A stretch of DNA of 64,000 bases from NCBI RefSeq assembly GCF_000786105.1, contig NZ_JTEV01000025.1, positions 1 through 64,000 on the forward strand. Direction: 5' to 3'. The DNA comes from Bdellovibrio sp. ArHS (lineage in GTDB: Bacteria > Bdellovibrionota > Bdellovibrionia > Bdellovibrionales > Bdellovibrionaceae). Below the pieces are notes generated by a model. That model searched no databases. It was not told where the DNA came from and saw only the letters and a program-made list of their open reading frames with translations. The translations under genes and the position numbers were made by a program. Positions 1 through 64,000 of the stretch are shown piece after piece. Each line of letters starts with the position of its first letter. Positions within the stretch are counted from its first letter, which is position 1.

Positions 1-92
1 TAGCTGCTACAGGTATGAGAATCTTGACTCTAAAAGATATCACTCCTGTTCCACATAACGGTTGCCGTCCGCCTAAGCGTAGAAGAATTTAA
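1..92 (+). CDS. rpsK: 30S ribosomal protein S11, C-terminal end (partial)
   Basis: Only the last 29 codons (from base 3) lie in the window. The visible residues include TLKDITPVPHNGCRPPKRRR followed by a final Ile and TAA, the highly conserved C-terminus of S11, which binds 16S rRNA in the platform of the small subunit. It is followed 12 bases later by rpsD, the usual order of the alpha operon (rpsM-rpsK-rpsD-rpoA-rplQ). The 5' part is outside the window. Confidence 0.95.
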   Translation, partial: AATGMRILTLKDITPVPHNGCRPPKRRRI

Positions 93-104
93 TAGGAGTA
101 TATC

Positions 105-731
105 GTGAGCTGCATTAACGAAAGCGTTTGTAAGCTTTGCCGTCGCGAAAACGTGAAACTTTTCTTGAAGGGTGACCGTTGTTACACTGATAAGTGTTCT
201 TTCGAAAGAAGACCTTATCCTCCAGGACAACATGGTCAATCTCGTTTGAAGTTCTCTGAATTTGCACTTCAATTGCGTGAAAAACAAAAAACTAAGAGAT
301 ACTACGGTGTTTCTGAAAAACAATTTGTGAAATATGTTACAGAAGCCAGCCGTTCAAAAGAATTGACGGGCACTGCGCTTCTTAAGTTCCTCGAGACAAG
401 ACTTGATAACGTAGTCTATGCTTTGGGATATGCAAACTCTCGTCGTGAAGCAAGGCAGCTTGTTAAACACAACCATTTCTTGTTGAATGGTAAGAGAGCG
501 AACATTCCAAGCATCATCGTAAATAAGGGTGACGTTATTACGGTTGCGGAATCAAGCCGCGAAATGGGCAAAATCTTGGGCGCTATTCAATCGGTTGCTC
601 GTAGATCTGTTCCAGCATGGCTTGAAGCTGATCATGCTAAATTCACTGGTACTGTTAAAGATCTTCCAACTCGCGAAGACGTAACAGTTGCTACTGAAGA
701 AAACATGATCGTTGAATACTACTCAAGATAA
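105..731 (+). CDS. rpsD: 30S ribosomal protein S4
   Basis: S4 is a primary 16S rRNA binder that nucleates 30S assembly and in many bacteria represses the alpha operon. The 208-residue product has the S4 N-terminal domain, then an S4 RNA-binding domain at about residues 98-160 ([20 protein letters not shown]). It is the zinc-binding (C+) form: Cys9, Cys12, Cys26 and Cys31 make a CxxC-x13-CxxxxC cluster. The start is GTG, with AGGAG at 94-98 six bases upstream. The N-terminus [12 protein letters not shown] differs from the common MARYxGPxC start. It lies between rpsK and rpoA in the standard order. Confidence 0.97.
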
Positions 732-751
732 TTTTACCTCTCGGGGGAAGC

Positions 752-1783
752 ATGCAAGAGCACTATTATAAGTTCTGGAGAGAGATGATCAAACCAAAGG
801 GATTTGAGGTTGATCGTGATACTCTTCGTGATGACTACGCTAAATTCATTATCCGTCCCCTCGAAAGAGGTTTTGGGGTTACTCTTGGTAACTCCCTAAG
901 AAGAATTCTTTTGAGTTCTATGATGGGTTCTGCAATTACGGCTGTTAAATTTGAAGGCGTATTGCACGAGTTCACGACGATTCCTGATGTTCTTGAAGAT
1001 GTTACTGACATTATCTTGAACCTTAAAGAAGTGCGTTTCAAACAATACACTTCTGACTCTGTGACTTTGAAGATCTCTAAAAAAGGTCCGGGTAAAGTTA
1101 CAGCTGGCGATATCCAAGTTTCTGATAAGATCGAAGTTTTGAACCCAGATCTTCACATCGCTACTTTGGGTGCGAACGCAAACTTCAACGCGGAAATCGT
1201 TGTTAGTTTCGGTCGTGGTTATGTTCCTGTTGAAAACAGAGAAACAGACCTTCCAGTAGGATTCATCGGCGTAGACGCTCTTTACAGCCCGATTAGAAAA
1301 GTAAATTACAACGTATCAAACGCACGCGTTGGTCAAAGAACTGACTACGATGCTTTGACACTTGAAGTTTGGACAGATGGTTCTTTGAAACCAGAAGAAG
1401 CAGTCGCTCTTTCATCTAAAATCATGAAAGAACAACTTCAGATCTTCCTTACTTTCGACGAAACTATGGAGCCAGCTGAAGAAGCTCGCGAAATGGGTTC
1501 TCCTTCTTTGAATGAGAACTTGTTCCGCTCTGTAGACGATCTAGAGTTGTCTGTTCGTTCAGCTAACTGCTTGAAAAACGCCAACATCCGTTACATCGGT
1601 GAATTGGTTGTTCGTTCTGAAGCAGAGATGCTTAAAACTAAAAACTTCGGACGCAAGTCTCTTAACGAGATCAAAGAGATCTTGGGCGAGATGGGTCTTG
1701 GCCTCGGTATGAAAATCGAGGGCTGGCCGCCTCCGGGTTGGGATCCAAGTCAACCTCCTCAAAAGAGAGAGACTCCTCAGTAA
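752..1783 (+). CDS. rpoA: DNA-directed RNA polymerase subunit alpha
   Basis: The alpha subunit dimerises to seed RNA polymerase assembly and contacts UP elements and activators. The N-terminal domain covers about residues 20-240 ([20 protein letters not shown] is diagnostic). After a linker, the C-terminal domain spans about 262-325 ([20 protein letters not shown] ... [14 protein letters not shown]). The length of 343 is normal. The start at 752 has GGGGG at 743-747. A second possible start, ATG at 785 (Met12, with GGAGAG just upstream), would remove an N-terminal tail not found in most alpha subunits; I cannot decide between them. A terminator follows directly. Confidence 0.97.
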
Positions 1784-1791
1784 GATTTAAA

Positions 1792-1828
1792 GGGAGTTCT
1801 GCTTCGGTAGAGCTCCCATCGTTTTTTT
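1792..1828 (+). terminator. Rho-independent terminator between rpoA and rplQ
   Basis: A 9-bp stem, GGGAGTTCT (1792-1800) with AGAGCTCCC (1809-1817), contains one G.U pair and a loop of GCTTCGGT. It is followed by ATCG and seven T. It sits 8 bases after the rpoA stop, so at least part of alpha-operon transcription probably ends before rplQ. Confidence 0.8.
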
Positions 1829-1854
1829 AAGAATTGCCAATGATGGTGTTCTGG

Positions 1855-1963
1855 ACAAGTGGCCCTTGCGGGGGTTGCGGGGCACGGAGCCCTTAAAAGT
1901 GACCCTTCGGGGTTCTATCGTGCTGATACCTAATACGGTCAGCCCGTTCAAACGGAGAACAAA
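1855..1963 (+). promoter_or_regulatory. Structured leader of rplQ with an SD-masking hairpin
   Basis: The GC-rich leader can form nested pairings. GCACG (1882-1886) pairs with CGTGC (1919-1923), enclosing an ACCC-TTCG-GGGT UUCG-tetraloop hairpin (1902-1913). GCTGA (1922-1926) can pair with TCAGC (1939-1943), overlapping the first stem by two bases, so the two may be alternatives. CCGTT (1944-1948) pairs with AACGG (1951-1955). The last stem covers part of the rplQ Shine-Dalgarno sequence CGGAG (1953-1957). This is what an autoregulatory ribosomal-protein leader would look like, but I do not match it to a named RNA family. Confidence 0.45.
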
Positions 1964-2491
1964 ATGAGTTCACACAGAAGAAGAGTAAAACATTTCGATC
2001 GTAAATCTGGCCCAAGAAAAGCTTTGTTGAGAGGTCTAGTTACTTCTCTTATCGAGCATGGCCGTATCACTACAACTGTTGACCGTGCTAAAGAAGTACG
2101 TCGTCACGTTGAAAAAGCAATCACTCTTGGTAAAAAAGGTGACTTGGCTACAACTCGTTTGTTGTTGTCTCGTTTCCCAAATCAAGAAGCGGTTAACACT
2201 ATCGTTAAAGATCTTTCTCCACGTTTCAAGACACGCCCAGGTGGTTACACTCGTATCATCAAAATTGGTCGTCGTCCTGGTGACACAGCAGAAATGGCTT
2301 TCCTTGAGTTCGTAGACTACGATTTCGAAGCTAAAGGCGCTGCTAAAGAAGAAGCGAAAGCGACTAAAGCAGAACCAAAAACTGCGAAAAAAGCAACTGC
2401 AGCTAAGAAAGCTACTACTAAGCAAGTAGCTGCGAAAAAGAAATCTGTTAAAAAGGCTCAAAAGAAAGACAGAGCGGCAGCTCGCGCTTAA
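1964..2491 (+). CDS. rplQ: 50S ribosomal protein L17 with a Lys/Ala-rich C-terminal tail
   Basis: L17 sits near the exit tunnel of the 50S subunit. Residues 1 to about 119 are the conserved core (MSSHRRRVKHFDRKSGPRKA ... GGYTRIIKIGRRPGD ... AFLEFVDYD). About 56 further residues are almost entirely Ala, Lys, Thr and Glu. Most bacterial L17 proteins end near residue 120, so the tail is an extension. It uses codons similar to the core and has no frameshift signs. ATG at 1964 has CGGAG at 1953-1957. The gene ends the alpha operon and is followed by a strong terminator. Confidence 0.96.
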   Translation: MSSHRRRVKHFDRKSGPRKALLRGLVTSLIEHGRITTTVDRAKEVRRHVEKAITLGKKGDLATTRLLLSRFPNQEAVNTIVKDLSPRFKTRPGGYTRIIKIGRRPGDTAEMAFLEFVDYDFEAKGAAKEEAKATKAEPKTAKKATAAKKATTKQVAAKKKSVKKAQKKDRAAARA

Positions 2492-2516
2492 TTTTGAATC
2501 TCGAAAATAAGTTTTC

Positions 2517-2554
2517 AAAAAAGGCTCTGAGAAATCAGGGCCTTTTTCTTTTTT
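2517..2554 (+). terminator. Rho-independent terminator after rplQ
   Basis: An A-rich 5' arm ending in GGCTCTGA (2523-2530) pairs with TCAGGGCC (2535-2542) across a GAAA tetraloop, and is followed by TTTTTCTTTTTT. This is the end of the alpha operon. Confidence 0.9.
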
Positions 2555-2578
2555 AAGAATCAGAAACCCGGAGTATGC

Positions 2579-2935
2579 ATGAAGAATTTTTTGGCGATCT
2601 TCACCTGTGCAGAAAATAGTCAGGCGCATGAAGCGTGGAAGCGGCTAAGCCCCGAGGCGCAGAAAGAGCGCATGGCGCTGGGGCGAGCGGCTCTAGAAGA
2701 ATGGGCTGCGAGATATAAGAATGCTGTTATCTATGAAGGTGGGGCCCTAGCAGACGTAAAGCTTGTGGACGCTCTAGGTATTCGAGATATTCCGGCTCAG
2801 CAGGGGGCCTTTATCGTTGTGAGGGCGGAATCTCACGAGGATGCCGCCAGGATGTTTTTAGATCACCCACATTTTGCGATTTTTCCCGGCGATGGTGTTC
2901 AGGTCGTGGAGATTCAAGCGACTTCTCAAGGCTAA
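2579..2935 (+). CDS. YCII-related (YciI-like) domain protein
   Basis: A 118-residue ferredoxin-like-fold protein of the YCII/DGPF type. Near the N-terminus is FLAIFTCAENSQAHEAWKRL, and the C-terminal half FIVVRAESHEDAARMFLDHP matches the family pattern in which a helix of acid/alanine residues precedes a conserved His/Pro. Some relatives are small dehalogenase- or lactonase-like enzymes, but most have no known activity, so no reaction is assigned. GGAG at 2570-2573 places the start at 2579. It is monocistronic between the alpha-operon terminator and a 186-base gap. Confidence 0.6.
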   Translation: MKNFLAIFTCAENSQAHEAWKRLSPEAQKERMALGRAALEEWAARYKNAVIYEGGALADVKLVDALGIRDIPAQQGAFIVVRAESHEDAARMFLDHPHFAIFPGDGVQVVEIQATSQG

Positions 2936-3121
2936 TAGTGACTCAGAATCCGGTTCAAATCAAAACTAGGTGAGGATCGTTAAACTGAAGAGTTGCGCCA
3001 GCCCCAGGGGCGGCCGTTAAAGCAAGCCTTGCCGCGAATGCGGTTTTGCGGAGCTCATTGATTGCTCTACTTATGGGATTGTCCTAAAGTCTACCTGTCT
3101 TCCCTAAGATAAGGAGTGCCC

Positions 3122-3685
3122 GTGAAACAACATCTAAAAGCTATTATCGTCGTTGTGATCTTTGCCGCTTTAGGAGTGTGGGGATTCAATCAGTGGATGG
3201 CCTCGCGGACTGCAGACACCAATGCAAACAACTATACGGCGTTGGAGCGCATGGAGAAAGAGGGCGTTCCTAGCTTTGAGGCAAAAGATTTAAGCGGACA
3301 GACTTTTGAGCTGAGCTCGATGGAAGGCAAAGTCGTTATTCTTAACTTCTGGGCTTCTTGGTGTGGTCCCTGTATTGAGGAAGTGCCCTCGCTAATCAAA
3401 CTTGTTAAAGAATTCAAAGGAGAGGTTCAGCTGATCGCGATTTCAGGGGACAGTCTTCGCGAAGATATTGATGTCTTTATGAAATCCTTCCCCGAGATGA
3501 AGGGCGAGAATATCAAAATCGTGTGGGACCAAGATCGTTCTTTAATGAAACAGTTCCAGGTTGCGCGCCTGCCAGAGTCGATGGTTTTGGGTAAAGACCA
3601 AAAGCTTGTTAAGAAAATTGTGGGCACGATCGACTGGTATAATAAAGACTCGATTGCTTACATCAAATCTCTTCTAGAAAAATAA
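3122..3685 (+). CDS. Membrane-anchored TlpA/ResA-like thioredoxin
   Basis: A periplasmic thiol-disulfide oxidoreductase of the TlpA/ResA/redoxin group, tethered by one N-terminal membrane helix (about residues 7-22). The active site is W80-C-G-P-C84 inside NFWASWCGPCIEEVPSL. The cis-proline region is ARLPES. Such proteins reduce apocytochrome c or other envelope thiols; the partner is not visible here. AAGGAG at 3111-3116 fixes the start at GTG 3122 (187 residues). An in-frame GTG at 3116 overlaps the SD itself. No cytochrome biogenesis gene is adjacent. Confidence 0.85.
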   Translation: MKQHLKAIIVVVIFAALGVWGFNQWMASRTADTNANNYTALERMEKEGVPSFEAKDLSGQTFELSSMEGKVVILNFWASWCGPCIEEVPSLIKLVKEFKGEVQLIAISGDSLREDIDVFMKSFPEMKGENIKIVWDQDRSLMKQFQVARLPESMVLGKDQKLVKKIVGTIDWYNKDSIAYIKSLLEK

Positions 3686-3896
3686 GATCGAACGAACTTA
3701 GAAAAGCGTTTGCGGTTTGAATCGTTACTGGGGGCTGATTCGACGCGATTTGCAAGAAGAGAGATCTAAAAAGCCTTCGCCGAGTCCTTAGCAAAGGCGG
3801 GAATGAGTTTGTGCGACAGAAAGGCCAACGACGGCGTCAGCTCCTTTAAGCGCTTTACGGCCGCCGTTTACTGGGGCTTCAATTCTCAGCTTCGCT

Positions 3897-4979
3897 TTAG
3901 TCTGCGCAGTCGTACATCAAGTCGATTTGCGTTCCTTCGACCAGTGGGTAACTGAACTTCAGAATTTTTCCATCTAGTTTAATTCCGGGCACCTGAAGTC
4001 CGCCGATTTGCACCTGCAAAGTTCCCTCAGTGGGTTCGCATTGTAAATTCAATGAGGATAGAGAGTTGACGATCTTATCGCGGAAGTTGTTTAAGTTTGC
4101 GCTATAGTCGGCATCACAAATACTGCCGACGCCTCCATCCGTAAGGCGCGACATTTCGGCATAAACGTAACCGGGGTGGCTGGGAGAGACGTTCTGATCT
4201 TGTTCCGCCTCACAAGCGGCGTCTCCGGGTTTCACAATGATAGAGCTAAAAGTGAAACGAAGATCCTGACCGAATGTGGTGTGGGCTACATTAAGCAGGG
4301 TTGTCGGCTGATCAGACGCTTCCAGTGGTTGGAAAACTCCGTCCGCATCATTCGGTTTGACCTGACTGGCGTTACCGCCGACAGAGCGTTCATCCTCGTC
4401 GGAGATGACGATGACCGACACGGCCGCCCCTGGTCGATAGCAACTGTGAGTGGAGTCCAAGAAATTATCATGAGCCGCTTTAATCGCGCGCTCGTCCCCG
4501 GAGTTCGAGCCACCGATGGTCAGCGAATTTACAGTAGAGGTGAAGATAGTGTTGAGATTGGCCGTACCTTTTTTCAATAGATAGGCCGGCCCTGATGAAG
4601 GGGCGTAGTTTGTCCAGTTCAAAGGCTTACCATAAACAAGAACACCGTTTTGGGCCGTTCCTCGGGTCGTCGTTAAGCACATCTGCCAATCAATATTGCT
4701 GGCATCCAAAGAGTTCACGAAGCTAGACATGCGTGCTGCCAACTTCTGTAGTTCAGGAAGCATTGAATTTGAGTCGTCCAAAACCAAAAGAAAATCGACT
4801 TGTTTGTTTCCGTATGCAACCACCTCGGTAGATGTCACGGTCTTGGATGGTGTGGGAGGGACAATAGAGGCTTTACCCTGCTCAGGGACAGGTGTGAAGT
4901 TCATCTTCGCGCAGGCTGTGCTCAGTGTGATAACGGCACAACCAAGAAGTAATTTTGAAGAAGGAATTAAAGCTTTCAT
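3897..4979 (-). CDS. VWA-like lipoprotein
   Basis: A lipoprotein: the signal ends in the lipobox LSTAC with Cys23. At residues 68-72 is DDSNS inside VDFLLVLDDSNSM, the metal-ion-dependent adhesion site (MIDAS) signature DxSxS of von Willebrand factor A domains. VIVISDEDERS further on fits a later strand of the same fold. Its Cys residues suggest a periplasmic or surface location. MIDAS domains usually bind protein ligands through a divalent metal. The 360-residue length is typical for these proteins in Bdellovibrio-like genomes. A GAGG-type SD lies upstream of ATG 4979. No operon partner is seen. Confidence 0.7.
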   Translation of the reverse strand: MKALIPSSKLLLGCAVITLSTACAKMNFTPVPEQGKASIVPPTPSKTVTSTEVVAYGNKQVDFLLVLDDSNSMLPELQKLAARMSSFVNSLDASNIDWQMCLTTTRGTAQNGVLVYGKPLNWTNYAPSSGPAYLLKKGTANLNTIFTSTVNSLTIGGSNSGDERAIKAAHDNFLDSTHSCYRPGAAVSVIVISDEDERSVGGNASQVKPNDADGVFQPLEASDQPTTLLNVAHTTFGQDLRFTFSSIIVKPGDAACEAEQDQNVSPSHPGYVYAEMSRLTDGGVGSICDADYSANLNNFRDKIVNSLSSLNLQCEPTEGTLQVQIGGLQVPGIKLDGKILKFSYPLVEGTQIDLMYDCAD

Positions 4980-5083
4980 ATGTACCTCATCGTCAGGCTA
5001 ACATGAAAACTTGTGCTAAAAAAAGGGGCACCCCCAAAAAAGTGAGGCGAAATTAGAAGTAAAAACAGTAAGTTAGATATTAT

Positions 5084-5120
5084 GTCGAAGCTCTTTACAG
5101 GTCCTGTAGAGAGCTTCGAC
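5084..5120. repeat. Near-perfect 18-bp inverted repeat with a 1-base loop
   Basis: GTCGAAGCTCTTTACAGG (5084-5101) and CCTGTAGAGAGCTTCGAC (5103-5120) match at 17 of 18 positions, the mismatch being a possible G.U pair. It lies in the 180 bases between the VWA lipoprotein start and the end of the TIGR03545 gene. There is no T-run on either side, so it is not a standard terminator. It could be an RNA processing or terminator-like structure for the TIGR03545 transcript, or a protein-binding palindrome. Confidence 0.8.
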
Positions 5121-5159
5121 ACTCTCGAAAAAATATCTTAAACAGAAAAGCGGACTTTT

Positions 5160-7115
5160 CTAAAAGCCGAATTTTTCTTTGAGTTGATCCAAAGCTTTTT
5201 GGCCTTCTTTTTCCAACTGCTTGCGTCCCTGATTTTCGGCGTCTTTCTTCGCCTGATCAATGCGCGACTCTGCTTGTTTGCGTTGGCTGTCGATCTGTGC
5301 CTGGGCTTTCTTCACTTCGCCATCGAATTGACCGCGAAGTTGGTTGAGCTGCGCTTCCACTTGGGCTCGTTGTTTGCCAATTTCTTGATCCACGACGGCT
5401 TGAATGCGAGCGCGGGCTTCATCGATTTTCGCTTGAATTTGTTTCGAAAAACCCTGTTGCAGTTCCGGCCCTAAATTAGAGTTGATGTTCAGAGGAATGT
5501 CCGGAAAATCCCCCTGGCCGTCGACGGTCAGGGTGACCACGGGAATCCCTGCGAACACTGCTTTAAGAATCTGATCGGCGACCTCATTTTGTGCCGAAAT
5601 CGCGTAGTCTACTTTTGTAAATTTGTTGTTCATCGCAAGAACGATGTTTTTCAGACCAACAACTTTTCCCTCAACGCCCATAGAACCGGTCGCTTTGTTG
5701 AAAGCAATCGAGACATCGGGAGTCTTCACTAAATCTTTGCCTAGAATAGAATAAGCATCGACCTTGAACGCATAGCCGATTTCACTTAAAGCTTTTGTGT
5801 TATCCAAAGAAAGACGAAGTAAGAAGCCGAAGATTTCTTTGGATGGAAAGTCCCCAGCCAGTGTCGCCACGGTGGGTTTTCCGACCAGGCGTTGATTCGA
5901 CGTGATGTCGAGGATTTCTCCTTTGATGTTGCCCGCGTCGGGGGTGACGCCGGCTTGGGAGCTGACGGCAGTTCGTTTCACCCAGAAGAGAGGATATGAG
6001 TTCGGCCGTCCAAACTCATAGCTGATTCCGTTTTCACGCGGATGAGGTTGGATGGCGATGTCTTCGCTCTTCTTATCTTTTTTCATTAAGTTCGGTGGCA
6101 GATATTTATCCGCCATTTCTTTATAGCGATAGAATTTTGACTTATACGGTGCCAGATATCTGTTGAAAACGGCGCGAGTCAAAGCCTTGGCATCCAGTTG
6201 AGGTATGCGGAAGTGCTGCTCTAAAGATTTAATATCCGTTTTAACTTGTTTTTCGATATCTTTGTACTGAGTCTCGACCGCCTTCAGGTCTTTGCCCAAA
6301 TCATCACCCGTGGTCTGAATCTGTTTGTACATGGCATCGCCATCTTTCAGAACTTTGTCGAGTTCTTGGACGGAACTTTGCAGTTCTTGCGGCGTTTTAA
6401 AGTCTTTGTATTTGATTTTGTTAAGACGGTCGTTCAAGGCACGAATGTCTTTTTCTTGAGGAAGCGTTTTAAGACGAGCGTCCCAGGCTTGCTGCTTGCC
6501 TTTCAGATCCGCATCGAATTTTTCAAGCATGGCTTTGGAGGGCAGACTTTCTTGAAGCTTCTGCAATTGGGCATTGGCATCAGAGCCCCCCAGCATAGCG
6601 ATCACATCACCAAGAACATTTTCGCCAGCTTGTCCTTGCGCTTCTTTAAGAGCTTGGGCTTTTAATTTGTCGGTCATGCTAGGTTGGCCATCATCGGGCT
6701 CTGGCGGTTTTACCTTGCCGGGCTTTTTTCTTAAGACGCCGAATTCAATTTGTTCGACGGCGGCCTCATTGACAACGACTTTCGCTCGAAGCAAAGCGTC
6801 CCATAGCATAGAGAAGCGAATATCGCCAATTTTTATAGAGTCATGGGTGGGGCGTTCCGCATCAGTGATTTCGATACCCTGGATACGCAAGCTGGCGTTG
6901 AAAAAACTTGTTTCCAGTTTCGCGATGTTGACTTCGGCGCCGACGGCATTATAGCCAGCCCATTCCAGAGCGCGGCGCAAATGAGCGTCAAAGAAGAAAT
7001 GGAAGTAGAGACCAATCAGGGCGCAGATGATGGTGAAAGGAATAATCGCTTCCCAGCGAATGAGGCCCTTTTTCTTTAGCGGTTTTGTCGGAGTTTCTTG
7101 AGTTGTATTTGCCAT
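5160..7115 (-). CDS. TIGR03545-family membrane-anchored coiled-coil protein
   Basis: A 651-residue protein with a basic N-terminus, one membrane helix at about residues 24-42, an AsmA-like start (FDAHLRRALEWAGYNAVGAEVNIAKL), and long Lys/Gln-rich coiled-coil stretches at about 150-300 and in the last 110 residues. The layout and the gene beside it match TIGR03545, an uncharacterised family of outer-membrane-bearing bacteria that occurs as a two-gene pair with TIGR03546. The pattern suggests an envelope-spanning or periplasmic structural or lipid-handling role, but no function is established. It starts 12 bases after the TIGR03546 stop, so the two form one operon. Confidence 0.75.
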   Translation of the reverse strand: MANTTQETPTKPLKKKGLIRWEAIIPFTIICALIGLYFHFFFDAHLRRALEWAGYNAVGAEVNIAKLETSFFNASLRIQGIEITDAERPTHDSIKIGDIRFSMLWDALLRAKVVVNEAAVEQIEFGVLRKKPGKVKPPEPDDGQPSMTDKLKAQALKEAQGQAGENVLGDVIAMLGGSDANAQLQKLQESLPSKAMLEKFDADLKGKQQAWDARLKTLPQEKDIRALNDRLNKIKYKDFKTPQELQSSVQELDKVLKDGDAMYKQIQTTGDDLGKDLKAVETQYKDIEKQVKTDIKSLEQHFRIPQLDAKALTRAVFNRYLAPYKSKFYRYKEMADKYLPPNLMKKDKKSEDIAIQPHPRENGISYEFGRPNSYPLFWVKRTAVSSQAGVTPDAGNIKGEILDITSNQRLVGKPTVATLAGDFPSKEIFGFLLRLSLDNTKALSEIGYAFKVDAYSILGKDLVKTPDVSIAFNKATGSMGVEGKVVGLKNIVLAMNNKFTKVDYAISAQNEVADQILKAVFAGIPVVTLTVDGQGDFPDIPLNINSNLGPELQQGFSKQIQAKIDEARARIQAVVDQEIGKQRAQVEAQLNQLRGQFDGEVKKAQAQIDSQRKQAESRIDQAKKDAENQGRKQLEKEGQKALDQLKEKFGF

Positions 7116-7127
7116 GATTTATTCCGC

Positions 7128-7652
7128 CTATCCGTAAAGCTCGTCGTATTTAAGATACCAATTATAAAATTTTGTCGCGGCAAAGGCTTTCCAGAATTTT
7201 GTATTCTTGAAGCGGGCAACCACCGTCGCGCGGTATTTGTTGATCAGGATTTTGAAGGCAACAAATGCGAAAGGAAGAAGCAAGATTGACACGATCATCG
7301 AGCCCATCACGATGCTGTTATTAAAGCGGGTCATGGGAACAAACGGCATGTTGTACATGGATGTGAAGAGCGGTCGAAGACTTTCGGTTTCTAAGACAGC
7401 TTTGCCAAGAAGATGCGCCGGATAGTCGAACAGAAAGGCGACGAATTTAAAAAAGAAGGCGGAAATAAAGGCCGCGCCGATTTGCACTCGGAAGACAAAG
7501 ATCAGAAAAAAGACGATCAGAGTTTGAATGGACAGCACAGGGGAAAATCCCAGTATCAATCCCAAAGAAAGTCCCACAGCCAATTGATTGGTTCCTGTGT
7601 CTGAATTCAGGAGCTTTAAAAAGTTGAAAATCTGCTTCAGTAAGAGAGTCAT
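7128..7652 (-). CDS. TIGR03546-family integral membrane protein
   Basis: A 174-residue protein, partner of the downstream TIGR03545 gene. It has hydrophobic segments at about residues 25-60 (LAVGLSLGLILGFSPVLS and following) and 115-140, and resembles DUF2062-type proteins. The GLILGFSPVLSIQTL stretch is the characteristic part. Function is unknown. The SD GGAGG lies 6 bases before ATG 7652. It is first in a two-gene operon reading away from the HAD gene. Confidence 0.75.
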   Translation of the reverse strand: MTLLLKQIFNFLKLLNSDTGTNQLAVGLSLGLILGFSPVLSIQTLIVFFLIFVFRVQIGAAFISAFFFKFVAFLFDYPAHLLGKAVLETESLRPLFTSMYNMPFVPMTRFNNSIVMGSMIVSILLLPFAFVAFKILINKYRATVVARFKNTKFWKAFAATKFYNWYLKYDELYG

Positions 7653-7781
7653 TTCATTCCTCCAAGTGAAATTCTAATAAGCTTAAATGCAAGGCGGCAA
7701 GTAGAAAGCCGAGGACACGGGAGGCAACTTGTCGTAAAATGAGCACATCGAAAAATGGCTTCTGACACGAGGGTGAATAAG

Positions 7782-8756
7782 ATGATGCAGTGGGAGACTC
7801 TGATTCGGGAAACTGTTCAACTGGGCGGCCAGTTGGTTTTTCTGAGCGATAAAGCTCCTGCCGATCAAGATAAGTACTTCGAGGCACTCCGAACTCATTT
7901 TAATTATGGGATTTCTTTTGTGAAGCGTTCGGTGGCGGACTTTCAGTCTGCGATCTTTCGCACCAGAGCCGCGGACCTGGTTTTATTTTTCGACACACAG
8001 GTCGAGTTTATCGATTCGTTGAACTCAGTCCTTCAGGGCCAACGCTTGGTTCTGGCCAAGGGGTCTTTTGTTAAAACACCCTTTGTTGATTTCGTCTGGT
8101 CTGGGGTCAGTCTTAAAGAGTGGACGCAAGTTCTTGAAAGCTTAAAGCAGAATTGGCAGCAGACAGCGGGCTTACCTCAGTACTCGGAGGCGCTGCAGTC
8201 TCCGTGTTTATTTTTGGATCGAGACGATGTCGTCGTTAAAAATGTTCCCTACAACAAAGCGGCGGATAAAGTGCAACTGCTGCCCGGAATTGGGGAGCTG
8301 ATTAACTCTGCTCATAGCAAAGGGTACTGGGTGGCTCTGGTCACGAATCAGTCTGGGTTGGGGCGTGGCTGGATTTCCTGGAAAGAATATCAAGCTGTCC
8401 ATCAGCAGATGCTTTCTTTATTAGCGGCACAAGGTGCTTGGATTGATGAATGTGTGTGGTCCGGGTTTATTGAAGAAGGCGCCCCTGTGGGAAATCTGTA
8501 TGCCAGTCTTCGCAAGCCGCGTGCGGGAATGCTGCAAATGGTGCATGAGAAACTTCACGTTAGAATGGAAAATTCTATCCTTGTGGGGGACAGTGCTTCG
8601 GACATCATCGCGGGATTTTCAGCTGGCGTGGGGCGTCTGTATTTGCTGTCATCCGATAAGCTCAACAAGGAAAAAGAAAGTCTGGAAGCCTTCAAGAGAC
8701 AAGACCCACGTCTTCAGTACGAGTGGGCACAGAACTTTTCCGATGTGATTTTGTAG
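7782..8756 (+). CDS. HAD-IIIA (GmhB-like) phosphatase with an extra N-terminal domain
   Basis: The C-terminal 190 residues are a HAD phosphatase of the histidinol/heptose bisphosphate group. Motif I is FLDRDDVV (nucleophile and acid/base Asp), motif II is VALVTNQSG, the motif III basic residue lies in LRKPRAGM, and motif IV is VGDSASDI. The Cys zinc loop of classical GmhB is not seen. The first 140 residues form a separate alpha/beta region I do not recognise. GAGGG at 7769-7773 supports ATG 7782; an upstream in-frame ATG at 7755 has no SD. The position beside kdsA, manC and wbpE-like genes fits a role in heptose or nucleotide-sugar synthesis, by inference. Confidence 0.7.
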   Translation: MMQWETLIRETVQLGGQLVFLSDKAPADQDKYFEALRTHFNYGISFVKRSVADFQSAIFRTRAADLVLFFDTQVEFIDSLNSVLQGQRLVLAKGSFVKTPFVDFVWSGVSLKEWTQVLESLKQNWQQTAGLPQYSEALQSPCLFLDRDDVVVKNVPYNKAADKVQLLPGIGELINSAHSKGYWVALVTNQSGLGRGWISWKEYQAVHQQMLSLLAAQGAWIDECVWSGFIEEGAPVGNLYASLRKPRAGMLQMVHEKLHVRMENSILVGDSASDIIAGFSAGVGRLYLLSSDKLNKEKESLEAFKRQDPRLQYEWAQNFSDVIL

Positions 8757-9752
8757 TTAGCTTTCCTGCTCGATTTCTTTTGCTTCTACACGATCTTTAC
8801 GGCGTAGGTAAAAGAACGCGCCACCCAGACTTAGCACAAAGGTTCCCACCTGATAGGCGGTGATGACGGTCGGGCCCAGTTCAATCTGGCGGCCGACGTA
8901 AAGGTTGAACAAGAAATAGAAGGCGGCCTGACCGACGCCGACTCCGGCTGGAGAGATGGGGATGGCCGTCGCCATGAAGCCCAGAGGTGCCACAAGAAAA
9001 TAAGTTCTGGCCGCCACATCATCGAAACCAGCCATTTGCCCGGCCAAATACAAAAAGATGATGGCACATGCTTGCGAGACGAGACTCATCATAATGACCG
9101 CCATAAAGCGTTTTCCGTCCTTCCCGTAAAGATGCATGCTTTCATAAAGTTTCAAAAACTTTTCAGATAAGGGAAGTCTGTGAATGCCTTTTTTAATGGC
9201 GCCCGAATCGTAAAGTTTGACGGAAAAAATAAGACTTAGGGCGATTAAAAAAGCCGCGAACAAGGCGCAGATAAAATAAAACAATGTGAGAAGGGCCGGA
9301 GTCTGAACGATGTGGTGCAGATCGTAGATCATGACCAACAAAGCCAGCAGGATCATCGCAAATAAACCCAACACGCGATCCATAAGGACACTGGTGACGG
9401 CCACGACTTTGCTGCCGGGATTTTCTCGGGTGAAATAATAGGCCTTGATGACGTCGCCACCAACCCCGCCGGGCATGGCGAAGTTAAAAAATGCACCAAT
9501 CAAAGTCAGTTTAAATACCGGCCACGAGCGCGCCGGCAAGCCTTGCGAGCGAATCAGGATGCGCCAACGTTCACTGGCGAAAAAAATATTAAGCGTCACA
9601 AGCAACAAAGCTGTCGCCGCCGCCCAAGGGGTCAGAAGATTCTTGAGTGCAGCAAAGTTTAGTTTTCCGGATTGGATCAGCCAAAAAATAATCGCCGCAG
9701 AAAAGGCGATTTTTAAAGACTGAACCAGAAGCTTTTTTGTGTGCTTAACCAT
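8757..9752 (-). CDS. Lysylphosphatidylglycerol-synthase-type membrane protein (UPF0104/YbhN-like)
   Basis: A 331-residue inner-membrane protein with about eight hydrophobic segments. PGGVGGDVIKAYYF and AIPISPAGVGVGQAAFYFLF are the conserved blocks of the LPG_synthase_TM/AglD/YbhN family. Members act as flippases or lipid-linked transport factors; the substrate here is unknown. It lies 36 bases after kdsA on the same strand and probably belongs to the wbpE-kdsA operon, so a role in surface glycan or lipid A precursor handling is inferred. It converges with the HAD gene with no gap. Confidence 0.8.
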   Translation of the reverse strand: MVKHTKKLLVQSLKIAFSAAIIFWLIQSGKLNFAALKNLLTPWAAATALLLVTLNIFFASERWRILIRSQGLPARSWPVFKLTLIGAFFNFAMPGGVGGDVIKAYYFTRENPGSKVVAVTSVLMDRVLGLFAMILLALLVMIYDLHHIVQTPALLTLFYFICALFAAFLIALSLIFSVKLYDSGAIKKGIHRLPLSEKFLKLYESMHLYGKDGKRFMAVIMMSLVSQACAIIFLYLAGQMAGFDDVAARTYFLVAPLGFMATAIPISPAGVGVGQAAFYFLFNLYVGRQIELGPTVITAYQVGTFVLSLGGAFFYLRRKDRVEAKEIEQES

Positions 9753-9788
9753 GGTTCAGTCTTACTTGAATTCAGGAAGGAACTCTAC

Positions 9789-10640
9789 TTAGAAATGAGT
9801 CGTCCAGATTTTTTTAAGATTTGTTAAAACCGTTTCAAGGTTCTTAAGTGGTAATGATGTCGGACCATCACACAAAGCCTTTTCAGGATTTGGATGAGTC
9901 TCTAAGAAGATGCCATCAACTCCCACCGCCATTGCTGCGCGAGCCAGCGGCCATACCATGTCGCCACGACCCCCGCTGCTTTCACCTGTTGCGCCCGGCA
10001 ACTGCGTGGAGTGAGTGCAGTCCATAATCACCGGGAAGCCCAAGCGGCGCATTTCCACAAGGCCTGTCATGTCGTTAATAAGGCGGTTGTAACCAAAGGT
10101 CGTTCCGCGCTCGCAAAGAAGGATTTTATCATTTCCGGCATTCACAGCTTTTTGGGCAATGGCTTTCATATCCCACGGAGCCAGGAACTGCCCCTTCTTG
10201 ATATGAATCACTTTGCCCGTTTTCGCTGTTTCCACAAGCAAATCGGTTTGCCGAGAAAGGAAGGCAGGAATTTGCAGGACATCTGCCACTTCCGCAGTTT
10301 CTTTCACCTGAATTGTTTCATGGACGTCTGTCAAAAGTGCGCATCCCAATTCGCCTTTGATTTTCTCAAGGCTTTTCAGCGCCGAATTCACACCGGGGCC
10401 GCGGAAGCTGGAAGCGCTTTGACGGTTGGCTTTGTCAAAAGAGCATTTTAAAATCCACGGGATGCCCAAAGCTTTTGTGATTCTTTGGATTTCTTTTCCC
10501 GTTTCCAGAACCATGCCTTCATCTTCGATGATATCCGGACCGGCAAACAAAACAAAATTTTTGCCGTCACCCCAAGTGATTGTCTCGCTGCCGTTTTTTA
10601 GTACGACAGGTTTATTCAAAGGACCAAAACCTGTATTCAT
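9789..10640 (-). CDS. kdsA: 3-deoxy-8-phosphooctulonate synthase (KDO-8-P synthase)
   Basis: Condenses phosphoenolpyruvate with arabinose-5-phosphate to give KDO-8-phosphate for the LPS inner core. The 283-residue TIM barrel carries KCSFDKANRQSASSFRGPG, TDVHE, IPAFLSRQTDL, HIKKGQFLAPWDM and LETHPNPEKALCDGP. It resembles the metal-dependent class (LPG-x-G-x-SGG after THSTQ), and the His, Glu and Asp metal ligands are present. However, the position normally Cys (metal type, AGPC) or Asn (E. coli type) is Asp36 in AGPDIIED. ATG overlaps the upstream stop by one base (TAATG) with AGGGG before it, so translation is coupled. Confidence 0.93.
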   Translation of the reverse strand: MNTGFGPLNKPVVLKNGSETITWGDGKNFVLFAGPDIIEDEGMVLETGKEIQRITKALGIPWILKCSFDKANRQSASSFRGPGVNSALKSLEKIKGELGCALLTDVHETIQVKETAEVADVLQIPAFLSRQTDLLVETAKTGKVIHIKKGQFLAPWDMKAIAQKAVNAGNDKILLCERGTTFGYNRLINDMTGLVEMRRLGFPVIMDCTHSTQLPGATGESSGGRGDMVWPLARAAMAVGVDGIFLETHPNPEKALCDGPTSLPLKNLETVLTNLKKIWTTHF

Positions 10641-11749
10641 TAGAACGCCCCTTTTACTGCTGCGATAATTTTATCTTGAGTGGCATTGTCCATATCGGGA
10701 TACATTGGCAAGCTGATCACATGTTCTGCCGCCCAACGCGCCATTGGCAATTCCTGTTTTGGATCGGCCGTGTGCTCTTTGTACCAAGGTTGGTCCGGCA
10801 TGATGCGTGGATAGTGAACCGAAGTTGGAACGCCAGCATCGGTCATTTTCTTTTGGAAAGCCGCACGATCCTTCACCGTCAAAGTGTACTGAGCCCATGC
10901 TGATTTGTTATGAGATTCTACAAAAGGAGTTGAGAAGCCATCTGCCTTGATGGAAGAGAAAGCGTCATTGTAGCGATCAGCAACACGCTGACGTTGTTCC
11001 AGTTCCCAATCATATCTTTCCATTTTTGCAAGAAGAATAGCACATTGGATTGTATCCAAGCGGCCATTGATGCCCAGGCGAGTGTGGTAGTAGCGTGATT
11101 CAGAACCGTGTTCGCGGATTTCTTTGATGATCTTGGCAAGATTATCATCATTGGTGAAGATCGCTCCACCATCGCCGTAGCAACCCAAAGGTTTTGCCGG
11201 GAAGAAGCTGGTTCCTGTCGCTGTCGTGAAGCTGCCGCTGCGCTTGTCTTTGTAGCGTGCACCGAAGCTTTGAGCCGCATCTTCGATCACAGCCAAGTTG
11301 TGCTTCTTCGCGATCTCGTTGATTTTTTCCATCTCAGGGATTTGACCGTACAATGAAACCGGCATGATCGCTTTGGTGCGCGGAGTGATTGCGGCTTCGA
11401 TTTTGTTGACATCGATATTGAAAGTTTTCGGATCGATATCTACGTAGATAGGTTTTGCACCGGCAAGAACGATGGTTTCCGCCGTCGCGATGAAAGAAAA
11501 GGCTGTGGTAATGACTTCGTCACCTTGACCGATGCCCAAGGCCATCAACGGAACCCATAAAGCGTCTGTCCCATTGGCAATAGTCAGACAGTGTTTCACG
11601 CCCACATATTTTGCGAGTGTTTGTTCAAGCTCAACAACCTCAGGGCCGTTGACGTAAGCGCCATGATCCAGAACTTTTTGAATGCGAGCATCGATATTGG
11701 TTTTTAAAGCCTTGTACTGAGACTTAAGATCGATAAAAGGAATAGACAT
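10640..11749 (-). CDS. wbpE: WbpE-like sugar aminotransferase (DegT/DnrJ/EryC1/StrS)
   Basis: A PLP-dependent aminotransferase acting on a UDP-3-keto sugar; it looks closest to WbpE, which makes UDP-2-acetamido-3-amino-glucuronate for O-antigen. Seen: FIDLKSQY at the N-terminus, ANGTDAL, VIEDAAQSFGA, and TSFFPAKPLGCYGDGGAIFT with the Schiff-base Lys, all nearly identical in pattern to WbpE from memory. The longest frame starts at 11827, but GGAGG lies 8 bases before ATG 11749 and the family begins at FIDL, so 11749 is chosen (369 residues). It is first in an operon with kdsA and the LPG-synthase-type gene. Confidence 0.85.
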   Translation of the reverse strand: MSIPFIDLKSQYKALKTNIDARIQKVLDHGAYVNGPEVVELEQTLAKYVGVKHCLTIANGTDALWVPLMALGIGQGDEVITTAFSFIATAETIVLAGAKPIYVDIDPKTFNIDVNKIEAAITPRTKAIMPVSLYGQIPEMEKINEIAKKHNLAVIEDAAQSFGARYKDKRSGSFTTATGTSFFPAKPLGCYGDGGAIFTNDDNLAKIIKEIREHGSESRYYHTRLGINGRLDTIQCAILLAKMERYDWELEQRQRVADRYNDAFSSIKADGFSTPFVESHNKSAWAQYTLTVKDRAAFQKKMTDAGVPTSVHYPRIMPDQPWYKEHTADPKQELPMARWAAEHVISLPMYPDMDNATQDKIIAAVKGAF

Positions 11750-12094
11750 TAAAGAGCCTCCAAAATTGCTAGAACCCATTTCACGCAAACCAATTCTTGT
11801 CCCGCTTTTATCGTTATACGACATCACGGGTTTCGTCCGCGCGGTCTTGAATTTGACCTGTTGGAATGGGTCTTCTTTTGTGAAAAAGTATCCTCCTCTT
11901 CGAATGAAAAGTCCATGGAGACAAGGATTTACGGCTTTGGGTCGAGAGCATTTTAGTCCACTGTGGTGAAGAAGCTACGGGGGCTGTTTACAAAAGGACT
12001 CAGTTTTATGACCAAATGCCCCAAATCTGTGACTATAATTACGCACTTACGGGGTTTAGTGATATAGATTGTGAACTTGGTTCGGAGGTAAGTT
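11750..12094. other. Divergent intergenic region between wbpE and manC
   Basis: 345 bases without a convincing gene. It must hold the promoters for the leftward wbpE-kdsA operon and the rightward manC. A perfect TATAAT is present for manC at 12034-12039. A leftward TATAAC-like box reads from 11812-11817. No inverted repeat of note was seen. Confidence 0.6.
12011..12046 (+). promoter_or_regulatory. Candidate sigma-70-type promoter of manC
   Basis: Consensus -10 TATAAT at 12034-12039, preceded by TGAC. The -35 region (ACCAAA, 17 bases upstream) is poor. The predicted transcript start, near 12046, leaves a leader of about 49 bases with GGAGG at 12084-12088. Confidence 0.45.
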
Positions 12095-13471
12095 TTGATC
12101 CCGGTTATACTCTCTGGGGGCAGCGGAACACGCTTGTGGCCCGTTTCTCGCCAGCATATGCCTAAACAATTTTCAGAGATTTTTGATCAGCCATTGCAGA
12201 CTATGACCCTGCAAAGATGCTTGAAGCTGGGGACGCCATGGATTGTAACCTCCAAGGCGTTGGAAACTTTGACTGAACTGAATCTAAAACAGAATGGCGC
12301 GACGTCAGTTCAAGTCGTTTATGAGCCCGTGGGCAAGAACACGGCGCCGGCGATAGCGGCACTTTGTCATTTGTTAGCCAAGAAAGGCTTTCAAGAAGAA
12401 ATCGTCGCCATTTTTCCTTCAGATCATTTGATTGCGGAAGAAGCTCTTTTCCTAGAGGTTGTATCCTTCGCACAAAAAGTGGCTGAAGAAAATCGGGTCG
12501 TGACATTAGGGATTACGCCATCTTATCCGGAAACAGGGTACGGCTATATCCAGACTCGGGCGGTGAGCCTGAAGGAACAAGGATCATTGAAGGCCTATTC
12601 CGTCGTTAAGTTTCATGAAAAGCCGGACTTACAGAAAGCCAAAGAGTTTATTGCTCAGGGCAGTTTCAGTTGGAATGCGGGGATCTTTGTATTTAAAGTT
12701 TCTCATCTGATCAGCCTGTTTGAAAAACATCAGCCTGAAATGTGGCAACACATTGCCAAGCTCCAAGAGGATGCGGGAAATTTGGCTGAGATCTATTCCA
12801 AGGTTCAAAGTATTTCGATCGACTATGCGATCATGGAAAAGTTAGGCGGCGACGAATTGGCCTGCATTCCCGCTGAGTTCGGTTGGAGTGATGTCGGTTC
12901 CTGGGACGCCGTTTCGTCTTTGCGAAGAAGTCACGAAATGATCAATATCAAAGGCCACAACAATTTTGTTTTTGGACCGGCGGAAAAAAATTATTCGTTG
13001 GTAGGGTTGGATGACGTTATCGTCGTCGATACAAAAGACGCTTTAATGCTCGTTAAAAAAGGTCTGTCCCAGGATGTGCGTCACGTTGTTGAGGCGCTGA
13101 CTCAACATAAATCGTCTTTGGTGAAAGATCACGTTTTTGAGTATCGCCCCTGGGGTTATTTTGAAATTCTAAAGGATACGCCGCATTTCAAATCCAAGGT
13201 GATTCGCGTGAATCCTCACTCGCAGATATCGTATCAGTCGCATGCGAAAAGAGAAGAGCATTGGACGATTACAGTGGGTTCTGGCGAAGTGGTCTTGAAT
13301 GACGAGACTATCCCCGTGAAGGCGGGCTCTCATATTCACATTCCGTTGGGCGCAAAACATCGTATTCGCAATAACACGAATGAGATGTTGGAATTTGTCG
13401 AAGTGCAATTAGGCAGTTATTTTGGCGAAGACGATATCATTCGCTATCAAGACGACTATAAAAGATCTTAA
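12095..13471 (+). CDS. manC: Bifunctional mannose-1-phosphate guanylyltransferase / mannose-6-phosphate isomerase
   Basis: Makes GDP-mannose from mannose-1-phosphate, and the C-terminal half isomerises fructose-6-phosphate to mannose-6-phosphate. The nucleotidyltransferase domain (about 1-340) opens with ILSGGSGTRLWPVSR and PKQF. The type II PMI cupin domain (about 345-458) has RPWGYFEIL, the metal-binding QSHAKREEHW, and HIPLGAKHRI. The 458-residue length is typical of AlgA/ManC. The start is TTG: GGAGG at 12084-12088 is 6 bases upstream and the protein begins exactly at IPVILSGG. A perfect terminator follows. It belongs functionally with the divergent surface-sugar operon. Confidence 0.93.
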   Translation: MIPVILSGGSGTRLWPVSRQHMPKQFSEIFDQPLQTMTLQRCLKLGTPWIVTSKALETLTELNLKQNGATSVQVVYEPVGKNTAPAIAALCHLLAKKGFQEEIVAIFPSDHLIAEEALFLEVVSFAQKVAEENRVVTLGITPSYPETGYGYIQTRAVSLKEQGSLKAYSVVKFHEKPDLQKAKEFIAQGSFSWNAGIFVFKVSHLISLFEKHQPEMWQHIAKLQEDAGNLAEIYSKVQSISIDYAIMEKLGGDELACIPAEFGWSDVGSWDAVSSLRRSHEMINIKGHNNFVFGPAEKNYSLVGLDDVIVVDTKDALMLVKKGLSQDVRHVVEALTQHKSSLVKDHVFEYRPWGYFEILKDTPHFKSKVIRVNPHSQISYQSHAKREEHWTITVGSGEVVLNDETIPVKAGSHIHIPLGAKHRIRNNTNEMLEFVEVQLGSYFGEDDIIRYQDDYKRS

Positions 13472-13472
13472 A

Positions 13473-13505
13473 TAAAAAAGGGATGCCTGGAGCATCCCTT
13501 TTTTA
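13473..13505. terminator. Bidirectional terminator between manC and the L,D-transpeptidase gene
   Basis: Perfect 14-bp arms, TAAAAAAGGGATGC (13473-13486) and GCATCCCTTTTTTA (13492-13505), with loop CTGGA. A-tracts and T-tracts make it work on both strands between convergent genes. Confidence 0.92.
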
Positions 13506-13522
13506 TTTCTTTAATCTTTGGA

Positions 13523-14434
13523 TTACTTCTGTTCCGCCTGAGCCGGACTGGCAATCTGTTCACGGGGAGCCGCAGTTGGCACTGGTACGTTTGCCACTTC
13601 GCCCACGGATTCGGGTTTTACCGCAGATGTCGTCAGCGGAGCTCCGCCATTGCGAATAGACTCTTCTTCGCCAGGTAAATCAATATCTTCGTCGTCATCG
13701 TGATGATCTACTTCTTGCAAAGTCGGATTTTTACTGGAGGCTTTGATCAAGTCTGCGTGATAAGCGTAAATGACTCCGCCTTCTTTAAAGTTATTTAGCA
13801 TTTTCGGAAGAATTCCGGGAGCCACTGCCGGGCAACCCCAACTGCGTCCCAAGCGACCTTGTGATTTTACGAAGTCTTCAGAGACGTAGTCCGCCGCATG
13901 CATAACGATGTCGCGCTCAGCGGCCTTGTTGTTACTGGATTCTAAACCGTAAAGGTTCAGTGATTCACCGTGAGAACCATAGTAAGTCGTTCCGCCAAGG
14001 TAGAAGCCCAGCGATGACATTTTGGATCCATCAATATTGGAGAATTTGGAGGCGACTTTAACTCCAGAACCTTTGCCGTGGGCGACAAAGTGCTTGGACA
14101 CCGCGCCCGTTTTAAGATTCAAAACGAACAAGCGACGTTCGCTAGAGGGCAACGAAAAGTCGATGATCGCCGCCATATTACTATTTTTAATGGTGACTTC
14201 TTTATCCGCCATGTAGGCGCGGCTTCTTTCGCGGACTTTGCCACGAACCCGAACGGTTTTTCCGCCATTCACCTCCAGAAACTCGAAGGTTCTTTGCAAA
14301 GCGGCTTCTGGCACTCCTTGCTTTTTAAAGACGTCGTACAGGGGGACATCCTTGATTTTAACGTCATAGAGACTGCCTGCCCAGCTTTGGAGGCTCAGGA
14401 ACGTGAACGATATGAGGCTTAGGGTTTTCAACAT
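13523..14434 (-). CDS. Secreted murein L,D-transpeptidase-like protein (YkuD_2 type)
   Basis: A periplasmic peptidoglycan enzyme candidate. The signal peptide covers residues 1-19 (ending SWA-G). The catalytic region has IVMHAADYVSEDF followed by GRSWGCPAV, the His and SxGCPA nucleophile Cys motif of the murein L,D-transpeptidase catalytic domain family, which in Gram-negatives is often recovered as a short form of YkuD. The last 75 residues are a low-complexity tail rich in Asp, Glu, Pro and Ala. Bdellovibrio-type predators modify both their own and prey walls with such enzymes, so either target is possible. Confidence 0.82.
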   Translation of the reverse strand: MLKTLSLISFTFLSLQSWAGSLYDVKIKDVPLYDVFKKQGVPEAALQRTFEFLEVNGGKTVRVRGKVRERSRAYMADKEVTIKNSNMAAIIDFSLPSSERRLFVLNLKTGAVSKHFVAHGKGSGVKVASKFSNIDGSKMSSLGFYLGGTTYYGSHGESLNLYGLESSNNKAAERDIVMHAADYVSEDFVKSQGRLGRSWGCPAVAPGILPKMLNNFKEGGVIYAYHADLIKASSKNPTLQEVDHHDDDEDIDLPGEEESIRNGGAPLTTSAVKPESVGEVANVPVPTAAPREQIASPAQAEQK

Positions 14435-14747
14435 GAAGGCATTCCTTATTCAGTAAAATTCCGTCGTCGCGACTAGCAATACAAGGGATGTGCCAGGGAA
14501 TATCGGGAGCCAGAAGAAAATGGTAGGGCTTTCGCCGCTAGCGAAGGGCTTCGCAGTGACCCTCTACGGCGCTGATGCCAATAAGTTTTACACCCGCTTA
14601 GGGATAGGCCCCGGGCGGGTTTCTTAAGAGCCAGAAATCTAAAAGGTCTGTTATTTAATCTACTTTGCCCGAATGAAAATGGACCAAATACAAATCTCTC
14701 AAGTAGATTCCCGGCTGTTGGATTACAAAAAACAGGGTGGGTGACTG
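14435..14747 (+). other. Intergenic region with a possible structured RNA
   Basis: 313 bases between divergent genes. On the + strand are CTTTCGC-CGCTA-GCGAAGG (a stem within 14529-14550), GGC-GCTGAT-GCC near 14570-14580, and ACCCGC (14592-14597) with GCGGGT (14615-14620) followed by TTTCTT, which could be a terminator or attenuator. No ORF is convincing. No known riboswitch consensus was recognised. Confidence 0.35.
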
Positions 14748-15323
14748 ATGGCTATTTTTAAGAAGACGCTGATATCGGCGTTTATTGCGGTCCATTTGAC
14801 GATGCTTGTGACGGCGGGTTTGCCGGATCGAAGTGCGGTGGGAGATCGGATCTTAAAATCCTTGGCGCGCTATCAAATATTTTTTGCGCTTGATCAACCT
14901 TGGAGCATGTTTGCGCCGAATCCTTCGGCGGTGAATTCTTATCTGACGGCGGAAATCCATTTTAAAGATGGGTCTTCTGAGAAGTGGACCTTTCCGCGTG
15001 CCTCGCAGATGGACAGTTTTGACCGCTTCACCTCCGGGGAAAGATTCAGAAAGTTTCAGCAGGACAACTTGGTGCCCTTAGAGAAGACGCCGCTTTGGGC
15101 AGATCTGGCTAAGTACGTGGCGCGGGAAGTGAATAAGATAGAAAGAAACGGACGGGGGCGTGAAATCGAAAATCTTGAATTCATTCGCCATCACAACATT
15201 GTTGCCGCGCCGACCAAAGTTTTTGTTCCGCACGGCACCCTCAGCAAGGATTTTTCTTCCGAAAACGTTTTCAAATTTAAACCCAATGAGCAGGTTCGTC
15301 ATGAAGCTAACAACAATCGCTAA
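14748..15323 (+). CDS. Membrane-anchored partner of an HTTM protein
   Basis: A 191-residue protein with one hydrophobic N-terminal segment (about residues 5-24) followed by a soluble, probably periplasmic part. The block DQPWSMFAPNPS is a feature I associate with proteins encoded beside HTTM (vitamin-K-dependent-carboxylase-like) genes. No activity is known. It overlaps the next gene by 23 bases, so the two are translationally coupled. A GGGTGG sequence just upstream of ATG 14748 is a fair SD. Confidence 0.55.
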   Translation: MAIFKKTLISAFIAVHLTMLVTAGLPDRSAVGDRILKSLARYQIFFALDQPWSMFAPNPSAVNSYLTAEIHFKDGSSEKWTFPRASQMDSFDRFTSGERFRKFQQDNLVPLEKTPLWADLAKYVAREVNKIERNGRGREIENLEFIRHHNIVAAPTKVFVPHGTLSKDFSSENVFKFKPNEQVRHEANNNR

Positions 15324-16269
15324 GTCTTTGAACGAATTTTTCTTCAAACCTCAACCCGTGCACAGTGTGGCTCTTTTGCGAATCGCTTTTGGAGTCATTT
15401 TACTTATCAACTGGTTCATGATGTGGAGCCATCTCGATATTTTCTGGGGCGTGGATGGCATTTTAAGTATGGAGACCGCGCTGAAATTCAGTCACGGATA
15501 CCGCTTCAATCTTTTTGAGTTGTTCCCGAATCAACAAGGTGTCGCCGTTTTCCTGGCTCTTTTAAACTTGCTCGGTGTTTTAGGAATGCTTTTCGGGTGT
15601 TTCACCAGGACATCCATGGCTTTGGCCTTTTTTACGTTGTTGTCGTTTCACAACCGCAATATTTTTGTTCTGAATAGTTCAGATGTGGTCGTGCGAAATT
15701 TTCTTTTCCTTCTTTTTTTCACGCCGGCGGGTGCCTTGTACTCTGTCGACCGCTGGTGGCAGATAAAGCGCAAGAAGATCGCCAAAGAAGATATTCCCGA
15801 GCATGCCCCGTGGGCTTTGCGACTGATGCAGATCCAGTTCAGTCTTATCTATATCGCTACGGTCATGTTTAAAATGAAAGGCTCGTTGTGGGCTGACGGG
15901 ACAGCGGTTTACATTGCGACCCGTCTGGATGAATTTATGCGGGTTCCGTTGCCAATTTTAAATAACCTTGTGGTGATCAAGTTTTTAACTTGGTCGACTT
16001 TGGCCATAGAGCTTGCCTTGGGAACTTTGGTTTGGATTCGGGAATTTCGCTATTGGGTGCTGTTGGCGGGAATCGCGTTGCATCTGGGTATTGAGATTTC
16101 CATGAGCATCCCACTTTTTGAGTGGGTGATGATCGCAGGAATGATCTGTATGGTGGACTCTCGAGATATTCAAGCGGTGCTGGAATCCTTCAAGAAGGGG
16201 ACTTTGCTGGCAAAGTTCCACCTTCCGCGTGGTTTCATAAAAACGGCTAAAGCGAATATTCGTGGATAA
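15301..16269 (+). CDS. HTTM-domain membrane protein
   Basis: A 322-residue polytopic protein of the HTTM group (horizontally transferred transmembrane domain, related to vitamin-K-dependent gamma-carboxylase). It has SVALLRIAFGVILLINWFMM, several later helices, HNRNIFVLNSSDVVVRN, which resembles the family's conserved asparagine-rich loop, and FTPAGALYSVDRWW. Carboxylase activity is not implied. ATG 15301 inside the end of the upstream gene is chosen; the longer frame from 15160 has no SD and runs in the shadow of the upstream gene. The last 23 bases overlap the convergent acyl-CoA dehydrogenase. Confidence 0.75.
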   Translation: MKLTTIAKSLNEFFFKPQPVHSVALLRIAFGVILLINWFMMWSHLDIFWGVDGILSMETALKFSHGYRFNLFELFPNQQGVAVFLALLNLLGVLGMLFGCFTRTSMALAFFTLLSFHNRNIFVLNSSDVVVRNFLFLLFFTPAGALYSVDRWWQIKRKKIAKEDIPEHAPWALRLMQIQFSLIYIATVMFKMKGSLWADGTAVYIATRLDEFMRVPLPILNNLVVIKFLTWSTLAIELALGTLVWIREFRYWVLLAGIALHLGIEISMSIPLFEWVMIAGMICMVDSRDIQAVLESFKKGTLLAKFHLPRGFIKTAKANIRG

Positions 16270-17797
16270 GACTTTCACAGAAAAGGTCGCCAACCATAAA
16301 GGCGAGGCGACGCGCCTGGGTTTCCCAATCTTCCGGGGAGCCCTTCGCCAAATGCGCGAACTGCTTCTGCAGTTCCGTCCATTTTTCGCTAAAACCGGCA
16401 GCAGAGGATTTCATAGCCGGGCAGTTTTTGAAATACTCCATCAAGATAGGCAAGGCCTGTTCTTTTTCAAACGCGCGAAGCATATCCAATGAAAGAACAT
16501 TGGTGGTGCCTTCCCAGATAGAAAAAACCTGGGCATCGCGAAGAAGGCGTGGCAGTCCCGTGTCCTCGACATAACCGGCTCCGCCGAACATTTCGACGAC
16601 CTCGCTTGCAATCTGCAGAACTTTTTTGCCAGTGTAAAGTTTAAGGATGGGAGTCAAGGCTCGCAAAAGAACTCGTTCAGATGCGGTGATTTCACCGACC
16701 TCTTCTTGCCCCAAAAGTTGTGCGACGAAAAAACAAAATGCAAAACAACCGCGGAAGTCCTGTTCCAGGGATCGCAAAGTTTCACGATGTAAGGGATGGT
16801 CGATAAGAAGTTTGCCAAATGCCTTACGTTTGCGTGAATAATCCTGAATCAGATCTAAAGATCGTCGCATATGCCCCAAAGCGCAAATCGAATTATAAAT
16901 ACGAGTTATATTTAAAACGCTCGCGATCTTTTTTATGCCGTCTCCTTCACCGCCAACCATGCGGGCCGGAGTTCCTTGCAGACTGAGTTCTGCGGTAGGC
17001 AGGGCCTTGGTTCCTAACTTGTCTTTAAGACGGTGAATTTCAATGTTATTCAGCTGACCTTTTTCATTGCGAAGTTCGAGATAGAAAAAACTTAAACCTT
17101 TCGAGCCGACAGGGGCGTCATCCGGGCGGGCCAGAGTTAAGGCCATCTGCGATGTGGTGGCGGAGGTAAACCATTTCATTCCATGCAAAGAATGAGTGGC
17201 AGAGAAAGCACTTTCGCCCTTGAAGGGATGGGCCTCTGTGGCGGTGCCGCTGACGTCAGAGCCACCTGATTTTTCAGTCATCCATTGACCGGCAGTCCAG
17301 AAATTTTTTGGATCTCGAGAGAGCAGGTGCGGAAGGGCGCGTTCCTTCAAATCGTTGCCGGCATAAAGTTCTAAAGCTCGGGCGGCTCCGTCCGTCATAG
17401 CCAGAGGACATGAAAAAATCGCGGAACTAGGTGAATACAAATACAACAAAGCCATTTGGTAGACGCGAGAAAAGGCGCCGAATTTTCTATCGTAAGCGGT
17501 GGCCACGATGCCTTCTTGAGCCGCGACCTTTTCCAACTCTTTCCAGCCGTTCGAGGTTTTGATTTCATCTATACGGCGCCCCCACGGATCAAAGGGAATG
17601 TGTTGGGGAAGTTGGGCTTCGGCTTCCGCAGCCCAAGCCAACATGTCGGTCACCGCTCGTTGGCCAAGATGATCGAGGTGGGGCAAGGTCACCTTCTGCA
17701 CATCCGCCGGCAAGACTTTTTTTAAGTATTTTTGAAGAGTTTCATCAGAACGATAAGTATTCGTAAGGACTGGGCCTTCTTGATAAAAATTTTTCAT
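16247..17797 (-). CDS. AidB-like acyl-CoA dehydrogenase
   Basis: A 516-residue FAD-dependent acyl-CoA dehydrogenase superfamily member. Seen: GQWMTEKSGGSDVSGT (FAD/substrate loop), MKWFTSATTSQMALTLAR, RKAFGKLLIDHPLHRETL, and VEMFGGAGYVEDTGLPRLLRDAQVFSIWEGTTNV, the C-terminal block with the Glu of WEGT. Length and motifs fit the AidB/FadE-like subgroup; AidB was described as an alkylation-protective protein, others are true dehydrogenases. Substrate unknown. It converges on and overlaps the HTTM gene by 23 bases. Confidence 0.85.
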   Translation of the reverse strand: MKNFYQEGPVLTNTYRSDETLQKYLKKVLPADVQKVTLPHLDHLGQRAVTDMLAWAAEAEAQLPQHIPFDPWGRRIDEIKTSNGWKELEKVAAQEGIVATAYDRKFGAFSRVYQMALLYLYSPSSAIFSCPLAMTDGAARALELYAGNDLKERALPHLLSRDPKNFWTAGQWMTEKSGGSDVSGTATEAHPFKGESAFSATHSLHGMKWFTSATTSQMALTLARPDDAPVGSKGLSFFYLELRNEKGQLNNIEIHRLKDKLGTKALPTAELSLQGTPARMVGGEGDGIKKIASVLNITRIYNSICALGHMRRSLDLIQDYSRKRKAFGKLLIDHPLHRETLRSLEQDFRGCFAFCFFVAQLLGQEEVGEITASERVLLRALTPILKLYTGKKVLQIASEVVEMFGGAGYVEDTGLPRLLRDAQVFSIWEGTTNVLSLDMLRAFEKEQALPILMEYFKNCPAMKSSAAGFSEKWTELQKQFAHLAKGSPEDWETQARRLAFMVGDLFCESLIHEYSL

Positions 17798-17924
17798 ACC
17801 TGATAGTTTAGGCTTTCAGAGGAAAAGGGCAACTAGATGTCATTCGACCGGCCTTTTTTTAAAAAAGATGTTGCTGACTTGTAAGGTTGTTTCTATAAGA
17901 GCCCTCTTTCTTTAAGGGGTGGAA

Positions 17925-18821
17925 ATGTCTCGATATCTTATTATTTTTGGTCTGATTGCTTTGGTGTCCTGCACACCTAAATCTCAACCGCAAGTGGACG
18001 TTGAAAAAAACGCGGCAATCATGGGTGGAACTTTGGTCCCGGAGGGCGCCTCTATCGTTTCAGGAGTCGTGGGAATTTATGACACTCAAGATAATTCGAT
18101 CTGTACGGGTTCGTTGATTGCGGAAAATCTGGTTTTAACGGCGGCTCATTGCGCGACTTCGAAGGCCTCAAAACTGCGAATTGTTTTCGGCGTCGATATT
18201 GATCAAACAATGGCGATTCGTGAGCCGGATGTTTTGCAAGAATACACTCGCACAGTGACGAAGATTGAAACCCATCCGTCGTACAAACCCGAAGAGCAAG
18301 AAGACAAAGAAATTGATTTCGGAGATATCGCCATTCTTAAATTTCCCGGCAAATTGCCAGCAGGCTATAAGCCCGTCAGTCTGCTTCAGGACGGAAGCAT
18401 CTTGCAGAAAGGCTTCGTCGTGACTTTAGCCGGTTATGGCGTTGCCAATGTCGATCTTGAACCCGTGGATGCTCGTAAGATGCGCAATATCGAAGAAGCC
18501 ATCGAGTATGGTGAAGTGGTTTGTGACGATGACCGAAAAAACTGCCTGAAGGTGGACATGTCGGGTGACGGCGAACTTCGTCAAACGACGGCTCCTGTAT
18601 CTTTCTTAACAGAGACAGAAGTGTTTCTAGATGAATCCAAGGGGCGTGGGACTTGCAGCGGTGATTCCGGAGGGCCGGCCTATGTGCAAAAAAATGGTCA
18701 ATATTTCTTGTTCGGTGTGACCAGTCGCGGAAGCCAACTTTGTGATGATGTCGGCGTTTACACGAACACGGTTTACTATAACAACTGGATCCGCGAAACA
18801 GCGCAGAAGATGTTGAAGTAG
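17925..18821 (+). CDS. Trypsin-like (S1) serine protease, lipoprotein
   Basis: A secreted chymotrypsin-fold endopeptidase. The signal ends at lipobox LVSC (Cys16), so it is probably lipid-anchored. The mature part starts near IMGGTLVPEGASIV, like zymogen activation sites. The catalytic triad is visible: His in LTAAHC, Asp in DFGDIAILKF, Ser in GTCSGDSGGPAY. ATG 17925 has AAGGGG at 17914-17919; an in-frame GTG at 17919 overlaps the SD. Such proteases are abundant in predatory bacteria. No operon partner. Its own promoter is not obvious. Confidence 0.9.
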   Translation: MSRYLIIFGLIALVSCTPKSQPQVDVEKNAAIMGGTLVPEGASIVSGVVGIYDTQDNSICTGSLIAENLVLTAAHCATSKASKLRIVFGVDIDQTMAIREPDVLQEYTRTVTKIETHPSYKPEEQEDKEIDFGDIAILKFPGKLPAGYKPVSLLQDGSILQKGFVVTLAGYGVANVDLEPVDARKMRNIEEAIEYGEVVCDDDRKNCLKVDMSGDGELRQTTAPVSFLTETEVFLDESKGRGTCSGDSGGPAYVQKNGQYFLFGVTSRGSQLCDDVGVYTNTVYYNNWIRETAQKMLK

Positions 18822-18913
18822 GCCTTTGCCTCGTAACCCCTCCGCTTTGTTTTTTTGCATGGTCCGTGGTGGACGTGCAAAACGTGTTATGCTTTAGGCT
18901 GGAGGGGGTTATT

Positions 18914-19309
18914 ATGGCTCTTTCAGACCTTAAAGTTCTCATCGTGGACGACGTGAAGGATAATCAGTTCTTGGTTGAACGATACCTTCAGAAGGTGGGA
19001 ATCAACCGTCTCAACTTTGCGGAGAATGGGGCTGAAGCTGTTCAGAAGGCTGAGCAAGAAAGTTACGATTGCATTTTGATGGATCTGCAAATGCCCGTGA
19101 TGGACGGGATGGAAGCCACTCGCAGACTGCGCCAGAATGGGTACAAGAAGGCCATTTGGGCATTAACGGCTCACGCTCTCAGGCAAGATCGCGAACGTTG
19201 TCTGGCGCAGGGTTTCGACAAACATTTCAGCAAGCCGTTGGATCGCAGGGCTTTGATCGCAGGCCTTGAAGAACTTCGCCGCCGCAAGGAAAGCGAAGAA
19301 CATGTTTAA
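18914..19309 (+). CDS. Single-domain response regulator (receiver)
   Basis: 131 residues, only a CheY-like receiver domain. Acidic pocket Asp12-Asp13, phospho-acceptor Asp57 in LMDLQMPVMDG, and the conserved Lys in HFSKPLD. The sequence resembles the receiver of hybrid kinases more than CheY. There is no output domain, so it would work through a protein partner or as a phosphate relay. GGAGG at 18901-18905 fixes ATG 18914; the longer frame from 18866 is not supported. No kinase is adjacent. It overlaps the convergent gene by 4 bases. Confidence 0.9.
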   Translation: MALSDLKVLIVDDVKDNQFLVERYLQKVGINRLNFAENGAEAVQKAEQESYDCILMDLQMPVMDGMEATRRLRQNGYKKAIWALTAHALRQDRERCLAQGFDKHFSKPLDRRALIAGLEELRRRKESEEHV

Positions 19310-19845
19310 CGGTCGGTTTCTTTAGGCCGTTTCAACTTTAGAATAGCTCCGAGAATAAACGCCGAGGCGATCAGCGTGTGCAGAATGTGATCCGCGGTTC
19401 CAAACTCCAATGTTCGCGGAATTAATTTCCACAGGAAGCGGTCCTCTGCGATATGACCTACAGTCGCCATTGCGGGACGGCCCAAAGCAAATCCTAAAAT
19501 TGCCAGTGCTCCATAGATAATACCGAAAGTCAGAGAAAATATTCTGGCGCTTCTTTCACTATCAAATCCAAACCAAAGCGCTAAAGCCCCGCTGGCAATG
19601 TGTATGGCATTGTGGGAGTTGCTTAAGTGTGCCGTGAACAAATCTGTGACCACGAAACCCACAAGTCCCACAGTAAGAAAAAGAATGCCCTGAACGACGC
19701 ATACTTCGCGCGCATAGGTTCGCTCCATGGGAACGACGACTTGTTGAAGAGGCGCTGAGTAAGTGCGTTGAATATTCGTTTGAGTTGTCGATTTAGGTGT
19801 GCTTCGTGGTGGTGTGGGCTTTCGCGGTTCTCTTTCCAATTCCAT
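19306..19845 (-). CDS. Four-helix membrane protein (DUF4383-like)
   Basis: 179 residues: a Pro/Thr-rich cytoplasmic N-terminus of about 45 residues, then four hydrophobic segments. HNAIHIASGALALWFG and FGTADHILHTLIA match the paired His-containing helices of DUF4383 proteins. No function is known for the family. It stands alone on the minus strand, converging with the receiver gene. Confidence 0.55.
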   Translation of the reverse strand: MELEREPRKPTPPRSTPKSTTQTNIQRTYSAPLQQVVVPMERTYAREVCVVQGILFLTVGLVGFVVTDLFTAHLSNSHNAIHIASGALALWFGFDSERSARIFSLTFGIIYGALAILGFALGRPAMATVGHIAEDRFLWKLIPRTLEFGTADHILHTLIASAFILGAILKLKRPKETDR

Positions 19846-20095
19846 AAGAACTCCTTTGCTCAGTATAAATTATGAGATCCTTTTGTATGTTTCGTGAGGT
19901 CCAATGGTGGAAAACACGAAATACAGCCGGTGTTTTTCAGCAGGGGCTGAGAAGCGTTTACCAGAAGAGAACGGAAATTTCAGAGCGACGGAACACTTGG
20001 AGTATGTGTTTCATCCATGGGCTTGCTTCCGTTCCGGTCTTTTTCCTAAATAAGGAAAAGAGCGAAATATGAGAACCTAACAAAAGGAGAACACG

Positions 20096-20617
20096 ATGAA
20101 AAAACTCGTTATGATTTTAGCGCTTAGCTGTGCGGGAATGTTTGCCAATGCTGAAACCACAGCACTTCAACCTGCGGGTGGTGAGTCGCATATCGCCGGA
20201 GGCGCTTGGGTGTGCGGACTTGCTTTTAAAGGCACGTCCAAAGGTATTAAAGTTATCGTCGGTCACTTTAAAACGGTGGCGTATGGCACTTTGTCTTGTA
20301 AGGGTGTGGGACAAAAATATCATCAAGATGTGAAAATTGAAATCGGACATCATTGGATTGGCGCCACGGCCGGAATTGGGTATTTCAAGCTGGCAGGTGT
20401 CTCTTCAGAAATCAGTCTTTTCAATAGCTCTCCCGAAGTGCTTTTGGGCAAGTATGCAGTGGCGCAAGGAGAAGCCGCAATTATTGGCGGAGTCGGGGCT
20501 TTCACGGCTGTGAAGGTCGGATTGCCACAACTGGCATTCAATGTCTCTGTGCAGCTTTTGAAAGGGCTTGGTGTGCAAGTCGGTATCGACAAACTGACTA
20601 TCAGCGCGATCGATTAG
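20096..20617 (+). CDS. Small secreted glycine-rich protein
   Basis: 173 residues, signal peptide 1-19 (ending FANA). The mature protein is rich in Gly, Val and Ala, with two Cys (in WVCGL and LSCKG). The rest resembles alternating beta strands with patches such as GEAAIIGGVGAFTAVKVG. I do not recognise a family. A strong SD (AAAGGAG) precedes ATG 20096 and a good terminator follows, so it is a real single-gene unit. Confidence 0.7.
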   Translation: MKKLVMILALSCAGMFANAETTALQPAGGESHIAGGAWVCGLAFKGTSKGIKVIVGHFKTVAYGTLSCKGVGQKYHQDVKIEIGHHWIGATAGIGYFKLAGVSSEISLFNSSPEVLLGKYAVAQGEAAIIGGVGAFTAVKVGLPQLAFNVSVQLLKGLGVQVGIDKLTISAID

Positions 20618-20640
20618 TATCTTTGCAATAGTCTGTTTTA

Positions 20641-20679
20641 AAAGACCCCTGCTTACGTGCTAGGGGTCCTTGTTTTTAT
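20641..20679. terminator. Bidirectional terminator
   Basis: GACCCCT (20644-20650) pairs with AGGGGTC (20662-20668) around an 11-base loop. TTGTTTTTATT follows on the + strand and TTTTAAAAC on the - strand. It serves the two convergent small secreted-protein genes. Confidence 0.8.
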
Positions 20680-21113
20680 TGCTTCTTCACGTACGCGTTG
20701 ATGCGCATACCGCGCGCCATGGAACTGGTTACGCTCACGGTAGTTCCTTGAACAAGATCTTCGGTTCGTTTGTTTTCAAAATCGATATTAAAATCTATTG
20801 TGCGCGAACGATTGCTGGGGCAGGTGAAAACACCTTTAAAAACTTTTCCAGTTGAGAAGGTCTGAAAGTCCCACAAGAGTGTCGGATTTAAAACATAAGT
20901 CCCGTTGCAGGTTTCGTCCACATTGCCGTTGGCGTAAGTCCGCTGTAGCTCAAACTCCGAAGTATTTGTGACCCGGAAATTCAGATACACTTTCTGAAAT
21001 CCTGCGCGGGCTTCCACTTTGTATTTGCCGACAAGGTTTCCAGGGGTGAGTTCCGCAGCTATGGCCTGGGAACCGATAAATAGAAATAGTGCTGATGTTA
21101 ATAAATGTTTCAT
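20676..21113 (-). CDS. Small secreted protein of unknown family
   Basis: 145 residues with signal peptide MKHLLTSALFLFIGSQAIAA. The mature part has two Cys (DETCNG and FTCPSN), probably one disulfide, and beta-rich sequence. No family recognised. Two adjacent ATG codons (21114-21116 and 21111-21113) follow GGAGGG at 21117-21122; the second has workable spacing and is chosen. Longer frames upstream lack an SD. Convergent with the preceding secreted-protein gene. Confidence 0.65.
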   Translation of the reverse strand: MKHLLTSALFLFIGSQAIAAELTPGNLVGKYKVEARAGFQKVYLNFRVTNTSEFELQRTYANGNVDETCNGTYVLNPTLLWDFQTFSTGKVFKGVFTCPSNRSRTIDFNIDFENKRTEDLVQGTTVSVTSSMARGMRINAYVKKQ

Positions 21114-21246
21114 CATCCCTCCGTTGGTGATGAGGTTTTTTATACGAAGGGAAAAAGTTTCGGACAAAATAAAACCACCGGCCTTGAGGTTTTACATGTC
21201 TGTATTGCAAATCTGTTTTGAGGACATATATTTTGAGTCCAAAGTC

Positions 21247-21912
21247 TTAGGTCGCACGAGAAATTTGCACCAAGCCCGTGCCGCGAATGTCGGGCAAACG
21301 TTTTAATAGCATCTGTGGAGACAGGATTTTACGAGCTTCTGCAAATGAGTTCCAACCATGTTCTTGTAAGTCTCTTAAAAGAACAAAAGCGTGTCCCTGA
21401 GGCCCTAGGCAGTGCTCTATGGCATTGAGCAAAGTTTTAAAGTCTGAATCTAAGTAGAAACGACAACGGTTTTTAAATTCTGAAGGGGACAGTTTACCTC
21501 TTCCTGAAAAGAAGTAAGGGGGGTTGCACAGAATCAGATCGTAACGTGCCAAGTAGTCGTTTGTTAAAAGCTCGGCATAATTCATATTCAAAAACCGCAA
21601 CTGGGAATTCGTGATACCCGAGCGATGGACATTTTCCAGAAAATATTTTTCATAAACGGATTGCACTTCAAGAAAGTCAAATTGCTGTGGGACTTCTCCC
21701 AGATTGTTTTGACAGTGGAACAGAAAGTCCAAACCGATAATGCCGCAACCCGAGCATAGATCTAAGCCATTCAGATCTTTCACACTTTGCGCAGCGTAGG
21801 CTTCATAAACCTGTCGTGCCAGAAAAACAGAATCATGAGAGAATCTGTATTCCTCGGGTTGCACGTACTGGAAAGTATAGTGTGAATTTATAGACGACAT
21901 TTCGGCCACCAT
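21247..21912 (-). CDS. N6-adenine methyltransferase, TrmN6/YfiC-like
   Basis: A SAM-dependent Rossmann methyltransferase. SAM motif I is [15 protein letters not shown] and the catalytic motif is NPPYFF, which marks N6-adenine methylation of RNA, protein or DNA. The N-terminal [11 protein letters not shown] resembles TrmN6, which methylates A37 of tRNA-Val, and that is my best guess. The longest frame starts at 22011 and would run into the divergent LLM gene. Met at 21912 or 21900 agrees better with the family N-terminus; neither has a clear SD. Confidence 0.72.
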
Positions 21913-21993
21913 AGCACTGAACTTTGCGTAAGACCAAAGTATTTTCAGAAGGCGGTTCTTGCCAATGTTTGGTTCGCCCGCATAATAAGAGAT

Positions 21994-23001
21994 ATGAAAA
22001 AACTTTCTCAAACTCCTTTGTCAGTCCTGGATTTGGCGCCCATCGCCGAGGGAAAAACCATCAGCGATGCGTTTAAAAATACTCTGGATCTGGCCCAGCA
22101 TGTGGAAAAATGGGGTTACCACCGCTTTTGGCTGGCCGAGCATCACAACCTGGAAGGCATCGCCAGTGCGGCGACATCAGTTCTTATTGGTTACGTCGCT
22201 GCGGGCACTGCGAAGATCCGAGTGGGTTCGGGGGGAATCATGCTTCCCAATCATGCGCCTTTAGTTATTGCAGAACAATTTGGTACTTTGGAAACTCTTT
22301 ATCCTGGACGAATTGATCTAGGGTTAGGGCGCGCTCCGGGCACGGATGGTTTTACGATGCGCGCTTTACGCAAAGATCTGACGAACAAGGACGTCGAGTT
22401 TGCAGATCAGGTTCAGGAACTGCAGTACTATTTTTCCGCTCCCACACCGGGACAAAAAGTGAAGGCTATTCCTGGTGCCGGCATGGATGTTCCACTTTGG
22501 CTTTTAGGTTCAAGTCTTTATAGCGCGCAATTGGCTGCAGTGTTGGGATTGCCTTATGCTTTTGCTGGCCATTTTGCGCCGGAAATGATGATGCAGGCGA
22601 TAGATCTGTATCGTGTAGGATTTCAGGCCTCGCGGCATTTAAAAGAGCCGCGTGTTATGGTAGGGGTTCAGGTCGTCGCGGCAGATTCGGATGCCAAGGC
22701 AAAATTTTTAGCGACGACAAATTATCAACGCTTTTTGGGGATCATTCGCAATCAGCGTATTTCACTGCGTCCTCCGGTGCAGGATATGGATGCTCTATGG
22801 ACGCCGATGGAAAAGGAACATGTGTTGCAAAAGCTAGGGACAGCCGTTATCGGTGGTCCGGAAAAGGTGCGAGAGGGATTACAAAAGTTGATTGATCAGA
22901 CGCAGGCGGATGAGCTGATGATCGTGTCGGACGCCTATGAACATACCGATCGTCTGCACTCTTTTGAGATTATCAAGGAAGTGTCCTCTAAAAACGTTTA
23001 A
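21994..23001 (+). CDS. LLM-class flavin-dependent oxidoreductase (YhbW-like)
   Basis: 335-residue TIM-barrel protein of the bacterial-luciferase superfamily. Seen: [24 protein letters not shown] (the His pair near FMN), [20 protein letters not shown], and [14 protein letters not shown]. Such enzymes use FMNH2 or F420; FMN is likely here. Substrate unknown. AAGAGA precedes ATG 21994. The 3' end overlaps tamB by 14 bases, convergently. Confidence 0.88.
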
Positions 23002-25276
23002 ACCATTCGATCAAAGTGGTGATAACGTCTTCGGTGTTGTCTGATTGTTTGAGTTCCGTAGAAAGGCTCCACGGGCCCCCCAGTCTTCGACGCACGGTGA
23101 ACTGTTGAGAAGTTTCAAAGTTAGACCCCAGTGACACGGAAGTCTGATCATCCAGGCGAACGCGCGCCGTGTAGCTTTGTGTGCGAGGATCGAAATAGAC
23201 GCTTTCAATGGGCGTCGAGGACAACAGGAACAAAGACGCCAAGCCAAATGCTTCTGAGAGAAGTGCTTGGTCAAGTTGACCGGCGGTATTTTTATCTTCG
23301 TCAGCAAGCTGTTGCAACGATTTGTTGAAAAGTAAAATTGAAATGATTTGTTGGCGGCTCAAAGGGGGATCACTGAGCAGTTCGATGCGCGGTTTTTCGG
23401 TGGTACCGACAATCAGAATCTCTATTTTGACTTCAGAAGTTCGATGGATCAAGAGTCCATCCAAATCCTGAACAGTAGAGTCTGGATATTTTTTCAGAAT
23501 GAAGCGATCCACGGCAGCCTTCTTTTTAAAAATCTCGACATTCATTTTGCCGACGGACACTGTTCCGGAAAGGGATTTTGAGTCCCGCAATTTATAATTG
23601 ATGTGAAGGGGAATCGGCTCCTCTAAAAGTCGGGTGCGTAAGCGGACAGGTGTGGCATCGGTGTGGATATGAAGATTCTGAATAGCGAAAGAAGAAGGTG
23701 CTTTCGGAGAGCGAGGCGCAAGTGTTGGTTGTTTGACGAAGCGAGCGTCGGGTTTGAACTGAGGGGGTGTTTCAAAACCTAAATAGGGCAGCTCGAAGGT
23801 GACTTCGGTCAGACCAATATCGCCTTGAAGAGTGAAAAGGGGTTTTCGGAAATCAGCTGTCAGTTGCAGCTGGGACGTTGTTTTCAGTGCTTGGCGAGGA
23901 CTTGTCAGATTTGTGGTTAAAGAGGCATTGACGTCAAATAATTTGCTCAAGACCTCCGTCGGAGGACCTTCGATTTGCAGCTGTAGGTCACCTTTAAGAA
24001 CATGCAACGGAGCAGGCAGTGAATAGGCACTTTTCACAAGCAAGCGTTGCCAATTTTCCAGAGCGGGGACTTTAAGAAGAGCTTGCAGCGTTTCAACTTT
24101 TAATTGCTGAAGACTTTTCCTGGTCAAATTCAAAGTCGCGGACGCAGAGCTATCAACAGACAGATCAATTAAAGTCGGCTCTTGCATCCGCCACTGAATT
24201 TGAGGGCGTAAGTGCAGAATATCTTTTTCAAGACGTATCGGGCTGCGAATGAGCGAGCTCAGCGCCAGGGACTCGGGGAGTCCTTTAAGGCGGGTCTTGC
24301 GAATCTTATGTGCCTCTAAAAGACAGGGCCAATTTAGATCTATCGGGAGTCCTTTGGCGATTTGAATTTTCACATCGCACTTTTTCACAGAGAGCCGTTG
24401 AAAGGGCCAGCGCGGCTCTTGCAGATCGGCTTTAAGGGCCAGGGTCCACAATTCTTGTTTCAGTTCTGCCTGAAGCTCTGAAGACAGGGTCATTTTCTGA
24501 TGTTTCATCAGGGTCCGCAGGGTTACTTGCAAACGATCTAACCAGGACAGGCGCAGGGCGGTTTTAAGGCCTAAAGAAGGCACCTCAAACTGGCCCTCTA
24601 TCTGCAATTCTGTCGGTGTGCTGAGTCGCAAAGAAGATTGCATTGCACCTTGAACTAAAAGATTTCTGTTCACCTGCATCGCCAACTCGGTTTTTAAGGT
24701 GACTGCGGAACCTTGCGAGTGTGCCGTCGTGGAAACGGTGAAATCTGTGCTTGGCAGGAGCGAGATTTTTGCATCTTGGATCTCGAGCGCTAAAGATTCC
24801 ACCGCTTCTTTGGGCAGCAGGGCCAGATACCGGGACAGGAAAGAATCCAGAGAGGCGAATTGCAGGGCGGGCCATTGAAAAGGCTCTGCGGGTTTGGTTT
24901 CGGTGGATTCGGGAATGATCACGACAATGTGATCCGAGAATGCTTTAAGATTGAGATTTCTGATTTGCACAAAGGGCCTTTGGGTTGTAAGGCCCGCATA
25001 AAAACTCAAATGAATTTTCTGCGCACAGATATCCACAACGGGCTGGGGATATTTAAAACAAAGATCTGTCGCCTCTAGGCTCAAGGACTTTGCCGTAAGT
25101 CCCTTATTTTGAATCTGCAGTTCAAAATTTTTCCACGTCATTTGGATCTGGGTTTTGTCCACGACCCTGCGCAGATTTTTTTCGTTGAGAATCCAGTCCA
25201 GATTCATCCACAGCCCGGCAAAGGCTGCAAGAATCAGCAGGACGAAGCCCATAAGAAAAAGCAGAAACTTTTTCAT
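22988..25276 (-). CDS. tamB: Translocation and assembly module subunit TamB-like protein (short)
   Basis: Inner-membrane-anchored bridge protein that works with TamA, inferred to span the periplasm and help insert outer-membrane proteins or move phospholipids. One N-terminal helix (about residues 4-24), a long beta-rich AsmA/TamB-like body, and a C-terminal DUF490 block including [18 protein letters not shown] and [16 protein letters not shown]. At 762 residues it is much shorter than E. coli TamB (about 1,259). ATG overlaps the tamA stop by one base (TAATG). Confidence 0.8.
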
Positions 25277-27024
25277 TAGAACTCCCTTCCTAAGCTTAGA
25301 TAGAATTGCCAGTGAGGTTCAACATCTACGTTATCGGCAAACAGAATCTGCCCTTGGGAAAGACTTGCGCGGATGGGCCCCAAGAATGAGGGCCAGCGAA
25401 GGCCCAATCCCGGTGAATAATATAGAGTTCGAGACAGTGTAAAAATCTGACTGCTTTCCCATCCCATGTCTAAGAACACAAAGGGTTGAAGTTTGAAAGG
25501 GAAAACATCGCCAGCGCGAAGTTCGAAGCCTTGATAAATAAATGTTGCCGAGCCCAATTGGGATAAGGGGATTTGTTTTCTGGAAAATCCGCGCAAGGTG
25601 CCATCGCCGCCCAGATAAAAACGCAAGTTCTCGGGGACAACGGAAAAGAATTGCGAATCGTCAGACATAAAGAATGTACCGGCTTTGAAGCGCCAGCCAA
25701 AGACCATCAAAGGCGGGTCCCAGAGATTGAAGTTCCATAGATTTTGTTGTTGGTAAAGCCATTGATGGAAGGTCTGATCCGCGCCCAGGTTTTCATAGGC
25801 GGAACGAAGATTGGATGAAAGCTGCCAGCCAGAGCGGGGTTCGCCCATGTAGTATTCATAGTCATGACTTTGTAAATACAGTTCGACATTCGAAGTCGCA
25901 CTTAAGAGCACTGTGTTTGAACTGTCTCGAACAACGTTATTGTACGTGTAGAAGGGGCCCAGTTGAAAACGGGACGTGAAGTCGTCAAACTCTTTGGTCA
26001 GCCCCCACTCAAGTCCCAGTTCAGCCGTGAAGGACTGGTATTGGTCTTCAAGTTCATTTTTTAAATTAAGCTGTGGCGACCAGAAAGTGCGATCTTTATA
26101 GGGAGGTCCGCCATAAAGTTGAAAGGCATTGTCCCAGGTCTGCTCGATAAATGAAAGAAACAGTTTACTTTCAAACGTGCTTCCCGACGAGTCCAACTGA
26201 GACTGTTTGTAGCGGATCTGCGCGATGGCTCCTACTTCCGTGTTAAAACCCACACCTGCAGAGATAAGCTGGGGATCCCCTGTGACCAGGCGGGGAACGA
26301 TCTTGAGTTCTGCACCGGAAGTGCATTGCGTTTCAAAATAAGCGCTGAGGTGATACTCGTCCAAAAGCATCCGGTTGGAAGTAAGCTGCAGCAGGCGAGC
26401 ATCAAATTTCTGGCCCGGTAAAAATGCGCTGTAACGACCAATGGAAAGTTGTTGTTGAGTGCCGCGGACTTCGACATCCGTCGTGGGGAAGTTGTAAAGC
26501 TCTCCCGGTATTAAGGTGACAGTGACGGATTCTTCTAAGGGCATGGCTTGAATGTGCACCTCGGGACACGGGTATCCAAGGTTTTGTAGATGAGCCTTGC
26601 TCCAGGCCTCTACTTCATCAAGAAGCTCTGGCGTTAAGGGGCGCCCCTTGAGTTTTCTTCTTTTTTCGGCGTGAAATCCTAAAGGGGCATTCTCAAACGT
26701 CCATTTTTTTAGATATGTCTGGGGACCGGTTTTGACGAAAAGAGTGTTATCGCGGATTTCAAATTGCGGTTGGTGAAAAGCGCGCTGTTGCAAAAACGAT
26801 TTTAAAAAAAGTTGGGCTTGCCACGCGGGGACTTGTTTCCAGGCATGGCTTTCGTTGTCACCACAGATCCATTTATGTTCGGTTTTTGAAAGATCTATTT
26901 TTTCAGTAGATTCGATTTGAATTTGGGGACAGGGCTGCTGAACTTGCACGTCTTTCGCATTTGCCTGCGACACCCTCCCGATGAGAGCTGCGATCAGCAG
27001 AAATGTCTTAAACGTGACGAACAT
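25276..27024 (-). CDS. tamA: Omp85-family outer-membrane protein TamA
   Basis: 582 residues. Signal peptide of about 24 residues. Periplasmic POTRA-like region at about 40-230, followed by a 16-strand beta barrel. GGDGTLRGF carries the conserved [V/L]RG[F/Y] motif of the Omp85 lid loop 6, near residue 475, and the protein ends in GREF with a C-terminal Phe, the usual Bam signature. Being directly upstream of and overlapping tamB makes TamA more likely than BamA. The leader contains a stable hairpin. Confidence 0.85.
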   Translation of the reverse strand: MFVTFKTFLLIAALIGRVSQANAKDVQVQQPCPQIQIESTEKIDLSKTEHKWICGDNESHAWKQVPAWQAQLFLKSFLQQRAFHQPQFEIRDNTLFVKTGPQTYLKKWTFENAPLGFHAEKRRKLKGRPLTPELLDEVEAWSKAHLQNLGYPCPEVHIQAMPLEESVTVTLIPGELYNFPTTDVEVRGTQQQLSIGRYSAFLPGQKFDARLLQLTSNRMLLDEYHLSAYFETQCTSGAELKIVPRLVTGDPQLISAGVGFNTEVGAIAQIRYKQSQLDSSGSTFESKLFLSFIEQTWDNAFQLYGGPPYKDRTFWSPQLNLKNELEDQYQSFTAELGLEWGLTKEFDDFTSRFQLGPFYTYNNVVRDSSNTVLLSATSNVELYLQSHDYEYYMGEPRSGWQLSSNLRSAYENLGADQTFHQWLYQQQNLWNFNLWDPPLMVFGWRFKAGTFFMSDDSQFFSVVPENLRFYLGGDGTLRGFSRKQIPLSQLGSATFIYQGFELRAGDVFPFKLQPFVFLDMGWESSQIFTLSRTLYYSPGLGLRWPSFLGPIRASLSQGQILFADNVDVEPHWQFYLSLGREF

Positions 27025-27069
27025 CCCTAAACCTAACGTGCGAATTAACAGTAAAAAATATCTTCAGCT

Positions 27070-27098
27070 TTCGGGAAAGGATAGTCGTCCTTCCCGAA
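27070..27098. repeat. Stable hairpin between mntP and tamA
   Basis: TTCGGGAAAGGA (27070-27081) and TCCTTCCCGAA (27088-27098) pair over 11 bp with one bulged A. No T-run follows on the strand of transcription (minus), so it is an imperfect terminator of mntP or a leader structure of tamA. Confidence 0.6.
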
Positions 27099-27191
27099 AA
27101 AATGAAGTCATTTACGCAGGATTCTGTTGCTGGTATTGTGAGTTGACACCGACAACCGACTTCGTACTAGGCGCTCATGATATTGCTGTCT

Positions 27192-27740
27192 TTAGATCGA
27201 GAGCATCTGTATCGACATCGCGCCAAGAATGACCGAGCCCACGAGGGTAAAAACGGGGCCCATTTTATCTGAAAGACGACGGGCCAAGTAAAGGCCAATC
27301 AAAGTGGTTACGAAAGCAAAGACACCGATAGAGACGACATAGTAGCCGATGGATTTATTTGCAATACCTAAACTGATACCGACGCCCAAGGCATCCAGGC
27401 TGGTGGCGAAGGACACAATCAGAACTTTTGTAAAGCTGTGAAATTCAGTGGCCTCTTCAGACGCTTCCGGCGAGCGTAAGGCCGAGATCCCTTCGTGCGC
27501 CATGTGAATGGCGACAGCTGCAAGAAGGCCGAAGGCAATCCAGTGATCAAAGTCCGCAATATAGGCAATGATTTGAGAACCCGCAATAAACCCCAGAAGC
27601 GTTACCAGGGCTTCGGCACCACCCGACGAAAAAGCAAAACGCAGGGCCTCTTTGCGACTAAAAGGTCGGCTTCCCATGGCGAGGGCCGCAGAGAATGAAT
27701 CCGCACTTAAAATTAAACCTAAAACGATAACTTCGATCAT
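27192..27740 (-). CDS. mntP: Manganese efflux pump MntP
   Basis: Exports Mn2+ across the inner membrane. 182 residues and six hydrophobic segments in two repeats. Both repeats have the family's membrane Asp: LSADSFSAALAMG and TSLDALGVGISLG. Family members begin MIEVIVLGLIL-like, so ATG 27740 is chosen; it has AGGTGGGG upstream. The longer frame to 27827 runs through the riboswitch. Regulation is visible: a yybP-ykoY (manganese) riboswitch and an SD-masking hairpin precede it. Confidence 0.92.
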   Translation of the reverse strand: MIEVIVLGLILSADSFSAALAMGSRPFSRKEALRFAFSSGGAEALVTLLGFIAGSQIIAYIADFDHWIAFGLLAAVAIHMAHEGISALRSPEASEEATEFHSFTKVLIVSFATSLDALGVGISLGIANKSIGYYVVSIGVFAFVTTLIGLYLARRLSDKMGPVFTLVGSVILGAMSIQMLSI

Positions 27741-27744
27741 GAAT

Positions 27745-27930
27745 GCCCCACCTTTACATAAAGCCGTGGGTCTTTGGACATGAGACAACACGGCGTAAAT
27801 AAACACCAGTGTCAGTCTCATCAACAAGAATTGAGTCTTGCGGAAAGGCCGGAGTTCATCACTCAGTATGTCGACCTCACCTTTAGCTTAGAGCTAAACG
27901 ATTACTCCCTAACGAGGCTTTAAAATAAAG
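27745..27930 (-). promoter_or_regulatory. yybP-ykoY manganese riboswitch and SD-masking hairpin of mntP
   Basis: Reading the minus strand: GGGAGTA (complement of about 27904-27909), then GTCGACATACTGAG, then CTCCGGCC, then GCAAGACT. These are in the order of the conserved L1 and L3 loops of the yybP-ykoY family, whose members bind Mn2+ and often precede mntP. Downstream, CCCAC-GG-CTTTA and TAAAG-GTGGG (27747-27770) form a hairpin that holds the SD AGGTGGGG. Binding of Mn2+ presumably frees the SD. An ATGAGAC/GTCTCAT pairing between 27779 and 27822 lies between the two. Confidence 0.88.
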
Positions 27931-28064
27931 CCAACGCTTAAATTATGTCAATGGGGGGTGAAGAGAAAGCTGAAACATTTTACAGATTGGCTCGGGGCTT
28001 CAATTTAAATGGGCCCTGACAGGTCGCTGTGGCCGTGTTGTCATAGATCAACAGGGAGATCTTC

Positions 28065-28793
28065 ATGCGTTTGCTGAGCCTTTTCGGCTCTTTATTTCTT
28101 TTAAATGGTTGCTCACATTCATTGCGTTTTCGGGCTTCTCATTTTGCCGTCCCGGTTACCGGGGAACAGCCGTGGAACGGGCACATTGCGGTTGCTGGGA
28201 CGCCGACGACGAAGGTCACGGTCGTGGACAACATCAGTTCAAATCCCCCGGATCGATCTGAAGTGAAAATCAATGACGCTTTGGACGTCACGGAAGTTTT
28301 GTTGGTGGGATATGTCGGCGTCGACGCTAGTCTGAGTGTTTTGCGAAGTGTGGATGTTTTTGTTGATAGCAATTTGTTCGGCTTGCGCTGGCAGTTTTTA
28401 AATCATGACGCTAAAGCTGACGCTTGGGTTTCAGCAGTGCATGCGTCTTATGGAGAAATGAAATCCACCACCTCCAACAATGCGGACGAAGCCGTGTCGA
28501 AAATTAAGACGAGCCAAGGCGGCTTGAGTGTGGGTTATAAATTTGCGGCCTTTGTTCCTTACGTGTCTTACATTTATGAAACTCACGATGTTTCTACTGA
28601 AGTGACAAATTCCCTAGGGGCTTTCGGGCCCTATGATGACAAAGGGACGCACCAATATGTTTCCGTGGGATTGTCGTCCTATCGCCGCGGTTTGATGGGG
28701 GCTATTGAGTACAGTCTTATCGATATCAATTGGGATCGCGCCAAAAATGAAAAACAAAATTCTGTGGCTGCAAAACTAGGCTTCGCCTGGTAG
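28065..28793 (+). CDS. Outer-membrane-type lipoprotein, unknown family
   Basis: 242 residues. Lipobox LLNGC (Cys16). The mature part alternates hydrophobic and polar residues and ends in KLGFAW with an aromatic C-terminal residue, like an eight-strand beta barrel (about residues 60-242). I do not recognise a family. GGGAG at 28054-28058 supports ATG 28065. It is nine bases upstream of a LysR gene on the same strand, so the two may share a transcript. Confidence 0.65.
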   Translation: MRLLSLFGSLFLLNGCSHSLRFRASHFAVPVTGEQPWNGHIAVAGTPTTKVTVVDNISSNPPDRSEVKINDALDVTEVLLVGYVGVDASLSVLRSVDVFVDSNLFGLRWQFLNHDAKADAWVSAVHASYGEMKSTTSNNADEAVSKIKTSQGGLSVGYKFAAFVPYVSYIYETHDVSTEVTNSLGAFGPYDDKGTHQYVSVGLSSYRRGLMGAIEYSLIDINWDRAKNEKQNSVAAKLGFAW

Positions 28794-28802
28794 AGACTGA
28801 AC

Positions 28803-29714
28803 ATGACGTTTGAGCAGTTGATTACCTTAGAGATGATTGTTGAAAAGGGCAGCTTTAAAGCTGCAGCGGAAGCACTTCATAAAACCCAGCCCAGTTTGAG
28901 TGTTGCCATCAAAAAACTGGAAGAAGAATTCGCTGTGCTGCTTTTCAATCGCGATGAATACCGACCGACACTGACCGAGCAAGGTAAAACCTTTTACCGC
29001 TGGGCTCAGACGTGCTTGCGAACTTTTCGCGAACTTGAAGTCAAAGGGAAAGAGCTGGGTAAGCTCGCCATTGAGCCGCGCTTAACGATCGTATTAGATC
29101 CTTTGGTCCAGTTCGAGTCTGTGCAGTCGGTCTTCGAAGCGCGTTCGCACTTACCCAATGTGACCGAATTTAATTTTCAAACTGAAACCCTTGATGCGGG
29201 AATGCAAATTCTCTTAAACGGTGAAGCGGATTTCGCTATTGCCCCGAAGATGGGACAAGATGACCGAATCGAAAGTGTGCGTTTCGCCAAAATTAAGATG
29301 ATTCCGGCGGTTTCCAAAAAGCTGCTTAAAAATGACACTGTCGATTTTTCCTGGCTTCGTAACACTCGCCAAATTGTGGTTTCCAAAAGCGGAGGCAAGG
29401 ATTTTAATGTGGCCAAGTCTTCTCGGGGATTGTTCAGCGAAGGACCAAAATGTTTTGTGTCGGATCACGCTTTAAAGCGCCATCTCATTTTGAACGGATT
29501 TGGATGGGGGCGACTTGCCACTTACGAAGTGCAAAGCGAGCTTCAGAAGGGCACTGTGATCGAGATCAAACATGACTCGATTGTACCGATTGCTTTGGAT
29601 CTGCATATCATGCGTTCGAAGGTGAAGCCGATGGGGCCTGTGGCAAAAATGATTTGGGAGCAGCTTTTGCAACAGTGTGACTCGGTCAAGGCCGGAAAAA
29701 AGAGAAAGTCTTAA
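28803..29714 (+). CDS. LysR-family transcriptional regulator
   Basis: 303 residues. The N-terminal winged helix-turn-helix covers about residues 1-60 (GSFKAAAEALHKTQPSLSVA, then KKLEEEFAVLLFNR). The C-terminal co-inducer domain follows. The effector is unknown. Unlike most LysR genes it is not divergent from its neighbour but lies 9 bases behind a lipoprotein gene, which may be its target by co-transcription. Confidence 0.9.
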   Translation: MTFEQLITLEMIVEKGSFKAAAEALHKTQPSLSVAIKKLEEEFAVLLFNRDEYRPTLTEQGKTFYRWAQTCLRTFRELEVKGKELGKLAIEPRLTIVLDPLVQFESVQSVFEARSHLPNVTEFNFQTETLDAGMQILLNGEADFAIAPKMGQDDRIESVRFAKIKMIPAVSKKLLKNDTVDFSWLRNTRQIVVSKSGGKDFNVAKSSRGLFSEGPKCFVSDHALKRHLILNGFGWGRLATYEVQSELQKGTVIEIKHDSIVPIALDLHIMRSKVKPMGPVAKMIWEQLLQQCDSVKAGKKRKS

Positions 29715-29812
29715 AGGCGGCCGTTCTCTGCCAATTCGCAGTTGAATTTTTAGTAATTTGCCCCGAGCAAAGCGACACTCTTAACTTCAAGCTAAAAATG
29801 AAGGAAGAGTGT

Positions 29813-30229
29813 ATGAATGCGATCAAGTGTTTGGGCTTCGTGAGCATTTTCATCCTAGCATCTTCGGCGTTAGCTGAATCACATCTGGTGGGTCACTGGG
29901 TCCCGGCGTCCGGTGATAGTACCTGGGCGCGAATAGAAATAAGTCGTGATTTTCTGGTTACAGCTTTTCGGTCTTGCGCCAAGGGGCAGAGGTGTGAACG
30001 CCGTACCGAGTTTCAGTTGACCACTTATGGTCGAAGATCAGTTCCTGAACCCACGGCGACCATGGGCTCAGGAACTTTTATCGATATGGTTCATAAGTTT
30101 TCCGCCACCGAGGTTGTGGAGCTACGCGCGGGGCGTTTGTTTTTACGCGAGTATCTTTATCCCATTCCTTTACGTGAATCCCCGGGCAATATGCTTAAAA
30201 CAACCTTTGTGCGCGCGCCCCAGCGTTAA
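29813..30229 (+). CDS. Small secreted protein, unknown
   Basis: 138 residues. Signal peptide to about residue 21 (ASSALA-E). Two Cys in RSCAKGQRCERR may form a disulfide. LVGHWVPASGDSTWARIEIS resembles lipocalin-like or META-like openings but I cannot place it. AAGGAAG at about 29801-29807 supports ATG 29813 rather than 29798. It converges with the pirin gene with 3 bases between. Confidence 0.6.
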   Translation: MNAIKCLGFVSIFILASSALAESHLVGHWVPASGDSTWARIEISRDFLVTAFRSCAKGQRCERRTEFQLTTYGRRSVPEPTATMGSGTFIDMVHKFSATEVVELRAGRLFLREYLYPIPLRESPGNMLKTTFVRAPQR

Positions 30230-30232
30230 GAC

Positions 30233-30931
30233 TTAGGCCAGATCAAAGAGCATGAATTCGGAGTCCTCTTGAGCTGACACCTGCAGACTCTGTTCCTGAC
30301 TGACTTTCACAGCATCGCCTGTTTCTAAAACGTGACCGTTAATATTCAGGTGACCTTGAATCACTTGCAGCCAGACATGTCGTGACGGACGAATTGGAAA
30401 AGCGAACTCTTTTCCTTTCTTCATTCGTGAAATGTACAAATCCGCATCCTGATTAATGCTGATGGAACCTTCTCGCCCTTCTTTAGACACCACCAACACC
30501 AGATCTTTTGTATTTAAGTCATCCGCAAAAGATTTTTGGCCATATCCGAAAGAGGTTCCGGGTCGGTCTGGCAGAATCCAAATCTGAAAGAAGTGTGTGT
30601 CAGACTCGGGCATTTTATTGTATTCAGAGTGCATGACACCAGTGCCAGCACTCATTCTTTGTACGTCGCCTGGTTTGATAACCGCCACGTTGCCTTTAGA
30701 GTCTTTGTGTTCCAAAGCCCCTTGTACAACATAAGAGATAATTTCCATGTCGCGATGTCCGTGCATTCCGAAGCCGGTGCCGCCCTCGATACGATCCTCG
30801 TTGATGACACGCAAAGCGCGAAAGCCCATGTGATCGGGGTCGTAGTAGTCGGCAAAAGAAAATGTGTGGCGTGATTTCAGCCAGCCATGATCAGCGAAGC
30901 CGCGTTCGTTTGATTTGCGTAGGGCAAACAT
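30233..30931 (-). CDS. Pirin-family (quercetinase-like) bicupin protein
   Basis: 232 residues. The N-terminal cupin has GFGMHGHRDMEIISYV and GTGVMHSEYN, giving the His, His, His and Glu metal ligands of YhhW/pirin proteins. Some members are quercetin 2,3-dioxygenases; the bacterial physiological role is open. The opening FADHGWLKSRHTFSFADYYD is diagnostic. It lies 34 bases behind yceI and may be in one operon. Confidence 0.9.
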   Translation of the reverse strand: MFALRKSNERGFADHGWLKSRHTFSFADYYDPDHMGFRALRVINEDRIEGGTGFGMHGHRDMEIISYVVQGALEHKDSKGNVAVIKPGDVQRMSAGTGVMHSEYNKMPESDTHFFQIWILPDRPGTSFGYGQKSFADDLNTKDLVLVVSKEGREGSISINQDADLYISRMKKGKEFAFPIRPSRHVWLQVIQGHLNINGHVLETGDAVKVSQEQSLQVSAQEDSEFMLFDLA

Positions 30932-30965
30932 AAAATCTCCAGTCCTCGGATCTTAATGACCGAGA

Positions 30966-31493
30966 CTAAATTAGTTTCGTGAATTGGATGTCTAAGGAAA
31001 TACTCACGTCGTCACCGACGAGGATTCCGCCAGTTTCCAAAGCGGCATTCCAAGTAAGACCAAAATCTTTCCGATTGATTTTCGTTGTCGCCGAAACACC
31101 GATCTTTAGATTTCCCCAAGGATCTTTCATTTCGTCAGTGGGGCCTTCGACGTCCAAAGATACTTCTTTGGTGATTCCGTGGATTGTAAGGTCTCCTAAA
31201 ACCTTGAGTTCGCCGGGGCTTACCACTTTCACGTTTGTGGATTTGAAGGTGATAACTGGAAACTTTTCGACATCGAAGAAATCGGCGCTTTTTAAGTGAG
31301 CATCCCGTTGGGCTTCGCGGGTATTGATACTGGCCGTTTCGATGCTGGCTTCGATCTTCGCTGCCGCGGGATTTGTGGAATCATATTCCAAAGTTCCTGA
31401 CATTTTTTCGAAGCCACCATGGACCTTGGCGATCATCATGTGTTTGATACTGAAGTTGGCCGTTGAGTGAGAGGGGTCAATTTGATATTTCAT
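30966..31493 (-). CDS. YceI-family lipid-binding-like protein
   Basis: 175 residues with the YceI lipocalin-like barrel: MKYQIDPSHSTANFSIKHMM, FFDVEKFPVITFKST, LGDLTIHGITKEV, INRKDFGLTWN. Family members bind polyprenoids or similar hydrophobic ligands. Most are periplasmic; this one has no signal peptide and starts right at the domain, so it is predicted cytoplasmic. Upstream lies a CTATATA-type inverted repeat. Confidence 0.9.
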   Translation of the reverse strand: MKYQIDPSHSTANFSIKHMMIAKVHGGFEKMSGTLEYDSTNPAAAKIEASIETASINTREAQRDAHLKSADFFDVEKFPVITFKSTNVKVVSPGELKVLGDLTIHGITKEVSLDVEGPTDEMKDPWGNLKIGVSATTKINRKDFGLTWNAALETGGILVGDDVSISLDIQFTKLI

Positions 31494-31581
31494 GCAGTTC
31501 TCCTTTTTCTGAGAGCGTTGCCGTCTCTGTCTCTAATATCGCCCGGATCAGGGAATAAAAAAATTATTAAGAATTCATGAT

Positions 31582-31604
31582 CTATATAGATTTAATTTAT
31601 ATAG
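31582..31604. promoter_or_regulatory. Operator-like inverted repeat upstream of yceI
   Basis: CTATATA (31582-31588) and TATATAG (31598-31604) with a 9-base AT-rich spacer. It is about 90 bases upstream of yceI and 130 bases before the tRNA promoter. MarR- or LysR-type proteins bind similar sites. A second inverted repeat, CTCAGTT (31613-31619) and AACTGAG (31628-31634), follows. Confidence 0.35.
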
Positions 31605-31732
31605 TTTTGAGGCTCAGTTGGCGAGCGAACTGAGGTGTCGGTTTAAAGCATTTAAAGGCTATAAGAAGCCAAGGGGAGCCGCAAGGAATCTGGCCTCTTG
31701 TTTTAAATCCCTGGGGTTTAGCAAAGAAGTCC

Positions 31733-31761
31733 TTGATATCGTTGGGTTAAACCCCTATAAA
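31733..31761 (+). promoter_or_regulatory. Promoter of tRNA-Arg
   Basis: -35 TTGATA (31733-31738), exactly 17 bases, then -10 TATAAA (31756-31761). The predicted start near 31768 leaves about 22 bases before the mature tRNA. Confidence 0.7.
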
Positions 31762-31789
31762 GAAGGCTCACAGCAATGTGATACAGCGT

Positions 31790-31866
31790 GGTTCCGTAGC
31801 TCAGCTGGATAGAGCATCTCCCTTCTAAGGAGAGGGTCGTACGTTCGAGTCGTACCGGAATCACCA
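31790..31866 (+). tRNA. tRNA-Arg(UCU)
   Basis: 77-base cloverleaf: acceptor GGTTCCG/CGGAATC, D stem GCTC/GAGC, anticodon stem TCTCC/GGAGA with loop CTTCTAA (anticodon TCT), T stem GTACG/CGTAC with TTCGAGT, and encoded CCA after discriminator A. Decodes AGA and AGG codons. Confidence 0.96.
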
Positions 31867-31991
31867 TTTTCTTTAAACTCCCTAAATTACGCACTGCATT
31901 CAATTGGCATACTTCATGTCGTATAACGGTCTTGCGGCGTCTTGGTTGCTTCTGAAATTCGAGCTTTAGACAATATTTTGTCGGGGGCTCA

Positions 31992-32834
31992 ATGACGCAG
32001 AAAAAAATCTCTGGCGATACGGCTTTGGTGACCGACGATGATTACCTTGGCGTCCTTCTAGATCTTTTGGATACAGCAAAATTTCAGATCAATATTTTGG
32101 CCTATTCTTTTGCTATCGGCAGCGCTGCGGGAAAATTAAATATGAGCACGGCTCCTTATGCGATTGCGGAAAAGCTGAAAGACCTTAAACATCAGAATCC
32201 GAGCTTGCGCATTCGCCTGTACATAGAAGGAGTGCGCGATACTTCAGATCGCAATCTCGTCACCGCACAATTTTTGAAACGGGCGGGAGTCGAGGTCATG
32301 TCCGGGAAGACTCATGCAAAAGGTTTTAGCGTGGATGGTCGGTATGTGCTGGTTGAGATGATTCGATCCGCAAAAAAGTCTTTAGAGTTCTCCATTTACT
32401 TTTTTGACCATAAAGAAATTCGTGACGCTTTTATCGAGGCGCACCGTCGTGGCGTCAAGGTCAAGGGTTTTGCTCATCATCACACGGCATTTGCCCTAAG
32501 TTACGTGCGCAGAACAAGACGAACAATAGAGCGACTTCAAGAGGAAGGAATTGACAGCCTGTATTTCGCGCCAGGAAGCTTCTTCACCCACTCGAAGTAT
32601 TTAATCAAAGACAGACAAGAAGTCGCCCTAGGGACGGGAAATTGGCTGGTCGAGGATGTTGAGATTCATCCGCAGCTTTATATTCACTTAAAGAACAGGG
32701 ACCTGGCGCAACAGCTTGCAAAGCATTTAGCCAAACAAATTGCTAAGCAACGTGACGCTTTTGCAGGGACGCGCACAAAGCCACGCCACCCAGAATCACA
32801 TACCAGATTGTCAGAATCCAAAACAGCAAGATAG
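31992..32834 (+). CDS. Phospholipase D-like protein with a shortened first repeat
   Basis: 280 residues. Two HKD motifs are present: HAKGFSVD (HxKxxxxD) and HSKYLIKD. The second is followed by GTGNW, as in the family GSxN. After the first, only six residues separate its Asp from EMIRSAKKSLEFSIYFFD, the start of the second PLD repeat, so the GSxN and the end of repeat one are missing. This reads as an in-frame deletion; activity is doubtful. The last 31 codons overlap the opposite-strand YihY gene. No signal peptide. Confidence 0.8.
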   Translation: MTQKKISGDTALVTDDDYLGVLLDLLDTAKFQINILAYSFAIGSAAGKLNMSTAPYAIAEKLKDLKHQNPSLRIRLYIEGVRDTSDRNLVTAQFLKRAGVEVMSGKTHAKGFSVDGRYVLVEMIRSAKKSLEFSIYFFDHKEIRDAFIEAHRRGVKVKGFAHHHTAFALSYVRRTRRTIERLQEEGIDSLYFAPGSFFTHSKYLIKDRQEVALGTGNWLVEDVEIHPQLYIHLKNRDLAQQLAKHLAKQIAKQRDAFAGTRTKPRHPESHTRLSESKTAR

Positions 32835-33558
32835 GTAGAGCCGCGAAAGATCCATAGATTTTATTGTAGGCAAAGAACTTCAAAGCGATGGCGGCATAAC
32901 TCTTATGCACTCCATACATCGCTACGGAGGCGGTCACGGCGGAAATCAAAGCCGCGCGTTTGCGAACATACACCGTGGGAACAAGCTTGTAGATGAGGAA
33001 TAACGAACCCACCAAGACCAAAGAGTTAGAAACAAATGCCGGCACCACACGATGAACGAACTGAAATTGTTCTAGCGATTGAAAGCCCACATAAACGGCC
33101 AATAGGACGGGAATCAGAAGAATCAAGCCCCACTGATAGATCACACGCTTATAAAAGGGACGAGTGTTTTTTTGATTCCACACCCGGTGAATGCCGACTT
33201 CCATATCTAAAAGCATCCGAATGGACGTGATAAAAAGAAGAATCGCCCCCGTGGAGCCCAATTTTCCGGCGCTGATATTCTTTAAGAAGATGCGAATGAA
33301 CTTGGTGACATCCGAACCTGCGGCTTCGCGGATATTTCGCAAAAGTAAAGACTCGACTTGCGGATAAAAAGCTTCCAACCCCCCGATGGATTGAAAAGTC
33401 GCAAGCACAACGGCAATAAAGGGGACTAAGGCCACGGCCGTGGAAAATGCCAAGGAGGCCGCAACCAGACGGATTTCACCATCTCGCATCTGCTGAAGAG
33501 TGTCTTTAAAGACTTCTCTGAAAACTGTGAATCTAAGATTTTGCAGCAACGGACTCAT
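32743..33558 (-). CDS. YihY/BrkB-family membrane protein
   Basis: 271 residues and about six hydrophobic segments. It has the family's DGEIRLVAASLAFSTAVALV and, later, YKLVPTVYVRKRAALISAV and YNKIYGSFAALPILLFWI. Related proteins are annotated as ribonuclease BN, wrongly, or as possible transporters; the function is unknown. The C-terminus is normal, so this gene owns the 92-base overlap with the PLD-like gene. Confidence 0.88.
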   Translation of the reverse strand: MSPLLQNLRFTVFREVFKDTLQQMRDGEIRLVAASLAFSTAVALVPFIAVVLATFQSIGGLEAFYPQVESLLLRNIREAAGSDVTKFIRIFLKNISAGKLGSTGAILLFITSIRMLLDMEVGIHRVWNQKNTRPFYKRVIYQWGLILLIPVLLAVYVGFQSLEQFQFVHRVVPAFVSNSLVLVGSLFLIYKLVPTVYVRKRAALISAVTASVAMYGVHKSYAAIALKFFAYNKIYGSFAALPILLFWILTIWYVILGGVALCASLQKRHVA

Positions 33559-33603
33559 GAAGCCAACAATAGCATGCTTCTTTTGAGTCCGCCTAATTCT
33601 TTC

Positions 33604-34512
33604 CTAGAGCTGAAATCTTTTTTGTACGGCGAAGTCATGGCCGTTGCGCTCGATCACGGCAGCGTCACAGTAGGGATCGTGTTCAAAGAACAAATACCAT
33701 TTTTGATCCGCGGCCTGGCTAAGATACTTTTGTTTTTCTTCCATCAATGTCAGGGGATGCAAGTCGTATCCCATAAGCCAGGGAATTTTCACGTGAGAAC
33801 TGGTGGGCACGACATCGCCACAGTAAAGAAGCGTGGCTGTTCCGTCAGTGACCTTCACCATTTGTTGAGCCTGAGTGTGACCGTTGGAAAGCAGAACGGA
33901 AACCCCGGGAAGAATTTCTTTTTCTCCGTCCAGAATATTCAAGACGCCGGCTTCTTGCAGGGGTTGGAAGTTGGCCGAATAATAACTAGCACGCTCACGC
34001 AAATTTGGTTTGCTGGCCGTTTCCAAATTTCCTTTTTGAATCCAATACTGTGCTTTGGGGAAAGTCGGAACCAGTTTCCCGTCTTTTTCCGTGGTCGCGC
34101 CGCCGGCATGGTCAAAATGCAAATGAGTCAAAATCACATGATCAATATCTTCGGGGCGCACACCGAATGAGGCCAGGGATTTCAAAAGTGAGGGACCGCT
34201 GTCGTCAATGTTGTACATCTCGGCGAATTTCGTACCCAGCTTTTCGCCGTACTTGGCGATGAAATCTTTGCCTTGACCGTTGCCTGTGTCGATTAAAATA
34301 TTCAGGCCCTGGGATTTTAAAAGAAGAGCGCGCGCTTCCATGGGAATGCGATTTTTATCATCAGGCGGATTGGATCTTTCCCAAAGAACTTTGGGAACGG
34401 TGCCAAACATCGCCCCGCCATCCAGGCCGAATTCTCCGGTGGGGATGGGACAGATTTGATAGGGACCAATCTGCAAAGAGGTTTTCTGAATATCAGACTT
34501 GTTCGGAGTCAT
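33604..34512 (-). CDS. MBL-fold metallo-hydrolase
   Basis: 302 residues. Zinc motif HLHFDHAGG (HxHxDH), then SNGHTQAQQM, CGDVVP and FFEHDPY for the later metal ligands. It resembles the N-acyl-homoserine-lactonase-like group, but the substrate is not known. No signal peptide is present. ATG 34512 lies inside the end of the PlsC gene (20-base overlap) with GGAGA upstream. Last gene of a four-gene operon. Confidence 0.87.
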   Translation of the reverse strand: MTPNKSDIQKTSLQIGPYQICPIPTGEFGLDGGAMFGTVPKVLWERSNPPDDKNRIPMEARALLLKSQGLNILIDTGNGQGKDFIAKYGEKLGTKFAEMYNIDDSGPSLLKSLASFGVRPEDIDHVILTHLHFDHAGGATTEKDGKLVPTFPKAQYWIQKGNLETASKPNLRERASYYSANFQPLQEAGVLNILDGEKEILPGVSVLLSNGHTQAQQMVKVTDGTATLLYCGDVVPTSSHVKIPWLMGYDLHPLTLMEEKQKYLSQAADQKWYLFFEHDPYCDAAVIERNGHDFAVQKRFQL

Positions 34513-35260
34513 CTTTTGTTTCTCCTTCCAGAGGCTTGTCTGGGAATGCGTTCGGATTGATCGTCAGCACCCACTGCCTGTAAGCATCATACACCTGCTT
34601 AATCGGGCCAGGGGGATGAACCGGACCAACGTGTAAAATCAGCTTTCCTGGCAGGGGAATAGGCTGACCTTTGGGCCATAGTTCCATATTGCCTTCAAGA
34701 TATGTGAATAAAAGAGGTGTTTGAGTGCGTTCTGAAAAAATCGAAACGCCGCGTTTAAATTCCTGAATTTTTCCGTCTTTAGAACGCGTGCCTTCAGGAA
34801 ATATAATCAACCACATTCGCGGCAATTCAGTTAAAAGTTTTAAGATCAAATTGATCGCTTCACCCCGGCGGTCTTTGCGGTCAATCGGAATGGCGCCCAG
34901 ACAGTGCTTTGAAAAGAAGGTGAAGAGCGCATTGGTAAAGAAGTAATCCTTCGCTGCCGCGATATAAAGATTCAACCAGTAACGGCGCGGAATGGATGCG
35001 GCAATTGAAACGGCGTCCAGATGGCTGGCGTGATTGCTGATGATGATCAGCTTGGGCTGAGTTCGATAGATTTCTTTAAAGGGTGTGCCCTTCACCTGCA
35101 GCCGAATATAAAACTTAAAAGCGATATTCTTTAGGAAGATCGACCACAAAAAACGCATGAACACGCTGAACATGTCGATATGGCGAGTGAACAGCGGCAA
35201 GTGTTTTAGATAAGTCGGCAGTTTCGTCCACTGCTCGTTTTCGTAGTTCCAATCCTTCAT
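34493..35260 (-). CDS. Lysophospholipid acyltransferase (PlsC-like)
   Basis: 255 residues. Acyltransferase motif I is NHASHLD (HxxxxD), motif III is FPEGTRSKDG, and VGPVHPPGPI lies near the C-terminus. It transfers an acyl chain to a lysophospholipid or related acceptor. One hydrophobic segment lies near the N-terminus (FSVFMRFLWSIFL). ATG overlaps the cdsA stop by 4 bases. A cdsA-plsC pair points to phosphatidic acid and CDP-diacylglycerol supply. Confidence 0.88.
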   Translation of the reverse strand: MKDWNYENEQWTKLPTYLKHLPLFTRHIDMFSVFMRFLWSIFLKNIAFKFYIRLQVKGTPFKEIYRTQPKLIIISNHASHLDAVSIAASIPRRYWLNLYIAAAKDYFFTNALFTFFSKHCLGAIPIDRKDRRGEAINLILKLLTELPRMWLIIFPEGTRSKDGKIQEFKRGVSIFSERTQTPLLFTYLEGNMELWPKGQPIPLPGKLILHVGPVHPPGPIKQVYDAYRQWVLTINPNAFPDKPLEGETKDDSEQV

Positions 35261-36201
35261 AGAATGACCGTCATAACGTAATAGTAAATGGGCGCGACAA
35301 AAATCAATCTGTCGACTCGGTGTAAGAAGTCACCACGTCCAATAATGAAAGGTCCTACGGTTTTCATTCCCGCATCACGCCGAACCACGGTCATGACCAG
35401 GTCACCAACGAATCCGCCCAGCGAGGCCACCAGGCCAGAAGCCAGCCAGTACTTGTCAGAACCATCCGGCAAAAGGAAGCGCATAGAGCCCGCCAAGAAC
35501 AGCGTCAGTAGAATCGAAGTCGCCGTACTGCCGACCGTTCGACGGGGATTGATGCCGGGGAACATTCTCCAGCCGCCGATATAGCGGCCCACCGCCAAGT
35601 TGGTGTTGTCACAGAATTCAGTCAGAATGATCAGATACATCACCTGGTAAACACCATTGGGGAATTTTAAGATCAATCCCAAGTGCATGAAGGACCAGCC
35701 CAAAAAGATGAAGGCGAGCAGGGTCAAGGACATGTATTGAATCATGCGCTTGTAAGAGTTACGGATCAGAGGAACCAGGCAGCTCACACCTAAGACAATC
35801 ATCGGCATTGAATTGTAAATATCGATGCGATCATACCAGGCGCAAATCCCCAGGCCGATAATGCCTGCGTAACACAACAAGACGAAATAGCTGCGATGAA
35901 ACATCCCCATGATCTGGAAGAAAATCTTGGCACCCGCGATGGCCAGAAGGGTGAGGAACACCAACGGCCAGGGTTCAGGTAAACCCATCACTAGGAACAT
36001 CAAGGGGGCGGCGACCAGCCAGCTTTTGATGCTGGCCCAGGACTGCACAAAGTAATAGTTCTTATTGCGGAAAAAGAAAGTGACTGCGCCCGAAGCAAAG
36101 ATGATCGAAAGAACAATGAAAACTGTCTGACGATAAATATGACTTTCCCACGCGGTGGGCATTGAGATACGAATGGGAAAACTAAAATCAAAAAAATCCA
36201 T
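35257..36201 (-). CDS. cdsA: Phosphatidate cytidylyltransferase-like protein
   Basis: 314 residues, about eight membrane segments. The C-terminal signature GFVGDLVMTVVRRDAGMK followed by GRGDFLHRVDRLIF matches the CTP-transferase motif (GDL...S..KR...KD...PGHGG..DR.D). It makes CDP-diacylglycerol from CTP and phosphatidic acid. Some residues differ from E. coli CdsA, as in the YnbB-type branch, so activity is inferred. Starts at TAATG on the regulator stop. Confidence 0.82.
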   Translation of the reverse strand: MDFFDFSFPIRISMPTAWESHIYRQTVFIVLSIIFASGAVTFFFRNKNYYFVQSWASIKSWLVAAPLMFLVMGLPEPWPLVFLTLLAIAGAKIFFQIMGMFHRSYFVLLCYAGIIGLGICAWYDRIDIYNSMPMIVLGVSCLVPLIRNSYKRMIQYMSLTLLAFIFLGWSFMHLGLILKFPNGVYQVMYLIILTEFCDNTNLAVGRYIGGWRMFPGINPRRTVGSTATSILLTLFLAGSMRFLLPDGSDKYWLASGLVASLGGFVGDLVMTVVRRDAGMKTVGPFIIGRGDFLHRVDRLIFVAPIYYYVMTVIL

Positions 36202-37559
36202 TATGATGGTTCCTCGTCAATTTTGTAGTCTTTGATCTTCTTATAAAGATTGGATCGTGAGACTTGCAGGACTTTCGCGGCTTCTTCAACGTCGCGAGTT
36301 TGTTTTAAACAAGTGCGGATGGCATGGGCCTCAAACTCTTCGACAAGAGTGTTCAGTCCTTTGTTGAAATCTATAGTGGTATAAGAGGGGGCGCCAAGGG
36401 CCGTCGCAGCAGGCTTTAACCAAGCCGCAACGTCTTCATCCCGAATGAACGGCAGGGGCGAGGTCAGGCTGAGCTGTTCGCAGACGCGTTTCAGCTCGCG
36501 CACATTTCCCGGCCAGTTGTATTTTTTCAAGGCGGCCAGCCCGTCTTCAGCAATGGTTTTATTGCGGCGAGGACGTTCGGCTTCCAGAAAGTGCCGAGCC
36601 AGTTCGTCAATATCCTCTAAGCGTTCGCGCAAAGCAGGCAGCTCGATTCTTTGCGACGAAAGACGGTAAAGCAGATCTTCACGAAACTCGCCTGCGGCCA
36701 CCATTTTTTCCAAAGAGCGGTTGGTGGCGGCAATCACCCGAGTTTTTACCGTGGTGCTTTCTTTAGCGCCGACGCGACGAACTTCGCCCGTTTCCAAAAA
36801 GCGCAGAAGTTTGGCCTGTTGGGACAGGGGCAGCGCCTCGATCTCATCTAAAAAAAGATCGCCGCCATGGGCAGCTTCAGTCAGTCCGACTTTATTTTGC
36901 TCCGCTCCCGTGAAGGCGCCTTTCACGTGACCAAACATTTCTGATTCAAAAAGATTCTCTGGAATGCTTGCCAGATTCACGGCAATGAAAGGGCGTTCGG
37001 CTTCTTGCTCATGCAGCAGGCGTGCGACGACTTCTTTACCGCAACCGGTTTCACCTTCGATCAGAACCGTGCTGGTTTCGCCGCGAAGTTCGGCAATACG
37101 TTTTTTGACCTTCGCTGAAGCGCTGGAGCTTCCGACCCATCGAGTGGTATGGCGAAGAGCACTGGGATCAAGGCTGCGCAAATCCCAAAGCGCCTCAATT
37201 TTTTCCAGAATTAATAAAATCTCTTCCGGCATCAAAGGTTTTGCCAAAAATCTTTGGGCTCCGGCTTTCAGGCAACTTTCCATCAGCGCGCGGCTGAGGT
37301 CGCCGGACATTGCCACGACTTCCAATTGATTGTTATGCTTGATTAACTTTTCTATGATCTGGGGGCCTGCGGCTTTCGTCGCGCCCGGTTCAAGATGCAT
37401 GTCCACGAAGGCCGCGTGATAGAAGCGCTCGTATTGAATGGCTTCAAGTTTCACAGCCGAAAAAACTTTCCAATGATTTGGCAAACACATCTTTAAAGAC
37501 TGTTGTACCAGGGGATCGTCATCGACGATGAGTAGAGAAAAAACTCGAGTTGTGGCCAT
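36201..37559 (-). CDS. Sigma-54-dependent response regulator (NtrC family)
   Basis: 452 residues: receiver at about 5-120 (VDDDP; phospho-acceptor in FVDMHLEPG), AAA+ domain at about 140-380 (Walker A GETGCGKE, GAFTGA, Walker B GGDLFLDEIEALP), and Fis-type HTH at the C-terminus (EEAAKVLQVSRSNLYKKIKD). It activates sigma-54 RNA polymerase after phosphorylation. No sensor kinase is adjacent. It is the first gene of a tightly overlapping operon with cdsA, plsC and an MBL gene, which is unusual for an NtrC-type protein. Confidence 0.93.
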   Translation of the reverse strand: MATTRVFSLLIVDDDPLVQQSLKMCLPNHWKVFSAVKLEAIQYERFYHAAFVDMHLEPGATKAAGPQIIEKLIKHNNQLEVVAMSGDLSRALMESCLKAGAQRFLAKPLMPEEILLILEKIEALWDLRSLDPSALRHTTRWVGSSSASAKVKKRIAELRGETSTVLIEGETGCGKEVVARLLHEQEAERPFIAVNLASIPENLFESEMFGHVKGAFTGAEQNKVGLTEAAHGGDLFLDEIEALPLSQQAKLLRFLETGEVRRVGAKESTTVKTRVIAATNRSLEKMVAAGEFREDLLYRLSSQRIELPALRERLEDIDELARHFLEAERPRRNKTIAEDGLAALKKYNWPGNVRELKRVCEQLSLTSPLPFIRDEDVAAWLKPAATALGAPSYTTIDFNKGLNTLVEEFEAHAIRTCLKQTRDVEEAAKVLQVSRSNLYKKIKDYKIDEEPS

Positions 37560-37637
37560 AGGTATTTAGTCTCTCTTGGGAATATGACTTTGACTATAGT
37601 TTGCGCACGTGGTCAGCAAGACTGAGTGTGGGCGTGG

Positions 37638-37656
37638 AGTCATTTTTGAAATGACT
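37638..37656. repeat. Perfect 8-bp inverted repeat upstream of serA
   Basis: AGTCATTT (37638-37645) and AAATGACT (37649-37656) with loop TTG. It lies 42 bases before the serA start, between divergent genes. It may be an operator or an RNA hairpin in the serA leader. Confidence 0.5.
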
Positions 37657-37697
37657 TATAAAGGCGGCGGATTAAACTAAAAAGAGCGGAGGTGCTA

Positions 37698-38903
37698 GTG
37701 AGCGCTCTTAGAATTCTTCTTGTTGAAAACATCCATCCAGTAGCGCAGCAAACTTTGATTTCTGAAGGATATAAAGTGGATTTGATTTCCCACGCACCTT
37801 CCGAGGAAGAGCTGTTAAAAAGTCTTCCAAATTATGACGTTTTAGGAATTCGCTCAAAAACGGAAATCACGGCTAAAGTTTTAAAAAACAATCCTCATCT
37901 GGTGACGATCGGTTGTTTTTGCATCGGTACAAATCAGGTCGACTTAATGACTGCGCGCGAGGTGGGGGTGCCGGTCTTCAATGCGCCTCACTCTAACACC
38001 CGCTCGGTCGCGGAGCTTGTCATTGCCGAGATGATCGCTTTGTCCCGTCAACTGGGAGATCGAAATACGAAGGCCCATGTCGGGGACTGGGTGAAGTCGG
38101 CAGAGGGTTCTCGCGAAGTGCGCGGAAAAACTTTGGGGATTGTAGGCTACGGCCATATCGGCAGTCAGGTCAGTGTTCTTGCCGAAGCGATGGGACTTAA
38201 AGTCGTTTTCTACGATGTTATTAAAAAACTTCCGTTGGGAAATGCGACGGCGCAGTCGTCCTTGGAAGACTTACTAAAAATTTCCGATTTCGTTACTTTG
38301 CACGTGCCCGAAACGCCAGAGACCAAGGACATGATTGGCGCAAAAGAATTGGCGCTGATGAAAAAAGGCAGCCATCTGATTAACGCCAGCCGTGGAACGG
38401 TCGTGGTGATCGATGCTTTGGTTGATGTGCTGAAGTCCAAACACATCGCGGGGTGCGCGATAGATGTTTTTCCTGAAGAGCCGGCGTCGAATAAAGAAAA
38501 ATTCAAATCCCCACTGCAAGGTTTAAACAATGTGATTCTGACCCCGCACATCGGTGGCAGCACTGAAGAGGCGCAGTTCGCCATCGGGATGGAAGTCGCA
38601 GAAAGTTTTCGCCGTTATTTGAAAATTGGCTCGTCTTCGGGTGCCGTGAATTTTCCGAATGTGGATCTGCCCGTTAAGCAGGGCACTTCGCGTATTTTGA
38701 ATGTGCACAAAAACGAACCGGGCGTCCTAGGAGAGATCAACGGTTTGATCTCTAAAGCCGGAGCCAACATCGAAGGACAGTATCTGTCCACCGACGATAA
38801 AATTGGTTATCTGGTGATGGATGTGCACTCGGCTCAGGCCCAGGCGTTAGCCGCCGATATTGGCAAGCTGACCCGTTCAATTCGGACCCGAGTGGTGTAC
38901 TAA
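37698..38903 (+). CDS. serA: D-3-phosphoglycerate dehydrogenase with ACT domain
   Basis: First step of serine synthesis, 3-phosphoglycerate to phosphohydroxypyruvate with NAD. 401 residues. NAD-binding GIVGYGHIGSQV, catalytic Arg in NASRGT, Glu in FPEEP and His in LTPHIGG; the C-terminal ACT domain (about 320-401, RILNVHKNEPGVLGEIN) is the likely serine-feedback site as in E. coli. CGGAGG at 37687-37692 selects GTG 37698. Its 3' end overlaps the convergent FAD oxidoreductase by 27 bases. Confidence 0.94.
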   Translation: MSALRILLVENIHPVAQQTLISEGYKVDLISHAPSEEELLKSLPNYDVLGIRSKTEITAKVLKNNPHLVTIGCFCIGTNQVDLMTAREVGVPVFNAPHSNTRSVAELVIAEMIALSRQLGDRNTKAHVGDWVKSAEGSREVRGKTLGIVGYGHIGSQVSVLAEAMGLKVVFYDVIKKLPLGNATAQSSLEDLLKISDFVTLHVPETPETKDMIGAKELALMKKGSHLINASRGTVVVIDALVDVLKSKHIAGCAIDVFPEEPASNKEKFKSPLQGLNNVILTPHIGGSTEEAQFAIGMEVAESFRRYLKIGSSSGAVNFPNVDLPVKQGTSRILNVHKNEPGVLGEINGLISKAGANIEGQYLSTDDKIGYLVMDVHSAQAQALAADIGKLTRSIRTRVVY

Positions 38904-40280
38904 GACTTTTCCCGGATTCATGATGCCATCGGGATCAAATAGGTTTTTGATCCCGCGCATGAGGGCGATTTCCGCTTCAGAGCGGGTGTAGGAAAGAAAC
39001 GAACGTTTACTTAAACCCACACCATGTTCGGCTGAAATCGATCCTTTATATTTTTTCACCGTATCAAAAACCATGACGTCGACTTTGCGGCACTCTTGCA
39101 CAAAGTCTTCCTTGGTCATGCCCGCAGGTCGCAGAATATTGATATGCAGGTTGCCGTCGCCGATGTGACCAAACCACACGACCTCCCAGGTCGGGTAAGC
39201 TTGGGTCAGAACTTTTTCAAGATCTTTCATAAAGGGCGGAACTTGAGAGATCGTAACGGCGATGTCGTTTTTGTAGGGCGAGTACTTGGCTAACGACTCG
39301 GAGATGTCTTCGCGATACCGCCAGAAAGTGGCGGCTTGTACGTCAGACTGGCTGATCACACCATCAAGAGCCCAACCCTCTTCCACGCATTTTTCAAAAA
39401 CGCCGAGAGCATGTTCTTCATCTTGTTCGTTGCGAGCTTCCACTTCGGCAAGCACGTAAAAGGGGCTTTGTGTTTCCAAAGGCGCTGGCAGCCCGGTGTT
39501 TTCTAAAACTTTTTTCAAGGCATTGTCTGCGAACATTTCAAAAGCCACCAGCGATGTTTTGGTTTTGAATTCAGCAAAGACCTTCATAACCGCTTCCAGA
39601 CCACTGACCGCCATAACTAAAACTTTCATCGGCGGAGGTGCCGGTGCCAGGCGTATTGTCGCTTCGATGATGAAGCCCAGGGTGCCTTCCGAGCCGATAA
39701 ATAAATGGCGAAGGTCATACCCCGTGGCGTTTTTGACCAGACCATTATTAAGTTCCAAAACTTCGCCGGCACCGGTGACGACTTTAAGGCCGATAATCCA
39801 ATCGCGTGTCAGTCCATAACGAACGACTTTGATGCCTCCCGCATTGGTGGCGATATTGCCGCCCATTTGGGACGAGCCCGCTGCTGCAAAATCCACAGGA
39901 TAAAAAAGATTTTTCGAGTGCGCGAACTCTTGCAAGGTTTCAGTGACAACGCCGGCCTCAATAACGACAGACTGATCGACAGCACTGAAATCTTTGATTT
40001 TATTCATCTGATCGAATGAGACAACGACCTCGCCCTGAAATGCGACGGCCGAACCGGAAAGGCCCGTGCGTCCGCCGGAAGGGACCAGACCGATTTTATT
40101 TTTGCGTGCCCATTTCACCAAAGAGACGACTTCGTCAGTGCTGCGGGGGAAAACGATGGCTGTGGCTTTGATGTCGTAATAGGTTGTCCAATCTTTGCCC
40201 CAAAATTTCAGGCTTTCCTCGTCGGTTTTGATTTGGTCTTTTTGCAAAAAACTTTCAAGTTCGATGAGGGCCGGGGACAT
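38877..40280 (-). CDS. FAD-linked D-2-hydroxyacid (D-2-hydroxyglutarate-type) dehydrogenase
   Basis: 467 residues with the FAD_binding_4 and FAD-oxidase C domains (GlcD/D2HGDH group). Seen: GLVPSGGRTGLSGSAV, NIATNAGGIKVVRYG, KNATGYDLRHLFIGSEGTLG, GHIGDGNLHIN, SAEHGVGLSKR. The substrate cannot be fixed, but its position facing serA is telling: SerA-type enzymes can produce D-2-hydroxyglutarate and D2HGDH removes it. It lies 8 bases behind DUF2892, last in the bolA-grxD operon. Confidence 0.85.
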   Translation of the reverse strand: MSPALIELESFLQKDQIKTDEESLKFWGKDWTTYYDIKATAIVFPRSTDEVVSLVKWARKNKIGLVPSGGRTGLSGSAVAFQGEVVVSFDQMNKIKDFSAVDQSVVIEAGVVTETLQEFAHSKNLFYPVDFAAAGSSQMGGNIATNAGGIKVVRYGLTRDWIIGLKVVTGAGEVLELNNGLVKNATGYDLRHLFIGSEGTLGFIIEATIRLAPAPPPMKVLVMAVSGLEAVMKVFAEFKTKTSLVAFEMFADNALKKVLENTGLPAPLETQSPFYVLAEVEARNEQDEEHALGVFEKCVEEGWALDGVISQSDVQAATFWRYREDISESLAKYSPYKNDIAVTISQVPPFMKDLEKVLTQAYPTWEVVWFGHIGDGNLHINILRPAGMTKEDFVQECRKVDVMVFDTVKKYKGSISAEHGVGLSKRSFLSYTRSEAEIALMRGIKNLFDPDGIMNPGKVLVHHSGPN

Positions 40281-40288
40281 ACAACATC

Positions 40289-40498
40289 CTATTCTTCGTC
40301 TGGAATCGCGCGATGATAATCTTTCAGAGTTCTTATTCTAAAGAAGGCGTAGACAGGACACAAGCCCCAAGCTGCGGTGATGAGGCCATACAGACCGATG
40401 TAAGCCCAAAAGGGGCCGCCGGCAATGGCGTAAGCCGTCAGCAATACGCCAAAAATAAACCTTAAAATGCGGTCCCAAACGGCAACATTACATCTCAT
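40289..40498 (-). CDS. DUF2892-like small membrane protein
   Basis: 69 residues, two hydrophobic segments. MRCNVAVWDRILRFIFGVLL and GLCPVYAFFRI are the DUF2892 (YgaP C-terminal-like) signature. No function is known. It starts 1 base after the grxD stop, in an iron-sulfur type operon. Confidence 0.8.
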   Translation of the reverse strand: MRCNVAVWDRILRFIFGVLLTAYAIAGGPFWAYIGLYGLITAAWGLCPVYAFFRIRTLKDYHRAIPDEE

Positions 40499-40499
40499 G

Positions 40500-40802
40500 T
40501 TATTTTAGAAGCTCTTGAAGCTCGCCAGACTGGTACATTTCCATCATGATGTCGCTTCCGCCCACCAATTGTTTGTTGATGTAAAGTTGCGGAATTGTCG
40601 GCCAGTTGCCGTATTCTTTGATGCCGCTGCGGATTTCTTCGTCCTCAAGAACATTCACGTCATGGAATTGAACGCCGATATCCTGAAGGATTGCACAAGC
40701 GCGGGCAGAAAAACCGCACATGGGAAACTGTTGCGTGCCTTTCATGAAAAGCACGATTTTGTTTTGATTTAGAATGGAATCAATTTTTTCATGAGTCGTC
40801 AT
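40500..40802 (-). CDS. grxD: Monothiol glutaredoxin, Grx4/GrxD type
   Basis: 100 residues. Active site PMCGFS (CGFS) marks the monothiol class that binds and transfers [2Fe-2S] clusters, usually with a BolA partner. Other family parts are VLFMKGT, TIPQLYINKQLVGGSDI. It lies 20 bases downstream of bolA, the classic pair. Confidence 0.95.
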   Translation of the reverse strand: MTTHEKIDSILNQNKIVLFMKGTQQFPMCGFSARACAILQDIGVQFHDVNVLEDEEIRSGIKEYGNWPTIPQLYINKQLVGGSDIMMEMYQSGELQELLK

Positions 40803-40822
40803 GGAAACCTCTTTTAAAAAAC

Positions 40823-41050
40823 TTATTTGATTTTAGTCTTGATTGAGAGAGCGTGAACCTCGCCGGTCTTCAATTCTGGACCAAAGCAAGCCATCACGTG
40901 CTGATGTTGTTGAATGCGAGTCATTCCCGCGAAAACCGGGCTTTCCACGAACACTTCGTAGTGGTCTTGAGTGCCGGTAAGATCGTAAACTTCGATCTTA
41001 GCGCCCTGGTAATGAGATTCTAATCTTTCTTTCATTTGTTCTGGTGTCAT
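40823..41050 (-). CDS. BolA/IbaG-family protein
   Basis: 75 residues with the BolA class II KH-like fold: SHYQGAKIEVYDLTGTQDHY, then RIQQHQHVMACFGPEL and EVHALSIKTK. The Cys/His in HVMAC can contribute a ligand to a shared iron-sulfur cluster with GrxD. First gene of the operon with grxD, DUF2892 and the FAD dehydrogenase. Confidence 0.92.
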   Translation of the reverse strand: MTPEQMKERLESHYQGAKIEVYDLTGTQDHYEVFVESPVFAGMTRIQQHQHVMACFGPELKTGEVHALSIKTKIK

Positions 41051-41088
41051 AGAGGGGGAAAGTAGCAGAGGGGCCGAGTTAAGTCCAC

Positions 41089-41117
41089 TTGAATGACACA
41101 GGCGGTCGATGTACTAT
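41089..41117 (+). promoter_or_regulatory. Promoter giving an apparently leaderless mRNA
   Basis: -35 TTGAAT (41089-41094), 17 bases, -10 TACTAT (41112-41117). The predicted start is 41124-41125, which is the A of ATG 41125. There is no recognisable SD before that ATG. Confidence 0.5.
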
Positions 41118-41124
41118 GGGCGAT

Positions 41125-43065
41125 ATGTTTGGACCGACGTCACGCCTGCTCAAAGTCTTCGCTTTAGCTCTCTTAGCTTTGCTCTTTTATTTCTTCGCCC
41201 GCGTAGAGTTTCTGCTATGGAACTGGAGCCTTTTTAAAGCAAAAGAGTTTTCAGATATCTTATGGTCCTTCATCGTGGGGTTGCGCTTTGATATCTCGGC
41301 CGTGTTAAGCCTTTCGGCACCTTTGATTCTTTTAGCCATGGTGCCCTGGCCCGGGCGATGGCAAAGGGGCTGGCAGTGGTTTTTGGCCGTGGGCTTTACC
41401 GTCCTGCAGATCCCCTTGTTTATTTTGAATTTGGGCGACACCGAGTTTATTAACTTCGTGGGGCGACGGTTCACCTATGACAGTCTTTTTATCATGAATG
41501 AATTGCAGGGGAAGATCTGGAATTTTGTCTCTAGCTACTGGCTGCTTTTTATCATCAATACAGTCTTGGTTGTGTTGTTCATTGTGGCAATTTTTCGCCT
41601 CAGTTTTAAAAATGCCCCCGGTCTTTATTGGCCCGGCCAAAGAAAACAGCCGCTGGGCTACTGGCTGTCGCATCTGTTCTTAAGCTTTGTGGCGATTGTT
41701 ATTTCGGTGATTGGCATTCGTGGTGGTTTGCAAAGCAAACCGGTGAATTTTGTCAGCGCCAATGTTTTTCCGGCGCCGCTTTTAAATAATCTGGTTTTAA
41801 ATTCCTCGTTCACCTTCATCAAGAGTTATGGTGCCGAGGGGCTGAAACAGGAAAAATTCTTTGCCAGCAAAGACGATCTTTTACGACACCTGAATGGCTC
41901 GTATGCAGGTTCTAAGCTGGAAGGCTTGCGACTGCCGAAACCTCAGAATGTGGTTTTGATTATTCTGGAAAGCTTCGGCGAAGAGTACCTGGGTCCTGTG
42001 AACGGCAAAAGCTATACTCCGTTTATGGACTCGTTGATGGAAAAATCCTTGGTCTTTAAAAACGCCTACGCCAACGGCCGCCGTTCGATCGAAGGAATTG
42101 GCGCGGTTATGGCGGGAATCCCGGCCTTGATGAACGAGCCGTTTATTTCATCGCACTTCACCTCGAATTATTTCTTGGGCCTGGGCACTTTGTTATCACA
42201 AAAAGGGTATTCAACAAGCTTCTTTCATGGCGGGCATAACGGCACCATGTACTTTGATTCGTTCATGCAAAGTGCCGGGGTCGAAAAGTATTTTGGTTCG
42301 AAAGAGTACAACAATGCGGCTGACGATGATGGTGTCTGGGGGATTTGGGACGAGCCTTTCTTGCAGTGGATGTTGGTGCAGTTGGATTCGACTCCGCAGC
42401 CCTTTATGACATCTGTTTTTACGCTGTCCTCGCACCAGCCGTTCAAGGTGCCGGCGCAGTACCAGAGTCAATTTCCCGAAGGGCCTATCGAGATTTTAAA
42501 AACCATTGCCTATACGGACTTTGCGTTAAAAAAGTTTTTCGAAGAGGCGGCGAAAAAGCCTTGGTATAAAGACACACTTTTTATTGTGACTGCGGATCAC
42601 ACGTCCATGCACTATCGTAAAGAATACGAGAATGATCTGGGCAGCTACCGCATTCCTCTGTTTCTTTATCATCCCAGCTTTGCCTTTCCGAAAGTGGATA
42701 CGGAAAAGATTGTGCAGCAGATCGATATCCCGGCGACGGTCCTGGATTTTTTAGGTATTTCAGAAACGGACAAAAACTATCTGGGCAGTTCGATGTTTGT
42801 GGACGGGGATAAGACGGCCGTTAACTTTATCGATGGACGCTATCTTCTTTTTGCCAATGACTTTTATCTGCGCTGGACACCGGGACACACAGAGCCGCAA
42901 ATGTATTCAGCGTTGGATCGCGATGGTTTGCAAGAACTGACGGGCGCGATGATCACGCCGGAACAGCGCGAGCGAAAGCAGCTTTTGGAACAAAAATTAA
43001 AAGCCACTATTCAATATTTCAATGAAGGCATGTGGGATAATAAACTGTATTATCCGACGCGGTGA
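41125..43065 (+). CDS. LtaS-like membrane sulfatase/phosphotransferase
   Basis: 646 residues from ATG 41125. About five N-terminal membrane helices (to residue ~210), then an alkaline-phosphatase-fold domain exposed to the periplasm. LIILESFGEEYLG carries the first metal ligand, YANGRRSIEGI the probable Ser/Thr nucleophile, TADHTSMH and LSSHQPFKVP the later ligands. The family includes lipoteichoic acid synthases and phosphoethanolamine- or phosphoglycerol-transferring enzymes such as OpgB. The substrate is open; a phosphoglycerol or similar decoration is likely. An ATG at 41116 overlaps the -10 box and is less likely. Confidence 0.85.
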   Translation: MFGPTSRLLKVFALALLALLFYFFARVEFLLWNWSLFKAKEFSDILWSFIVGLRFDISAVLSLSAPLILLAMVPWPGRWQRGWQWFLAVGFTVLQIPLFILNLGDTEFINFVGRRFTYDSLFIMNELQGKIWNFVSSYWLLFIINTVLVVLFIVAIFRLSFKNAPGLYWPGQRKQPLGYWLSHLFLSFVAIVISVIGIRGGLQSKPVNFVSANVFPAPLLNNLVLNSSFTFIKSYGAEGLKQEKFFASKDDLLRHLNGSYAGSKLEGLRLPKPQNVVLIILESFGEEYLGPVNGKSYTPFMDSLMEKSLVFKNAYANGRRSIEGIGAVMAGIPALMNEPFISSHFTSNYFLGLGTLLSQKGYSTSFFHGGHNGTMYFDSFMQSAGVEKYFGSKEYNNAADDDGVWGIWDEPFLQWMLVQLDSTPQPFMTSVFTLSSHQPFKVPAQYQSQFPEGPIEILKTIAYTDFALKKFFEEAAKKPWYKDTLFIVTADHTSMHYRKEYENDLGSYRIPLFLYHPSFAFPKVDTEKIVQQIDIPATVLDFLGISETDKNYLGSSMFVDGDKTAVNFIDGRYLLFANDFYLRWTPGHTEPQMYSALDRDGLQELTGAMITPEQRERKQLLEQKLKATIQYFNEGMWDNKLYYPTR

Positions 43066-43068
43066 AGA

Positions 43069-43758
43069 CTAGGCCGCTTGGCGCCGAAAGAAGAGCTCTC
43101 TTTGCAGATCCGTCAGTGACGTGACGATATTCTCTTCGCTCGAATTGGCCATGTGGTTGAACTCCACACCTAAAACCAGCAGGGTTTCATCTTTAATGCG
43201 GATGTTTTTGATAACCCCTTGAACTAAAATCGGCTCGCGGTCTCCTAAAAAGATTTCCGCCTCTACCAGATCTTCAAGGTGAAGATCGGCATGGCCTTGA
43301 GAAATTTCCACGGCACAGCCTTCGGTGCTTAAATCTAAAAGCCGGCAGGTTTGTGAACAAATCGTTTGATTAAGATAATTGATCACAAACTCGGCCGAAT
43401 AGTTTTCCGGCAGAACATAGCGATAGTTCCGACGTCTTTGTAAATGAAACAGATTCAACACCGTCAGCGTCACGTAATGTTCCGAAATCACCGGGTGCGT
43501 GTCGAAAAGATATTTTTCACCATCGACCGAAACACTGGCGGTGAAGGTGTCTTTTTCGTTGGTGTTCATCGTCGTGTCTTCGGGATGATGACATTTGATT
43601 TGATTGTTCGAGTTGATACTGACCGGTTTTAAAGCGATGGTGCGGTCGAATTTATCACGAAGGTAAATAACCTCTTTTTTAGCCAATACCTTTTGTAAAA
43701 GCATTTGCTTTTCAGAGTCGCTGTTCACCGCTTTAAAAACAATCAGGGCTTCACTCAT
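43069..43758 (-). CDS. PilZ-domain protein (canonical c-di-GMP motif)
   Basis: 229 residues. The N-terminal half resembles YcgR-N-like beta-barrel sequence. The PilZ domain has RxxxR (RRNYR) and DxSxxG (DLSTEG), the residues that bind cyclic di-GMP, so it is a likely effector. It starts 1 base after the stop of the cNBD gene; translation is coupled. The output is unknown. Confidence 0.85.
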   Translation of the reverse strand: MSEALIVFKAVNSDSEKQMLLQKVLAKKEVIYLRDKFDRTIALKPVSINSNNQIKCHHPEDTTMNTNEKDTFTASVSVDGEKYLFDTHPVISEHYVTLTVLNLFHLQRRRNYRYVLPENYSAEFVINYLNQTICSQTCRLLDLSTEGCAVEISQGHADLHLEDLVEAEIFLGDREPILVQGVIKNIRIKDETLLVLGVEFNHMANSSEENIVTSLTDLQRELFFRRQAA

Positions 43759-43759
43759 T

Positions 43760-44902
43760 TTAGGCCGCCGCTACAATTTTGTGACCGCATTCATGACAGA
43801 ACTTGGCAGCAGCCTGAAGTTCGGCCTGACAAGCCGGGCAGGAAGGTCCGCCTGCGGATCTCTTTTTCGGTTTTTCTTCTTTTTCGTCCATATCGACGAA
43901 ACCTTTTTCATTCCATTTTTCGATTTCTCGAAGCATCTTCCAGCTTTGAAAGATCGAACGGAATTCTTTGAGTTCAAACTGCAGGATGACTCCCGTTGAG
44001 CTGGTCTTGCGCTTCATAAAGACACCTTTACCTTCAAGTCGGGCAAAGTGGTCGTTGTTCAGATTGATGCCGATTTCGTTTTTACAGTGCTCGCTGAATT
44101 TTGCGAACTCCACGCCGACGACACCGAAACGGTCGGGTTGTTCGTTTTCGCAAAGCTTTAAAAGAGCGTCCAGCATCTGTTGGCACAGCTCATCGACTTT
44201 AAGAAGATCCGAACGATTTTTAAAATAATAGTATTGATAGAATTCAAAGAAGCTTTCCAAAAGCCCTAAATCCAAGAAATGAACTTTCTGAATTTCGTCG
44301 GGGCCGTCTGGATTGTCCGGGGCTTTACCCATCTCATACAAAGCGAGCTTAAGTTTGACCAGAACGTTAATCACCTGTTCAACGCGCTTGGGGCCTTCGC
44401 CCATCACACGCTGTGAATACTGCTTCATCATGCTCCAGTCGACTACCACGCGTCCCGGTGTTGAACGGTCGCCTTTGTGATTGGCCGTGTGGAAAACAGC
44501 GCCAAAGGCTTTGGCGACTTGATCTTCAGGACAAGGAGAAGAATCTTTTTCAAGCTTGCTGGAACGAACGTCATTCACCGCCAGGCGCAGGCGGTCGGCC
44601 AGTGACTTGATAATCACTTTGAGCATTTGTGGGGCGCCTTCGTACTGCTGCTTCAAGGTTTCGACGGGAATTTCCAAAACCTTAGTTTCGGTGGTGGCGA
44701 TAGCCGAAGTGGGGTGAGTATTCTGCCCCAGAATCACTTGATCGCCCAGGATATGAGAAGAGCCCAACTGGAATAGATCTATCGTCTTTTTTCCGCGAAT
44801 CAGGCACTGATTGGCGGCCCCAGTTTGAATAAGATAGACAGAGGTGATTTTATCGCCATCTTTATAAATCACTTCGCCTTTTTTAAAGGTTTTAACTGAC
44901 AT
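43760..44902 (-). CDS. Cyclic-nucleotide-binding-domain protein with C-terminal zinc ribbon
   Basis: 380 residues from ATG 44902 (AAGGAG upstream). The N-terminal ~120 residues are a cNBD fold (KTFKKGEVIYKDGDKITSVY, then FQLGSSHILGDQVILGQNTH). The CAP-type phosphate-binding Arg is not conserved at the expected place (NTHPTSAIA), so ligand binding is unsure. The middle ~200 residues are alpha-helical and unknown, without a Crp-type HTH motif. The C-terminus holds CPAC and CHEC, a four-Cys zinc ribbon, after a Lys/Glu-rich linker. The pairing with a PilZ gene suggests nucleotide second-messenger signalling. Confidence 0.75.
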   Translation of the reverse strand: MSVKTFKKGEVIYKDGDKITSVYLIQTGAANQCLIRGKKTIDLFQLGSSHILGDQVILGQNTHPTSAIATTETKVLEIPVETLKQQYEGAPQMLKVIIKSLADRLRLAVNDVRSSKLEKDSSPCPEDQVAKAFGAVFHTANHKGDRSTPGRVVVDWSMMKQYSQRVMGEGPKRVEQVINVLVKLKLALYEMGKAPDNPDGPDEIQKVHFLDLGLLESFFEFYQYYYFKNRSDLLKVDELCQQMLDALLKLCENEQPDRFGVVGVEFAKFSEHCKNEIGINLNNDHFARLEGKGVFMKRKTSSTGVILQFELKEFRSIFQSWKMLREIEKWNEKGFVDMDEKEEKPKKRSAGGPSCPACQAELQAAAKFCHECGHKIVAAA

Positions 44903-45019
44903 ACGCTCGTTCTCCTTCACGTTGATATCGGTAAAAACACCCTAAAAATAAAGGCATTCGGGGCTCTGCCAAGGTCTAGAAACTTGCGGTTGGCCTGAAC
45001 TTCGTCTATAACACCGAGC

Positions 45020-45337
45020 ATGGATTATTTCTTCTCTGCCGCTCCTCCCGAGCACCAAAAGCGTGAAAAAGCCAAGGCCCGCGAGCTGCGCCAAAGCCAG
45101 TGGTGGAAGCAGGAACTGGGAAAAGGTCTTTGTTACCACTGCGGAGAAAGATTCAAGCCCGCTGATCTCACAATGGATCACTTGATTCCCATCGCGCGTG
45201 GGGGCAAATCCAATAAAAATAACTGCGTTCCCTCGTGCAAGGACTGCAACACGAAAAAGGGTTATAAAACCCGCGCCGAAATGGCCTTGGACGAGTTGTC
45301 ACAGAATGCGAAGCCTGAGAACTCTGAAGAGGAGTAA
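45020..45337 (+). CDS. HNH endonuclease-like protein
   Basis: 105 residues. CYHCGE (first CxxC), DHLIPIARGGKSNKNN (the DH of the HNH core), CKDCNTKK (second CxxC). Zinc-bound HNH nucleases cut DNA in mobile, repair or defence contexts. No partner restriction or intron genes are adjacent, so the role is unknown. ATG 45020 is the natural start. Confidence 0.88.
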   Translation: MDYFFSAAPPEHQKREKAKARELRQSQWWKQELGKGLCYHCGERFKPADLTMDHLIPIARGGKSNKNNCVPSCKDCNTKKGYKTRAEMALDELSQNAKPENSEEE

Positions 45338-45433
45338 ACAAACTGGTTTTAGGTCCAAACAAACAAAATTTACTTAACTTTAATATGGCAGCGCTGTCAT
45401 TGTAAATAAAACATTATTTTGCGGCGAGGGCGA

Positions 45434-46462
45434 GTGAAGAAAGCATTTCTTTTTCTATGTTCATTTTTATTGACGTTATCAGTGGCAGCTCAAGAGGAGT
45501 CGATGAACGCTCCCGAAGAAAGTGTCTCGGTACCGTCGACAACTTTTCCCTCTGAAAATACGAAAGAACAAGTACCGATAATTTCCGCACCTGCCGATTC
45601 AATGAAGGTCACCTATAAAATTAAACAGATTATAAATAGTCACAATATTGTTCTTGTAGAATCTAGTCATCCAGTTCTGGCCCCTGTGGGCAAACTTTTT
45701 TTGGCAACGCTAAAAGATGGAAGTCAATGTTCTTTGATTTTATCTGAGGCGGAAAATAATATGCTGACGATGGAATCACATGACTGTTCTGGCCTTACTA
45801 TCGGAACACCTGTTGAAGCTTCTTTGGTCAAATTGTCGAATAAGGAAATTCGTTCCTTTCGGGAAGATGAACCTTCAGCAGAAAAAAGTGGGTATCGCCT
45901 GGGCTTGTCAGTGTATTATTCAACGGCGGACAAGGTAGAGTTTAAAGACGCTTACATATTTTCATTTTCAGGATCTGGTTACGTTAATTCCACGTACACG
46001 GTGGATACCTCTGCCGGTTTGGGCCTTAGCTACTCAAAGTTAGAGCCTCAGTCTTGGGGAACTGTCTGGTCCCTTTTTTGGGAACCTAAACGTCAGATCA
46101 AGTCGTTAAAAATTACTGGACCAGGCGGGACTCTCTCCGGAAATGTCACTAACAATGCGGAAATAACACTATTTATTTTAGAGGGAGCGATGGCTTATCG
46201 GTGGGAAAACATTTATCTCCCGTTTGGTCTGAACTATACCGTCCCCTTTTTGACGTACAGCTATTCAACGGGATCTTGGAACTTAACGGGCTCTCTTGGG
46301 GCATATGTGGGGCTTGGCGTTTTGTTAACACCGTCTTCCGCATTAGAGTTATTTATCCGCTCGGTAGGGTTTGAAATGCAGGTCACAGACGGCACTGACC
46401 GCATTGATTTTCAGCGGGGAACGCTTACGGGCTTCGGTTTTGGCTGGAAGTATTCGTTCTGA
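45434..46462 (+). CDS. Secreted outer-membrane-type protein, unknown
   Basis: 342 residues from GTG 45434. Signal peptide to about residue 20 (LSVAAQ). A low-complexity Ser/Pro/Glu stretch follows, then about 90 residues resembling a small beta domain (VLAPVGKLFLATLKDGSQCS), and a C-terminal region of alternating residues (TVDTSAGLGLSYSKLEP, AYRWENIYLPFGLNY) ending in KYSF with final Phe. This looks like an outer-membrane barrel. No family recognised. Confidence 0.6.
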   Translation: MKKAFLFLCSFLLTLSVAAQEESMNAPEESVSVPSTTFPSENTKEQVPIISAPADSMKVTYKIKQIINSHNIVLVESSHPVLAPVGKLFLATLKDGSQCSLILSEAENNMLTMESHDCSGLTIGTPVEASLVKLSNKEIRSFREDEPSAEKSGYRLGLSVYYSTADKVEFKDAYIFSFSGSGYVNSTYTVDTSAGLGLSYSKLEPQSWGTVWSLFWEPKRQIKSLKITGPGGTLSGNVTNNAEITLFILEGAMAYRWENIYLPFGLNYTVPFLTYSYSTGSWNLTGSLGAYVGLGVLLTPSSALELFIRSVGFEMQVTDGTDRIDFQRGTLTGFGFGWKYSF

Positions 46463-46616
46463 TGAAAGGGGGCCATCCTAAAATGTTCTCGCTAGGCAGG
46501 AAGTAACATTTCTTCGTCGCTGTCAAAAAATGTGACACCCAAACCGGCTTTTATGGGGACCTAATTTAATCTGAGCGAGCCTTCGTTTTGCACTGATGGG
46601 CGGATGGAGGTCTTCT

Positions 46617-47255
46617 ATGAAACTCAAATCTTTGCTTTTTTTAGCCGTGGTCGCCCTGGCTCCGCAAGCCTGGAGTGTTGAAAGTGTTGAAGCCTTCCAA
46701 ATCAATGATGTGGTCTATGACCAAGCCACGCAAAGCGCCTACGTCGTTTATAAAATTAACGAGGAACACGGTTATCTTTTCCTAAAAAAGAATGCCGACG
46801 ATTTAGAAGTGGTGCCGCGCAAGCCGTCTGAAATATCCAAGATCACTTCGCTCGAAAATCAGGAAATGGAAATTGCGAAACTCAATTCTTTAAAGCCGGG
46901 TGATGTTGTCAGTTTTTTCAATCGGTCGTTAAAACGTTTTGATCATGGTAAAGTGCGCAGTGCTTCTGCCGATGGTTCGTTGACCTTTCAAGTGCGGGTT
47001 TTTCACGACGGTGGAAGTTATATCACCTTCGACGATTACCGAGCCCACATCAGTCAAGTCGGTGTGGCCGTGAACGAGAAGCAGGGATTTAAGCCGGGAC
47101 AGAAGGTCTGCTTCCAGGGTGAAAAGGGTGATCTGGATACGGTCTTCAGCAATGGCACCGGCAAAATGGTTGTCGGTGATTTCTTCGGTGCTCGTTTTCT
47201 TATCTTTGAAAGAGCCAGGATCGTCGAGCTTTCTCGTCTGGAGTCCTGCGAATAA
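46617..47255 (+). CDS. Secreted protein with repeated small beta domains
   Basis: 212 residues. Signal peptide to about residue 20 (APQAWS-V). Three similar segments start with FQINDVVYDQATQSAYVV, LKPGDVVSFFNRSLKRFDHG and FKPGQKVCFQGEKGDLDTV. Each looks like an SH3-like or KOW-like strand pattern, so the protein may be three tandem small barrels. GGAGG at 46606-46610 gives ATG 46617. Function unknown. Confidence 0.6.
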   Translation: MKLKSLLFLAVVALAPQAWSVESVEAFQINDVVYDQATQSAYVVYKINEEHGYLFLKKNADDLEVVPRKPSEISKITSLENQEMEIAKLNSLKPGDVVSFFNRSLKRFDHGKVRSASADGSLTFQVRVFHDGGSYITFDDYRAHISQVGVAVNEKQGFKPGQKVCFQGEKGDLDTVFSNGTGKMVVGDFFGARFLIFERARIVELSRLESCE

Positions 47256-47367
47256 CACACGACTGTAGGCGGGATGAGGTAGAGGTCGAGCCCTCGGGCA
47301 GGGCCTGGACTTGAGCAGAAAGTGGCGGAGGGCATAACCTTAAGGCCACGAAGCAAAGGATCTGCTC

Positions 47368-48042
47368 ATGTCAAAAAAAATTATGGGTCTTGCCACTGTT
47401 CTTCTCTGCTTTATTTCAACAAGTAACAGCTACGCCAAAGAGATTCCCGTGCAAGGCCGTCTTTTTGCGGGCACTCATAGTATCGATCCTAAAAATGTCA
47501 ATGAGACCACGGAAGCCCAGGGACTAAAAAAGTTTGAAAACATCAACCGCTTGGGAATTGAAATCACCTATCCTCTGTATCGCTATCTCGATGTGGGAAT
47601 GCGCTACACCAAGAGGCTTGCGGATGTAGAAGAAAATCCGGCCAACTCGGCAACGGATTATAGTGCCAAGATCGATCAAGATTCGATTCTTCTGCTCGCG
47701 CGGGTGCCTCTTTATAAAACAGATATCCTGCATTTCGATTGCTATGCGGGTGTCGGGGGCAGTAACACCAGCTTGAAAATCAAGACGGCAAGTCAGGATG
47801 GCGAATTCGCCCGACGAGCTTCCGGTGATTGGGTGGCGACACCCTACGCAGCGGCTGGCGCTTCTCTTTCGATCGGGTATAAAAAGTTCTATCTTGTTTT
47901 TGAAGGCGGCTATGAAAGCAATAAGGTCGACGGATTCACTCGTACCGGAACCGCCAGCACGAACATCGATACCTTGGATCTTTCAGGCAGCTATTTTTCG
48001 ATCGGCCTGATGTTTGATGGCGTGCCGGGCACAATCAAATAG
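47368..48042 (+). CDS. Outer-membrane beta-barrel protein
   Basis: 224 residues, signal peptide to about residue 24 (NSYA-K). The mature part alternates as in OmpA/OmpW-like eight-strand barrels (LGIEITYPLYRYLDVGMRYT, FDCYAGVGGSN, YFSIGLMFDG). No loop or motif identifies a substrate. The terminator after it also serves the convergent BNR gene. Confidence 0.65.
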   Translation: MSKKIMGLATVLLCFISTSNSYAKEIPVQGRLFAGTHSIDPKNVNETTEAQGLKKFENINRLGIEITYPLYRYLDVGMRYTKRLADVEENPANSATDYSAKIDQDSILLLARVPLYKTDILHFDCYAGVGGSNTSLKIKTASQDGEFARRASGDWVATPYAAAGASLSIGYKKFYLVFEGGYESNKVDGFTRTGTASTNIDTLDLSGSYFSIGLMFDGVPGTIK

Positions 48043-48080
48043 ATTTACTGAACAGGATCTGATTTATTGGGAATGAAGGG

Positions 48081-48104
48081 AAAGGGCCTTGTCGGCCCTT
48101 TTTC
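48081..48104. terminator. Bidirectional terminator
   Basis: AAAGGGCC (48081-48088) with GGCCCTTT (48094-48101), loop TTGTC, and T-run TTTTTCC on the + strand. It lies between convergent genes. Confidence 0.75.
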
Positions 48105-50612
48105 CTATTGAGAACTGTCGAGGACTCTGAGGATGGTTCGGGCTCCCAGGTACGCATCGTTGTAAGTGTAATTCAGTAAGAGTTCTGTGGAGCTGAGACT
48201 GTAAAAACGTTTTTCGGTGAGTTCGGTGCCGTATTCACCGATGCTTTCGCCGACGGTATATCGGTCGTCGATTTTTTCGATGATAGTCCACGTGCCGGGT
48301 GTAAATCCTTCGGTCACAACCACGTCTCCGTCAGTGGGATCCTTGACAAGGAAGTAGGGGATCGTGCCGCTCCAACCGATATCGAGTACGTTTGCAGGGG
48401 TACTAAAGGGACTCCATGTGGCGCCATTGTCGGTCGACTTGAACATGTTAGAGCCATTGTAGGCATAGACGTCGCCTGTCGGGCTTATCTTCAAAGCAAA
48501 CGAGACTTCCCAATAGTTGGGGAGTGAAGAACCGCGCAGGGCTTCGCTCCACGTAGTGCCGCCATCTGATGAGCGATACACTACGATCGTTGCATCGAAA
48601 TTGATTTGTTCCATGATGATCAGATAGACATTGCCGGCGGTGTCCACCTCTAAAGATTTGGGTTTGATCGAATGAACCCCGCCGGGCAAAGCAAAAGTTT
48701 TTACATGAGACCAGGTTGTTCCATCTGTCGTTTTGCCGACGACTATATTTGCGCCATCTTGTCCCGCGAAATAAGTCGCCGTGGTTTTGTTTGTAGCCAA
48801 GAAGTAATCCCATCCCGGGAAGGCGTACGAGTGCACATCATTCCAAACCGTGCCATCCGTCGATCTGCGTATGGCGGCACCGCCGTTTTTAGTGCCTATA
48901 GCGTAAAGAGCGCCATCATGTCCTTGAATAATATCACTCACGTAGGCGTCGTTCGAGGCGGGGACGAAGCGATCTGAATCCTGCCAGGTAAGACCATTAT
49001 CCAAACTTTTTGTGACGACCCACGGAGAATTTCCATCCATATCGTCGGTGTCAAAGATAGCGTACAAAGTTGTTGGCGAAGTGCGAATGATTTCCGTGAC
49101 GGTACTATAGAAAGCCCATGCAAAGCGGATTTCACTTCCCAGACTCCAGGTGGCCCCATCGTCGCCGGAATAGGCCACCGCTGCTTGATAATCTGTTTTG
49201 TTCGAGCCAATAGCTAAAATCTTGTTCAGGGTCGGATGCGATACGATCGTCAATCCATAGGGCCCTTTAGGTGGAGACAGCAAAGCATCAAGATCTAAAG
49301 GAGTCCACACCGTACCATTTGTAGAAGAGACGATTTTCCAGTCATAGGGATTCGTAGCTCTGTTACCGCCAGTGGCGATCAACTGGCCTGAAGCGGTCAC
49401 CGTCATGCCTTGTAAAAAACTTTGGCCTGAATACACCTCAGCCCAGTTAGCGCCGCCGTCTGTCGTGCGATAAATCTTTCCCAACGCGCCCACGCGGCAT
49501 GAGAAATAGGCCGTGTTGTCGTCAATGACCTGCAAGTTGCCACGCAACTCGTAATCGCCGTAGGTTTGCACAGCGGGAACGGAGGTTGCGGGCGTCCAAG
49601 TCCAGCTTCCCGAACTGAATGTGCCTTTAAGGAAATACATCGTCGCGGAAGGACCGGAGGCGCCGATCACAAAAAGATCGCCTGAAGGAGACACTTTGAC
49701 TTGATAAGCGATGTCGCTACTGCCTCCTGCGAGGGGGGCCGCCTGATAGATTGTGTTCCAAGTCACACCATCGTCTTTACTTTCGCGAATTACCCAGAAC
49801 TGGTCTGTCGTGGATTCAGCGTAACCGACCGCATAGATAAATCCTGTCGTGGGGGACACTGCGATGTCATAGCAGACATGATTAGATCCAGCGACTTCCC
49901 ACCAGTGATCGGAAGTGGTCCAGGTGTTGCCTTCATCGGTAGACCGTCTAACAAACCAGCCCGAGCCGGGATCTGATGGTGTCGTGTCATACGCGTAGGC
50001 GTAACCGCAGACAAAAACAATACTGCCTTTTGCCGTCATCGCTAAAGGGTGGGATTCACCGTGATAGTGGTAACCCATAAATTGATCGACGCGATTCCAA
50101 GTGCCGCCGTCGTCGCTGCTGCGATAAGTGGCCCAGCGTTCGCCTTCGTAGTCACTTCCCACCGCCGTCGTTAAGACCTTACCTGAATCCAGCCATACAG
50201 CATCTGTAATGTAGTTCTGATCTTGCGCCGATTGAGGCATATCGATTCGTCTGAATTCGCGGAAGCCTTTACGATGAATGGTTACGGCGAAAGTTTTTCC
50301 GGTGCTATCAATGACCTCAAGAATTTCATCCACGACTTGCGCATTGGCAGGAATCGAGTACTGTCCTGTTGCGGTGTCAAGATAACCTGATGTCGAAGGT
50401 TTATAAGTGAAAGGCGGTGTTCCTCCGGCAGGCTCAATGGTCATAGAGGAACCAACATCCAAAGTAAGAACTACGGGGACGGCGTCGCTGTCCGAGATAA
50501 TTTTGGAAGTTAAATCTGTTTGAAGAGAAGCATCTATCGAACATGCTGTCAAAAGAAGTATGAAACAAATGACAATCAATTTCCGAGACGTACCGAGTAT
50601 GATGTGATTCAT
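48105..50612 (-). CDS. Large Asp-box (BNR) beta-propeller lipoprotein
   Basis: 835 residues. Lipobox LLTAC (Cys24). After a ~100-residue N-terminal region, at least eleven Asp-box motifs (SxDxGxxW) recur about every 50-60 residues: SSDDGGTW, STDEGNTW, SKDDGVTW, TTDGGANW, STNGTVW, SGDDGATW, SLDNGLTW, STDGTVW, TTDGTTW, SSDGGTTW, STDNGATW. This predicts one or two beta propellers of sialidase, Ycf48 or sortilin type. The Arg triad of true sialidases is not evident, so it may bind glycans or proteins. Promoter not seen. Confidence 0.82.
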   Translation of the reverse strand: MNHIILGTSRKLIVICFILLLTACSIDASLQTDLTSKIISDSDAVPVVLTLDVGSSMTIEPAGGTPPFTYKPSTSGYLDTATGQYSIPANAQVVDEILEVIDSTGKTFAVTIHRKGFREFRRIDMPQSAQDQNYITDAVWLDSGKVLTTAVGSDYEGERWATYRSSDDGGTWNRVDQFMGYHYHGESHPLAMTAKGSIVFVCGYAYAYDTTPSDPGSGWFVRRSTDEGNTWTTSDHWWEVAGSNHVCYDIAVSPTTGFIYAVGYAESTTDQFWVIRESKDDGVTWNTIYQAAPLAGGSSDIAYQVKVSPSGDLFVIGASGPSATMYFLKGTFSSGSWTWTPATSVPAVQTYGDYELRGNLQVIDDNTAYFSCRVGALGKIYRTTDGGANWAEVYSGQSFLQGMTVTASGQLIATGGNRATNPYDWKIVSSTNGTVWTPLDLDALLSPPKGPYGLTIVSHPTLNKILAIGSNKTDYQAAVAYSGDDGATWSLGSEIRFAWAFYSTVTEIIRTSPTTLYAIFDTDDMDGNSPWVVTKSLDNGLTWQDSDRFVPASNDAYVSDIIQGHDGALYAIGTKNGGAAIRRSTDGTVWNDVHSYAFPGWDYFLATNKTTATYFAGQDGANIVVGKTTDGTTWSHVKTFALPGGVHSIKPKSLEVDTAGNVYLIIMEQINFDATIVVYRSSDGGTTWSEALRGSSLPNYWEVSFALKISPTGDVYAYNGSNMFKSTDNGATWSPFSTPANVLDIGWSGTIPYFLVKDPTDGDVVVTEGFTPGTWTIIEKIDDRYTVGESIGEYGTELTEKRFYSLSSTELLLNYTYNDAYLGARTILRVLDSSQ

Positions 50613-50735
50613 AACTCATTTATCGGTAAATTCTGAAAGATAATTTAATATGCTAAGAATTTTTTATGAGAAGACTGTCTCAGTTTGAGATGAAACCATG
50701 AAGAAATGGTAAATAAGAAAATCCAGGTCCCCTGG

Positions 50736-53288
50736 CTACAGCCCCACGGCCAGCCAATCAATACGGTATTTATTCGTGTTGTGGGGAAGAGTTGTGGTAT
50801 TGCAATTCGTGGCATCGAAACTTCCCATCAGATTAATGTAAATTCGAAAGCTTGTCGCTGTGGGGGTATAAACCGAGGTTGCCCCGGTTGTAACCCAATG
50901 TCCGCCATCGCCTTGAATTGAAGGAAAGTATCTAAATACGGTCGAAAAGCCACAAGCTGAAGTGTCGATATTCATGTAGGCCCCACAGGAGCCCGTGACC
51001 GCAGAATGCAGACTGTAATAAGTCCAGCCTGAATTGGCACTGGTTCCGCTGCACATTCTGAGGGCCGTTCCCGACGTATCCTTGACCGCTCCCACTAAGT
51101 TGCCCGTGATCTTGGCATTCCCGGCGACCTCCAATTTAGCCGAGGGAGTTGTTGTCCCAATACCGACATTGCCATTGTGATCGATGCGCATTCTTTCGCC
51201 GCCATTGACCTCCGTGTTGGTGGTTGTAGTAAATCTTAACGCCGACCCATGCCCCACTGTGCTCCAGTTTTCGGTGGCGATGGCACTGACTCCGGTGGGT
51301 TGTGCTTGGGTTGAGAATCCGACGCCATCGTGTCCCAGAAAGGCCATCCAGCCGAAGGTGTCGTTGGTTTGTGTCGCTGTCGGCGCACTGGCGGTTCCGC
51401 GCGCGCCGCGGGTTTGCATCAATCCTCCAGGATTGGAATTTGCGATGGTGGTTGAAGTGATGCCGCGACTGGTGGCGCCGCTTGTTTCTAAAACCTCCAA
51501 GCTTGTTGCGGGAGCTGCCGTACCAAGCCCTGTCTTGCCATCAGGAAGAATAGTCATCGCCACGGAGTTATTGGTTTTAAAACTTAAAGACTGATTGTCA
51601 TTCGTTCCCAACACGGCCGAGACGCCAAAAGAGTTCCCATTGTTCAAGAACACTGAACTGGTTGTGAACGAGGAACAAGTCATCATTCCAGTGGCATCGA
51701 AAGTCAGTATTTGTCCGTGACCGCAGTTGAATGCGGTTAATGCTGAACCCGTCCCGTTGGTAGCCACTAAACGATTGGCAAGGATGGACGTCGCCCCGGT
51801 GCCCCCTTTAGATACCGGCACGGCAGACGGGAAGGTGGTCGGGTCGGCAGAAACCACTCCTGCGTTGACCGCAAGACCATTTCCGACTTGCATCGCTCCT
51901 TTGCTTGTCGCACTGGCATCATCGATCGTAATCACGGGTGTTGTGCCACCCGATGAAACGACAATCGGAGCCGTGCCAGTGACGTTGGTGACGGTTCCAT
52001 TTGTTGGCGTCACCCATTGCAGTCCAGAAGCTTGGGTGGTGTTGACGGAAAGGACCTGTCCATTCGTGCCCGAAGGCAGGCGAATATCATTGGTACCATC
52101 GTTCACTAACACGTCCCCCTTGGTGGTGAGTGGTGAAAGTGCATTAAAGGCGGCTAGTGCTGTTGCCTGTCCCGTTCCGCCATTAGCAACCGGCAAGACA
52201 CCTGTTACTTCGGTGGAAAGACTGACAGCTGCACCAGAACTGGCCGAGGTCAGTCGTCCTTGGGCATCGACAGTGATTGTGGCCCGCGTGTAAGAGCCCG
52301 CCGTCACGGTGGTATTTGCTAGTGAAATTGTTCCGGTTGTGGAAATCGGACCGCCGCTCAGCCCGGTTCCTGTCACGATGTTGGTGACTGTGCCGCCGGC
52401 GTTGTTATCCGCAGCGGGAGCCCATTTGGTTCCATCATATTTCAAAACTTGTCCCGCAGTGGGGGCTAGGGCGCTGACCGCGGTATTCTGAATTTTTGCG
52501 ACGACGGGGTTGGGATAGGTGCCTGATAAATCTCCTGCCGCCGCTCCGGTGGGTGTTCTGGCGTCACTGAAACGAGCGTCGTCTCCGGCAGCAACGGTTC
52601 CAGCGACGGCACCGATGTTTAAAGTCAGCGCTGGCGTGGAGGTAGTATTGGCGATAGACAGGTAAGCATTGGTTGAGGTGACCTGGGTGACAGTACCACC
52701 AGCAGCCCCAGAAACCGGCGCACACGTAAGGGCCGCCCCTGTCCAGGTCAGAAATTCATTGGCAGAACAGGTGGGTAAACCTGCTTTTAAAAGGAACTCG
52801 TCGGCGGATCGTGTCCCAAGTTTTTCGGCAGAAAGAGCATAAGCGGAGTAGGGGACCGAGCGGATCTCGTTGGCGGGTGAGATCACTTTCCAACCGGTCC
52901 CGTCGTGGAATTGCACTTTCAAAAGACGAATATCCATAGAAGCGGCAGTGTAAGTGGCTCCGCCATAGCAGTTGTGAATTTTGGAATTGTTAAACGCATC
53001 CAACAAAGTAAAAAGGGGATCTGACGGAAAGAGCTTTGTGCCTGAACCGATGGGGACATCAAAAACGCCGTTGGAATTCAAAAGATTCACACCATCGCGC
53101 TGTTCGCGGTAAATGACGCAGCTGCCATTAGGATTTGTAATCTCGAAGATGAAACTGGTGCTTCCATATTCCAACGGGTGCCCATCGCTTTTGACGATGC
53201 GCCCTTGATAGGTCAAAGCATTGGGCGCCGCCGTCGCGAGCGTCCCAAAAAGAGATATGAGAATAAAAAGATACGTGCCTGTTCTCAT
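50736..53288 (-). CDS. Mosaic adhesive fibre protein 1 (phage tail-fibre-like)
   Basis: 850 residues. Signal peptide 1-20. A conserved head domain (~22-170) shared with the protein at 57743. Then fibre repeats: GTVTNV, LSGTYPNP, GVLPVANGGTGQAT and VSKGGTGAT. Near the C-terminal third are triple-stranded stalk signatures MTILPDGKTGLGTAAP and MRIDHNGNVGIGTTTPS, ending in a ~115-residue tip (WTYYSLHSAVTGSCGAYMN ... YRIDWLAVG) that looks like an H-type-lectin-like domain. The pattern matches the mosaic adhesive trimers described for Bdellovibrio, whose tips bind prey surfaces. No clear SD before ATG 53288. Confidence 0.75.
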   Translation of the reverse strand: MRTGTYLFILISLFGTLATAAPNALTYQGRIVKSDGHPLEYGSTSFIFEITNPNGSCVIYREQRDGVNLLNSNGVFDVPIGSGTKLFPSDPLFTLLDAFNNSKIHNCYGGATYTAASMDIRLLKVQFHDGTGWKVISPANEIRSVPYSAYALSAEKLGTRSADEFLLKAGLPTCSANEFLTWTGAALTCAPVSGAAGGTVTQVTSTNAYLSIANTTSTPALTLNIGAVAGTVAAGDDARFSDARTPTGAAAGDLSGTYPNPVVAKIQNTAVSALAPTAGQVLKYDGTKWAPAADNNAGGTVTNIVTGTGLSGGPISTTGTISLANTTVTAGSYTRATITVDAQGRLTSASSGAAVSLSTEVTGVLPVANGGTGQATALAAFNALSPLTTKGDVLVNDGTNDIRLPSGTNGQVLSVNTTQASGLQWVTPTNGTVTNVTGTAPIVVSSGGTTPVITIDDASATSKGAMQVGNGLAVNAGVVSADPTTFPSAVPVSKGGTGATSILANRLVATNGTGSALTAFNCGHGQILTFDATGMMTCSSFTTSSVFLNNGNSFGVSAVLGTNDNQSLSFKTNNSVAMTILPDGKTGLGTAAPATSLEVLETSGATSRGITSTTIANSNPGGLMQTRGARGTASAPTATQTNDTFGWMAFLGHDGVGFSTQAQPTGVSAIATENWSTVGHGSALRFTTTTNTEVNGGERMRIDHNGNVGIGTTTPSAKLEVAGNAKITGNLVGAVKDTSGTALRMCSGTSANSGWTYYSLHSAVTGSCGAYMNIDTSACGFSTVFRYFPSIQGDGGHWVTTGATSVYTPTATSFRIYINLMGSFDATNCNTTTLPHNTNKYRIDWLAVGL

Positions 53289-53502
53289 CTAAAAGACTTA
53301 TCGGATGCCATAGAACTTTCATTAAGTTAATGGGGAGGTAAGAGGAACTGGGCTCGTATTTACGACCTCCATCTGCAAATGGATTTAATTTGCCGCTTAG
53401 CATCAGCGAGCCTAAAGTCTTGCTTTGACTCCCTGCGTTCGGCTTAACCTATGAAAGTCATTCATTAAAATTCGTTAACATCTCGTGAAGGATCAAGCGA
53501 CC

Positions 53503-55260
53503 GTGAGTAAGATTACCAAAAGTAGCACCGCTGAATATTTTGCGAAGAACCTCCAACAGGTGGGATTTTCGTCTCCTTTGAAAGCCGTTTTGACGACTTT
53601 AAAAGAAGCCGTGGACAACTCTTTGGATGCGTGTGAGCAAGCGGGCATTCTTCCTGATCTTCTAGTTGAAGTCACCAAAGTAGGAACGGGTTCTACTAAA
53701 AATACTGATTTAATTCGCATCGTTGTCGAAGATAACGGACCTGGAATCGAAGCTGAAGATCTTGCCAAAGTTTATGGTGAGTACTTGGCTTCGTCAAAAT
53801 TTGGTCGTGGACAGTGTTCACGCGGTCAGCAAGGTATTGGTATCTCTGCGGCGACGACGTGGGCGCAAATGACCAATGCCCGTGGTGTAAACGTTATTTC
53901 CAAGACCAAAAAGATGCGTAAAGCGATCTCTGCGCAAGTGGATGTCGACATCAAATCCAATACAGGTGTTCTAAAAAATAAGGAAACTTTGGACTGGGAT
54001 CGTGAACACGGAACTCGTGTTGAATTCGTTCTTGATGGACGTATTCAGTTAAACGGTGACGGCGGTATCGTGACTTATATTGAGGGCACAATCCTGGTAA
54101 ATCCGCATATGACCATCACTTACAAGTTGATGGAAAACGACTATGTGACTGTGAACCGTGTCAGCACGGATGTGCCGCAAGTTCCCGAGGCGTCCTTGCC
54201 TCATCCTCACACGTTTAAACTGGGCGAGTTCATCACGCACTCCACTTTGTTCGGAAAAACCACGCTTTCTAAGTTCTTAAAGACCGGTTTTTCGCGTATT
54301 TCGGACCAGTCTATCTCTGAATTTACAAAAAAAGGTCTGCCTAAAAATCTTTTGGAAAAACCTCTGACTTCATTGACGGAAGAGGATTTTAAAAAGGTGT
54401 TCCAAGCCGTGCAAAACACGGACTTGATGGCGCCTTCCACGAAGTCAGTTTTGACGGTAGGGGAAGAAGCTCTTTCTAAATCCATCACTCGTCTTGGTGA
54501 AATCGACTTCTTTGCGGTGGTGACACGTAAACCGACAATCTGTGACTTTAAACCGGTTGTGGTGGAAGTCGCATTGGCGCGTTTCAAAGACCGCTATCAA
54601 GAGGCCGACAGCCCAGTGACTTTGCTTCGTTTCGCGAACCGTGTGCCATTGCAATTTGATAAATCAGGTTGCGCAATCACCTGGGCGATTGAGTCTGTGA
54701 ACTGGAAGTCCTATGGTTTGGGACAACCCAAAGACAGCTTGCCGCTAGGTCCTTACATCTTTGCAGTGTCTGTGGTTTCGCCATTCATCAAGTTTAAAAA
54801 TGCTTCGAAAGAAACGATTGATGCTTCCGAAGAGTTGGTGGCAGAAATTCGTTTGGCTTTGATTCAAGCTGGTCAAAGACTGTCTCGTCACATCAAAAAA
54901 GAAGTGAAAGAGGCGGATCTTGAAAGAAAACTGGCGCACATCGAGCAGTTCGGTCCAATCTTGGTTGAAGGTTTGGCGCGTATCATTAATGCTCCCGAGT
55001 CTCGTAAGAAAAAGGCTGAAGAAGGTTTGAAAAAACTTTTAGGTCGCGATTCTGAAGAGGCGATCGCTGATTTGGAAGCGGCGGAATCTAAACTTCTTGA
55101 GCAGAAAAAGCGCGAGAAGAAAAAGGGCATCGATCACGAGATCGAAGAAGACGTGATCAGCAGTGAAGATCTTGTCGAAGAAGCCTCTGAGTCGGCGGGC
55201 ACGAAGAAGACGACGACAAAAAAAGAAACGACTAAAAAAACAACTGGTAAAAAGAAGTAG
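53503..55260 (+). CDS. top6B: DNA topoisomerase VI subunit B
   Basis: ATPase subunit of a type IIB topoisomerase, which passes one duplex through another. 585 residues. The GHKL ATPase has the N box KEAVDNSLDA (Glu35, Asn39, Asp42), G1 EDNGPGI and G2 GQQGIGI. H2TH and transducer regions follow, with GLGQPKDSLPLG carrying the ATP-contacting Lys. The last ~100 residues are coiled-coil and Lys/Thr-rich. GTG 53503 has AAGGA at 53488-53492; the longer frame from GTG 53485 has no SD. The next gene is subunit A, 8 bases on. Topo VI is typical of archaea and plants and uncommon in bacteria. Confidence 0.93.
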   Translation: MSKITKSSTAEYFAKNLQQVGFSSPLKAVLTTLKEAVDNSLDACEQAGILPDLLVEVTKVGTGSTKNTDLIRIVVEDNGPGIEAEDLAKVYGEYLASSKFGRGQCSRGQQGIGISAATTWAQMTNARGVNVISKTKKMRKAISAQVDVDIKSNTGVLKNKETLDWDREHGTRVEFVLDGRIQLNGDGGIVTYIEGTILVNPHMTITYKLMENDYVTVNRVSTDVPQVPEASLPHPHTFKLGEFITHSTLFGKTTLSKFLKTGFSRISDQSISEFTKKGLPKNLLEKPLTSLTEEDFKKVFQAVQNTDLMAPSTKSVLTVGEEALSKSITRLGEIDFFAVVTRKPTICDFKPVVVEVALARFKDRYQEADSPVTLLRFANRVPLQFDKSGCAITWAIESVNWKSYGLGQPKDSLPLGPYIFAVSVVSPFIKFKNASKETIDASEELVAEIRLALIQAGQRLSRHIKKEVKEADLERKLAHIEQFGPILVEGLARIINAPESRKKKAEEGLKKLLGRDSEEAIADLEAAESKLLEQKKREKKKGIDHEIEEDVISSEDLVEEASESAGTKKTTTKKETTKKTTGKKK

Positions 55261-55268
55261 GTTGAACG

Positions 55269-56432
55269 ATGGGAAAACTACTCAGCATTCGTGAATTAAA
55301 AATTGATATTCCCAAAGAAGCCCGCATTTTGGCCGACAAGATGCTTAGGGATCTTGAGTCTTCAAAGCGTCCGGTTTTAGAGGCGGTAAAAACATCTCTG
55401 GATAATTCTTTGTACAACTCTAAAGTGGGTTACCTCACGCCGGGGGACAAAGTTGTCCGTACTGAACTGAACGTTTCTTCTGTTCAGAAGCTAGCGCGTG
55501 TGGTTTTCGTTTTGGAAATCCTTTTGAACAACCTGGACAAAGGCGCGGTAAATACAAAGCGTGAGCTTTATTACATGTGTAAAGGTCTGATTAAAGGGAA
55601 TCCTCGTTTGAAGCCGTTGGATTTCGACGACCAACCGGAATCAGACGCGATCATCGATTTCATCGGTGATATGCTTGAAGTGTACCGTGAAGAATTGAAC
55701 TGTTTCGCCAATGACCGTGGGGGTCAGACGTACTCTCAACAACTGGTTGTGACCGAAACCTTGCCGGATGGCGATAAGGCCGTTGTCGATCTTTCGACTT
55801 TGGGTACTTCCCCATTCCAACCGAAGAACAAACCTCAGTCTTTGAAGTTGAAAGCGAAAAAGAAAATCGATTTCTGCTTGATCGTTGAGTCTGAAGGTAC
55901 GGCGAATACTTTGGTCACGATGGGTTTCACTCGTCGTAACAACTGTATCGTGATGGGTGCGCAAGGGGTTCCATCGAACGGCGTGCGTGGTTGGTCGAAA
56001 TTGATCCAGGAAGAGTTGGACGTGCCAATGTACTTCTTCGGGGATCTCGATGCGTACACATTGCAAAACATCTTCCGTACTTTGAAAGCGGGATCGGCGG
56101 CATCTTTGATTCGTAATGCTGACTTCTCGGCTCCGAACGTCAAATTCTTGGGCGTTTTGCCTGAAGACGTGAAGAAATACGATCTTCCTCACTACAAAGT
56201 GAAAGAATCCGATCCAGCTGAAGCGCGCGCTCTGAAAAAAGCCAAAGACGCTTTGGAAAACGATCCGTTCTTCTTGGACAAAAAGAACAAAAACTTGGCG
56301 GACATCCTACGCTGGTTGATCAAAGAAAAGATTCGTTGTGAGCAACAGTCTTTCTTCTCTGTCGACCCGAACGATCCGATCAAGACCGAAAAATTGATCT
56401 TGGAAAAGATCAAAAGAGGTTCTTACGTATAG
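55269..56432 (+). CDS. top6A: DNA topoisomerase VI subunit A (Spo11-like)
   Basis: DNA-cleaving subunit. 387 residues. The 5Y-CAP domain has TKRELYYMCK with the candidate catalytic Tyr at Y101/Y102. The Toprim domain has the metal Glu207 in IVESEGT and the DxD pair Asp259 and Asp261 in FFGDLDAYT. KAGSAA follows as in archaeal proteins. All catalytic residues are present, so the pair is likely active. Directly downstream of top6B and followed by a terminator: a two-gene operon. Confidence 0.93.
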   Translation: MGKLLSIRELKIDIPKEARILADKMLRDLESSKRPVLEAVKTSLDNSLYNSKVGYLTPGDKVVRTELNVSSVQKLARVVFVLEILLNNLDKGAVNTKRELYYMCKGLIKGNPRLKPLDFDDQPESDAIIDFIGDMLEVYREELNCFANDRGGQTYSQQLVVTETLPDGDKAVVDLSTLGTSPFQPKNKPQSLKLKAKKKIDFCLIVESEGTANTLVTMGFTRRNNCIVMGAQGVPSNGVRGWSKLIQEELDVPMYFFGDLDAYTLQNIFRTLKAGSAASLIRNADFSAPNVKFLGVLPEDVKKYDLPHYKVKESDPAEARALKKAKDALENDPFFLDKKNKNLADILRWLIKEKIRCEQQSFFSVDPNDPIKTEKLILEKIKRGSYV

Positions 56433-56439
56433 GATTTCA

Positions 56440-56470
56440 AAAACCCGCTGTAAAAAGCGGGTTTTTTGTT
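56440..56470 (+). terminator. Terminator of the topoisomerase VI operon
   Basis: AAAACCCGCT (56440-56449) pairs with AGCGGGTTTT (56456-56465), loop GTAAAA, followed by TTGTTTTG. A strong rho-independent terminator. Confidence 0.9.
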
Positions 56471-56651
56471 TTGTGGGCAAAGGAACTCTTCCTTTCTAGC
56501 CAAAGAAAGTGAGGGGATCGCCTTTGACACTGTTGCTTGTCGCCACGGTGGCGGTCGAAGTCTATGTTGAAGTTCCTGGCTGGCTTCCCGAGTTGTTCGC
56601 TTGAAAAATTGATGTTAGCGTTTCTAAAACATCTTTTCTTTGGAACTTTCT

Positions 56652-57476
56652 ATGAAAACGCTTTCTGTTCTTTTTGCAATCTTCCTGCTGACAGCCTGCT
56701 CAACGGCACCAAAAAAGTCTGCAACGGAAAAAATGTCTTCAGAAAATTTTTTCGCCGGCAAGAAGGGCTGTTTTCTTTTGTTCAATATGAAAACCGGCAG
56801 TTACGACAAAGTGATCGGGGACGAGGTTTGTAAAGAACGTTATCCGGCATGTTCAACCTTCAAAGTTCCTTTGGCGGTGATGTCGTTCGATGCGAAGGTG
56901 CTGAAAGACGAAAATGAAGTTTTGCAGTGGGATGGCCATAAAGATATTCGCCCGGAAGTAAATCAAGATCACGACGCCAAGACTTGGATGAGAGACTCTG
57001 TCGTTTGGTTTTCGCAAAGACTGACACCGAAAATGGGAAAGAAGAAGTTCCAGAAATATTTGCGCGATTTCAACTATGGCAATCAAGATATTTCCGCGGG
57101 AATTAAAACGGCTTGGTTGAAACCTCCTCAGCAAAATGGACTGCAGATCACGGCTTATGAGCAGGTGGAATTCATGAAAAAACTTTGGACCGAGCAGTTG
57201 CCTGTGTCGCAAAGGTCGATGCAACGGGCTCGGGAAATCACCTATCTTGAGACCTCGCCGCAAGGTTTTAAGTTGCATGGTAAAACCGGTTCTAATTTTT
57301 ATGATCAGCAACGCAAGATCAATTTTGGCTGGTTCATCGCGCACCTTCAGAAAGATGGCCAAGAATATATTGCCGTGACCAATCTGAGCGATTTAGCGCC
57401 TTCTGAGGAAGGTTATGGTGGTCCTCGGGCTAAGCGAATCACTAAGCAGATCTTGGCATCTGAAGGTCTGTGGTAA
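56652..57476 (+). CDS. Class D (OXA-type) beta-lactamase, lipoprotein
   Basis: 274 residues from ATG 56652. Lipobox LLTAC (Cys16). All class D motifs are present: S68-T-F-K71, S116-V-V118, Y142-G-N144 and K211-T-G213, so it should be an active serine hydrolase, either beta-lactamase or a penicillin-recognising relative. The start at 56640 (TTG) is less likely. It lies between topoisomerase VI and fibre protein 2 on the same strand, with no resistance-element features around it. Confidence 0.9.
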   Translation: MKTLSVLFAIFLLTACSTAPKKSATEKMSSENFFAGKKGCFLLFNMKTGSYDKVIGDEVCKERYPACSTFKVPLAVMSFDAKVLKDENEVLQWDGHKDIRPEVNQDHDAKTWMRDSVVWFSQRLTPKMGKKKFQKYLRDFNYGNQDISAGIKTAWLKPPQQNGLQITAYEQVEFMKKLWTEQLPVSQRSMQRAREITYLETSPQGFKLHGKTGSNFYDQQRKINFGWFIAHLQKDGQEYIAVTNLSDLAPSEEGYGGPRAKRITKQILASEGLW

Positions 57477-57742
57477 CCAAACACTTCATTTTTAAAAATA
57501 TTTAATCTTACTTAAACCGGGCACGTTTCCTTGTGTCCGTTGAGTCAAACGAAAAAAATCTTCAAACAACTCGCATAGATTAGACTTCATTTTGGAAAGA
57601 TGTCTTTTCGTGCCGCCTCAAGTTCCATTCTTACCACCTGCAGACACATCGGACTCACACCGATAGAAATTCGGAAACGAGTTTTACTAGGAATATTGTG
57701 TCTATCTCGCGGATTTCAACAACTAGATTTGGAGATACTTGT

Positions 57743-59890
57743 ATGTGCAGAGCAAGGCAAATGAGCGGTCTGTTTTGGGTGATGGGTTGCCTTAGTATTT
57801 ATTCAGCCGTAGCGGGGGCTTCGCTGAACACGCTCACCTATCAGGGGCGAATCACGGGGGACAATGGGGCACCTCTGGAATATAATAACGTCAGTTTCTT
57901 TTTTGAAATCACAGATCCGTCGGGCAATTGTGTAATTTATAAAGAGCAAAAAGACGGCGTCAATATGACAGGTTCCAAAGGTCTTTTTGATGTGGCGATT
58001 GGTTCCGGCACCAAACAGTTTCCCGCAGACCCACTCTTCAAACTTTTGGATGCTTTTGCAAATAACAACGTTACTTTCAACTGTGCGGCGGGAGGCACTT
58101 ATCAGTCTTCAGCCGGGGCCCTTCGTCTGTTGCGAGTGCAATTTCATGATGGCAGTTTGTGGCATCAGATATCTCCTGCAAACGAGATAAGAAGCGTTCC
58201 TTATGCCGCTGTGTCGTTTTCTGCGGAAAAGTTAGGAACATTCTTGCCGACAGATTTTCTTTTAAAGACGGCGTTGCCCGCCTGTGCTCCAGGTCAGGTT
58301 CTTTCGTCGAATGGCACGACCATCAGCTGCGTGGTCGATTCGGGCGGTGGTGGAACCGTCAGCACGGTGACTGGCACCGGCCCTATTACTACGTCAGGAA
58401 CCACGGCGATTACTGTCGGAATTGATGTCGGAACGACGGCAGGGACTGTCGCCGCTGGGAATGATGCTCGTTTCACCGATGCGCGGACTCCAACGGGAAC
58501 TGCAGGCGGCAGTCTTAGTGGCACGTATCCCAATCCGGGTATTGCCGACGGGGCTATTTCAACGACCCAGCTTTTTTCCAATCCGGGTATTAATAGACTT
58601 GTCGCCACGGATGGAGTGACCGGAGCAAACCTCGCCCCGGTCACATGTGGAACTTTGGATCATATTCTAAAATGGTCCGGGACAGGTTGGAGTTGCGCAA
58701 GTGCCTCGTCTTTGATTGCCGCGGATTTTAAAGCGGATGGCTCAGTGCCTATGACGGGGGCTTTGCTAGCGGCCTCAGGAACAGCGGCGGCTCCCTCGAT
58801 TTCTTTTGCCAGTGATTCCGGAACCAACACAGGACTTTTCCGGGCGGCCGAAGATGTTCTGGGTGTAGCGACGGCAGGCAGTGAACGGATGCGCATCGAT
58901 GCCAATGGAAATGTTGGCGTGGGAACTTCTTCGCCCACGGCGCTTCTGCATTTAAGTACTCTGACAACCCAGAATCGTATTTTACAAAATTCCACCACGG
59001 GGGCCAACGAGCATGCGATGAGTACGCAAGGCGGTTCGAATATTTTGAATATGAGTTATGCGGCAGCGGGGAACACGGCACCGGCCAGTGGAAATATTTT
59101 GGGGGCCTGGACGTGGTCGTCTTATGACGGCAGTGCGTATGGAAATGCGGCGAGTATTCGCGTCGAATCCGATGGCGCGGCTTCAAGTGGTAATACACCC
59201 GGAAAAATCAGATTCTTGACTACACCCACGGGTTCTGTGAATCCCATTCCACGCGTGGTCATTGATAAAAACGGCAACGTCGGTGTGGGAACTTCGACGC
59301 CGGGCTACCTGGTGGATGTGCACACGACCAATGCGACGTCAGGCATTCGCGTGTCCAACGATGATTCAACCTCCACACAAAATCCTGCGATGTTGGTTTC
59401 TAATCACATGGGAACGGCGCTGACGGGACGACCGATGTTTGTTGTGCAATCCAGTCGCGGCAGTGCCAGTGCGCGCACGGCCGTTCAGGCCGGAGATTCG
59501 TTAGGAGGCTTCTTTGGTTTTGGCTATGACGGAGCCGCTTTTTCCGAGGGCGCACGTATCGAGTTCATTGCGACAGAACCCATATTTTCCGGCGCCGGCC
59601 GTGGCAGTAAAATTTATTTCCAAACAGTCAGTAATGGTTCGACGACCTCCAACACGCGAATGGCCATTGATCACAACGGCAATATTGGTATTGCGACGGT
59701 GACCCCAGTGGAAAAACTCGATGTGAATGGCAACATGAAAGTAAAGAAGAATTCATCGGAACCCTATCCTTGCGATATCGATCATGACGCCGTGTTGGCG
59801 ATCACCTCAGGCTATCGTCAATGTATCTGCAAAGGTGGAACGGCAACGTGGGTTTACACCTCTGATGGTTCCACGAGCTGCGTCTGGTAA
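57743..59890 (+). CDS. Mosaic adhesive fibre protein 2
   Basis: 715 residues from ATG 57743 (GGAG 57732-57735); signal peptide to about residue 26. The head domain (~28-165) closely parallels fibre 1: LTYQGRI, PLEY, DPSGNCVIYKEQKDGVN, IGSGTKQFP, ISPANEIRSVPYAA, SAEKLGT. Repeats LSGTYPNP, then MRIDANGNVGVGTSSP, VIDKNGNVGVGTSTPG and MAIDHNGNIGIATVTP build the stalk. The tip is a different, short Cys-rich domain (YPCDIDHDAV ... CICKGGTATW) of about 45 residues. A polysaccharide lyase follows 46 bases on. Confidence 0.78.
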   Translation: MCRARQMSGLFWVMGCLSIYSAVAGASLNTLTYQGRITGDNGAPLEYNNVSFFFEITDPSGNCVIYKEQKDGVNMTGSKGLFDVAIGSGTKQFPADPLFKLLDAFANNNVTFNCAAGGTYQSSAGALRLLRVQFHDGSLWHQISPANEIRSVPYAAVSFSAEKLGTFLPTDFLLKTALPACAPGQVLSSNGTTISCVVDSGGGGTVSTVTGTGPITTSGTTAITVGIDVGTTAGTVAAGNDARFTDARTPTGTAGGSLSGTYPNPGIADGAISTTQLFSNPGINRLVATDGVTGANLAPVTCGTLDHILKWSGTGWSCASASSLIAADFKADGSVPMTGALLAASGTAAAPSISFASDSGTNTGLFRAAEDVLGVATAGSERMRIDANGNVGVGTSSPTALLHLSTLTTQNRILQNSTTGANEHAMSTQGGSNILNMSYAAAGNTAPASGNILGAWTWSSYDGSAYGNAASIRVESDGAASSGNTPGKIRFLTTPTGSVNPIPRVVIDKNGNVGVGTSTPGYLVDVHTTNATSGIRVSNDDSTSTQNPAMLVSNHMGTALTGRPMFVVQSSRGSASARTAVQAGDSLGGFFGFGYDGAAFSEGARIEFIATEPIFSGAGRGSKIYFQTVSNGSTTSNTRMAIDHNGNIGIATVTPVEKLDVNGNMKVKKNSSEPYPCDIDHDAVLAITSGYRQCICKGGTATWVYTSDGSTSCVW

Positions 59891-59936
59891 AAAGGACTTA
59901 ATAGATTTTCTGTTTCAATCTCAATAAGGAGAAGTG

Positions 59937-62528
59937 ATGAGTCCGGTTAATTTATTCCATCTGCGTACGATAATCTTGGTGTCGACCGCCTTCTTAACGG
60001 CTTCTTGCGAATTCGGTTCCGGCGGCAAAGAAATTCAGGCATCAAAAAAGGCTCCCGAGGTTTCTCCGGCGCCGCCTCCTTCATCAAGTGCGCCTCCGCC
60101 TTCCACGGTGGGCACACCTCCAGGATCAGTTCAGCCAGCGCCCCCCGCGAGCGAGCCACCGCCCGAGGAAAATGAAACACCTCCGACGCCGACAGAGTCT
60201 CCTCCTGTGGAGGAGCCACCGCCTGTGCAAGAGCCGGAGCCAACTCCAACGCCAACTCCTGCGCCGGTACCGGAAACGCCGCCGTCGCCAGAACCGCCCG
60301 CGGAACCGGAAGTGCCGCCAACAACGGAAAATCCTCCTCCCGAGAGTGAGCCTGCTCCCGTTGTAGTTTGTACGCCGAACACAGTTCAGGACTGGATGGC
60401 TAGTGGCAATGCTTTGGCGCAAGTCGTGCGGCCTACAGATTGTAACACCGTCGAGCAAACGCCGCCGGATTTCCGTTGGCCTGACGTCGCGACATCCGGG
60501 GGCTATCAAGTGACCCTGACTTATCCCAATGGTTCAACGAAGACTTTGAATGCGTCTCAGAACTGGTTGAATTGGGATGAAGTGTTGCCAGTGGGAACTT
60601 ATTCATGGGTGGTTAAAAATCCAGCCGGCGTGACCAGCGCGCCCCGAAAATTTATCGTCGATGCGAATTCGAAACCGTTTGTAGTTCCGAATATCTCGAC
60701 GTTATTAAGTACAGTATCCGCGAAAACGCATCCACGTTCGTTGCCTGAGGCATTGACTTTAGAGTTAATGAAGACGCAGCGACAGTCCGCGATCAATTCA
60801 CTGTTAAGTCAGGTCAACAGCCGTCTTTCGCAAACTCTTCCCAATCCAGGAACGACGGCGACGGATTGTTTTAACTACAGTAAATATGCCCTGGCGTCTT
60901 TGCAGGCCTGTGTTTTCAGCGGGCAGACCAGTTATTGTAACGATGCGATTAATAGAGTCATGAATTTGGCGTCGTGGGATCCGAATGGCCCGACGAAATA
61001 TTCTCTTCCGGCCGGGACAGATATGGCGGCTCGATACCTGACTTGGACTGTGGCGGTGGGATACGATTGGCTGTATTCGCGCCTGACTTCCGCACAACGG
61101 TCGCAGATTTTGGCGATGCTGATCGCGCGCAATGGGTTGATGTATAACGATATTATCGGGACACGCTCGCGAATCTCAGTCAATCCCCGCGACTCTCACG
61201 GCAATCAGACTTTAACTATCGTCGCTGTTATTGCGTCGCTGGTGGTCGGCGATCTTCCCGAGGCGAATACCTGGTTTACGAATGCGCTTCCTCAGGCGGT
61301 GAACGCGATCAACCCTTGGGCGGACGAAGACGGTGGTTTTGCCAACGCGGCGACTCAGGGAAATTGGGATGTCGGTGAAATGTTGCCATCGCTTTACCAA
61401 CTTCGTTACGGAACAGGAATCGATGTGGCGCAAAAACCGTGGATTCGAAACTGGGGTCGTTATTTCGCTTACTTCACGCCGCCAGGAATGTCAGAGTTCA
61501 CGACAGTTTTCGGTGACGGGTTTGAACGGAATCAAGGCGAGCAGCAGGCGCGATACGGAAAAGGTTACACGTTTTTTTCGCCATCACCCTTGGGCCGCTG
61601 GCACATGTCTAAAATCAGTGGAGAGGATCGGACTCGTATCGAATACCTCTTGGCGCCTCCTGCCGATTTTACCGGAACTCAGCCTTTCCCTGAAGGAACA
61701 CCCCACGCGCTTTGGTTGAAGTCCATCGGGCAGGTGGCAATGCATAGTGATCTGTCTAATCTTGCCAGAACCTCGGTGTACTTTAAATCCAGTCCAAAGC
61801 CTTATGGCGCTTTTAATCACAGCCACGCGGATCAAAATAGTTTTGTCATCAACTCGGGAGGCAAAAGACTGGCCATCGAGTCAGGTTACTATGACGACTA
61901 TAAAACGCCGCATTGGCTGAAGTGGTATCATACGACGAAGGCGAAAAATGCCGTGACCTATGACGACGGCAAGGGACAGGTCTTCTATGAAGTGAATAAT
62001 AAAATGGGATCAGGGGACGTCACTTTATTCAAGCACACCCCAACCTATGACATTGTCAGCGGTGATGCGACATCTGCCTATGATGGAGCTTTATCGAAAG
62101 CCAAGCGAACTCTGGTCTATTTACGTCCGAATTTGGTGGTGGTGTATGACGACCTGGCATCGACAACGGCCCGTCAGTGGGAGTGGAATATTCATGCGCT
62201 CAATCAGATGACCTCTTCGAACAATACTCAGGCTAAGATCACCAATGGCAGTGAAACTCTTTGTATCGATGTGCTTGCTGGACCTGGCGTGCAGTTTTCT
62301 CAGCATAATATCTTTACCGAAAACCCGTCCAATGGAGGGGCCGCTCAGTGGCATGGAAAGTTTTATAATGCGACAAGAACAACCAATGCCGAGTTTGTCG
62401 TTCTGCTGAATATCGGCTGTTCAACGTTAACAGCGTCAGCAACAAAGACTTCGGGAAAGTGGAATATTCAGGTGGGAAATCGAAGTGTGAGCATTGAAGC
62501 GGGAGCTGTGACGGTTCAAGATCCCTAA
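59937..62528 (+). CDS. Heparinase II/III (DUF4962-type) polysaccharide lyase lipoprotein with proline-rich stalk
   Basis: 863 residues from ATG 59937 (AAGGAG 59926-59931). Lipobox LTASC. Residues ~30-145 are a Pro/Glu/Thr-rich stalk. Then an Ig-like segment ([20 protein letters not shown]), an alpha-helical toroid (~240-560, [15 protein letters not shown]), and the C-terminal heparinase II/III-like beta-sandwich with [16 protein letters not shown] and VVYDDLAST. Such enzymes cleave acidic polysaccharides by beta-elimination; substrate unknown. It follows fibre protein 2 by 46 bases, probably one operon. Confidence 0.82.
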
Positions 62529-62539
62529 AAAAGATCTGG

Positions 62540-62595
62540 CTGTGTCTGCTTTTTGCCCGACTTATATGTCTTCACGAGGACAGAGGCAGACACAG
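62540..62595. repeat. Perfect 10-bp inverted repeat after the lyase gene
   Basis: CTGTGTCTGC (62540-62549) and GCAGACACAG (62586-62595) with a 36-base spacer that can itself fold (GTC...GAC). No T-run follows on the + strand. It may stabilise the 3' end of the lyase transcript or act in the leader of the KH gene. Confidence 0.6.
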
Positions 62596-62671
62596 AAAGT
62601 GAGAAAGTGTTTTAAATTGGTCTTTCCGGATTTCTTAGAGGTTATTAATCTTAAGAAAAGGGAGTTCGCTT

Positions 62672-63031
62672 ATGTCAGACACCGGAAAGTTGAACGTTGT
62701 TAAAGTCAGAAAGGCACTCTTTACGGAATCCGCGAGCGCCAGAAATCTGGAAGCGACTCCTGCTGTGCCCGGAGAAGAAGACCTGGTTCGTGAAGAAGCC
62801 GGTCTGTTGCTTGAGATTTTACTGCGCCGAATAGTGCCGGAACCGAATGATGTCAGCGTTTCTTTCGCTAAGGGAGAACGCACCACCGTTTACAAAGTGG
62901 AATGTTCGAAGAACAACTTCAGCTACATACTGGGAAAACAAGGGAAGACCATTGATGCTCTTCGGAAAGTCGTGTCCGTGATCACAAGTCGTCATGGCAT
63001 TCGCTCCGTGGTCGAGATTCCTTATTATTAA
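62672..63031 (+). CDS. KH-domain RNA-binding protein (KhpA-like)
   Basis: 119 residues. A ~45-residue acidic N-terminus precedes a KH domain with GKQGKTIDALRKV (GxxG loop) and VVEIPYY. KhpA-like proteins bind RNA broadly in Gram-positives. The N-terminal extension is longer than in KhpA (about 80 residues). AAGGGAG lies upstream of ATG 62672. It is convergent with the kinase gene. Confidence 0.8.
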   Translation: MSDTGKLNVVKVRKALFTESASARNLEATPAVPGEEDLVREEAGLLLEILLRRIVPEPNDVSVSFAKGERTTVYKVECSKNNFSYILGKQGKTIDALRKVVSVITSRHGIRSVVEIPYY

Positions 63032-63036
63032 AAAGC

Positions 63037-64000
63037 TTAAGACAAGCGAAAGGCCACAGACACCTCAAAGCCTTCCGGGGAAGTCGTCGTCCGCAACCTG
63101 AGATGTCCCTGATGGGATTCTACGATGGAACGAACAATCACACTACCCAGCCCCAAGGAACCTTTGAAACCGTCGGCCGTAAAAGTACGGCTTTTCTTTT
63201 TTTGTCCGTATTGCCGAATCTGCTCCTCGCTGGGTAACTGACCATCGTTCCAAACTTTAAGAAGAAGAAGTCTCTTTTTTTCCGCGACTTCAATATTTAT
63301 AGTTCGTGCTTTGGCATTGAGGGCGTTTTCAAGAAGATTGGAAATAAGTCGCTTTGCCAGAACAGAATCTATTTTTAACAAAGCGCCGGCATAGTTTTTG
63401 GTTTGAACATGAATCGTCGGCAGATGGGACGAGGTCGCCTGCAGCTTTTGAATCTCGATATTGACGAGATCGGCCAGATTGATCGTTTCCGTCGTGGGTC
63501 CTCGACGTGCTTGAATCTCTGCCAGAAAAAACAAATCTTCAATCAGTTTGCTCAGGTAAAGAGACTCTCCGGAGATGACGTTCAGAAGATTCCTCTGAGA
63601 AACTGGCGGCAAGTTCTGCGAGTACATCAAGGTTTCAGACGCACCGGTCAGACTTGTCAGAGGCGTTCGCAGATCATGGGCTATTTCTTGTAAAACGAGC
63701 AGTCTTTCTTGCTCATAAGTCCGAAGTTTTTCGCCGACAACTTGCAGCTTATCTGCCATTTGATTGAAGATCGGAATCAGCCCTGAAGAACGGTCGAATT
63801 TGGAAAGGGGAACTCGTGCAGAAAGATTTCCTTTTTCGATCTCCATAAGGGTTTTGTCGATCATCAAAGACTTTCGCTTTAAATAGAAAATCATCGCAGC
63901 GATCGAGGCCAGATACACAAAGAAGCAAGAAATGAAAACCGCAGTGACCACAATAACACTCAAACGAACGATCGGGCCTTTTCGATCGTCGCGAAAGCCG
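63037..64000 (-). CDS. Sensor histidine kinase (partial, 5' end outside window)
   Basis: The visible 321 codons are open to the window edge, with FRDDRKGPIVRL just before the membrane helix SVIVVTAVFISCFFVYLASI. HAMP-like linker at about 30-85, dimerisation H box EIAHDLRTPL, N box LLENALNAKA, and G2 GSLGLGSVIV. The G1 block is reduced to NDGQLPSEEQ. It would autophosphorylate and pass phosphate to a receiver. The sensory domain and true start lie beyond base 64000; the TTG at 63963 is not the start. Confidence 0.9.
   Translation of the reverse strand, partial: GFRDDRKGPIVRLSVIVVTAVFISCFFVYLASIAAMIFYLKRKSLMIDKTLMEIEKGNLSARVPLSKFDRSSGLIPIFNQMADKLQVVGEKLRTYEQERLLVLQEIAHDLRTPLTSLTGASETLMYSQNLPPVSQRNLLNVISGESLYLSKLIEDLFFLAEIQARRGPTTETINLADLVNIEIQKLQATSSHLPTIHVQTKNYAGALLKIDSVLAKRLISNLLENALNAKARTINIEVAEKKRLLLLKVWNDGQLPSEEQIRQYGQKKKSRTFTADGFKGSLGLGSVIVRSIVESHQGHLRLRTTTSPEGFEVSVAFRLS

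Follow-up and report, generated by a model that had tools for sequence, protein, structure and literature searches.

A mosaic adhesive trimer fibre of Bdellovibrio with an exchangeable, probably H-type-lectin-like tip

Introduction

By what means predatory bacteria manage to recognise a wide variety of prey is an open question, to which the mosaic adhesive trimer (MAT) fibres have provided part of an answer. The stretch of DNA analysed here—a 64,000-nt window from Bdellovibrio sp. ArHS—carries a gene for such a fibre (fibre 1; 50736–53288, minus strand), whose C-terminal end looks unlike that of a second fibre encoded nearby (fibre 2; 57698–59890, plus strand). What is this end, how did it come to sit on a MAT-type shaft, and what might it hold? 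The MAT principle, including the swapping of tips, is already published (PMC10769870). New are the type of tip, relative to those in the main text of that paper, its remote lectin-fused relatives, and an allelic exchange at the locus of a crystallised fibre, Bd1334.

Results

Fibre 1 belongs to the MAT family by homology

The fibre 1 gene is an unbroken open reading frame of 850 codons with an ATG start, and the encoded 850-aa protein, which gave no match in a Pfam search over its whole length, terminates in ...NTNKYRIDWLAVGL. Judged by eye, approximately the first 20 residues (MRTGTYLFILISLFGTLATA; 53229–53288, minus strand) form a signal peptide. Behind it lie a conserved β-rich N-terminal domain, the head (about residues 21–170; 52779–53228, minus strand), with homologues in the same genome and in the genome that encodes Bd1334 and Bd2133 (G003), and a repeat-bearing shaft (about residues 171–735; 51084–52778, minus strand). 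The shaft varies in length among orthologues, the whole proteins measuring 850, 1072 and 1158 aa. The remaining residues, 736–850 (50739–51083, minus strand), make up the tip, for which an H-type-lectin- or pyocin-foot-like β-sandwich is predicted. A preliminary description of this DNA had delimited the tip as the last ~115 residues with two or more cysteines, ending in YRIDWLAVG. There are in fact four cysteines, kept in all six Bdellovibrio tips that we found, and the motif is present but is not final, since a leucine follows it (YRIDWLAVGL).

In a sequence search of the PDB, residues 561–745 of fibre 1 matched solved Bdellovibrio MAT entries (8ol4, 8oml, 8on4, 8ond and 8ojn; E 5.9e-11 to 7.1e-6). 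Two fibre open reading frames in G003, of 1031 and 1151 aa, are Bd2133 and Bd1334, respectively: the former matches 8ond/8ok3 (Bd2133) at residues 663–1031 and the latter 8oml/8on4 (Bd1334) at 818–1151, residue numbers that agree with those in Caulton et al. 2024 (PMC10769870). Residues 9–756 of fibre 1 aligned with full-length Bd1334 (31% identity) and residues 6–721 with full-length Bd2133 (34% identity), the head match to Bd2133 being one that BLASTP returned without composition adjustment and missed with it. The tip alone matched neither protein.

Because of these PDB matches and full-length alignments, MAT membership of head and shaft, as asserted in the preliminary description, can be taken as established at the sequence level. 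Fibre 1 displays the hallmarks of the family, namely a conserved β-rich domain of ~130 aa directly after the signal peptide (the former recognised by homology to Bd1334 and Bd2133, the latter by eye), a shaft homologous to the solved MAT β-helix fibres, and a variable C-terminal tip that is interchangeable among fibres. Judged on homology, fibre 1 is thus a secreted MAT-family fibre, and by analogy with the MATs to which it is homologous it would assemble as a trimer. Its head and shaft are alike in sequence to the NS74 subgroup of the MAT superfamily of B. bacteriovorus HD100, which includes Bd1334 and Bd2133; the HD100 MATs carry their variable tip in the equivalent place and show head–tip chimerism of a like kind (PMC10769870).

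The tip is a module independent of the head

The genome encodes at least 17 MAT-type fibres, counted as open reading frames in stretches where the head or the shaft of fibre 1 has a match, leaving aside one fragment at the end of contig C11 and two non-fibre reading frames within those stretches. When the 17 were compared pairwise (E ≤ 1e-3), heads matched in 114 of 136 pairs and the last 120 residues in 25 of 136; the last 120 residues of fibre 1 matched none of the other 16 fibres at this threshold. The nearest paralogue by head (L038), whose head is 71% identical, ends in an unrelated tip. Between fibres 1 and 2, the heads are 56% identical over 188 aa, and the last shaft modules are still related (residues 578–730 versus 520–685; 36% identity over 170 columns) just before the two proteins reach their ends, which in fibre 2 is a short, cysteine-containing module of ~45 residues unrelated to the fibre 1 tip. 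The end module of fibre 1 is independent of the head that it is joined to, and the earlier assertion that the tips of the two fibres differ completely while their heads match is borne out. The short module of fibre 2 itself contains four cysteines and matched no Pfam family.

A Peptidase_S74 chaperone domain closes seven of the 17 fibres (Pfam, above cut-off). Neither fibre 1 nor fibre 2 has one at its C-terminus; for fibre 1 there was no match even at E ≤ 1, and its tip has no sequence similarity to the S74 tips. A match of the tip to a non-binding chaperone domain, which the preliminary description had named among the findings that would speak against it, did not turn up for S74 in a search in which the positive controls matched.

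One further candidate for a copy of the tip in the same genome (C36:30768; E 0.005, and 0.28 in another search) was rejected as a chance match, because it lies about one third of the way into a long fibre that ends in S74.

The tip has been exchanged at the Bd1334 locus

A tip 57% identical to that of the window occurs in B. bacteriovorus kdesi (G010), on a shaft with 68% identity to that of Bd1334 across an alignment of 795 columns, in which most blocks reach 70–90% up to kdesi residue 611. Past this residue, similarity to Bd1334 drops and similarity to the window tip starts. At the DNA level, the two shafts share 75% identity across 1661 nt, and the genes downstream of the kdesi fibre are colinear with the neighbours of Bd1334 in G003, in two blocks separated by an insertion (the first of 2938 nt at 81% DNA identity, the second of 3282 nt at 73%). 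Given the shaft identity and the colinear downstream genes, one strain has the crystallised Bd1334 tip and the other a window-type tip at a single locus, and the alignments thereby document a natural tip exchange at the Bd1334 locus. The tip-bearing kdesi reading frame (L054:6555-9050) lacks a MAT head, so this copy may be dead; it could be inactive, a relic, or a reservoir of tip sequence.

The fibres of the two nearest relatives of the window strain (G005 and G008) offer a second sign of segmental replacement. Their genes are mostly 80–95% identical in DNA; from about residue 800, identity falls to 74–77% with an indel of 86 residues, and it recovers to 95% in the final complete block of the tip. 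Taken with the nearest paralogue described above, the kdesi case substantiates the swappability that had been proposed for these tips: on the evidence of the alignments, the tip has been exchanged between fibres.

The tip recurs in three separate lineages of the genus

Among 24 Bdellovibrio genomes, six from three separate lineages carry the tip, and a search of 368 genomes of the phylum found no further carrier at E ≤ 0.001. Identity to the window tip is 83–84% in the two nearest relatives and 52–68% in the three others. The tip is not random sequence, given this conservation across relatives. In a tree of the topoisomerase VI region, the six carriers fall into three groups, such that three changes are needed, and a single clade of carriers was rejected (p-AU 8e-69).

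The topoisomerase VI genes lie next to fibre 1, with the B and A subunits encoded at 53485–56432 (plus strand). The B subunit is 88–98% conserved in 22 of the 24 genus genomes; in seven of these 22, an in-frame TAA stands right where the match begins, so that those genomes probably use a later start codon.

In G005 and G008, the tip is found at the same site beside these genes; the fibres that bear it measure 1158 and 1072 aa, respectively. In G023 the slot is occupied by two fibres in tandem, one with an end that looks S74-like by eye and one with a fibre-1-type tip, and the slot in G025 holds a fibre whose end is likewise S74-like by eye. For 16 of the 22 genomes with topoisomerase VI genes, no such fibre was seen within ~8–10 kb beside them; four of the 16 have a fibre with a 32–38% identical head ~8 kb away.

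In G021, the fibre of this slot is in two parts, its head half (L080:417-3170) and its tip half (L055:8922-10727) lying ~560 kb apart. The head half continues into sequence that we take to be prmC-like, and the tip half stands beside a crp-like gene and is preceded by genes that we presume, from their sequence, to be LemA- and TPM-like. Either a rearrangement inside the fibre or a wrong assembly at this place would account for the split.

Remote relatives suggest that the tip is a carbohydrate-associated module

Searching the proteins of 72,556 plasmid records returned two usable homologues of the tip, related to it in sequence along most of its length. One is Nostoc sp. HK-01 BBD63629.1 (tip residues 32–113; E 2e-8, 35% identity over 82 aa), annotated as the xylanase xlnA, in which the tip-like domain is followed by a ricin-type β-trefoil lectin domain (Pfam E 1.8e-36). 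The other, from Embleya, is an unannotated 136-aa reading frame that consists of the domain alone (E 2e-5). A third match, in Pseudooceanicola, was dropped (E 0.1). Across the eight sequences, thirteen columns are invariant, including W63, G67, Y72 and T75—all within the predicted loop L3—and a final I-x-W. The remote relatives are not part of a fibre, being joined to a ricin-type lectin in one case and alone in the other, and they lack the four cysteines of the fibre 1 tip, which are kept in Bdellovibrio only.

Other collections added nothing to this set. The domain matched no Pfam model; sequence searches with the tips gave nothing relevant in the PDB (best E 0.19, to a 70-residue lysin chain) or in PHROGs (one match, E 0.39), and no relevant relative among viral contigs and phage records. 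The homology as a whole suggests a carbohydrate-associated module, for which the Nostoc lectin fusion is the best sequence evidence.

The predicted fold resembles H-type lectins and pyocin feet

A first AlphaFold2 model of the tip, built from the six homologues (pLDDT 75, pTM 0.64; the other four models 46–63), is all-β. Ranked structurally among Foldseek PDB candidates, it scored best against the R1 pyocin foot (Z 7.0), discoidin II (6.9), and the agglutinins of Helix aspersa (6.8) and Helix pomatia (6.7), with discoidin I, SLL-2, AP22 gp53, the R2 pyocin and the phi297 and Pam1 tailspikes following down to Z 5.0, all of these values, like those of the second model, being below 8, a level at which the tool warns that a match may reflect a common arrangement. 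Ranks 1–8 and 10–16 were all H-type lectins or phage and pyocin feet (Z 7.0–5.0), and later rows reached at most 4.5; an unrelated envelope protein of a shrimp virus (Z 6.3) stood amid these top matches. A second model (pLDDT 69), for which the kdesi tip served as query, again had AP22 gp53, both Helix agglutinins and the R1 and R2 pyocins in its top 12 (Z 4.8–5.3); its best row was an unrelated chain (Z 6.0), and the rows after it included jelly rolls of capsids and receptor-binding domains of Tc toxins. Median identities of lectin or foot rows versus other rows were 16 versus 8 for the first model and 12.5 versus 9 for the second, a descriptive comparison, as the rows are redundant and were sorted by names already known.

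Foldseek alone found no PDB match for the first model at E < 1, and none in the PDB or BFVD at E ≤ 0.001. The MAT tip structures of PMC10769870 were absent among the structural matches listed for both models. The Pfam H_lectin family (PF09458) matched none of the six tips at E ≤ 10; no genus genome had a protein over its cut-off, against two of the 368 genomes of the phylum, both outside the genus. Of the H-type lectin guessed at in the preliminary description, then, the fold survives as a prediction, and the homologue fused to a ricin-type lectin points the same way, but membership of the Pfam family does not hold. We regard the tip as a probable H-type-lectin-like sandwich, a statement that refers to the models.

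In the R-pyocin foot, reported to be a discoidin-like lectin domain, the distal loops L1, L3 and L5 form a sugar-binding network (PMC6363177), and AP22, SLL-2, discoidin II and the H. pomatia agglutinin are the nearest folds of that foot (PMC6116203). In the fibre 1 model, predicted loop L3 comprises tip residues 60–77 (GGHWVTTGATSVYTPTAT; 50853–50906, minus strand), between strands 49–59 and 78–86, and predicted loop L5 comprises residues 87–104 (50772–50825, minus strand), between strands 78–86 and 105–114. L5 includes P100, H101 and N102, which are invariant in the six Bdellovibrio tips and not kept in the remote relatives. In L3, nine of 18 columns are invariant in the six tips, not significantly above the remainder. 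Conservation of the loops was not higher than in the rest of the domain (p 0.11 and 0.40).

The comparison with known systems can be made more precise. As is predicted for fibre 1, a lectin-like sandwich ends a long fibre in the R1 and R2 pyocins, with their C-terminal foot, and in phage AP22 gp53 (6cxb, 6cl5, 6ct8, 4mtm), the likeness of predicted fold lying at Z 5.4–7.0 for the first model and 4.8–5.3 for the second; however, the fibre 1 tip has no detectable sequence similarity to these feet and is borne by a cell rather than a tailocin or phage. The H-type lectins (H. pomatia and H. aspersa agglutinins, discoidins I and II) are alike in predicted fold (Z 6.2–6.9, 13–18% identity, 85–91 residues), but their Pfam family is the one that failed to match. 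The tip also falls outside the MAT tip types in the main text of PMC10769870—S74, two β-sandwiches of their own, TNF-like, and C-type lectin—where 'H-type', 'discoidin' and 'pyocin' occur 0 times. Our literature searches found no H-type lectin paper with Bdellovibrio and, since 2023, no paper joining tail fiber, lectin, adhesin and Bdellovibrio. The predicted fold suggests a phage- or pyocin-type lectin foot on the fibre of a cellular predator, by descent or convergence.

A probable role in prey recognition

What would such a fibre do? We consider it probable that fibre 1 is a MAT fibre with a predator-anchored head, a projecting shaft and a 115-residue C-terminal module that recognises a prey surface glycan. 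The N-terminal domain would keep the fibre on the surface of the predator, and the repeat-rich shaft would space the tip off that surface, so that three tip copies might present their distal loops (L1, L3, L5) to LPS or another sugar of the prey envelope. Recombination in the conserved last shaft module would then swap the tip and change prey range. The glycan role draws on analogy with the pyocin foot and with Bd2439, a MAT with a TNF-like tip that binds prey LPS (PMC10769870); on these parallels, binding of a prey surface glycan through the distal loops is the most likely function of the tip. Exchanging tips would probably be a way for the predator to change which prey can be held, and the natural replacement of the crystallised Bd1334 tip at one locus supplies a clean pair for relating tip to prey preference.

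Alternatively, the tip could be a ligand-free trimerisation or capping domain that replaces the S74 chaperone and merely ends the fibre. That a folding domain such as S74 closes other MATs, and that conservation is spread across the tip instead of focusing on the loops would both fit. We nevertheless think this unlikely: the tip neither matches S74 nor resembles the S74 tips, its homologues occur beside a ricin-type lectin or alone, without a fibre that would need a cap, and the predicted fold resembles ligand-binding feet.

Recognition of a prey glycan, our preferred reading, might involve a partner. Directly downstream of fibre 1 lies the gene of a putative lipoprotein with BNR repeats (48105–50612, minus strand; β-propeller-like; Pfam BNR_2, lipobox by eye). 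Within the 24 genus genomes, its orthologues (55–66% identity; loci L112-L117 among them) are found in exactly the six that bear the tip, other BNR proteins, in four further genomes and as extra copies, being only 26–33% identical. For two control genes the distribution was different: the heparinase-like gene 3' of fibre 2 occurs in one of the 24 genomes and as a fragment in a second, and a β-barrel-like gene (47368–48042) in 19. In three of the six genomes (G023, G010 and G021), the BNR gene is unlinked to the tip-bearing fibre; there it lies near a recG-like gene (named by eye), in G021 also adjoining another fibre. The lipoprotein may be a partner of the tip, given that the two share the same six genomes even where unlinked; with three lineages too few for a test, the pairing stays a lead. 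A more ambitious proposal, which we hold to be possible but doubtful, is that the tip represents a new lectin family, a plug-in prey-recognition module forming a two-part system with a co-inherited, secreted BNR-propeller lipoprotein that reads or processes the same prey glycan. If true, tip and BNR gene would have been acquired or lost as a pair in three lineages, though unlinked in half of the genomes.

The same shared distribution can be turned another way, towards a lectin-like tip whose target is not prey at all but would be the envelope of the predator itself, a different Bdellovibrio cell, or a partner protein such as the BNR lipoprotein. Some MATs do act inside prey or at the vesicle, not at first contact, yet Bd2439, with its different tip fold, binds prey LPS (PMC10769870). 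The lack of linkage in three of six genomes also weighs against this reading, to which we assign a lower probability than to the capping domain. Finally, it is highly improbable that the fibre 1 gene is decaying or unexpressed and its mosaic structure a by-product of recombination between repeats: its shaft is 222–308 residues shorter than in G008 and G005, the copy in kdesi lacks its head and that in G021 is split by a rearrangement, but the genes of the window, G005, G008 and G023 are intact reading frames, the tip is conserved across long divergence, and in those comparisons of the window, G005 and G008 that yielded a dS estimate, dN is well below dS (in several comparisons dS was saturated or could not be computed, which limits what dN/dS can tell).

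Other genes near the fibres

The control gene after fibre 2 (59934–62528, plus strand) encodes a heparinase II/III-like putative lipoprotein with a proline-rich stretch. A fibre accompanied by a glycan-active lipoprotein may thus be a recurring pairing. Between the topoisomerase VI genes and fibre 2 lies the gene of a putative lipoprotein with a penicillin-binding transpeptidase-type domain (56640–57476, plus strand), which we take to resemble class D β-lactamases.

Follow-up and report, generated by a model that had tools for sequence, protein, structure and literature searches.

A MAT fibre gene followed by a PL15-like lipoprotein gene in a strain-specific island of Bdellovibrio

Results

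Architecture of the fibre and lipoprotein genes

The window analyzed here, a stretch of 64,000 nucleotides, forms part of a 96-kb contig from a Bdellovibrio genome of 3.54 Mb and contains two intact, same-strand open reading frames 46 bp apart (Table 1). They encode a MAT fibre, MAT fibre 2, and a lipoprotein of the heparinase II/III-DUF4962 type, in the order described by an earlier note on this DNA. The observation of that note is confirmed, including its placement in a predatory bacterium, with the exception of the word "fused" in its title, as the two ORFs are separate and yield separate proteins.

MAT fibre 2 carries a signal peptide and the conserved N-terminal domain of the MAT superfamily (NF053851, approximately residues 17–176; E = 3e-62, 209 bits with the cut-off at 60), and its middle portion matches phage tail-fibre PHROGs. 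A Pfam scan of the protein returned zero matches, S74 included, and we therefore assign it to the NS74 type by the absence of this domain. The C-terminal tip is short (~45 aa) and Cys-rich (CDIDHD...TSCVW), and the full tip region is matched elsewhere in the genus solely by one MAT-like protein of genome G016, at 40%. The host genome was found to hold 19 MAT genes. The suggestion that the fibre binds prey is in line with the demonstrated binding of prey glycans by this family (PMC10769870).

The downstream protein matches DUF4962 (E = 6e-19) and Hepar_II_III_C (E = 9e-21), both above the Pfam cut-offs, and begins with a signal peptide in which the lipobox pattern ends at Cys24, as expected for a bacterial lipoprotein. 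A profile of five lyase-like proteins aligns to the PL15 enzymes Atu3025 (3a0o; E = 1e-61) and BIexoHep (6lja; E = 2e-36), placing the DUF4962 toroid and Hepar_II_III_C beta-sandwich of the protein, as judged from sequence, closest to PL15 among solved structures. An AlphaFold model of the protein, computed from the five-sequence alignment, reached a pLDDT of 50, left the active site unmodelled and was of too low quality to be used.

Table 1. Features of the fibre-lipoprotein locus and of the island around it
Feature	Position	Strand	Remarks
Island, window part	57477..64000	.	~9.78 kb in all (57476 to about 67252 on contig); missing in G001 and G018
MAT fibre 2, 715 aa	57743..59890	+	ATG 57743; GTG 57698 is an alternative start
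Intergenic gap, 46 bp	59891..59936	+	AAGGAG ribosome-binding site 5 bp before ATG 59937
Lyase-like lipoprotein, 863 aa	59937..62528	+	PF16332 and PF07940; ATG 59937, GTG 59934 possible
Signal peptide and lipobox, Cys24	59937..60008	+	PS51257 pattern
Proline-rich stalk, 113 residues, 39% Pro	60021..60359	+	Missing from relatives at that end
PL15-like core common to L074–L077	60369..62525	+	52–64% identity, ~715 aa
His421 codon	61197..61199	+	Atu3025 His311 / BIexoHep His337 (base); profile alignment
Gln474 codon, CAG	61356..61358	+	At catalytic Tyr365 (Atu3025) / Tyr390 (BIexoHep); profile alignment
His628 codon	61818..61820	+	Atu3025 His531 / BIexoHep His555; profile alignment
Small KH-domain protein, within island	62672..63031	+	PF13083
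Histidine kinase of island	63037..64000 (to 64419, past window)	-	Followed by response regulator
Response regulator, island	64412–65083		After histidine kinase, outside window
Feruloyl-esterase-like protein, island	65680–67119		After response regulator, outside window

The catalytic tyrosine is replaced by glutamine

Profile alignment to the PL15 enzymes shows that the lipoprotein retains the active-site His (His421) and the second His (His628), and that it carries Gln474 at the position of the catalytic Tyr; Arg199 of Atu3025 falls on a gap position of the alignment. Because the CAG codon is two changes away from any Tyr codon, Gln474 is not the product of a single sequencing error. The column holds Tyr in three of the close relatives described below (L074, L075 and L077) and Gln in the window protein, in L076 and in a decayed copy in genome G003, a split whose basis is five proteins and one remnant. 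Gln was already in place in the G003 remnant, so the Tyr-to-Gln change probably dates far back, with the window copy persisting from then on.

Published mutagenesis bears on this substitution. Mutating the Tyr of VBAly15A left the enzyme inactive, and its His mutant retained 18% of activity (PMC11921355); in BIexoHep, mutating any of His337, Tyr390 or His555 abolished almost all activity (PMC7904915). Since the Tyr needed in the tested PL15 enzymes is Gln474 here, depolymerase activity is doubtful, and we class the protein as PL15-like without calling it a PL15 lyase. By the published rule a strong canonical lyase would be unlikely, while a substitute residue could serve; since the His pair and most family-invariant residues are retained, the protein could still be active with another acid/base.

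The pair occupies an island of the host lineage

In G001 and G018, the two genomes closest to the host, a class D beta-lactamase-like gene and the gene at 67365 are separated by just 6–7 bp of unmatched sequence. Because the flanks meet in these genomes, the intervening segment in the host is an island of its lineage. Apart from the fibre and lipoprotein genes, this island encodes a small KH-domain protein, a histidine kinase, its response regulator and a feruloyl-esterase-like protein. None of the other 23 Bdellovibrio genomes has a close match to the kinase (E below 1e-60). The region was read in congeners with topo VI A as the synteny anchor, which was substituted for the KH gene because KH genes form a large paralogous family. 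Comparison of gene order found no fibre plus lyase at the island site in the other congeners examined, and gain in the host lineage would be a simpler account than loss from all other genomes. G020 has another MAT at a nearby but different point.

The PL15-like gene itself is rare. Hepar_II_III_C occurs in one gene of the host and in none of the other Bdellovibrio genomes (24 with the host), and in 7 of 141 genomes of the order, host included. The remnant in G003 has internal stops and missing parts and lies between unrelated genes; the ~19 kb read on its flanks contain no MAT motif. Given that the lyase is intact in the host alone and that this remnant lies away from MATs, the host is the one genome known to have the fibre-lyase pair. 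Candidates elsewhere in Bdellovibrionota were only weak, distant matches.

Adjacency and co-transcription

A pattern scan of the 46-bp gap detected neither promoter nor terminator, making it plausible, on sequence grounds, that the fibre and the lyase-like lipoprotein share a common transcript. A gene lying 46 bp 3' of a MAT is nevertheless ordinary, and the adjacency as such is weak evidence, because a survey of 72 MAT genes from four genomes showed a co-directional gene downstream of 45 and, for 40, within 150 bp, compared with a close one for 21 of the 55 ORFs in the window. The genes downstream of the surveyed MATs code, among others, for further MATs, for amidases (in G000, in G018 and, by sequence, in one G020 case), for a BNR lipoprotein and for numerous unrelated proteins. 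A second MAT in the window, MAT1 (50736–53288, minus strand), is followed by the gene for an 835-aa BNR lipoprotein, and this pair is preserved in G018. It hints that a fibre accompanied by a carbohydrate-type lipoprotein may recur, two cases not amounting to a rule.

Relatives and origin of the lyase-like protein

Four close relatives were found in 84,980 species genomes, three at 62–64% identity, from an uncultured proteobacterium (L074), a Rhodocyclaceae MAG (L075) and Dechloromonas hankyongensis (L076), and a fourth at 52% (L077). L074 and L075 continue beyond the lyase domain with a proline-rich linker and C-terminal CBM6/CBM35 modules. The L075 gene is flanked by an MBOAT acyltransferase and an ALGX-like protein (below the Pfam cut-off) on one side and by T2SS G, F and E and a secretin on the other; at the L076 locus a Wzz/GNVR chain-length protein is encoded ~2.3 kb upstream, and at the L074 locus a secretin downstream. 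Polysaccharide-related genes are accordingly present at two of the three Rhodocyclaceae-type loci examined, and from their gene neighbours we read L074, L075 and L076 as probable secreted enzymes for extracellular polysaccharide. The polysaccharide link drawn in the earlier note gains from these relatives, which come from bacteria with extracellular-polysaccharide genes nearby.

The GC3 of the window lyase (0.53) is close to the mean of the window's genes (0.51) and far from that of the relatives (0.73–0.90), and its codon use is host-like, which gives no support to a recent direct transfer from Rhodocyclaceae and implies that any transfer is old. A tree of the five lyases left the sister of the window copy and the direction of transfer unsettled. 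The high GC of 57.5–62 kb was rejected as a sign of foreign DNA, since MAT1 is equally GC-rich and the value is pushed up by the proline-rich stalk. A phage origin of the lyase was likewise rejected: a search of 50,697 phage records gave a single weak match (22%), and no match in IMG/VR was confirmed.

Discussion

We tentatively favour the reading that the two genes form a strain-specific accessory module that engages an acidic polysaccharide of prey or flocs, binding it more than clearing it; this is possible rather than probable. Through its island, the Bdellovibrio strain would gain one further MAT fibre for prey recognition, and the same transcript would yield an outer-membrane lipoprotein presenting a PL15-like domain (alpha/alpha toroid plus beta-sandwich) on a long proline-rich stalk. 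The fibre would touch the prey, the stalked domain would dock into the polymer around prey or flocs, and, with Gln in place of Tyr, the polymer may be gripped with weak, altered or no cleavage. The emphasis on binding over clearing follows from the replacement of the essential Tyr. This reading is weakened because the pair has been seen once, with the nearest copy free of MATs in its surroundings, and because close co-directional neighbours are frequent for MATs.

The earlier note proposed instead that the lipoprotein clears the prey capsule, and an active depolymerase would cleave the capsule or exopolysaccharide of prey by beta-elimination while the neighbouring fibre holds the prey. The PL15-like architecture, the two retained active-site His residues, the intact reading frame, the glycan-binding family of the adjoining fibre (PMC10769870) and the CBM-bearing relatives that have Tyr and lie near T2SS and polysaccharide-related genes all speak for such an enzyme. 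Yet the Tyr is lost and the lyase is rare in the genus, and Bdellovibrio is reportedly not stopped by capsules (Koval & Bayer 1997, as cited in PMC9025206). With the pair restricted to one genome and adjacency usual for MATs, capsule clearing is not supported, the interpretation of the earlier note being partly supported overall, and we regard an active depolymerase as unlikely. Gradual loss of a lyase that no longer has its Tyr, along the path already taken by the decayed G003 copy, would also account for the substitution. This we consider very improbable, given that the 863-codon frame is intact, most family-invariant residues are retained, codon use is fully host-like (by the GC3 given above) and the Gln was already present in the remnant, pointing to a probably old substitution that the window copy has outlasted.

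The two genes could also be chance neighbours. MAT loci would then be variable sites that collect genes, with the fibre and the lipoprotein arriving jointly in one island and the lipoprotein acting alone, in nutrient scavenging, on the predator's own matrix, or not at all. The survey of MAT neighbours, with its many unrelated kinds, is consistent with this, as are the position of the G003 remnant away from MATs, the two-component pair and esterase carried by the same island, and the G020 MAT at a nearby but different point. The 46-bp spacing without a terminator, an export route for the lipoprotein that suits the same surface, and the carbohydrate-type (BNR) lipoprotein that also follows the second MAT of the window count against it, and we judge chance neighbourhood somewhat unlikely. 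A more elaborate version of the favoured binding module is quite improbable in our estimation: the predator would have taken over a polysaccharide-lyase domain of the kind found in betaproteobacteria, some of them potential prey, shed its CBMs and secretion-type signal, added a lipoprotein stalk and lost the Tyr, and the result would work with the MAT as a two-protein device for gripping the exopolysaccharide that coats such bacteria.

Prey recognition by Bdellovibrio is at present best explained by MAT fibres. To our knowledge, little is known about how this predator handles slime, capsule or floc matrix. If our reading is true, a fibre together with an exopolysaccharide-directed surface protein in a strain-specific island offers a testable route to differences in prey range between strains, and the Tyr-to-Gln change raises the question of whether a lyase fold has been turned into a binding protein.

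Compared with known systems, MAT fibre 2 resembles the MATs of Bdellovibrio bacteriovorus (Caulton et al. 2024, PMC10769870) in its signal peptide, N-terminal MAT domain, phage-fibre-like middle and variable C-terminal tip, and in belonging to a family with ~20 copies per genome and members with and without S74. It differs in being short, in its small Cys-rich tip, in its location in a strain-specific island and in the polysaccharide-lyase-like lipoprotein encoded directly downstream; the main text of that paper makes no mention of a lyase. The lipoprotein shares with the oligoalginate lyase Atu3025 and the exoheparinase BIexoHep the domains and their order, the base His and the +2 His, but is distant in sequence, has Gln for the catalytic Tyr and is a predicted lipoprotein with a proline-rich stalk. 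With the Rhodocyclaceae lyase-CBM proteins (L074, L075 and L076) it has only the ~715-aa core in common: two of these carry CBM6/CBM35 modules, none has the N-terminal stalk or an adjoining MAT, and the Bdellovibrio copy lacks the CBMs and bears its lipoprotein anchor and stalk at the opposite end. L076 shares the Gln for Tyr and, unlike the window protein, also has Gln for the His. The parallel with phage tail-spike depolymerases drawn in the earlier note holds as a picture of surface binding combined with polymer cutting, and the middle of the MAT does match phage tail fibres, but it does not extend to homology, since tail spikes place both jobs on one trimeric chain and here they fall to separate genes. 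Taken together, the parts of the locus are known, their arrangement is new, and one residue is unexpected.

Gene neighbourhoods of the MAT fibres

Features in the window and at related loci
Feature	Position	Strand	Remark
BNR lipoprotein, 835 aa	48105-50612	minus	BNR/Asp-box repeats
MAT fibre 1	50736-53288	minus	fibre gene upstream of BNR lipoprotein
Topoisomerase VI-like B and A subunit genes	53485-56432
Lipoprotein related to class D beta-lactamases	56640-57476
Small KhpA-like KH-domain protein	62672-63031
Decayed lyase remnant	L045 (G003 C184), about 9340-9920
Dechloromonas hankyongensis lyase relative, 1734 aa	L076:9599-14800

An N-acetylmuramoyl-alanine amidase-like gene lies at most 70 bp downstream of a mosaic adhesive trimer (MAT) gene in three Bdellovibrio genomes (L094 in G000, L119 in G018 and L157 in G020), across which a neighbourhood of MAT and wall-cutting enzyme appears conserved. 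Within the window, MAT fibre 1 and the BNR lipoprotein, separated by 123 bp, form a second pairing of a fibre with a carbohydrate-type lipoprotein; G018 retains this pair (gap 94 bp, lipoprotein 832 aa).

Among the genes upstream of MAT fibre 2, the topoisomerase VI-like A subunit was present in all 24 Bdellovibrio genomes searched (91-99% identity). The beta-lactamase-related lipoprotein falls short of NCBIfam cut-offs, with 179 bits where 250 are required; G001 and G018 both carry it at the corresponding position. The KhpA-like proteins constitute a large paralogous family spread over many loci, with 13 matches in the source genome and 3-11 in congeners.

Relatives of the lyase

The remnant in G003, a second Bdellovibrio genome, derives from the same lyase as the window copy; it is broken by stops and deletions and already carries Gln at the catalytic Tyr place. 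The Dechloromonas hankyongensis relative bears a long additional C-terminal part, and two positions of its lyase domain, that of the catalytic Tyr and that of the base His, are occupied by Gln.
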